This document shows, piece by piece, positions 1-25,985 of a stretch of DNA of 25,985 bases. Every line of letters begins with the position of its first letter. The first letter of the stretch is position 1. The stretch is taken from positions 1 to 25,985 of IMG/VR virus record IMGVR_UViG_3300025266_000038; one strand, written 5' to 3'. The notes beneath the pieces were generated by a model. That model ran no database searches, was not told the origin of the DNA, and worked only from the letters and a program-made list of their open reading frames with translations. Position numbers and translations under genes: made by a program. The DNA comes from a virus.

Positions 1-223
1 ACCCCCCACCCCCCGTTTCCAACGAGAAAGCATAGGGGTCCCACCTAACCTATTGAAATATATAATATTTTTTATTTTTATTAAAAAAAAGGGGTCCCTT
101 GGGGGCGAATCGGAGAGGGGGAGGTCGCCCAGAGGAGTGAGGGTAAGGGACCCCCGTTTGATATTGTCTTGCATGGTACCTCTATTTGCAACAGAATCAC
201 GTAAACTTTACGGGTGCCAACCT
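1..223. other. Non-coding leader with regularly spaced GGGWCCC motifs
   Basis: This stretch precedes the first credible gene. It contains C-runs at 2-14, three GGGWCCC heptamers (36-42, 92-98, 147-153) and a very AT-rich tract at about 52-90. GGGGTCCCTT at 91-100 and AAGGGACCCC at 145-154 form a perfect 10-bp inverted repeat. CCCCCGTTT occurs at 10-18 and again at 151-159. The reading frame open across it has a low-complexity translation and no ribosome-binding site, so it is judged non-coding. It may be a promoter/leader, an attachment or genome-end region, or a regulatory RNA; the sequence does not decide. Confidence 0.5.
61..66 (+). promoter_or_regulatory. Possible -10 box upstream of the first gene
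   Basis: A perfect TATAAT lies in an AT-rich tract about 160 bases upstream of the nuclease-like gene. No convincing TTGACA-like -35 box sits 16-18 bases upstream; that position holds the GGGTCCC motif. AT-rich DNA gives such hexamers by chance, so support is weak. Confidence 0.25.
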
Positions 224-640
224 ATGGTAGATTCGCGCAACAAGGGAGCTGCATATGAGCGCTTCGTCTGTAAGAAACTGAACGAATTCTTCTCCGAGCA
301 TGGGTTTGACATAGCCTGCAAACGAAACCTTGATCAATATCAGACCGCCAACCTGGCTGATATCCAAATTCCGGGCCACGCGATTGAGTGTAAGGCGTAC
401 AAGGATGGGTGGTGGTGGCGTCCAGAGTGGTGGAAGCAGGTCCTCGCCGCCTGTGGGAATGACATTCCGGTTCTTATCTACAAGTTTAACAATAAACAGT
501 CTCGCGTATGCGTACCGATGTACGCGATTAACCCTGCGCTGCCCCGAGATAATGACCTGACTGCTGTGATGACTTTCGATGATTGGCTGGTTATTATGCG
601 TAACAACTGGGACCACTACGAAAACCTGACTAAGAGTTGA
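224..640 (+). CDS. PD-(D/E)XK nuclease-like protein (Holliday-junction-resolvase-like)
   Basis: A 138-residue protein with the layout of a small PD-(D/E)XK nuclease. It has an early acidic residue in helix 1 (E12 in AAYERFV), then D46 in LADIQIP, then E55-x-K57 in AIECKAYK, followed by a Trp-rich stretch and a Gln (Q72 in WKQVL). This spacing matches phage resolvase-like and VRR-type nucleases, which cut branched or damaged DNA during replication or packaging. The specific substrate is inferred, not shown. An upstream ATG at 173 would add 17 residues, and the frame stays open to 53. The start at 224 is chosen because conservation-like sequence begins there, although no strong Shine-Dalgarno is seen. 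The next gene begins one base after the stop. Confidence 0.65.
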   Translation: MVDSRNKGAAYERFVCKKLNEFFSEHGFDIACKRNLDQYQTANLADIQIPGHAIECKAYKDGWWWRPEWWKQVLAACGNDIPVLIYKFNNKQSRVCVPMYAINPALPRDNDLTAVMTFDDWLVIMRNNWDHYENLTKS

Positions 641-641
641 T

Positions 642-3179
642 ATGGCCAACCCCTTTTTACAAATAATCAACAGCGCCCGAAAAGCCGGTATTAAGGGGTA
701 TCATGGTTCCCCTCACGACTTTAATGAGTTTAAAACCTCAGCTATCGGCACTGGCGAAGGCGCACAACAGTATGGCCGTGGGTTTTACTTTGGGGAGGCT
801 GAGGAAGTTGCTAAGCGATATCGTGACCAGTTAACGCCTAGAGACTTAGATTACGAAGATTGGTTGACTGAGAAGTATAAGGCCGCTGAAAGTAATCAGG
901 ACTACGCTCGCATGGAAATGTATGAGAGAGCGATGTTGAACGAAACGCCGCAAGATTTTAAAGACTTAGCGGCAGACGTTGATTACGACGAAGATTACAG
1001 AGCGTTGGCCGCTGAGGTCGGAGAAGAGATCGAGGAGTATGGCCCAGATCTTGGCCACATGTACGAAGTCAACATCGATGCCGACCCTGATGAGCTTATC
1101 GATTGGGATGAGCTGATTGACGAGCAGCCGAAGAAGATCATGGACAAGCTCAAGAAGGCGGATTGGTGGGAGTACGCTGAAGAGGGTATTTACGAAAGCG
1201 CGGGGATTCGAGGCGATAACCCTACAGGCGCTGATCTTGTTCGTTGGCTTGAGCGGGATGGTCAAGAGTATGCGGCTGAGGCGCTAGAAGATTTAGGTGT
1301 CAAGGGCATCAAGTACGCTGACGCGTTTACTCGGCACAAGCCGAAGGACAAGCGCTCCAGTAATTACGTCATATTTGATCCTCGTATCATAGAAATCAGC
1401 AAAAAATACGGAATTTCTATTCCCCTTGCGTCAGCGGTAGCTGCTGGCGGCATGACTCCAGAGGAGGCCCAGGCCGGGGGCATTAAATCAGTTGCAAATG
1501 AAGGCATCCGTTCTTTGGATGAAACCTTGGAATTTGATCCACGATTTGATCCCCGGATACGGGAGAAGGAAGGTTTGCAGTCCCTTCGAGTCGATGTGCT
1601 ACCAAGAAATGAATCAATGGTTAAGCCGCCTATTCGTTTATCCGAACTTGAGGGTGAAGATTTTGTTACCTCGATGGCTGACCGTACCAGAGCTGGCGGC
1701 ATGATTATGGGCGTAAATGACGTGCCCCTGTACCGCGCTGTAGATTTGCGTGGTGGGCAGGACTTTATGTTCGAGAATCCCAATCAGGTTTGGGCTTCTG
1801 CGAAGGTTCCTAGTGAGAAGATTCTTGAGATGGCTAGAGAACTTCAGGGTCAGTCTGGCAAAGATCCGATATTTATTCCTTGGAGAATGGCCCCTACTGG
1901 GGGTGATTTCTCCAACATGGTTGGCGAGTTGATGCTTGGCTTTGCCTCATCCAACATGAATAAGACCACTAAGAAGGCTTTTGACGTTGCGGTCAGGAAA
2001 TATAGGACCAAGGGTTCTATAGACAAAGGCGTCAGGAAAAATGCTGGCTTAAAAATAAAAGAATGGCCCGGAGTTGACGATCCAAGAGCGGTTGAGATCT
2101 GGCGATCCACCCCTGATGCTGTCAGAAAAGAACTGATGAACATGATGGACGTAAATTTCAGGAAGGAAGGCGGCTTGTCGATTGGCGCTGCTCGCCTCGC
2201 GGCATCCGATCCGACGCAGTTAATGTCCAGAGACGCTGGCTTACAGAATGTGGGCAGGATTTATACTGGCCGAGATATCGCACCTTCCACGCACCCGTCA
2301 TATCCATACGCGGTTCCCGGCGAAGGTATAGGAGCGCTCAAAGGTGCTGATGAGGTGACGATATTTGACCTGTTGCCAGATGCTCGATTTGGTGACGCGC
2401 AGAAGAAAGTTAAAGACCCCGCCAACCCAACTGCGCGAGAGGTTCGCGCCCTTCAGATGAAGCCTTATGGCGGGACGATTACTGAAAATATTCTGCGAAG
2501 GATTGAGGAGAGAGGTGTTGATGTTAATTCACTTGTTGGCATATCTCCTGGCGCATTGGCCTTTACGCTAACTTCTGCTGGTCTTTTGACTCCAGAGGAG
2601 GCTGCTGCGGGTGGTCTTGATGAAGTTGCTGAGGTTTTTAGTAGCACGAAAGATGGTATGGGCGTTAAGTCGAAAAAACCAAAAGAACAAATTGCCTTTA
2701 AGGCTGCAAGTCCAGAAATAAAATCTCCTGGCCTGCCTTCCCTCGCTGGCCAGTTAGGTTTGGGGGCTATGAGCGAAATTGGCGGAGTTTTAGCAGGCGG
2801 CGCGGCAGGTGTTGGCGAATACCTACGGGGTGGTTTGAGCGGACCCGAGTATGTGTACCCTTTTAATGAGCCTGCTACGGCTGAAAGTATTCGAGATGCT
2901 CGTGAAGGTACGTCTGAATTTGTCGGCGGTTTGTACGATGCTGGCCCTGAAGCCCAAGAGTTTGGTCAAGAGATCATGCGGGGTATTGGCGAGGAGATTG
3001 CTCCGATTGCAGAATATGCGATGAAGGGTCCGATTATGGACGAGCGTGGCTTGAACATGTTGCCGCTCATCGCTCAGAAGCTTGGCATTCCTGCTTATCA
3101 GCTTGCAGAAATGTTGTTTAATAAACTGCCAGAACGAGAGCAAGAAGCGGCGATTAGTGCTTCAGACGTTTTTCTTTAA
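642..3179 (+). CDS. Large polyvalent protein with N-terminal ADP-ribosyltransferase-like domain
   Basis: An 845-residue multidomain protein. Residues 19-55 carry an ART-like signature: YHGS (H21), then YGRGFYFGE (Y44, Y49), as in the ART module of phage polyvalent proteins. The module appears to close around residues 217-250 (GIKYAD, then SNYVIFDPRIIEI). Two similar Ala/Gly-rich linkers with TPEEA-x-AGG follow, at about 257-281 and 632-655, flanking a second domain of unknown function. Residues about 690-730 are hydrophobic and Gly/Ala-rich and could interact with membrane. Polyvalent proteins of this kind are thought to be packaged in virions and delivered with the DNA to modify host targets. 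That role is inferred here. Transferase activity and the catalytic Glu/Gln cannot be confirmed by eye. Its 3' end overlaps by 4 bases a gene on the other strand. Confidence 0.65.
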   Translation: MANPFLQIINSARKAGIKGYHGSPHDFNEFKTSAIGTGEGAQQYGRGFYFGEAEEVAKRYRDQLTPRDLDYEDWLTEKYKAAESNQDYARMEMYERAMLNETPQDFKDLAADVDYDEDYRALAAEVGEEIEEYGPDLGHMYEVNIDADPDELIDWDELIDEQPKKIMDKLKKADWWEYAEEGIYESAGIRGDNPTGADLVRWLERDGQEYAAEALEDLGVKGIKYADAFTRHKPKDKRSSNYVIFDPRIIEISKKYGISIPLASAVAAGGMTPEEAQAGGIKSVANEGIRSLDETLEFDPRFDPRIREKEGLQSLRVDVLPRNESMVKPPIRLSELEGEDFVTSMADRTRAGGMIMGVNDVPLYRAVDLRGGQDFMFENPNQVWASAKVPSEKILEMARELQGQSGKDPIFIPWRMAPTGGDFSNMVGELMLGFASSNMNKTTKKAFDVAVRKYRTKGSIDKGVRKNAGLKIKEWPGVDDPRAVEIWRSTPDAVRKELMNMMDVNFRKEGGLSIGAARLAASDPTQLMSRDAGLQNVGRIYTGRDIAPSTHPSYPYAVPGEGIGALKGADEVTIFDLLPDARFGDAQKKVKDPANPTAREVRALQMKPYGGTITENILRRIEERGVDVNSLVGISPGALAFTLTSAGLLTPEEAAAGGLDEVAEVFSSTKDGMGVKSKKPKEQIAFKAASPEIKSPGLPSLAGQLGLGAMSEIGGVLAGGAAGVGEYLRGGLSGPEYVYPFNEPATAESIRDAREGTSEFVGGLYDAGPEAQEFGQEIMRGIGEEIAPIAEYAMKGPIMDERGLNMLPLIAQKLGIPAYQLAEMLFNKLPEREQEAAISASDVFL

Positions 3180-3364
3180 AGAATAACCTCCCGCAGATCC
3201 CCGCAGTTTCGGTAAAGGTGAAAGTAAGCACCGTTGCCCTCTAACTTCCTGATCCTTGGCTCAATCAGCTCGTCAAATAACTCTTCTGCGCACTGCCGAG
3301 TTTTAATGAAACCGCCGCGCTTGCCATCGTGGTGATACTCTTCTAGCTCATAAACGTCTTTCAT
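3176..3364 (-). CDS. Small hypothetical protein (62 aa), last gene of leftward block
   Basis: A 62-residue acidic protein of no family I recognise. It reads from ATG at 3364, preceded on its strand by a good ribosome-binding site (GGAGAG, 7 bases before the start). It begins MKDVYELEEYHHDGKRGGF and is rich in charged and aromatic residues, without a membrane segment or signal peptide. Its stop overlaps the stop of the rightward polyvalent gene. It overlaps by 17 bases the end of the preceding leftward gene, suggesting one transcript. A longer reading from upstream would lack a ribosome-binding site. By position it could be a small regulatory or host-interaction protein, but nothing in the sequence shows which. 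Confidence 0.65.
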   Translation of the reverse strand: MKDVYELEEYHHDGKRGGFIKTRQCAEELFDELIEPRIRKLEGNGAYFHLYRNCGDLREVIL

Positions 3365-3485
3365 AATGTTCTCTCCATATGTTGAGTAAAAATTTTGCCT
3401 CTGGCCCCGCGCCGTGCTCACGTTGCAGCGCCTTTCTTACAGCTTTTCTCTTTTCATTCAAAGACTTATGTTTCATGTGAAACAT
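3348..3485 (-). CDS. Very small basic hypothetical protein (45 aa)
   Basis: A 45-residue open frame from ATG at 3485 (an alternative in-frame ATG is at 3476). It is strongly basic and predicted helical (KSLNEKRKAVRKALQREHG, ending WREHYERRL). It fills the gap between its two leftward neighbours, overlapping the stop of the upstream one by 20 bases and the start of the downstream one by 17. It has no clear Shine-Dalgarno, so translation would rely on coupling. The start lies inside the parS-like palindrome. No family is recognised. The gene is plausible because without it the leftward transcript would have an unexplained gap of about 100 bases. Confidence 0.45.
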   Translation of the reverse strand: MFHMKHKSLNEKRKAVRKALQREHGAGPEAKFLLNIWREHYERRL

Positions 3486-3627
3486 TGTTCGGCTTATTGT
3501 CTCGAAGTATTTGTCCATTTATCTTGGTCTCCGCTAGAATGTTTTCGAGCAGCTCAACTATCTGCCCGTGATTCTCTAAAACAACTTCAGCTTCTTCTTT
3601 GTCAAGTTCGATAATGATCTTACTCAT
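3466..3627 (-). CDS. Small hypothetical protein (53 aa), first gene of leftward block
   Basis: A 53-residue acidic protein reading from ATG at 3627 with a clear ribosome-binding site on its strand (AGGAGAC, ending 6 bases before the start). It begins MSKIIIELDKEEAEVVLENH and is predicted to be a short beta strand followed by an amphipathic helix, without membrane or signal segments. It is the promoter-proximal gene of the leftward block, about 30 bases from a perfect leftward -10 hexamer at 3662-3667. Its last codons and stop overlap the parS-like palindrome and the start of the next small gene. No family is recognised. Small proteins of this layout are common in phage accessory cassettes. 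Confidence 0.6.
   Translation of the reverse strand: MSKIIIELDKEEAEVVLENHGQIVELLENILAETKINGQILRDNKPNNVSHET
3469..3484. promoter_or_regulatory. parS-like palindrome (one mismatch to the ParB site consensus)
   Basis: TGTTTCATGTGAAACA matches the widely conserved bacterial chromosomal parS consensus TGTTTCACGTGAAACA at 15 of 16 positions; the mismatch is in the central CG step. It lies where two leftward small genes overlap. ParB (Spo0J) binds parS to spread and condense DNA for segregation. No ParA or ParB gene is visible in the window, so any use would rely on a host ParB or a gene elsewhere in the phage. The match is seen directly; function is inference. Confidence 0.45.
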
Positions 3628-3653
3628 GGATTGTCTCCTGTTCCGTGTTTATA

Positions 3654-3677
3654 TGCAACAAATTATAACGTGTTGCA
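3654..3677. promoter_or_regulatory. Operator-like inverted repeat over a divergent promoter
   Basis: TGCAACA at 3654-3660 and TGTTGCA at 3671-3677 form a perfect 7-bp inverted repeat with a 10-base spacer, in the 99-base gap between the leftward and rightward genes. The spacer contains ATTATA at 3662-3667, which is a perfect TATAAT for leftward transcription; TATAAC at 3664-3669 could serve the rightward genes. The -35 boxes are weak on both sides. This is the usual geometry of a repressor operator over a -10 element. Confidence 0.5.
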
Positions 3678-3726
3678 CAACGACTCGCGCCGTGCTTTAA
3701 TCAAATCTCGATTACGAGGAGATATT

Positions 3727-3960
3727 ATGACTGCCCAAGAGAAGAAAGTGTATTACAACCGCGTTCGCCGTACCTGTAGGCTGCATGAGATTGATATCGT
3801 TTATGACGGTGTGCCGAAGATGTATTGCGCTGTTGAGTTGGTCAAGGATGGTAGCGTGATGTTTGCTGACCGCGCCCTTGGCCGCAGGCCGCTCGACATT
3901 GATTGGAAGCGGCTTCATGAGGAGATGGTTAAGTACGGCTACAAGGGAGGGGTCAAGTGA
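3727..3960 (+). CDS. Small basic hypothetical protein (77 aa) upstream of the recombinase
   Basis: A 77-residue protein starting at ATG 3727 after a good ribosome-binding site (GAGGAG, 6 bases before). The frame is open further upstream, but only to a TTG at 3631 that crosses the divergent promoter, so it is rejected as the start. The protein begins MTAQEKKVYYNRVRRTCR. It contains a predicted beta hairpin (IDIVYDGVPKMYCAVEL) and ends in a basic helix. There is no recognised family. It is the first rightward gene after the operator-like repeat and overlaps the GTG start of the serine recombinase by four bases, so the two are likely co-translated. It could be a recombination accessory or regulatory protein, but this is position only. 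Confidence 0.65.
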   Translation: MTAQEKKVYYNRVRRTCRLHEIDIVYDGVPKMYCAVELVKDGSVMFADRALGRRPLDIDWKRLHEEMVKYGYKGGVK

Positions 3961-4745
3961 TTCGACCAATAACGCAGATTAATATGATTTACGGCTACTG
4001 CCGCGTGTCCACGAAGGAGCAGTCAAAGTCCGGGGTGTCGATTCAGACTCAGCAGTCTCTGATCAGTGAGTTTGTCAAAAACAAATACAATCGGCCGGTT
4101 GATGAGTGGTTTATTGATGACGGTGTGAGCGGCACGATGGATATTCTTGAGCGCCCAGCATCCCGCGCTATGACTGACGTTATGGATGTGTCGGACGTTA
4201 TTGTTTCTACCCGACTTGACCGGCTGTCTAGGTCAACTTCTGATTTACTGTCGATGATCCCGGTTCTCCAGGAGACCAATATCACGTTGTTTTTCTGCGA
4301 GCAGTTTGGTGATATGCCGATTGTTTACCCTAAGTTTGAGGATGAAAAGGGCCTTAAATCACGGTTTGATATGTCGGATATGGCCAACAAGATTATGCTG
4401 ATGGTATTATCCGCTGTGGCTGAAATTGAGCACGCCAACATCAAGGACCGCTTTGGCGAGGGCAAGGTTGACTGGGCTTCTCGCGGATTTTCTATCGGTG
4501 GGTCCGCGCCGTTTGGTTATACCTTCGAGCCTGTGAAGATTGGTAACAAAACCCGCAAACGACTTATTGACCACCCTGAAGAGCAGCGCGTGTTGAAGTC
4601 GATTTACCGCCTTCAGTCCCGTGGTTTAAGCAACCATAGGATCGCTAAGCAGATTAATAGCCTTTACCAAGATCAAAATATGTACGCTGCTAAAATAAAG
4701 CGTATCCTAAATCGTAAATATCAGGGCTTATCAAGCGCCGCGTAA
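3957..4745 (+). CDS. Serine recombinase (resolvase/invertase family)
   Basis: A 262-residue site-specific serine recombinase starting at GTG 3957, with GGGAGG just upstream and a four-base overlap with the preceding gene. The resolvase N-terminal domain begins IYGYCRVSTKEQSKSG, with the nucleophile Ser in RVST. It continues through VIVSTRLDRLSRS, carrying the conserved Arg residues of the active site. A recombinase-type region follows (GGSAPFGY, about residues 182-189), then a C-terminal helix-turn-helix-like stretch (GLSNHRIAKQIN). It cuts and rejoins DNA at paired short sites through a 5'-phosphoserine link. It is longer than invertases (about 185 aa) but much shorter than large phage integrases (450 aa or more), and lacks their zinc-ribbon/coiled-coil end. 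It could be an integrase, a resolvase or an inversion enzyme. Confidence 0.88.
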   Translation: MIRPITQINMIYGYCRVSTKEQSKSGVSIQTQQSLISEFVKNKYNRPVDEWFIDDGVSGTMDILERPASRAMTDVMDVSDVIVSTRLDRLSRSTSDLLSMIPVLQETNITLFFCEQFGDMPIVYPKFEDEKGLKSRFDMSDMANKIMLMVLSAVAEIEHANIKDRFGEGKVDWASRGFSIGGSAPFGYTFEPVKIGNKTRKRLIDHPEEQRVLKSIYRLQSRGLSNHRIAKQINSLYQDQNMYAAKIKRILNRKYQGLSSAA

Positions 4746-4778
4746 GGGTTTAATATGGGCATTCACATAGGAGTAGTT

Positions 4779-4925
4779 ATGACTGCTTTAGAAGACATTC
4801 AATTAGCCATCGCTAAGCTCAACGCTTCGCTTGAACAGGATTTCATGACGGACGCTGTGCGTGAGATCATGACGACTGCAATTGTTCATCTGCGAGATGC
4901 TGAGAGCCAGCTTCTGGGCGGTTAG
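4779..4925 (+). CDS. Small hypothetical protein (48 aa)
   Basis: A 48-residue open frame from ATG 4779, with AGGAG ending six bases before the start and a stop two bases before the next gene. The sequence (MTALEDIQLAIAKLNASLEQ at the start, LRDAESQLLGG at the end) is predicted to be almost entirely amphipathic helix, as in small coiled-coil proteins. No family is recognised. Its tight spacing and proper ribosome-binding site make it a credible gene. By position it may assist the repeat protein encoded next, for example as an assembly partner, but this is only a guess. Confidence 0.6.
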   Translation: MTALEDIQLAIAKLNASLEQDFMTDAVREIMTTAIVHLRDAESQLLGG

Positions 4926-4927
4926 TT

Positions 4928-5644
4928 ATGGCACAAGAAGGATGGGGTCGCGGTACATGGGGCTTAGGTGCTTGGGGGACTCCCCTTTACGTTAATGTTT
5001 CGGTAACGGGGCAGCAGACAACTTCGGCGGTTGGATCTATGGCTGTCGTCGCTGGCGCTGTTGTCCAGCTCACCGGCCTGCAAATTAATTCAGGCCTTGG
5101 TGCCCTGACCGTAGCTGCCGAAGCAAACGTCTCCCCTGCGGGAAGGCAGACAAATTCCGCAGTCGGATCGCTTACGGTCAGAGCTAAATCTAATATAACA
5201 CCAACTGGGCAGTCGATCACATCTGGCGTTGGTTCGATTTCTGTGGTAGCTGCGTCGATTGTTCAGCTTACCGGCGTTCAAACTACATCCGCTGTCGGTT
5301 CTCCAACGGTAGATGCTGAGGCGAATATCACGCTTGCCGGTCAGCAGATCACGTCCGCTCTCGGAACTCCTACAGTCAGAACGGTTAACAATGTATTTGT
5401 GACTGGTCAGCAGATAAACTCGGCTGTCGGACAAGTTTCAACAGTTTCCGGTGCGGTAGTTTCATTGACTGGGCAATCGGTTACAATCGAGCTAGGTACG
5501 CCTTTAGTTTGGGGCGAGATAGTTCCGGGGCAAGACCCTCGTTACAATGTTATTAGCACTTCTCAAAGTCCGGGCTACAGCCCAATCGATACCAGCCAAA
5601 ATGCTGGTTATGATCAAATTAAAGCAGGGCGCGATGCTGCCTGA
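4928..5644 (+). CDS. 22-residue-repeat structural protein (probable fibre or head/tail appendage)
   Basis: A 238-residue protein with an N-terminal Trp-Gly-rich segment (GWGRGTWGLGAWGTP). Residues 24-199 then hold eight tandem 22-residue units of the pattern V-x-x-TGQQ-x-x-SAVG-x-x-x-V. The units are beta-prone and poor in charge, as in fibrous beta-helical or beta-prism virion proteins. Units 2, 5 and 8 share VQLTG or VSLTG, and units 3 and 6 share TVR, so the repeats follow a three-unit super-period. The C-terminus (about 208-230) has two copies of a Y-x-x-I-x-TSQ-x-x-GY motif. It sits directly before the giant tail fibre. A virion appendage role is inferred from composition and position. 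No enzymatic motif is seen. Confidence 0.7.
   Translation: MAQEGWGRGTWGLGAWGTPLYVNVSVTGQQTTSAVGSMAVVAGAVVQLTGLQINSGLGALTVAAEANVSPAGRQTNSAVGSLTVRAKSNITPTGQSITSGVGSISVVAASIVQLTGVQTTSAVGSPTVDAEANITLAGQQITSALGTPTVRTVNNVFVTGQQINSAVGQVSTVSGAVVSLTGQSVTIELGTPLVWGEIVPGQDPRYNVISTSQSPGYSPIDTSQNAGYDQIKAGRDAA
4997..5524 (+). repeat. Eight coding 66-bp tandem repeats with 198-bp super-period
   Basis: Each 66-bp unit encodes 22 residues centred on TGQQ-x-x-SAVG. Comparison of units 1-4-7, 2-5-8 and 3-6 shows higher similarity every third unit, consistent with growth by duplication of a three-unit block. The DNA is diverged between copies. Confidence 0.7.
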
Positions 5645-5659
5645 AGAAGGGGATAAAAA

Positions 5660-8600
5660 ATGGCAACTTTTGTAAATGATTTGCGGCTAACCGAATTAGC
5701 GACTGGAGAAGGCTCCGGTTCTTGGGGCACGACCACAAATGTCAGCTTAGAGCTAATTGGCGAAGCTTTAGGCTACGCGACCCAGCAGGTCTTCGGCTCT
5801 GACGCAAACGCAACGACTACGGTTGCGGATGGTGCTTCTGATCCTGCTCGCGCAATGTACTTTAAGGTTACGTCTGCGGGAAATTTGACTGCGACGAGAA
5901 CCTGTACAATTGCACCTAATACTGTAAGCCGCGTGATGTTCATTGAGAACGCAACGTCTGGCTCTCAGTCAATTGCAATCTCCCAAGGCTCTGGCGCGAA
6001 CGTCACGATCCTGACCGGAAAAACAGCAGTCGTTTATCTCGATGGTGCTGGTTCTGCTGCAGCGGTTGTCGATGCGATGGCGGGGGTCGATCCTGGTGTG
6101 ACGGATACGCTTACAGAAGTGCTTGTTGCGGGTAATGCGTCAGGTGGCACTAATATCGAATTAAGCACAACCGATAAGGTTCAATTCCGTGATGCAGCGA
6201 TCTACATCAACTCAAGCGCAGACGGCCAGCTTGATATTGTCGCAGACACAGAGATTCAGATTGCTGCGACTACAATTGATATTAATGGCGCTATTAACGC
6301 AAGTGGTGAGATTATTGCGGCTAGTTTAGATATTAGCGGCAACATAGACGTAGATGGCACAACTAATCTAGATGTCGTTGACATCGATGGTGCTGTAAAC
6401 ATGGCAACCACTGCTCTTGTTACAGGTGTTCTTACTACAACAGCGGCTACTGTGTTTAACGGTGGCTTTGCTTCTAACGCAGTTTCAACTATTAGCACAG
6501 CCGATAACAATCCACAGCTAACACTTATTTCTACTGATGCAGACGCAGACGCAGGGCCAGCATTAAAGCTGTTTAGAAATTCAGCTTCTCCGGCTGATAA
6601 TGACCTGATGGGTAAAATACAGTTCAGTGGTGATGATGACGCAGGTAATGAATCGACTTTTGCAACAATCATTGTAAAAGCAACTGATGTTTCCAACGGT
6701 GCAGAAGACGCTTCAATGATATTTTCTCCTGTTCTTGCTGACAGTTTTCCTGCGGCTCTGACGTTGACAGGAGCAGGAGCTACTTTTAATTCTAGTGTGA
6801 CGGCTGGTGGAACACTGATAGCAACCACGGGCGTTTATACCGGAGATGGTAATCTTTATGGAGTCGAAGCTGGGATTATTATGCGTGATAGTGGAGGACG
6901 CGAAATAGCAACTTTCCACGATACTGGCTTAGGAACAAGCAATGTTGCAATGGGCATCAACGCAGGTAACAGCATTCAGAGCGGGGGTAATTATAATACT
7001 GTCGTGGGCGATGAAGCGGGTACTGCGATTACTACGGGTGATAAAAACGTATTTGTTGGTTGGAGCGCAGGTGATGCTACTAATACAGCAAGCAATAATG
7101 TTGGCATAGGTGCTGAGTCTTTAACTACAAACAGTACAGGCGCTAACAATGTAGCCATAGGCACAGGCGCTTTAGCCTCTAATACAACAGCTTCTGCTAA
7201 CACCGCAGTTGGTCATGATACTTTAGTAGCAAACACCACAGGTAGAGACAATACCGCTGTAGGCTTTAGCGCAGGAGTGACTAACACTACTGGAATTGAG
7301 AATACTGCCATTGGTATGTACGCCTTGAGATTTAACACTACAGGCAATACCAACGTAGCTGTAGGCTTGCAAGCACTTCACCGAAATACAACCGCATCTA
7401 ACAACACGGCTGTTGGTATGCAGTCACTGGAGGCAAACACTACAGGCGCAGGTAATACTGCTTTAGGTTCTTTAGCTTTAGACGCAAATACCACTGCTGC
7501 TGACAATACTGCGGTTGGTTTTCAAGCATTAACGACAAATACTACGGCTGCTAACAATACTGCGGTAGGCGTAAGTGCCTTAAAACTTAATACAACAGGC
7601 GCGTCAAACACAGCCGTGGGAAGAAGTGCTTTATTAGCAAACACCACAGCGGCTAACAACACAGCAGTTGGTTATGCTTCTTTATCCGCAAACACCACAG
7701 GCGCTAGCAACACAGCTATGGGCAAAGATGCACTTAAAGCAAACACCACAGGCCTTCAAAATACTGCCATCGGTGCTTTAGCGGGTGATGCAATTAATAC
7801 GGGAGACGAAAATGTAACAGTCGGTTATAACTCTTTAACTACTAATACAAAAAGTTTTTATAATGTTGCAGTAGGTAACTCCGCTCTAGCAGCACATAAT
7901 CTTACTTCTGATGGGGCAGGGCATAACACAGGCATTGGGCATAACGCAGGAGCAGCAGTCACCACGGCAACTCACAACACCCTCATTGGTGCACTCGCAG
8001 GAGACGCTCTTACAACAGGATCGTCAAATGTTGCGGTGGGGTATTTAGCTTTAAGCTCTGACGATGTTGGTCAACACAATGTAGCTATTGGGCGACAGGC
8101 ACTAGAAAGCCTAAATATAGCCTCCGCTGCAAACACTTATAACACGGCAGTCGGTTCTAGCGCAGGAGCCGCAGTAACCACGGGCACAAATAACACTTTT
8201 ATAGGTGGTCTATCAGGAGATGCTAATACTACAGGTGGATCTAACACGGCAGTTGGTTATGCTTCTTTATCCGCAAACACTACAGCGAGTGCAAACACAG
8301 CAGTAGGTAAAAATTCTGCACTTTCAAATACTACTGGTTCTAGTTTAACGGCTCTTGGATTTGCCGCACTTCAAACCAACACCACTGGCGCTAATATGGT
8401 TGCTTTGGGTAGGGGCGCTTTACTTGCTAACACTACAGCAAGTAACGGCACAGCAGTTGGTTATCTTGCTTTAAGCGCAAACACTACAGGTGCAGGTAAT
8501 ACAGCAGTTGGTAAAGGTTCATCCTTAACAAACACCACAGGGACATTAAATGTTTCAATGGGTCAAGATTCTCTAGGACTGAACACAACCGGAGATAACA

Positions 8601-10057
8601 ATGTAGCTATAGGAGAAAGTGCTTTATATAACAATACCACAGCGAGTGCAAACACAGCAGTTGGTAAGAGTGCTTTAGTACACAACACCACAGGTACAAA
8701 TGGAGTAGCAATTGGGTTCCAAGCCTCCCTATCAAACACCACAGGAGGTCAAAACACTTCTATCGGTTGGAACGCTTTTGGTACTAATACTACAGGCTCT
8801 GACAACACGGCACTGGGTAAAAGAGCCTTACACGCCAACACAACAGCAAGTAATAATACAGCCGTTGGGACTAACTGTTTATTACTTAATACCACGGGAG
8901 CAGATAATACCGCAGTTGGTGCGTTCGCGTTAGACGCTAACACCACAGGGGCAAATAACGCCAGCCTTGGTCACCTATCTTTATCCAGCAATACAACTGG
9001 GAGTAACCATACTGCTCTTGGATATGGGGCGCTTTTAAACAATACCACAGGCGGAGATAACGTAGCTGTTGGACGGAATGCTTTAACTGCAAACACTACA
9101 GCAAGTAGTAACACCGCAGTCGGTCGGAGTGCAGGAGCCGCAGTAACCACGGGCACTCAGAATACCCTTGTAGGTGCTCTTGCAGGTGATGCACTTACTG
9201 ATGCTGACTTTAATGTGGCAATAGGTGTTACAGCTCTGGGTGGAGATACATTAGGAAGTAAATCTACAGCTATTGGTTACAGCACCCTGGTAAATCAAAA
9301 CTTTACATCAGCTACTGATACCTTTAATACGGCAGTGGGTTATGAAGCAGGTCAATCAGTAACCACGGGCGTAGAAAATACTATCGTGGGGGCGCTTGCC
9401 GCTGACGCAATGACCACTGGAGACTCTAATACATTTATTGGTAACAGCTCTGCTGGAGCCGGAGTCGTTACTGGAGATAGCAACACAGCAGTCGGTAAGT
9501 CTTCCGGCCTTAATTTGACCAGTGGTTCTAATAACTTATTTCTAGGTCACGATGCAGGTATTTCAGGAAGTCCCGGCGGTAATATAACAACAGCTTCCAA
9601 CGAAATATCTTTAGGTGATGAAAATATCAGTGCCGCAAATATCCAAGTAGATTGGACAGTAGCTTCTGATGCAAGAGACAAGACAGACTTCACTGCCCTA
9701 GACCTTGGCTTAGACTTTGTAAAAGCTCTAGCACCTGTCACGTACAAGTGGGACAAGCGTTCTAAGTATGGTGACAAGACCGCTGATGATTATGACCTCA
9801 ACGCACAGACTCCAGACGGCACTCACAAAGAAGATTGGCTAGACATTGGTTTTAAAGCTCAAGAAGTAGAAGCCCTAGAAATAGCGGCAGGTTACAACAA
9901 GAGCAATAAGACTAACCTAGTCTCTAGTCACACAGGTGATGGCAAGCAGATGGGTCTACAGTACAGCAAGTTTGTACCAATCCTAGTCAAAGCTATGCAA
10001 GAACAAAACGCCTTAATCGAAGCATTAACCGCACGAATCGCAACCTTAGAAGGATAA
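5660..10057 (+). CDS. Giant tail fibre with YadA-head-like repeats and S74 intramolecular chaperone
   Basis: A 1465-residue fibre. Residues 1-140 form a conserved-looking virion-attachment region (TGEGSGSWGTTTN near the start). Residues about 140-425 are a beta-rich shaft with an IDINGAI / LDISGNIDVDG pattern. Residues about 428-1320 contain roughly fifty 17-residue units of the type NTAVG-x-x-AL-x-x-NTTG, like the left-handed parallel beta-roll of trimeric YadA-type adhesins. Residues about 1335-1465 match the Peptidase S74 domain: ASDARDKTDF with the Ser-Asp cleavage site, and GFKAQEVE at about 1397. This domain trimerises and folds the fibre, then cuts itself off, and ends in a coiled coil. 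The protein is probably the receptor-binding fibre. A ribosome-binding site (AAGAAGGGG) precedes the start. Confidence 0.9.
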   Translation: MATFVNDLRLTELATGEGSGSWGTTTNVSLELIGEALGYATQQVFGSDANATTTVADGASDPARAMYFKVTSAGNLTATRTCTIAPNTVSRVMFIENATSGSQSIAISQGSGANVTILTGKTAVVYLDGAGSAAAVVDAMAGVDPGVTDTLTEVLVAGNASGGTNIELSTTDKVQFRDAAIYINSSADGQLDIVADTEIQIAATTIDINGAINASGEIIAASLDISGNIDVDGTTNLDVVDIDGAVNMATTALVTGVLTTTAATVFNGGFASNAVSTISTADNNPQLTLISTDADADAGPALKLFRNSASPADNDLMGKIQFSGDDDAGNESTFATIIVKATDVSNGAEDASMIFSPVLADSFPAALTLTGAGATFNSSVTAGGTLIATTGVYTGDGNLYGVEAGIIMRDSGGREIATFHDTGLGTSNVAMGINAGNSIQSGGNYNTVVGDEAGTAITTGDKNVFVGWSAGDATNTASNNVGIGAESLTTNSTGANNVAIGTGALASNTTASANTAVGHDTLVANTTGRDNTAVGFSAGVTNTTGIENTAIGMYALRFNTTGNTNVAVGLQALHRNTTASNNTAVGMQSLEANTTGAGNTALGSLALDANTTAADNTAVGFQALTTNTTAANNTAVGVSALKLNTTGASNTAVGRSALLANTTAANNTAVGYASLSANTTGASNTAMGKDALKANTTGLQNTAIGALAGDAINTGDENVTVGYNSLTTNTKSFYNVAVGNSALAAHNLTSDGAGHNTGIGHNAGAAVTTATHNTLIGALAGDALTTGSSNVAVGYLALSSDDVGQHNVAIGRQALESLNIASAANTYNTAVGSSAGAAVTTGTNNTFIGGLSGDANTTGGSNTAVGYASLSANTTASANTAVGKNSALSNTTGSSLTALGFAALQTNTTGANMVALGRGALLANTTASNGTAVGYLALSANTTGAGNTAVGKGSSLTNTTGTLNVSMGQDSLGLNTTGDNNVAIGESALYNNTTASANTAVGKSALVHNTTGTNGVAIGFQASLSNTTGGQNTSIGWNAFGTNTTGSDNTALGKRALHANTTASNNTAVGTNCLLLNTTGADNTAVGAFALDANTTGANNASLGHLSLSSNTTGSNHTALGYGALLNNTTGGDNVAVGRNALTANTTASSNTAVGRSAGAAVTTGTQNTLVGALAGDALTDADFNVAIGVTALGGDTLGSKSTAIGYSTLVNQNFTSATDTFNTAVGYEAGQSVTTGVENTIVGALAADAMTTGDSNTFIGNSSAGAGVVTGDSNTAVGKSSGLNLTSGSNNLFLGHDAGISGSPGGNITTASNEISLGDENISAANIQVDWTVASDARDKTDFTALDLGLDFVKALAPVTYKWDKRSKYGDKTADDYDLNAQTPDGTHKEDWLDIGFKAQEVEALEIAAGYNKSNKTNLVSSHTGDGKQMGLQYSKFVPILVKAMQEQNALIEALTARIATLEG
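6941..9620 (+). repeat. 51-bp coding repeats of the tail fibre
   Basis: A long array with 51-bp periodicity encodes NTAVG-type units. It is broken at about 7015, 7945, 8161, 9131 and 9347 by variant units encoding AG-x-x-VTTG-x-x-NT and ALAGDALTTG. Some stretches are identical at DNA level: 32 bases at 7664-7695 recur at 8249-8280. The array can expand, contract or recombine, and is also prone to assembly collapse. Confidence 0.85.
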
Positions 10058-10063
10058 ATAATC

Positions 10064-10306
10064 ATGGCAAGAACAGCAGAAGAACTAGCGCAAGACTACT
10101 CAGGAATGGGTGACAGCATATCTCTTATCACCGCAGTTATTGCAGGAAACTCTATGGCAGAAGAGATTGCCGCAGAACGACAGGGTTGTGTTGATCGTAA
10201 CACTCAGCACCTTGAGCTTATGAAAGCTAAGAGCGACTGGGGCAGTGAAGACTTTACTGCGACTGACTCAGCTATTTCAGCGGGTAACGGCTACACAGCC
10301 TCATAG
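10064..10306 (+). CDS. Hypothetical protein (80 aa) following the tail fibre
   Basis: An 80-residue protein starting six bases after the fibre stop, with an AAGGA element about ten bases upstream. The N-terminus is helical and acidic (MARTAEELAQDYSGMGDSIS), a mid-region is Ala/Glu-rich, and the tail is Gly/Ser/Thr-rich (SAISAGNGYTAS). There is no membrane segment, signal peptide or recognised domain. Small proteins directly after S74 fibres are often fibre assembly helpers or attachment proteins, but nothing here proves it. Confidence 0.7.
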   Translation: MARTAEELAQDYSGMGDSISLITAVIAGNSMAEEIAAERQGCVDRNTQHLELMKAKSDWGSEDFTATDSAISAGNGYTAS

Positions 10307-10316
10307 GAGAAACGTT

Positions 10317-10352
10317 GTGGCTATAAACACAACTGATGGATGTTACGCCTAG
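10317..10352 (+). promoter_or_regulatory. Possible 11-codon leader ORF before the first secreted protein
   Basis: The only strong Shine-Dalgarno here (AGGAG, 10305-10309) is about 30 bases from the ATG at 10340, too far for normal initiation. It is ideally placed for GTG at 10317. That frame encodes 11 residues and stops at 10350-10352, overlapping the next start. This would allow translational coupling. Confidence 0.35.
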
Positions 10353-11056
10353 CTTTGCTACTACTGCCCCTTCTATCTTTCGCGGCCGAGCAAGCTGTGA
10401 TCGACGGTTTTGATAGCAATAACGCGCAAGATGGTAGCCTGAATACGAATACAGTAGATAGCACGGTTAGCAGCAATAACCAGTCAGAAGATCGCTCGGT
10501 CAGCAACACCTACAACGGTGCAGGGTCAAGCTCGGATATACCGGTTGGATCTGCTATAGCTCCAAGCTATATGAGTAATGGGATCGAAACTTGCCTGCAA
10601 GGCAGAGGAAGCAGCTTGCAGACGAATATACTGGGCTTTACAAGGGGCAGTTACGCGGCTGATGAAGACTGCAACCGCCGTAGAGATTCTAAGGTTTTAA
10701 GTGATCTTGGCATGAAGGTTGCCGCTATATCTCGAATGTGTGAAAGCTTAGAGGTCTGGCGCTCCATGTTCCTAAGCGGTACCCCATGCCCTATGCTAAA
10801 TGCAAGTAAGTTAATCGTCGGTAAACGCGCTTTTTTGTTAATGAAACGTCAGCCTGAGACATATATTCCTGATTACGGTAGGGTTAAGATGTTACGTAGG
10901 TGGGATCACGACAAGGATGAATGGGTCGTGACTCCTCGGTACAACAAGCATCAGGCTTGGTATAACAAATTATTGGCGAATGGTGACGTTGATGAAGGTC
11001 AAAATGTTGACAGCGGCGAGTCTGTTTCTGCTCGCTACCGAAGCTCAATCAAATGA
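10340..11056 (+). CDS. Secreted hypothetical protein with Sec signal peptide (238 aa)
   Basis: A 238-residue protein beginning MLRLALLLLPLLSFAAEQ, a clear Sec signal peptide with probable cleavage after the SFA/A region. The mature N-terminus (about residues 25-70) is Ser/Asn/Asp-rich and probably disordered. The C-terminal half is compact, with four Cys in the mature part (in ETCLQ, EDCNR, RMCES and GTPCP) that could form two disulfides in the periplasm. An in-frame stop lies two codons upstream, so ATG 10340 is the only sensible start; translation may be coupled to a short leader frame. Its 3' end overlaps the next gene, which is also exported. No family is recognised. An envelope role during infection or lysis is inferred. 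Confidence 0.7.
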   Translation: MLRLALLLLPLLSFAAEQAVIDGFDSNNAQDGSLNTNTVDSTVSSNNQSEDRSVSNTYNGAGSSSDIPVGSAIAPSYMSNGIETCLQGRGSSLQTNILGFTRGSYAADEDCNRRRDSKVLSDLGMKVAAISRMCESLEVWRSMFLSGTPCPMLNASKLIVGKRAFLLMKRQPETYIPDYGRVKMLRRWDHDKDEWVVTPRYNKHQAWYNKLLANGDVDEGQNVDSGESVSARYRSSIK

Positions 11057-11840
11057 GCTAGACAATCTAATTAATGCCAGCTCTGAGATTGTCAGTCAAA
11101 TCGACCGGGGAATTAAGCTTGCTGGCGCTGGATACGGTTATGCGAATGCCGGTGGTGCTCTGTCGAATGGTCAATTAGCTGGAGCCGCACACATCAGCAC
11201 TGAACAGCTTAACGCTTATAATGCTGCGCTTGGCAACATGAGTACCTACCAAGCGTATGGGGATGTGCAGGCGCTACTTGAAACTCAGGCGGCTAACGAA
11301 TTAGAGCTAATGGATAACGCGATTTCAGAGTTCACGGAGGTTGTGGTCGAAATGATTTCTGTGGTCCAGGTCGCAGAAATTGCAGCAGAGGCTGAGACCC
11401 CTGATGATAAGGCGGCAGTACAAGAGTACGTTGTTGCGAACGGGTCAGCACTAACCATCACTTCTGACGAGGTGGACACTTATAACCAATCGCTTGATGA
11501 CATCGAAGAACACGGCAATAACGCATCAGCCTACCTTGGCGTAGCTGCTAACGCAGAGGCTGTAGAATTTTTGCAGCAGGGGGCGGAGGATAACAACTCT
11601 AACGCGGACCTCGGCACGTTAACCTTTAGTCAAGACCAGGCGTGGGTAAGCTTAGCTTACGCTGGAACTAACAACTTGAGCGCTGTTTACATTGATAATC
11701 GCCAAGGCAGCTTCGGCATGAACTTTTATCTCAGTGAAGCCGATATACTTGCCGCTGGGGCGCAGAGCGAACTGTATTTGACGGGGCCAACAGCTCTTGG
11801 ATATCAGTGCTTTATGTTCCGAGAAGATTGTGACCCATGA
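10992..11840 (+). CDS. Second secreted hypothetical protein with signal peptide (282 aa)
   Basis: A protein with the signal peptide MKVKMLTAASLFLLATEAQS followed by NELDNLINASSE. Start choices are ATG at 10980, 10992 or 11004. The one at 10992 gives the most typical signal peptide, with two Lys before the hydrophobic core. The mature chain is acidic, Ala-rich and largely helical up to about residue 190. It then has a beta-rich C-terminal domain (DQAWVSLAYAGTNNLSAVY) and two late Cys (YQCFMFREDC). The gene overlaps its upstream neighbour by about 65 bases, so the signal-peptide coding is embedded in that gene's 3' end. No family is recognised. The two adjacent exported proteins may function as a pair in the periplasm (inference). 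Confidence 0.68.
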   Translation: MKVKMLTAASLFLLATEAQSNELDNLINASSEIVSQIDRGIKLAGAGYGYANAGGALSNGQLAGAAHISTEQLNAYNAALGNMSTYQAYGDVQALLETQAANELELMDNAISEFTEVVVEMISVVQVAEIAAEAETPDDKAAVQEYVVANGSALTITSDEVDTYNQSLDDIEEHGNNASAYLGVAANAEAVEFLQQGAEDNNSNADLGTLTFSQDQAWVSLAYAGTNNLSAVYIDNRQGSFGMNFYLSEADILAAGAQSELYLTGPTALGYQCFMFREDCDP

Positions 11841-12367
11841 GCCTTGAGGATGCAGAATTAACGATAGGCGGGGTCAGCTTTAAGGGTGTGTATATCGCCA
11901 TCTTGCTATCTCTTTCGACTACAATCGGTGGAGGTGTGTGGACAGCCAGCAGCTTGTATAGCAGGCTTGAGGCGCTAGAAGTACTTGATATTCCAGAACT
12001 GGGGCCGCTAGAGGAAAAACTGTTGACCGCAGAGCAAGATCTAAAAAGCGAGATTGAGTTAATCAAGCAAGAGTTAGAGGCAAATGATGTCAGTCAACTG
12101 CAAGGTAAACTTGCAACTTTGGGCGTAAGTCTGCAAACTATTGCAGAGCAACAGAGTAAGCTACTATTAATTGGCGACAAAGTAACTAAGCTGGAAAACG
12201 ACATTCAGAGCATGCGGGGCGTAGTTGCTGCGGCAGAGGTCGCAACAAATGCTCTCAAAGATGGTCAATTTGACCGTAATCGCATTGAGGATAAACTAAA
12301 AAAGATAGATACTGAGATTGATGACCTTTGGTCTGGAATGGACTATCTTTCAAATCCGTTAAACTAG
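11837..12367 (+). CDS. Membrane-anchored coiled-coil protein (possible inner spanin-like)
   Basis: A 176-residue protein overlapping the previous stop (ATGA). Residues about 17-37 form one transmembrane segment (VYIAILLSLSTTIGGGVW). From residue 42 to about 165 the chain is long heptad-like coiled coil, rich in Leu, Glu and Lys. This topology (short N-terminus, single membrane anchor, extended coiled coil) resembles inner-membrane spanins or other phage envelope-disruption proteins. Its position between exported proteins and the holin/lysozyme genes fits. No outer-membrane spanin lipoprotein partner with a lipobox is visible, so the assignment is tentative; a structural membrane or injection protein is an alternative. 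Confidence 0.6.
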   Translation: MSLEDAELTIGGVSFKGVYIAILLSLSTTIGGGVWTASSLYSRLEALEVLDIPELGPLEEKLLTAEQDLKSEIELIKQELEANDVSQLQGKLATLGVSLQTIAEQQSKLLLIGDKVTKLENDIQSMRGVVAAAEVATNALKDGQFDRNRIEDKLKKIDTEIDDLWSGMDYLSNPLN

Positions 12368-12375
12368 GAAAAGGT

Positions 12376-12639
12376 ATGAGTGAGCAACAAGAGCAGCAAC
12401 CGGTAATGTTAAGCATTGGCGATCAAGAGTATGACGTAAATGAACTCGGAAACGACTCGAAGGTTCACTACATCGAGGTGGTTAACTTGCGCAAACAGCT
12501 TGGTGATTTGCGGAATCAGATTGCGGCAGCTCAGCAGCAAAGTGTTAATTTACAGGTTGCGTTAGGCTTTCGCGAGAACGCCCTGCGCGACTCGATCCAA
12601 GCGGTTGAAGAATCGGAACAGGAAGCGGCTGAAGAATAA
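12376..12639 (+). CDS. Small soluble coiled-coil protein (DUF6447-like layout)
   Basis: An 87-residue protein starting at ATG 12376 after AGGAAAAGG; an earlier in-frame start inside the previous gene is less likely. It begins with a Gln/Glu-rich stretch, followed by a short beta motif (LSIGDQEYDVNELG). A helical region (VVNLRKQLGDLRNQIAAAQQ) and an acidic tail come next. The IGDQEYDVNEL-then-helix layout recalls small phage proteins grouped as DUF6447, but I judge this by eye only. Its function is unknown. It sits within the envelope/lysis module, and its stop overlaps the next start (TAATG). Confidence 0.65.
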   Translation: MSEQQEQQPVMLSIGDQEYDVNELGNDSKVHYIEVVNLRKQLGDLRNQIAAAQQQSVNLQVALGFRENALRDSIQAVEESEQEAAEE

Positions 12640-12839
12640 TGGCTCAGACTGACGCGAACAAAGCTCTAAAGAAGATTGATATTCATGAGGCGGAATGCGC
12701 ATTGAGATACGATTCAATCAAAGAGCGGCTAGACTCAGGGTCTCAACGATTTGACAAGTTAGAGAAGATGATCTGGGGGATTTACCCCGTAATGATTGCT
12801 TCTTTAATTGCGATTGTTGGATTGGTTTTGACCAAATGA
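12639..12839 (+). CDS. XhlA-like small membrane protein (holin-associated)
   Basis: A 66-residue protein with a soluble, charged N-terminal helix (residues 1-44, ending RLDSGSQRFDKLEKMIWG) and one C-terminal transmembrane segment at about 45-64 (IYPVMIASLIAIVGLVL). This layout, including the RFDKLE-x-x-IWG junction, matches the haemolysin XhlA family. Those proteins associate with the membrane and act with holins and endolysins in cell lysis. It overlaps genes on both sides (TAATG before, ATGA after), placing it in one translational unit with the 3TM-type holin and lysozyme. The family assignment is by pattern and is fairly likely. Confidence 0.7.
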   Translation: MAQTDANKALKKIDIHEAECALRYDSIKERLDSGSQRFDKLEKMIWGIYPVMIASLIAIVGLVLTK

Positions 12840-13309
12840 AGTTTAACGCAATCAAAGGTTTAATCGGTACGCTGGCACCTACTATTGGCCAAGCGCTCGG
12901 CGGACCTTTAGGCGGCGCAGCGGCTCAAACGATAGCCTCGGTTTTGGGGTGCAAGCCTGATGAAAATAGTATTGAACAGGCGGTTCAGGCTGCGTCACCA
13001 GAGCAGCTTGCTGAAATTAAAAATGCGGAATTAGGCTTTAAGACCAGAATGAAGGAGCTGGATGTGGATGTTTTCAAACTCGAAACAGAAGATATCCAAC
13101 ACGCTCGCTCAACGTTTAAGGGCGATTGGACTCCAAAGTTTATTGCAGTCGCGCTCGTATTCTTTTTCGGCGGCTATATTGCTCTGGTCACGTTACAAGA
13201 CCCCACTGCTAACGATGACGGTATTGTTAACCTTGTTCTCGGCTATCTTGGCGGGATTGTCAGCAGTATTATATCTTTTTACTACGGTGCCTCTCATAAG
13301 CATGACTAA
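12836..13309 (+). CDS. Probable holin (GTA-holin 3TM-like)
   Basis: A 157-residue membrane protein. A Gly/Ala-rich hydrophobic N-terminal segment (residues 5-37) is followed by a soluble helical region (about 42-95). Two strong transmembrane segments come at about 101-120 (FIAVALVFFFGGYIALVTL) and 129-150 (VNLVLGYLGGIVSSIISFYY). The order (Gly-rich N-terminus, charged middle ending FKGDWTPKF, paired C-terminal membrane helices, short basic/His tail) resembles holins of the gene-transfer-agent 3TM type. Holins form lesions in the inner membrane that release the endolysin. The gene lies directly before the lysozyme, overlapping it by one base. Confidence in the holin role comes from topology plus position. 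Confidence 0.78.
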   Translation: MKFNAIKGLIGTLAPTIGQALGGPLGGAAAQTIASVLGCKPDENSIEQAVQAASPEQLAEIKNAELGFKTRMKELDVDVFKLETEDIQHARSTFKGDWTPKFIAVALVFFFGGYIALVTLQDPTANDDGIVNLVLGYLGGIVSSIISFYYGASHKHD

Positions 13310-13752
13310 TGAAAACTAGCGAAGAAGGTATATCCTTAATTAAAAAATTTGAGGGCTGTGAGCTTGATGCTTACCAGTGCTCTGCAGACGTGTGGACGAT
13401 TGGGTATGGGCATACTAACAAGGTTAAAGAAGGCGATACTTGCAGCCAAGCAGATGCTGATCGAATGCTTGCGCAAGATTTGGAAGAGTTTGAAGGATAC
13501 GTTGAAAAAGCAATAGGCGTCCCTTTGGAACAAAATGAATTCGACGCTTTGGTTGCGTGGACTTACAACTTGGGTCCAAGTAATCTTAGGTCGTCAACCA
13601 TGTTGAAGCGTTTAAACGACAGTAGTTTTGACGAAGTACCATCTGAAATGCGCCGATGGAATAAGGCTGCTGGCAAAGTTGTCAACGGTCTAGTCCGCAG
13701 AAGAGAGGCTGAGGCGCTGTTATTCAAGAACAAAGATTGGAGTCATGTCTGA
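13309..13752 (+). CDS. Endolysin: GH24 (T4/P22-type) lysozyme
   Basis: A 147-residue muramidase that cleaves the glycan backbone of peptidoglycan. The catalytic segment runs KKFEG (Glu15), then Cys24, then Thr30 in VWTIGYGHT. This fits the known E-x8-(D/C)-x5-T pattern of the family, with Cys in the position where T4 lysozyme has Asp. Further family features are FDALVAWTYNLG and the C-terminal GLVRRREAE. Length is normal for phage lysozymes (about 145-165). There is no signal peptide or SAR anchor, so release depends on the holin encoded just upstream. The start overlaps the preceding stop (TAATG), and the end overlaps the terminase start by eight bases. Confidence 0.94.
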   Translation: MKTSEEGISLIKKFEGCELDAYQCSADVWTIGYGHTNKVKEGDTCSQADADRMLAQDLEEFEGYVEKAIGVPLEQNEFDALVAWTYNLGPSNLRSSTMLKRLNDSSFDEVPSEMRRWNKAAGKVVNGLVRRREAEALLFKNKDWSHV

Positions 13753-15229
13753 GCTTGCGCTAAAAGATTTCGATATTTTATCTGATGCGGAAAAAGCAGA
13801 AGCTCTTTCTCTGCTTAATAAATACGGCCAACTCGAAAAACAAGACGACTGCCAGGGTGATTTCATAAATTTTGTGAAGCACATGTGGCCAGAGTTTGTC
13901 GAGGGTCGGCACCACAAGATAATTGGCGAAAAGTTCAACCGAATTGCTCAAGGTAAATTGAAGCGATTGATTGTGTGCTTGCCGCCTCGCCATACCAAAT
14001 CTGAATTTGCCAGCACCTACTTTCCAGCTTGGATGATGGGGCTTCGCGGCGATTTAAAAATTATTCAAACGACTCACACCGCCGAGCTTGCCGTCCGATT
14101 TGGCCGTCGAGTGCGAAACATCATTGACTCTGAAGACTTTCAAGAAGTTTTTCCTAAGCTAAAGCTTCAATCAGATAACAAATCAGCAGGCCGATGGACT
14201 ACGAATGAGGGTGGTGAATCTTTTTACTCAGGCGTAGGTGGTGCGATAACCGGTCGTGGTGCTGATTTGCTGATCATTGATGATCCAATATCGGAGCAAG
14301 ACGCGCTTTCTTCAACCGCGATGGACTCGGTTTACGAATGGTATACGTCTGGTCCCCGTCAGCGTTTGCAGCCAGGAGGTATCATCGTGATCGTCATGAC
14401 ACGATGGAGCACTAAGGACTTGGTTGGAAAAGTGATTAAGCACCAAAACCAAGAACACGCCGATCAGTGGGAAATAATAGAATTTCCAGCGATCATGCCA
14501 GAAACAGAAGAACCTCTCTGGCCAGAATACTGGAAGAAGGAGGAGCTTCTAAGCGTAAAAGCTTCTCTCCCTATTGCAAAGTGGAACAGCCAGTGGATGC
14601 AGAATCCAACCGCTGCATCAGGATCAATCGTTAAGCGAGAATGGTGGGAAGTTTGGGAAAAAGACTATATACCAGCCTATTCTTATGTCATTCAGTCATA
14701 TGACACCGCCTTTAGCAAAAAAGAAACTGCCGACTATTCCGCCATCACGACTTGGGGGGTATTTACACCAGAGATTGACGGGCCTGACTGCATAATCCTG
14801 CTTGATGCTAAGCGGTTTCGTGTCGATTTCCCAGAGCTTAAAAAGATTGCTATGGACGAGTACAAATACTGGGAGCCAGATTGTGTTCTAGTTGAGGCAA
14901 AGGCTTCTGGTACGCCGTTGACGCAAGAATTAAGGCGGATGGGCATACCCGTCACAGCCTATACACCGAGTCGAGGGCAGGATAAGATTGCGAGAATGAA
15001 CAGTGTCGCGCCATTGTTTGAATCCTCTATGGTTTGGGCACCAGACGACAACTTTGCCGAAGAAGTTATTGAGGAAATGGCAAGTTTTCCATATGGCGAC
15101 CATGATGATTTTTGCGACAGTGCTACAATGGCGCTTATGAGATTTAGGCAGGGCGGTTTTATTGCTCTTGAAAATGACTATCAGGACGAGGCAAAATTCT
15201 TGCCTCGAAACAGACAGGTATACTACTAA
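13745..15229 (+). CDS. terL: Terminase large subunit
   Basis: A 494-residue packaging motor ATPase/nuclease. The ATPase domain has a Walker A-like loop at residues 79-87 (LPPRHTKSE), Walker B LLIIDDP at 175-181, and a motif III-like VMTRWSTKDL at about 218-226. The nuclease (RNase H-fold) domain has acidic residues D320 (SYDTAF), E384 (VLVEAKASG) and D452/D455 (GDHDDFCDS). It cuts concatemeric DNA and drives it through the portal, which is encoded next with a TAATG overlap. Length is typical. No small terminase subunit is recognised within the window; one of the small genes nearby or outside could fill that role. Confidence 0.96.
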   Translation: MSELALKDFDILSDAEKAEALSLLNKYGQLEKQDDCQGDFINFVKHMWPEFVEGRHHKIIGEKFNRIAQGKLKRLIVCLPPRHTKSEFASTYFPAWMMGLRGDLKIIQTTHTAELAVRFGRRVRNIIDSEDFQEVFPKLKLQSDNKSAGRWTTNEGGESFYSGVGGAITGRGADLLIIDDPISEQDALSSTAMDSVYEWYTSGPRQRLQPGGIIVIVMTRWSTKDLVGKVIKHQNQEHADQWEIIEFPAIMPETEEPLWPEYWKKEELLSVKASLPIAKWNSQWMQNPTAASGSIVKREWWEVWEKDYIPAYSYVIQSYDTAFSKKETADYSAITTWGVFTPEIDGPDCIILLDAKRFRVDFPELKKIAMDEYKYWEPDCVLVEAKASGTPLTQELRRMGIPVTAYTPSRGQDKIARMNSVAPLFESSMVWAPDDNFAEEVIEEMASFPYGDHDDFCDSATMALMRFRQGGFIALENDYQDEAKFLPRNRQVYY

Positions 15230-17727
15230 TGGCTATTGATAAAATACTTGGCACTGAAAACGATCCAGATGTCATTCCTATGTCGCGAGAGATGACGGTA
15301 ACGCCAGATCCTAGTCGCGAAGATATGATCAGGGGTGCTGCCCAAATATTGGTGGACGAAGAAGAAATACTGATTGACGAAGAGATTAGCGCCGCTCCAG
15401 AGCCGATTCAAACCCCGTTCGATTCAAACTTGGTCGATTTTCTCGACAAATCAGACCTTGGAAAGCTTGCAAACGATGTCTTGGAGTCTATTGATTCGGA
15501 CAAAGAAAGTCGTTCTGAGTGGGAGAAGACCTATGTTGAAGGGTTGAAGTACCTCGGTATGAAGTTTGACGAAGCAAGATCTCAACCGTTCCAAGGGTCT
15601 TCTGGCGTAATTCATCCAATTCTTGCAGAAAGCGTTACTCAGTTCCAGGCGCAGGCTTATAAAGAGCTTTTGCCAGCGCAAGGACCGGTTAAGACTGAGA
15701 TTGTTGGCGCTCGCACGCCAGAAATTGAAATGCAATCTCAAAGGGTTGCCAATTTCATGAATTTCTACATCATGAACGTGATGCAGGAATATGACCCAGA
15801 GCTGGACATGCTTTTGTTTTATCTTCCCATCGCGGGTAGCGCGTTCAAGAAGGTTTACTACGACCAATCTATGAGCCGAGCGGTTTCAAAGTTCGTCGCC
15901 CCAGAAGACTTGATCGTTCCTTACGAGGCTTCTGACATTCTTTCTGCTGAGCGGGTTACGCACGTCATTAGGATGAGCAAAAACGAAATTCGCAAGCAGC
16001 AGCTAAGCGGTTTTTACGCAGATATTGAGCTAAAAGGCGATGCTTACACAGTTAACCGTAGCGACATCGAAGAAGAGATTGACGAGATTGAGGGTCAGTC
16101 CCCCAGCTATTCTGAGAACCGAGATAGGATTGTCTACGAAGTTCATACCATACTCGACCTTCCTGGTTACGAAGACTTTGACGCCGAGGGCAACGAAACG
16201 GGTTTAAAACTTCCTTACATCGTGACAATTGACGAGCAATCTCAGCAGGTTTTGGCGGTCAGAAGAAATTATGTAGAGCAAGACATTACTAAACAAAAAA
16301 TAAACTACTTCGTTCAGTACAAGTTCCTACCTGGCCTAGGATTCTACGGCCTAGGCTTGTCTCACATGATTGGCGGTCTTGCAAAGGCTTCAACGTCTAT
16401 TCTTCGGCAGTTGATTGACGCTGGTACGATTGCTAACTTGCCTTCAGGATTCAAGGCCAGAGGAATGCGGATTCGAGATGAAGACGAGCCTCTTCAGCCC
16501 GGAGAATTCAGAGATATCGATACGACCGGCGGTTCTTTAAAAGAAAACTTGATTCCTTTGCCCGTGAAAGAGCCTTCAAACGTCTTGATGCAGCTTTTGG
16601 GCATGTTGATTGACTCAGGTAAGCGGTTTGCGTCTATTGCTGACACGAATGTGGGCGATGTAAACCAAGCGATGCCTGTCGGTACCACGGTCGCTTTATT
16701 GGAGCGCGGCACCAAGGTGATGAGCGCAATTCACAAGCGCCTGCACTACGCTCAACGTATTGAGTTTCAACTTCTAGCTAAAGTATTTTCTGAATACCTG
16801 CCGCCAATGTACCCTTATCAGGCTCTTGGCGGCGCCCAAGAGGTCAAGCAGACTGACTTTGACGGGCGTGTTGATGTTATTCCTGTGTCAGATCCCAACA
16901 TCTTTAGCCAGTCTCAAAGAATCACGATGGCTCAAGAACTTATGCAGCTTGTCCAGTCAAACCCTGAGATTCATGGGCCGAAGGGGGTTTATGAGGCTTA
17001 TCGCAGGATGTATTCTGCGCTGGGAATTGACAATGTTGACAGCCTTCTGCAGCCACCACCGCCACCGCCACCACCACCTGCTCCAATTGATGCAGGCATC
17101 GAAAACGGCGGCTTTATGATGACGCAGCCTCAGCAAGCTTTTGAGCAACAAAATCATCAGGCTCACGTTGACACTCACAGGTCTTTGTTCCTGACTGAGG
17201 TGGTGAAAACCAATCCACAGTTGCAGGCCTTGATTATTGGGCACAGTATGCAACACCTTCAATTCATGTCTACCCAGATGGCAAAGAAAGAGATGCCACC
17301 CCAGATACAGCAGCAGGTTCAGCAGCTTGAGCAGCAAATGTCGCAAGTAGCCCCGGAACAACAACCTCAAGTGGTTAGTCAGATTCAAATGATTACTGAG
17401 AGCTTTTCGTCTCCAATTATGGCTAAGTTGGCGCAAGACTTTTTGTTGTCAATTGGGCAGGGCGATGAAGAAGACCCACTCGTTAAGATTCGACAAAAAG
17501 AGCTGGATCTAAGAGAGCAAGAATTGACTGCTGATCAAGGTCAGTTTGAAGATAAACAGTCTCAGCGTGGCGAAGAAAAGTTGCTTGAATCTCAGATAGC
17601 CAAACAGCGTATCGGTGTTCAAAAAGAAGTGGCTGACGACAAGCTCGACATGGCATCTCAAAGACTTGAGCAGCAGGCCGAGTTGAAAATGCTTGAATTA
17701 CAAGCTAAATTTGGAGGTACACGATGA
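15229..17727 (+). CDS. Portal protein
   Basis: An 832-residue portal, the dodecameric ring at the capsid vertex through which DNA passes. The core (about residues 70-600) has features of podovirus-type portals: GSSGVIHPILAESVTQFQAQ, the LDMLLFYLPIAGSAFKKVYYD region, and a central GLGLSHMIGGLAKASTSILRQ segment. The C-terminal extension is unusual. It has a run of nine prolines at about residue 608, a Gln-rich stretch at about 680-725, and a charged coiled coil from about 750 to the end. It could reach into the head or interact with internal proteins. The gene lies immediately after the terminase and overlaps the next gene (ATGA). At 832 residues it is longer than P22 portal (725). Confidence 0.92.
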   Translation: MAIDKILGTENDPDVIPMSREMTVTPDPSREDMIRGAAQILVDEEEILIDEEISAAPEPIQTPFDSNLVDFLDKSDLGKLANDVLESIDSDKESRSEWEKTYVEGLKYLGMKFDEARSQPFQGSSGVIHPILAESVTQFQAQAYKELLPAQGPVKTEIVGARTPEIEMQSQRVANFMNFYIMNVMQEYDPELDMLLFYLPIAGSAFKKVYYDQSMSRAVSKFVAPEDLIVPYEASDILSAERVTHVIRMSKNEIRKQQLSGFYADIELKGDAYTVNRSDIEEEIDEIEGQSPSYSENRDRIVYEVHTILDLPGYEDFDAEGNETGLKLPYIVTIDEQSQQVLAVRRNYVEQDITKQKINYFVQYKFLPGLGFYGLGLSHMIGGLAKASTSILRQLIDAGTIANLPSGFKARGMRIRDEDEPLQPGEFRDIDTTGGSLKENLIPLPVKEPSNVLMQLLGMLIDSGKRFASIADTNVGDVNQAMPVGTTVALLERGTKVMSAIHKRLHYAQRIEFQLLAKVFSEYLPPMYPYQALGGAQEVKQTDFDGRVDVIPVSDPNIFSQSQRITMAQELMQLVQSNPEIHGPKGVYEAYRRMYSALGIDNVDSLLQPPPPPPPPPAPIDAGIENGGFMMTQPQQAFEQQNHQAHVDTHRSLFLTEVVKTNPQLQALIIGHSMQHLQFMSTQMAKKEMPPQIQQQVQQLEQQMSQVAPEQQPQVVSQIQMITESFSSPIMAKLAQDFLLSIGQGDEEDPLVKIRQKELDLREQELTADQGQFEDKQSQRGEEKLLESQIAKQRIGVQKEVADDKLDMASQRLEQQAELKMLELQAKFGGTR

Positions 17728-18026
17728 CAACCAGTTATATTCTTGAACAGCAAGTAGAGCTTAGAAAAAACAAAGCTTTGATGCGTGAAGCTGAGCGAGC
17801 AGAAGTTGAGATGCTTGTTGAGAAGAAAAATCTTCAACAAGCGGCAGATGAAGCAAGGCTTTCGGCTAAGTTGGAGAGAATTAAGCGAGGAGACGCAGAA
17901 CCGGTTTCTGTGGCGATTGAAGCCCCTAAACCCGTTGCGTCAAAAACAATTGCGCCTAAGCCGAAAATTTTTCTTAGGAAGAAGCCAGCAGAAAAGGAGA
18001 CAATCGATGCCTCTGAAGAAGGGTAG
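17724..18026 (+). CDS. Small coiled-coil hypothetical protein (100 aa)
   Basis: A 100-residue protein overlapping the portal stop. Residues 1-55 are a charged helix, predicted coiled coil (LRKNKALMREAERAEVEML). Residues 60-90 are rich in Pro, Lys and Ala and probably disordered. The composition resembles the portal's own C-terminal coil, so it may bind there or serve as a head-internal protein. No family is recognised. The end overlaps the start of the next gene by 20 bases. Confidence 0.65.
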   Translation: MTTSYILEQQVELRKNKALMREAERAEVEMLVEKKNLQQAADEARLSAKLERIKRGDAEPVSVAIEAPKPVASKTIAPKPKIFLRKKPAEKETIDASEEG

Positions 18027-18237
18027 CGGTCAAAAAACTATTAGCAGGAATATTAGCATGCTCAGAAAAGAAGGTAAGCCAAAAGATCAAGCCGTTGCTA
18101 TTGCGATGAAAACATCAAAAGGCATGAAGGCCGGTGGTTCCGTTTCCAAGGGCCAGTTAAAAGTTAAGGTCAAGAAGATGCGGACCAGAGGCACCGGCGC
18201 TGCAACTAAGGGACTTGATTATTACGAGCGCGTATGA
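18007..18237 (+). CDS. Small basic protein with AIAMK motif (76 aa)
   Basis: A 76-residue, very basic protein starting at ATG 18007 with a strong ribosome-binding site (AAAAGGAG, seven bases before). The motif ISRNISMLRKEGKPKDQAVA followed by IAMK resembles a short motif found in many phage virion-region proteins, of the kind grouped as DUF6496, in which KSRKQAIAIAL is typical. The C-terminal half is Lys/Gly-rich. It overlaps the previous and following genes. It may be a DNA-binding or head-associated protein. Longer upstream readings in this frame run through the previous gene and are rejected. Confidence 0.65.
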   Translation: MPLKKGSGQKTISRNISMLRKEGKPKDQAVAIAMKTSKGMKAGGSVSKGQLKVKVKKMRTRGTGAATKGLDYYERV

Positions 18238-18425
18238 GAGACGATGTTGACCTAGCCTCATCTTTGAAGCGAATGGTAGGTGATCGAAGAAGCTTGATCA
18301 TTGAAACATTGTGCGAAGGTTTGCTTAAAGATATGGAACATTATAAAAGTTTGCAAGGCGAGCTAACTGCGTTAAACTTGGTGGAACAACATATCCAAGA
18401 TTTTTACGCAAAAGGAGAGCGCTAG
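18234..18425 (+). CDS. Small hypothetical protein (63 aa)
   Basis: A 63-residue helical, acidic protein (MRDDVDLASSLKRMVGDRRS at the start) beginning in an ATGA overlap with the previous gene and sharing one base with the GTG of the next. Its pattern, with HYKSLQGELTALNLVEQHI near the end, suggests a short coiled-coil or helical bundle. Such small helical proteins occur between portal and scaffold genes and can be head-assembly accessories. No family is recognised and no function can be shown. Confidence 0.65.
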   Translation: MRDDVDLASSLKRMVGDRRSLIIETLCEGLLKDMEHYKSLQGELTALNLVEQHIQDFYAKGER

Positions 18426-18847
18426 TGACAAAACCGTCGATTGAATCGGCCTTTATTCAAAAAGATGATCTGGTTTTAGACCCATCTTTGCTGAGTAAAA
18501 GCTTAATGGAAAGAATGCCTACACCTTCGGGGTGGCGGATGCTGGTTATCCCCTACATAGGGAAACGAACGAGCAAGGGTGGAATTCACCTGACAAAAGA
18601 AACCGTAGACCGAGAATCACTTGCAACTGTTGTTGCTTATGTCGTGAAAAAAGGTCTGTTATGCTACTCAGACAAAGAAAAGTACGGCGAAACACCGTGG
18701 TGCGAAGAAGGCAGTTGGGTGTTAATCGGCCGATATGCTGGTGCTCGTTTCAAGCTTGACGAAGGAGACGAGGTGCGCATAATCAATGACGATGAAGTCA
18801 TTGGAACCATCCTAAACCCTGATGACATAGTGAGTAGCTGGCGATGA
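18425..18847 (+). CDS. GroES-like co-chaperonin (Cpn10 family)
   Basis: A 140-residue protein beginning at GTG 18425, with AGGAG six bases upstream. Residues 32-135 follow the Cpn10 order. PTPSGWRMLVIPYIG is the first strand. SKGGIHL is the mobile-loop region, with GGIHL in place of the GGIVL of GroES that binds GroEL. Then come SLATVVAYV, EGSWVLIGRYAGARF and VRIINDDEVIGTI. Phage-encoded co-chaperonins such as T4 gp31 replace GroES on the host GroEL cage to fold the capsid protein. Its position just before scaffold and capsid genes supports this. The N-terminal 30 residues are extra relative to bacterial GroES (about 97 aa). Confidence 0.8.
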   Translation: MTKPSIESAFIQKDDLVLDPSLLSKSLMERMPTPSGWRMLVIPYIGKRTSKGGIHLTKETVDRESLATVVAYVVKKGLLCYSDKEKYGETPWCEEGSWVLIGRYAGARFKLDEGDEVRIINDDEVIGTILNPDDIVSSWR

Positions 18848-19788
18848 CTGTAGAAAATTCAAGCGCGGTAGAAGAAGAGATTGAAGTTCAGATTGTTGAA
18901 GATCCGCCAGAAGTAGAGGGGTCTGTAACTAACGATGATGAGCTTGAGCGCTATACCAAATCGGTTAGCAAGCGGATTAATAAGCTAAACCAAAAGACCA
19001 AGCAGGCCGAGGAGCGTGCTCAGTATCTTGAGTCTGTTGCTTTGCAAAAAGACCAGGAGATTGATGCTTATAAAAAGCATTCAGTCGCCCAGCAGACGAC
19101 TGTTCTTCAGAAAGAGCAAGAAGCTTTGTCTTCAAAGGAAAGCCAGATAGATGATATCTATCGAAAAGCTATTCGCTCTGGTGACGCTGATTTGATTTCC
19201 AAGGCTGACACGCTAAAGAATGATATTGCGATTCAGAAAGAAAAGCTCAAGGTTGCGCAATCGAGGCAGTCTGAATACGTTAACCAACAACAAATAGCGC
19301 CGCAAGAAAACTACCAAACACACCAGCCTCAGCCTCAGTCCCAGCAGGTGCAAGAAGAGGTTAGACCTACGAGCGAAGCTTTAGGCTGGCATGATCAAAA
19401 TCAATGGTATGGCGATTCTGAAAACGAAGAAAATCTTCAAGCGACTCAGTTTGCTTACTTCACTCATTTTAATTTGATTAACGAGGGGTTTGAACCAGAC
19501 TCCGAAGAGTACTACAATGAGTTGGATACAAGAGTTTTCCGAATTTACCCGACTTTACAGGGTGATTCGATAGCCGAAAAAAAGGAAGGTAGACCCGCTG
19601 TGCAAAGAGTCGCTTCCGCCAGTTCTGCTGGTCGGCAAAAAACACAAGGCAGCAAGCGTGGTGTTAAGTTCACTCAATCTGAACTTCAGCGTCTCCGTGG
19701 TTTGAAGCCGCACAATATGAGCGAGGAAGCTTGGTTAAAGCGTGTGGCGTCAGAAAAGCAAAAGGTAGCTCAAAGGGAGACAAAATAA
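18844..19788 (+). CDS. Scaffolding protein
   Basis: A 314-residue acidic, Gln- and Glu-rich protein. It has an acidic N-terminus (about residues 1-35), a long predicted coiled coil (about 37-150), a disordered Gln/Pro-rich linker (about 150-175) and a basic C-terminal tail (KRGVKFTQSELQRLRGLKP). This is the classic layout of capsid scaffolds: coiled-coil dimerisation followed by a basic C-terminal capsid-binding helix. Position immediately upstream of head-protein genes supports the call. It overlaps the genes on both sides (ATGA and TAATG). No protease is recognised, so removal by exit, as in P22, is possible. Confidence 0.75.
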   Translation: MTVENSSAVEEEIEVQIVEDPPEVEGSVTNDDELERYTKSVSKRINKLNQKTKQAEERAQYLESVALQKDQEIDAYKKHSVAQQTTVLQKEQEALSSKESQIDDIYRKAIRSGDADLISKADTLKNDIAIQKEKLKVAQSRQSEYVNQQQIAPQENYQTHQPQPQSQQVQEEVRPTSEALGWHDQNQWYGDSENEENLQATQFAYFTHFNLINEGFEPDSEEYYNELDTRVFRIYPTLQGDSIAEKKEGRPAVQRVASASSAGRQKTQGSKRGVKFTQSELQRLRGLKPHNMSEEAWLKRVASEKQKVAQRETK

Positions 19789-20258
19789 TGACAGATTCGA
19801 CTAATAAGACCCGCGTTTCGCGTGATTCCGAGACACACGATAAACAGGCTCGACGAAGACCGTGGCGACCAGTTCGCAAGCTCGAAACTCCCCCAGCACC
19901 TCCCGGTTACACCTATCGGTGGATCAGGGAATCAATGCTAGGGCAAGAGGATCGGGCGAACGTAAGCAGACGGATACGGGAAGGTTGGGAGCTTGTAAAA
20001 GCATCTGATCTTCCTCCAGAGTGGGAACTTCCCTCGATGGACGCCGGAAAGCACGCTGGAGTCATATACAACGAAGGATTATTGTTGGCGAAAATACCCG
20101 ACGAAACGATTGAAGAGCGCAACGCATATTATAATGCGAAAAATCAAGCGGCCACTGACGCATTGGATAACACAATGTTTAATGAGACCCGAGGCGACCA
20201 GCGTTACGTCAAGTATGATCCACAACGAGACTCTCAAGTAACATTTGGTAGACGCTAA
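19788..20258 (+). CDS. Conserved-looking head-region protein of unknown function (156 aa)
   Basis: A 156-residue protein starting at the TAATG overlap with the scaffold stop. The N-terminus is basic (about residues 12-32, including ARRRPWRPVRK). A compact domain follows, with PGYTYRWIRE, GWELVKASDLP and an EERNAYYNAK helix. Similar proteins, with a Tyr/Trp-rich entry region and an E-x-RNAYY segment, are usual between scaffold and capsid genes of marine phages. Their function is not established. A head-completion or capsid-associated role fits the position. Confidence 0.65.
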   Translation: MTDSTNKTRVSRDSETHDKQARRRPWRPVRKLETPPAPPGYTYRWIRESMLGQEDRANVSRRIREGWELVKASDLPPEWELPSMDAGKHAGVIYNEGLLLAKIPDETIEERNAYYNAKNQAATDALDNTMFNETRGDQRYVKYDPQRDSQVTFGRR

Positions 20259-20276
20259 AGTCTCAAGGAGATAAAA

Positions 20277-20861
20277 ATGGCTAATAAAGATGCCGCTTTT
20301 GGAATGAAACCTGTTCGGATGATCGGCGGAGCACCTTATTCGGGTGGTCAAAGTCGTTACCGCATTGCTGCTGATTATAATACCAGCATTTTTCAAGGCG
20401 ATATGGTTACTCAAGTAACCGGTGGGCACATTGCCCTTCACGCTGATGGGGGCGTAGTGCCCATTGTCGGTGTATTTAATGGTTGTCAGTACACGGACCC
20501 CACCTCTGGTGAGCAAACGTACAGCAATTACTATCCTGCAAACACTGATGCTGCGGACCTCATAGCTTTTGTTATTGATGACCCGATGGTGGTCTTTGAA
20601 ATTCAAGCCGCTATAGCGTTTCCGATTGCTGATTTGTTTGGTAACTTCGATATCGTTTACACAACTGCAGGTTCTACCCTATCCGGTGTTTCAGGTGCGG
20701 AACTGCAGGTGACTGACGGTGGAACAGCACTGACACTTCCAGTCAAAGCGATTGATATTTCTGAAGATCCTACAAATTCAGATGTAGCGTCAGCACATAC
20801 CAACGTGCTTGTCGTAATCGAAAACCATGTATTCGGCATTAAAGGCGCTGGGTTAGCATAA
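20277..20861 (+). CDS. Probable capsid decoration protein
   Basis: A 194-residue beta-rich protein beginning MANKDAAFGMKPVRMIGG, after a strong ribosome-binding site (AAGGAG). It is acidic, with few Lys and no Cys except one (NGCQYTD). Small beta-sandwich proteins starting MANKDAAFG-x-x-PV immediately before a major capsid gene are typical of phage head decoration proteins, which bind the capsid lattice and stabilise it after expansion. The assignment comes from this N-terminal pattern, the composition and position. It may alternatively be a minor head protein. Confidence 0.65.
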   Translation: MANKDAAFGMKPVRMIGGAPYSGGQSRYRIAADYNTSIFQGDMVTQVTGGHIALHADGGVVPIVGVFNGCQYTDPTSGEQTYSNYYPANTDAADLIAFVIDDPMVVFEIQAAIAFPIADLFGNFDIVYTTAGSTLSGVSGAELQVTDGGTALTLPVKAIDISEDPTNSDVASAHTNVLVVIENHVFGIKGAGLA

Positions 20862-20874
20862 AGGAGAGTAAAAA

Positions 20875-21792
20875 ATGGCTATTTCAAGAGCACAACTAGC
20901 AAAAGAGCTAGAACCCGGCTTGAACGCATTATTCGGTATGAGCTACGACTCTTACGACCGAGAGTACGAGGAAGTCTTCGCAATTGAAGATTCTCAGCGT
21001 GCATTCGAGGAAGAAGTTCTCATTACCGGCTTCGGTTCAGCCCCAACTAAAACTGAAGGTCAAGGCGTTGTCTTTGATAACGCTGGCGAGTCGTACTCGG
21101 CACGTTACAACCATCAGACAATTGCGCTGGCATTTGCACTTACAGAGGAAGCTGTTGAAGATAATCTGTATGACAGTTTAGGCAAGCGGTATGTCAAAGC
21201 ACTTGCGCGTTCTATGGGTAACACCAAGGAAGTAAAAGGCGCTGATGTGCTGAACAATGCGTTCAGCGGAACCTACACTGGCGGCGATGGCGTTTCTTTA
21301 ATCAACACAGCTCACCCTCTGTCTGGCGGCGGTACTGCCGCTAACCGAGCAGCGACTATGGCTGATTTGAATGAAACTTCGTTGGAAGACGCTTTGATCG
21401 ATATTAGCACTTACACCGACGACAGAGGACTGACCATTTCGGTTCAGGCGACTAAATTAGTCGTACCTCCTCAGTTGGTATTCGTTGCTGACCGAATTTT
21501 GAATTCGGACAAGCGATCTGGCACTGCTGACAACGATCTCAACGCGATTAAGAGCACTGGAGTTCTGCCAGGTGGTTACACTGTTAACCATTATCTGAAC
21601 GACCCAGATGCCTTCTTCCTGTTGACTTCAGTCACAGACCAAGGCGAAGGTCTCAAGATGTTCCAACGCTCCGCGATGGAAACTTCTATGGAACCTGACT
21701 TTTCAACCGGAAACATCAGATACAAAGCGCGTGAGCGTTATAGTTTCGGATGGTCCGATTGGCGAGGCATTTACGGCTCACAAGGAGCCTAA
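20875..21792 (+). CDS. Major capsid protein (HK97-fold, Mu gpT-like)
   Basis: A 305-residue capsid subunit. The N-terminal ELEPGLNALFGMSYDSYDREY region, TEEAVEDNLYDSLGKRYVKA, and the NTAHPLSGG and LVVPPQLVFVADRIL strands match the Mu gpT-type family of HK97-fold capsid proteins. The C-terminus (RERYSFGWSDWRGIYGS) is the usual aromatic-rich end. Length is normal for this type. The gene has a strong ribosome-binding site (AAGGAG) and is followed within a few bases by a strong terminator, consistent with high expression. There is no fused protease or long N-terminal delta domain, so a separate scaffold is expected; one is encoded upstream. Confidence 0.93.
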   Translation: MAISRAQLAKELEPGLNALFGMSYDSYDREYEEVFAIEDSQRAFEEEVLITGFGSAPTKTEGQGVVFDNAGESYSARYNHQTIALAFALTEEAVEDNLYDSLGKRYVKALARSMGNTKEVKGADVLNNAFSGTYTGGDGVSLINTAHPLSGGGTAANRAATMADLNETSLEDALIDISTYTDDRGLTISVQATKLVVPPQLVFVADRILNSDKRSGTADNDLNAIKSTGVLPGGYTVNHYLNDPDAFFLLTSVTDQGEGLKMFQRSAMETSMEPDFSTGNIRYKARERYSFGWSDWRGIYGSQGA

Positions 21793-21796
21793 AAAG

Positions 21797-21822
21797 AAAG
21801 GGGCCGAAAGGCCCTTTTTTTT
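21797..21822 (+). terminator. Intrinsic terminator after the major capsid gene
   Basis: GGGCC (21801-21805) pairs with GGCCC (21810-21814) around a GAAA tetraloop. The stem is extended by AAAG with TTTT, and followed by a run of T to 21822. This is a textbook rho-independent terminator. Confidence 0.88.
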
Positions 21823-21863
21823 GTCACAAGATTGCCCTAGAATGACAAACAACTGAGAAAAAA

Positions 21864-21922
21864 GCCCCAGCGACTGGCTCAGCAGACGTTTACGAAGACT
21901 CTGGGGCGAATCCTTTCGTAAA
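21864..21922 (+). promoter_or_regulatory. Interlocked inverted repeats: possible pseudoknot in leader of next gene
   Basis: GCCCCAG (21864-21870) pairs with CTGGGGC (21901-21907). TTTACGAA (21889-21896) pairs with TTCGTAAA (21915-21922). The second left arm lies inside the first loop and its right arm lies outside, giving H-type pseudoknot topology. The element ends directly next to the GAGG ribosome-binding site (21923-21926) of the gene starting at 21935. No tRNA or known riboswitch is recognised. Confidence 0.5.
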
Positions 21923-21934
21923 GAGGTTAATACC

Positions 21935-22444
21935 ATGGCACAAACTACTTTTTCTGGACCCGTTAAATCCTTAGCTGGTTTTATTACCGCAGGCGTAAAC
22001 AGCACAGTCAGCCTTGCCGCAGGCACTTCTCTTACTGTAGCGGATCATGCAGGCAAAATTATTTTGTTAAATGACGCAGACGGCAAGTTTAAACTGCCAA
22101 CTATTAACGTCACTACCCCTGACGATCCAACGGCTCCGAGTCAAGTAAACAATACAGGTGCTTCTTTCTTCTTTTATGTAGAAACCGCAGCAACCGATCT
22201 TGACATTTTGACTGACGGCACTGATAAGTTTATTGGCGCGGCAATGGTCGCTGTAAATGATGGCGCTAAAAAAGCGTTTATTCCTGCAGTCGCTAACGAT
22301 GTCATGACCTTAAATGGCTCAACTAAGGGTGGACTCGTCGGCAGTGTTATTAAAATTACTGCTATTGACGCTGCACTGTACTTAGTTCATGACACTTTAT
22401 TGCTAGGTACAGGAACAATTATTACTCCTTTCGCTGATGCTTAA
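21935..22444 (+). CDS. Probable virion beta-structural protein (169 aa)
   Basis: A 169-residue Thr/Ala/Gly-rich protein starting MAQTTFSGPVKSLAGF, a beginning common in small head or fibre proteins of marine phages. The body is almost all beta strand (VSLAAGTSLTVADHAGKIIL), with no Cys and few charged residues, as in trimeric decoration or head-fibre proteins. It is expressed after the terminator and behind the structured leader, so it probably has its own control. The RBS is GAGG, nine bases from the ATG. A virion surface role is inferred from composition and location. Confidence 0.65.
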   Translation: MAQTTFSGPVKSLAGFITAGVNSTVSLAAGTSLTVADHAGKIILLNDADGKFKLPTINVTTPDDPTAPSQVNNTGASFFFYVETAATDLDILTDGTDKFIGAAMVAVNDGAKKAFIPAVANDVMTLNGSTKGGLVGSVIKITAIDAALYLVHDTLLLGTGTIITPFADA

Positions 22445-22467
22445 TCAATTAATTTAGGAGAATAACA

Positions 22468-22872
22468 ATGGCTGATGCAGTAACAAGCCAAACAATTCAA
22501 GACGGCGAGCGAAAAGCCATTCTTAAATTCACCAATATCAGCGATGGTTCTGGTGAGGCGGCTGTCACCAAGATTGACGTTAGCGATATGGCTGCGAACA
22601 GCGCGGGAAAGGCTTGCACCGAAGTCACCGTTGGCAAAATCTGGTGGCAGTGTGTAGGGATGGGGGTGTCGCTTTTAAATGACGCAACCGCCGACACGCT
22701 GATCATCGGTCTTAGCCCCGATTCAAACGGATATCACGACTACTCCGAGTTCTCAGGCATCCCCAATAATGCGGGTGACGGAAAGACGGGTGACGTGCAG
22801 TTTACAACAATTGGCGCAAGCAGCGGAGACACCTACACCGTTATTGTTGAAGTCTTGAAGACCTACGGCTAA
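22468..22872 (+). CDS. Probable virion protein of unknown function (134 aa)
   Basis: A 134-residue beta-rich protein with an AGGAG ribosome-binding site seven bases upstream. It starts MADAVTSQTIQDGERKAILK and has strands around VGKIWWQCVGMGVSLLN and DTLIIGLSPDSNGYHDYSEF. The composition and place in the row of virion genes suggest a head-tail joining or head-surface protein, but no family can be named with assurance. It shares one base with the next gene (TAATG). Confidence 0.6.
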   Translation: MADAVTSQTIQDGERKAILKFTNISDGSGEAAVTKIDVSDMAANSAGKACTEVTVGKIWWQCVGMGVSLLNDATADTLIIGLSPDSNGYHDYSEFSGIPNNAGDGKTGDVQFTTIGASSGDTYTVIVEVLKTYG

Positions 22873-23156
22873 TGGCTACAACCAAGGACGCTAAGAGAAC
22901 GGAGTCTGGCCGCGTATCATATCGTGGCGAGTCTTTTTCCGGCTTTAATAAACCTAAAAGGACTTCTGGCGGCAATAAGAAGTTCGCGGTTCTTGCTCGC
23001 CAAGGCGATCAAGTTAAGCTGGTTCGTTTCGGTGATCCAAACATGACAATTAAGAAAAACATACCAGAGCGAAGAGCCAGTTTTCGTGCTCGCCATAAGT
23101 GCTCAACGGCGAAGGACAAACTCACGGCTCGATACTGGTCTTGCAAGGCATGGTGA
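22872..23156 (+). CDS. Small basic protein with RARHKC...YWSC motif
   Basis: A 94-residue, strongly basic protein. Residues about 25-30 are FNKPKR. A central GGNKKFAVLARQGDQVKLVR hairpin is followed by FGDPNM. The C-terminus has RARHKC and ends in ARYWSCKAW. His and two Cys in this order could bind a metal. The FGDPNM-then-RARHKC-then-YWSC order recurs in small proteins, or C-terminal domains, of marine phage head genes, whose function is unknown to me. It starts at the TAATG overlap with the previous gene. A DNA-binding or head-maturation part is possible. Confidence 0.65.
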   Translation: MATTKDAKRTESGRVSYRGESFSGFNKPKRTSGGNKKFAVLARQGDQVKLVRFGDPNMTIKKNIPERRASFRARHKCSTAKDKLTARYWSCKAW

Positions 23157-23161
23157 TATAA

Positions 23162-25372
23162 ATGGCAGAACCAACTGATTTAAGCCGCGCTCAAGATGAA
23201 TACGGAAGTTCGGCTTCCCCTTACGGATCGCTGAGTGATTACTTGATGCAGCAACCGGTCTATGACCGTGGCCCAAGAGAGGCTCCTGCTACTCCAGAAA
23301 TGCGCAAGATTGAAGGCCCTACCACAGACGAGCTTCTTGCCGACCAGTACGGCAAGATTATGGAAGAGCAAAAGATTGCAGGCGATGCCTCTTCTGCTGC
23401 TCGCCAGACGGAAATCGATAACCTTCAAAAACTTTTAAGAGAAGAGATATCGACCTCCTCTGATGCTGCGTCATCTCAACGGTCAGATATGACTGCAACC
23501 CTCGAAGATCGAATCAAAGAACTTCAAGCTGGTGTTGATACCGATGCAGCAGCTTTACGCCAGCAAGGCATTGACGAAAGATCTACCATCTCGACAGAGC
23601 AGCAGCGCATATCCGACTTGGTTCAAGCGAACATGGAACAGACTGCTACTGACTTGGCGGCTCAAGAAGAGCGCGTAAAAGCAGCTCAAGCAACTGCTGT
23701 CGGCAGCTTGGAGGACAAGCAAGGCTCTCTAATCGGAGACATAAACGCAAGAATTGGGGAGCTTGGCGCTTCCTTAAACGATACTACGGCTCAGATTAAC
23801 ACAGAGCTTGACGCTCGGGATGCTGCACTTACCGGTTCTCAAAAAAGCGCAGCAGAGGCTGTGCAGCAAGAAATTGACGCGGTTAGAGGCGATCTTGTTT
23901 CTATTGAAAGCGACATTCGGACAGAAAGTTCAGCTCAGATACAGGCTTTGCGCGGCGAAAGAGAAACCTTAGTCGGTAATATCGAAGCCAACGTAGAGGC
24001 TCTCAAAGATAATATTGCTGGTCTTCCGATTGAAGATTTGGAGGCTCAAATCGAAGCCTTGCGCCGTGAATCCGAGTCTCTTAAAGGCACAGCGAGCGAG
24101 GAAAGAAAAGATTTATTTTCGCAGATGGAAGCTCTTCGTGACGGTGCTTTAACCAACGATCAGGTTAACGCTTCTATCGCGCAAGCTCTGCAAACTGGTA
24201 CCTTATCGCAGGATCAAATCAACACGGCGATTGACGCTTTAAAAGTCGATGTTGAGGGAAAGATCGGCGGTCTTGCGTCAACAGAAAGTTTAAACCAGCT
24301 TCAATCCGACATAACAAGCATGCGCAGCGAACTCGAAGGCACTATTGCTGGTGCTTTAGATGGCACTGCGAGCAAGGGCGAACTTGCGGCGCTTCAAGCA
24401 TCATTGACCGGCACTGCAGGAGATTTCGATGCGCGGTTCTCTGAGCTGCAGAATCAAATGCTTAACCCTGATGACATCGCCAGCCAGCGTGCTGCTGCTA
24501 TTACTGCTGCAATGAACCCGATTGAGGCTCAACGCCAAGCAGCTATTGCTGCTGCAATGAACCCGATTGAAGCTCAACGCCAAGCAGCTATTGCTGCCGC
24601 AATGAACCCGATTGAAGCTCAACGCCAAGCAGCAATTACTGGCGCGATAAGCCCTATTGAGGCTCAGATCGCGGAGTTAAGAGGGAGCATTCCTGCCCAG
24701 CAAAACATTGACGTTGACGCTCTAAGAAAATCAATTATGGATGAAATTAACGCCCAAACTCCATCCCCCGGAGCCGATGGTGGTTCAGCACCATCACCAG
24801 CACCAGCACCATCACCAGCACCAGCGCCATCACCAGCACCTGGACCTGGACCTAGACCTGGAACGATATTTGATCCCGGTATAGGTGGTGAAGGCGGTTT
24901 TGGCGGCGGTGGGCCAATGCAGCCTCTTCCCTTTGATTTTATAGCAGGTGGTGATGGGACTTATAATGATATCATCCCTGGATCTGGCGGATTTTATCCA
25001 GGTTTTGGTTTTGGTGAAGGCAAAGTTGGTGGTTTGTTTGCTAAATATTCTAAAAATCAGAATCAATCTGCAGAATCTATGGCGAATCAGTTAGAAAAGC
25101 TCAAGTATAGCTCAGATCTGGGTTCTGGTGGCCCCATCATGGGTAATTTAGGCGGTCTTACTGATGATTATGATGACGCTGGTAACTTAACTGATGTTGG
25201 TCGCTTAGGCCAACCCGAGCCTTTTTCTGGGAAACCCTTTGATCGCAGATCTAAAAAGGGCGGACCACTACGTAAATATGCTGAAAATCAGAATAAACGT
25301 GCAAAACCTATACCAACTGCGCTTACCAGATTCGATTTAAGTAACTTGGACCTTGGGCGGTTTGGTTTATAA
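23162..25372 (+). CDS. Long coiled-coil virion protein with repeats and Pro/Gly-rich linker (736 aa)
   Basis: A 736-residue protein with distinct regions. Residues 1-60 are mixed. About 60-440 are long, Ala/Glu/Gln-rich helix, predicted coiled coil. About 445-505 contain four 15-residue repeats (AAMNPIEAQRQA-x-x-x; the last is diverged). About 540-565 form a Ser-Pro-Ala-Pro linker. About 566-625 are Gly- and aromatic-rich, followed by a basic C-terminus. It has no signal peptide or membrane segment. This could be a tail fibre/needle, an internal virion protein or a tape-measure-like protein. Its length is short for a tape measure and no transmembrane segments are seen, so internal or tail-structural protein is preferred. 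The next gene overlaps by one base (TAATG). Confidence 0.6.
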   Translation: MAEPTDLSRAQDEYGSSASPYGSLSDYLMQQPVYDRGPREAPATPEMRKIEGPTTDELLADQYGKIMEEQKIAGDASSAARQTEIDNLQKLLREEISTSSDAASSQRSDMTATLEDRIKELQAGVDTDAAALRQQGIDERSTISTEQQRISDLVQANMEQTATDLAAQEERVKAAQATAVGSLEDKQGSLIGDINARIGELGASLNDTTAQINTELDARDAALTGSQKSAAEAVQQEIDAVRGDLVSIESDIRTESSAQIQALRGERETLVGNIEANVEALKDNIAGLPIEDLEAQIEALRRESESLKGTASEERKDLFSQMEALRDGALTNDQVNASIAQALQTGTLSQDQINTAIDALKVDVEGKIGGLASTESLNQLQSDITSMRSELEGTIAGALDGTASKGELAALQASLTGTAGDFDARFSELQNQMLNPDDIASQRAAAITAAMNPIEAQRQAAIAAAMNPIEAQRQAAIAAAMNPIEAQRQAAITGAISPIEAQIAELRGSIPAQQNIDVDALRKSIMDEINAQTPSPGADGGSAPSPAPAPSPAPAPSPAPGPGPRPGTIFDPGIGGEGGFGGGGPMQPLPFDFIAGGDGTYNDIIPGSGGFYPGFGFGEGKVGGLFAKYSKNQNQSAESMANQLEKLKYSSDLGSGGPIMGNLGGLTDDYDDAGNLTDVGRLGQPEPFSGKPFDRRSKKGGPLRKYAENQNKRAKPIPTALTRFDLSNLDLGRFGL
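24496..24675 (+). repeat. Four tandem 45-bp coding repeats
   Basis: AATGAACCCGATTGA recurs at 24511, 24556 and 24601, exactly 45 bases apart, with nearly identical flanks; a fourth, diverged copy follows at about 24646. Each unit encodes 15 residues (AAMNPIEAQRQA plus three). The near-identity of three copies implies recent duplication or conversion. A Ser-Pro-Ala-Pro repeat follows at about 24786-24850. Confidence 0.85.
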
Positions 25373-25626
25373 TGAGGTCGTCTGCCCCCAAAAACGTTTC
25401 CAACCCCAGCCTTTACGCGAAAGCTAAGGCGAAGGCTAAAAGCAAGTTCGACGTTTATCCGTCAGCATACGCAAATGCGTACATGGTTAAGGAATATAAG
25501 AAGATGGGCGGCTCTTATAAGACTCCGAAAAAAATGAGCAAGGGTGGCGCGGTTTTCATGAAACCAAAGGGTTGTGGTGCTGTGATGGAATCTAAGCGTA
25601 AAATGGTTAAGGTTCCCCGTGGCTAG
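25372..25626 (+). CDS. Small basic protein with NPSLYAKAKAKAK motif
   Basis: An 84-residue, very basic protein overlapping the previous stop (TAATG). It contains NPSLYAKAKAKAKSKFDVYP followed by SAYANAYMVKEYKK, a pattern found in small phage proteins of the virion region. The C-terminus is Lys/Gly-rich (MSKGGAVFMKPKG). It could bind DNA or be packaged with it. The next gene starts at a GTG within its last codons. The family function is unknown to me. Confidence 0.65.
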   Translation: MRSSAPKNVSNPSLYAKAKAKAKSKFDVYPSAYANAYMVKEYKKMGGSYKTPKKMSKGGAVFMKPKGCGAVMESKRKMVKVPRG

Positions 25627-25933
25627 AGCCGGATTAAAAAAATGGTTTGGCGAAAAATGGGTTGATATTGGCGCTAAAAAGAAAGACGGAAAGCTTCAAG
25701 AGTGTGGTCGAAAAAGTGCTTCAAAGTCAAAAAGCGGCAGATCATATCCAAAGTGCGTTCCGGCAGCAAAAGCGGCCAGTATGACTGCAGGCGAGAAAGC
25801 CAGCGCTGTCAGCAGGAAAAGATCTAAGCGGCAAGGTGTGGGCGGTAAGCCTACAATGGTTAAAACATTCGCTGCAAAAGGCGGAGCAATCAATAAGAGA
25901 CCGGGTAATTCCGGCTTGTTTGGGAGACGATGA
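25619..25933 (+). CDS. Small basic protein, DUF5872-like (104 aa)
   Basis: A 104-residue protein starting at GTG 25619, overlapping the previous gene by eight bases. It begins MARAGLKKWFGEKWVDIGAK. It continues with ECGRKSA, SYPKCVPAAKAASMT and SAVSRKRSKRQ, a Cys-containing, Lys-rich pattern that I associate with the DUF5872 group. The C-terminus is Gly/Lys-rich. The two Cys (ECGR and PKCVP) are in conserved-looking contexts and may bind metal. Function is unknown; the strong positive charge suggests nucleic-acid contact. Confidence 0.65.
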   Translation: MARAGLKKWFGEKWVDIGAKKKDGKLQECGRKSASKSKSGRSYPKCVPAAKAASMTAGEKASAVSRKRSKRQGVGGKPTMVKTFAAKGGAINKRPGNSGLFGRR

Positions 25934-25985
25934 TGAAAGCAAAAGGTTACAAAAAAGGCGGCGCTCCAGTGGGCAAGGCTAAATC
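25930..25985 (+). CDS. Start of a Lys/Gly-rich small protein, cut by the window end
   Basis: ATG at 25930 (or 25933) overlaps the previous stop, with GGGAG just upstream. The visible part reads MMKAKGYKKGGAPVGKAKS and is basic like its two neighbours. The gene continues beyond the window, so neither length nor family can be given. Confidence 0.5.
   Translation, partial: MMKAKGYKKGGAPVGKAK

Follow-up and report, generated by a model that had tools for sequence, protein, structure and literature searches.

In the SAM-II and preQ1 riboswitches one strand of a pseudoknot has its end at or within the Shine-Dalgarno sequence, as in the element described here, and the leader pseudoknot of T4 gene 32 takes part in autogenous translational control. 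Our element differs from the two riboswitch types in having no family match to them and in being tied to a virion gene, not to metabolism. A closer relative is Mu-gpT-DE, for which Weinberg and others in 2017 are reportedly the source. Its Rfam entry, RF03012, has a structure line of four pairs, one A, a five-pair hairpin, 13 unpaired bases and again four pairs. In the literature searched the family is named only in PMC7657543, where it is counted as one of the families for which the structures in Rfam and in ZWD disagree and lack covarying pairs. A literature search that covered few papers of subscription journals gave none that joins a structured RNA to a cement protein; the wider family may be published. 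In the T4 case, a phage mRNA leader is reportedly subject to feedback by the gene product (PMC535899). The likeness to our locus is that both are phage mRNA leaders (here the feedback would be presumed), and there is no kinship of sequence or gene.

We analysed the virus record IMGVR_UViG_3300025266_000038 over its 25,985 nt (hereafter the window), and we discuss the element by window coordinates. An earlier note on this DNA had held that the element matches nothing known to its author. This turns out not to be so: the same core occurs in the same place as the published Mu-gpT-DE (RF03012) in a related phage, Roseobacter phage CRP-902, where RF03012 gives a match of 72.3 bits between the capsid gene and the next gene.

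The locus and its predicted fold

The capsid gene and the gene that follows are separated by a gap of 142 bases, as the earlier note had it. The two stems that it reported there are both exact: a GC-rich stem of 7 bp, GCCCCAG (21864-21870) with CTGGGGC (21901-21907), and a perfect stem of 8 bp, TTTACGAA (21889-21896) with TTCGTAAA (21915-21922). Read from the sequence, the stems interlock within 21864-21922, and the last base of the second adjoins GAGG at 21923-21926. The statement that the gap otherwise holds only a terminator must be amended, since a -10-like hexamer, TAGAAT, is present as well. The description as an H-type pseudoknot is correct in that two helices interlock, but these are just part of what we predict to be a fold of four helices (P0, P1, P2 and P3) forming two interlocked knots, with the strand order a-b-a'-c-b'-c'. 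P1 is longer than first described, comprising nine positions (21864-21872 with 21899-21907) with one C.U mismatch that is absent in many relatives. The first loop contains the hairpin P3, whose own loop pairs upstream with 21853-21857 to form P0. The features of the locus, with the evidence for each, are as follows.

20875-21792, + strand: major capsid protein gene, Mu gpT-like (Pfam PF25209, PF10124; PHROG 371)
21801-21822, + strand: intrinsic terminator of the capsid gene, GGGCC-GAAA-GGCCC then eight T (sequence)
21838-21843, + strand: -10-like hexamer TAGAAT, 9 nt before strand a (similar hexamers in relatives)
21853-21857, + strand: P0 5' strand (a), CTGAG (partner-swap test; several complementary pairs in relatives)
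21864-21872, + strand: P1 5' strand (b), GCCCCAGCG (covariation)
21873, + strand: single-A linker between P1 and P3 (invariant in alignment A3)
21874-21876, + strand: P3 5' strand, CTG (CTG/CAG, CCG/CGG and CAG/CTG versions)
21878-21882, + strand: P0 3' strand (a'), CTCAG, within the P3 loop (partner-swap test)
21883-21885, + strand: P3 3' strand, CAG (CTG/CAG, CCG/CGG and CAG/CTG versions)
21886-21887, + strand: conserved AC 3' of P3 (invariant in alignment A3)
21889-21896, + strand: P2 5' strand (c), TTTACGAA (swap test; invariant in 20 near relatives, alignment A2)
21897-21898, + strand: conserved GA 5' of the P1 3' strand (invariant in alignment A3)
21899-21907, + strand: P1 3' strand (b'), CTCTGGGGC (covariation)
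21915-21922, + strand: P2 3' strand (c'), TTCGTAAA, abutting the Shine-Dalgarno sequence (sequence, swap test)
21923-21926, + strand: Shine-Dalgarno core GAGG (sequence)
21935-22444, + strand: 169-aa virion gene with N-terminus MAQTTFSGPVK, probable cement (decoration) protein

PDB searches with the capsid protein of the window gave no convincing relative, and a nucleotide search of named phages with the window gave no match. A pattern scan reported the terminator on the minus strand only. TAGAAT is the probable promoter of the leader. In 22 of 43 clusters a -10-like site precedes the element by 5-10 nt, as compared with a mean of 7.5 and a maximum of 14 in 200 shuffles (one of 44 clusters was omitted because it has too little upstream sequence); about half of the clusters lack such a site at the expected place, and a sigma-70 consensus scan of the window found no two-hexamer promoter. 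Between terminator and leader, a 7-base inverted repeat, TTTGTCA/TGACAAA (21820-21826/21843-21849), spans the -10-like site and might serve as an operator or form an alternative hairpin.

Phage DSL-LC04 has in this position a gene annotated as 'cement protein', whose product the window protein resembles in just the first 12 residues, of which 10 are identical. On this basis a cement identity is likely, though not certain, for the window gene. The 169-aa protein had no Pfam, PHROG or PDB match, and its AlphaFold model is poor (mean pLDDT 47.7). Elsewhere in the window, positions 642-3179 encode an 845-aa protein with a weak, below-cut-off match to the polyvalent-protein ADP-ribosyltransferase domain, and positions 5660-10057 a repetitive, tail-spike-like protein of 1465 aa with a C-terminal S74 chaperone domain.

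Stems of this kind also arise by chance. When the gap is shuffled by dinucleotides, interlocked Watson-Crick stems of 7 and 8 bp appear in 28 of 3000 shuffles; they are also present in 3 of the 364 tiles of 142 bases that cover the whole window, one of which is the site of the element; the other two overlap and share a second interlocked 7+8 pair inside the portal gene (15621-15833), probably by chance. The stability of the nested fold is not unusual relative to shuffles either (z of -0.34). Because stems alone are thus a chance event of about 1% and the nested stability is ordinary, the case for the element rests on its relatives.

Compensatory change among relatives

We searched viral contigs for relatives of the capsid protein and of the downstream protein, which yielded 159 loci, and further searches brought the total to 658 (locus numbers below carry the prefix L), many of which are overlapping copies of one contig. 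A related element is visible by eye in distinct upstream stretches of these relatives. Five loci with short flanks were left out, as were loci in which less than 70 nt precede the start or the match did not begin at the N-terminus. A parse by pairing alone shifts the helices in the Mu-gpT-DE subtype, and no counts were taken from it.

Among the 20 near relatives of alignment A2, in which P2 does not vary, eight pairs in P1, P3 and P2 taken together have changed on both sides; 38 cells are changed in this way, compared with 9.4 after shuffling, and 96.6% of all cells are paired. In the 24 diverse aligned cores of alignment A3, 94.4% of P1 and P3 cells are canonical (68.5% when shuffled) and 87 cells have changed on both sides (23.4 when shuffled), neither value being reached in any of 500 shuffles. 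These double changes affect all nine pairs of P1 and one of P3, and the ten invariant columns of A3 lie mostly within or beside P3. The covariation score of the 24 cores is 0.783, as against 0.249 when shuffled and at most 0.168 when slid. With 13 more sequences, which were collected by a model and are hence fitted to that model's structure, 95.9% of cells are paired and the score is 0.878, as against 0.209 when shuffled. On segments defined by conserved anchors, and so chosen regardless of P1 pairing, 199 of 225 P1 cells are canonical, whereas partner swaps give a mean of 127.5 and a maximum of 152 in 2000 swaps.

P0 and P2 also exceed partner swaps, the observed value being reached in 0 of 300 for each. 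At least five contiguous P0 pairs are present in 25 of 25 clusters (46.5% of swaps), and at least five P2 pairs in 60% of the 25 (30% of swaps); these totals include L354 and L409, which are really of another type and were excluded afterwards. Besides CTGAG/CTCAG of the window, P0 takes the forms CTAGG/CCTAG, CCGAG/CTCGG, CCAAG/CTTGG, CCTAG/CTAGG and CTGGG/CCCAG. Six or more P2 pairs occur in 15 of 23 window-type clusters, with variants that include TTACGAA/TTCGTAA, GTATAG/CTATAC, GTTATAG/CTATAAC, CATGCGG/CTGCATG and TTTGCAC/GTGCAAG. From these swap results, P0 is well supported, and P2 is supported in part of the family.

The earlier note had proposed covariation in related phages as a check, and had named uncompensated disruption of both stems as counter-evidence. 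P1 and P3 prove strongly compensatory, and P2 is backed in part of the family; relatives do not break P1 without compensation, and P2 is reduced to 3-4 contiguous pairs in 8 of the 23 clusters (L257, L265, L307, L268, L059, L062, L028 and L209). In searches of 75 and of 100 sources, all model matches with E below 0.001 fall on the coding (+) strand; a further sample of 37 sources was chosen for carrying the element. Since paired bases co-vary around a fixed core, the element almost certainly acts as RNA, and from the alignments we have next to no doubt that it is a real, conserved one.

Relation to Mu-gpT-DE and the wider family

Mu-gpT-DE and the window element have in common the core P1-A-P3-AC...GA-P1', and both lie between a Mu gpT-like capsid gene and the virion gene that follows it. 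They differ in that P1 of the window is long and stands apart from the Shine-Dalgarno sequence; the window element also has the P0 and P2 knots, and it lacks the UAGCCA and CAGGAG sequences of Mu-gpT-DE. In Mu-gpT-DE the 3' strand of P1 holds Shine-Dalgarno bases (CAGGAG), whereas P1' of the window ends at 21907 and its Shine-Dalgarno sequence begins at 21923; P2 takes the place of the Shine-Dalgarno pairing.

RF03012 itself misses the window record, giving 0 matches even at E up to 10 (its gathering score is 49 bits). An Rfam cmscan of the window likewise returned nothing above threshold, riboswitch and ribozyme families included; its weak matches to terminator-like sRNAs were set aside as chance. 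When RF03012 was run on 20 records plus 12 of a bridging type, one match exceeded the cut-off, that in CRP-902, and none did so in the 12 bridging-type records. Weak RF03012 matches also occur in 13 of 14 control genomes.

In the reverse direction, we used a model, R2, built solely from the window and bridging types, without the Mu-gpT-DE subtype. On 30 loci of Mu-gpT-DE type (111,239 bases), R2 gives 11 matches at E up to 10; by chance alone, one would expect about ten at this threshold, scattered over the sequence. All 11 fall within about 60 bases before the start of the cement-type gene, at the element; the best E is only 0.013, so that the shared place carries much of the weight in this test. 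In a search of 34 loci, R2 weakly matches a type with a TATAGT loop (best E 0.00035).

The core can also be sought literally. Defined as the literal A, C..G, AC and GA plus pairing, a strict core is found in 45 of 75 non-redundant class-1 leader clusters, as compared with a mean of 0.55 and a maximum of 2 in shuffled sequences, and in 0 of 14 class-2 clusters. Ten further window-type clusters miss it solely by a P1 mismatch or a too-short run, and about a dozen clusters keep just a GAC-flanked hairpin or spaced GACs, without the full core. Because the core reads [G]A[C..G]AC...GA[C], class-1 leaders are enriched in GAC above every other trinucleotide (212 observed, 101 expected); two or more GACs occur in 73 of the 75 class-1 clusters (32 expected) and in 1 of 14 of class 2. 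The leaders of L176, L180 and L251 keep only a GAC-flanked tetraloop hairpin, and the persistence of such hairpins suggests that the core bases are read by something.

Given that RF03012 misses the window, that R2 matches the Mu-gpT-DE type and that the core is shared, we take the window element to be a new variant of the same superfamily and not a member of RF03012 itself: by its sequence, a divergent, more knotted variant of a superfamily that includes Mu-gpT-DE.

The downstream gene and the proposed role of the leader

The phages that carry the element are marine and freshwater. Two pattern scans, neither of which used protein information, found at least 50 and at least 114 distinct elements, of which at least 46 and at least 104, respectively, precede a start of the MxTTFxGP type. 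Among the listed elements of the first scan there are one variant start (L434), two cuts by contig ends and one chance match (L466); among those of the second, one variant (L564), six contig-end cuts, one chance match (L642), and two elements (L567 and L632) that directly follow the capsid gene and precede other N-termini. In these two the element (L567, 2589-2680; L632, 3697-3783) stands before proteins beginning MGFATHLGPW and MALSTTQSIW, which by eye seem to have the 151-aa cement body; in L567 pairing is conceivable between CCTAG, a loop strand, and CTAGG of the Shine-Dalgarno sequence. Both cases weaken the idea that the RNA is explained by the N-terminal arm MxTTFSGPV alone. The same leader type can stand before several protein bodies, and the same body behind several types of leader. 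Given these free combinations, together with L567 and L632, no single protein feature tracks the RNA.

The element adjoins the cement-type gene even where 818-1613 nt separate the latter from the capsid gene (L119, L121, L122, L123, L128, L138 and L150). L119, L121, L123, L128, L138 and L150 have extra sequence upstream of the leader, with room for one or more genes. Capsid relatives that are 81-89% identical can carry a different, TGGT-rich leader before THFTSGV proteins, and the core is found in 0 of 14 clusters of such leaders. Capsids that are only about 63% identical (L083, L085-L088) have the window-type leader and a cement-type protein 88-90% identical to that of the window. The leader follows the downstream gene rather than the relatedness of the capsid gene. 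It stays with that gene across recombination, as is expected of an autogenous phage translational operator; leader and gene travelling together is also what plain physical linkage predicts.

A second leader, before genes for cement-like proteins that start with MTTHFTSGV, consists of ATGG, a hairpin, CTGGT and then the Shine-Dalgarno sequence, and its stem seems compensated; the loci concerned (L009, L012, L013, L015, L022, L036, L038 and L049) have nearly the same capsid protein. Five GTDB contigs from four metagenome-assembled bacterial genomes (L654-L658) also hold the cement-type gene, with leaders that by eye are four of window type and one Mu-gpT-DE-like; these are probably phage contigs binned with bacteria.

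The earlier note had suggested an RNA that bears on the next virion gene, with translation control, a processing or stability role and response to a protein product as its candidate uses. That the RNA is structured and bears on this gene is well supported by the compensation, the fixed place and a helix that adjoins or includes the Shine-Dalgarno sequence. P1 takes in Shine-Dalgarno bases in 21 of the 45 strict-core clusters, and in two more CTTG/CAAG, beside GAG, replaces CCTG/CAGG. We consider it highly probable that the element serves the downstream cement-type gene as a structured 5' leader. In many phages the RNA would start at a promoter of its own after the capsid-gene terminator. Its fold would crowd the Shine-Dalgarno sequence in the window type and base-pair with it in the Mu-gpT-DE type, in either case lowering initiation. 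A trans factor, most plausibly the cement protein or else some other late protein of the phage, would read the conserved A, AC and GA around P3 and shift the balance, and such feedback would match the amounts of cement and capsid protein.

A cement-gene leader of the Mu-gpT-DE superfamily, switched by a trans factor, is our best explanation overall, at roughly an even chance of being right; on the sequences, arguments for and against a translational switch as such are likewise evenly poised. That its ligand would be the cement protein is possible but doubtful: the protein is without a known RNA-binding fold or feature, leader types and bodies are freely combined, and two N-termini have changed. 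Less likely again is an operator of a head gene that keeps the A, AC and GA because a protein reads them, while the RNA architecture is repeatedly rebuilt (double-knotted, Shine-Dalgarno-pairing, loop-to-upstream knot, bare hairpin) around one assembly-linked feedback; free cement protein, as opposed to the capsid-bound form, would then shut off its own translation.

It is also possible, if rather unlikely, that the element is a 5'-end mRNA stabiliser or translation enhancer that gives constant high expression and has no ligand, the knot at the start of the transcript blocking 5'-end-dependent decay or keeping the ribosome-binding site open. The upstream -10-like site would indeed put the fold at the transcript start in about half of the clusters, and phage GP4 requires as many copies of cement as of capsid protein (540:540). 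A Shine-Dalgarno sequence inside P1, as in the Mu-gpT-DE subtype, would nevertheless be costly for a pure enhancer, and a plain hairpin would suffice, yet the unpaired A, AC and GA are kept across rewired helices.

Conserved unpaired core bases are also what a metabolite- or ion-sensing riboswitch with translational output would have, and translational riboswitch layouts, which the window resembles, include a pseudoknot ending at the Shine-Dalgarno sequence. We nevertheless find such a riboswitch improbable, because the element precedes one kind of virion gene and not metabolic genes, because reduced types lack P1 and P2, and because no riboswitch family reached threshold in the Rfam scan. It is very improbable that the element is a self-cleaving ribozyme, or a site at which processing releases the cement mRNA from that of the capsid gene. 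The pistol ribozyme has the strand order a-b-a'-c-b'-c', as does the window, but its conserved bases are different; neither the pistol covariance model nor any other Rfam ribozyme matches the window, invariant bases are few (the ten columns of A3), and the upstream terminator already separates the two genes. An element acting as DNA, in recombination, packaging or replication, can be given hardly any credence, for although this is a site of gene exchange, with extra genes before it and varied cement bodies after it, the interlocked and compensated P0, P1 and P2 need a single strand, and the model matches keep to the coding strand.

In the superfamily described here, a narrow Rfam family without a function is widened to a large group with a clear gene partner, and provides a natural experiment in which RNA architecture changes and a small core stays. 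If the leader is switched by a trans factor, it would tie translation to capsid assembly, in a way open to testing, in widespread marine phages, for which isolates with cultured hosts exist (HTVC023P, HTVC027P and CRP-902).
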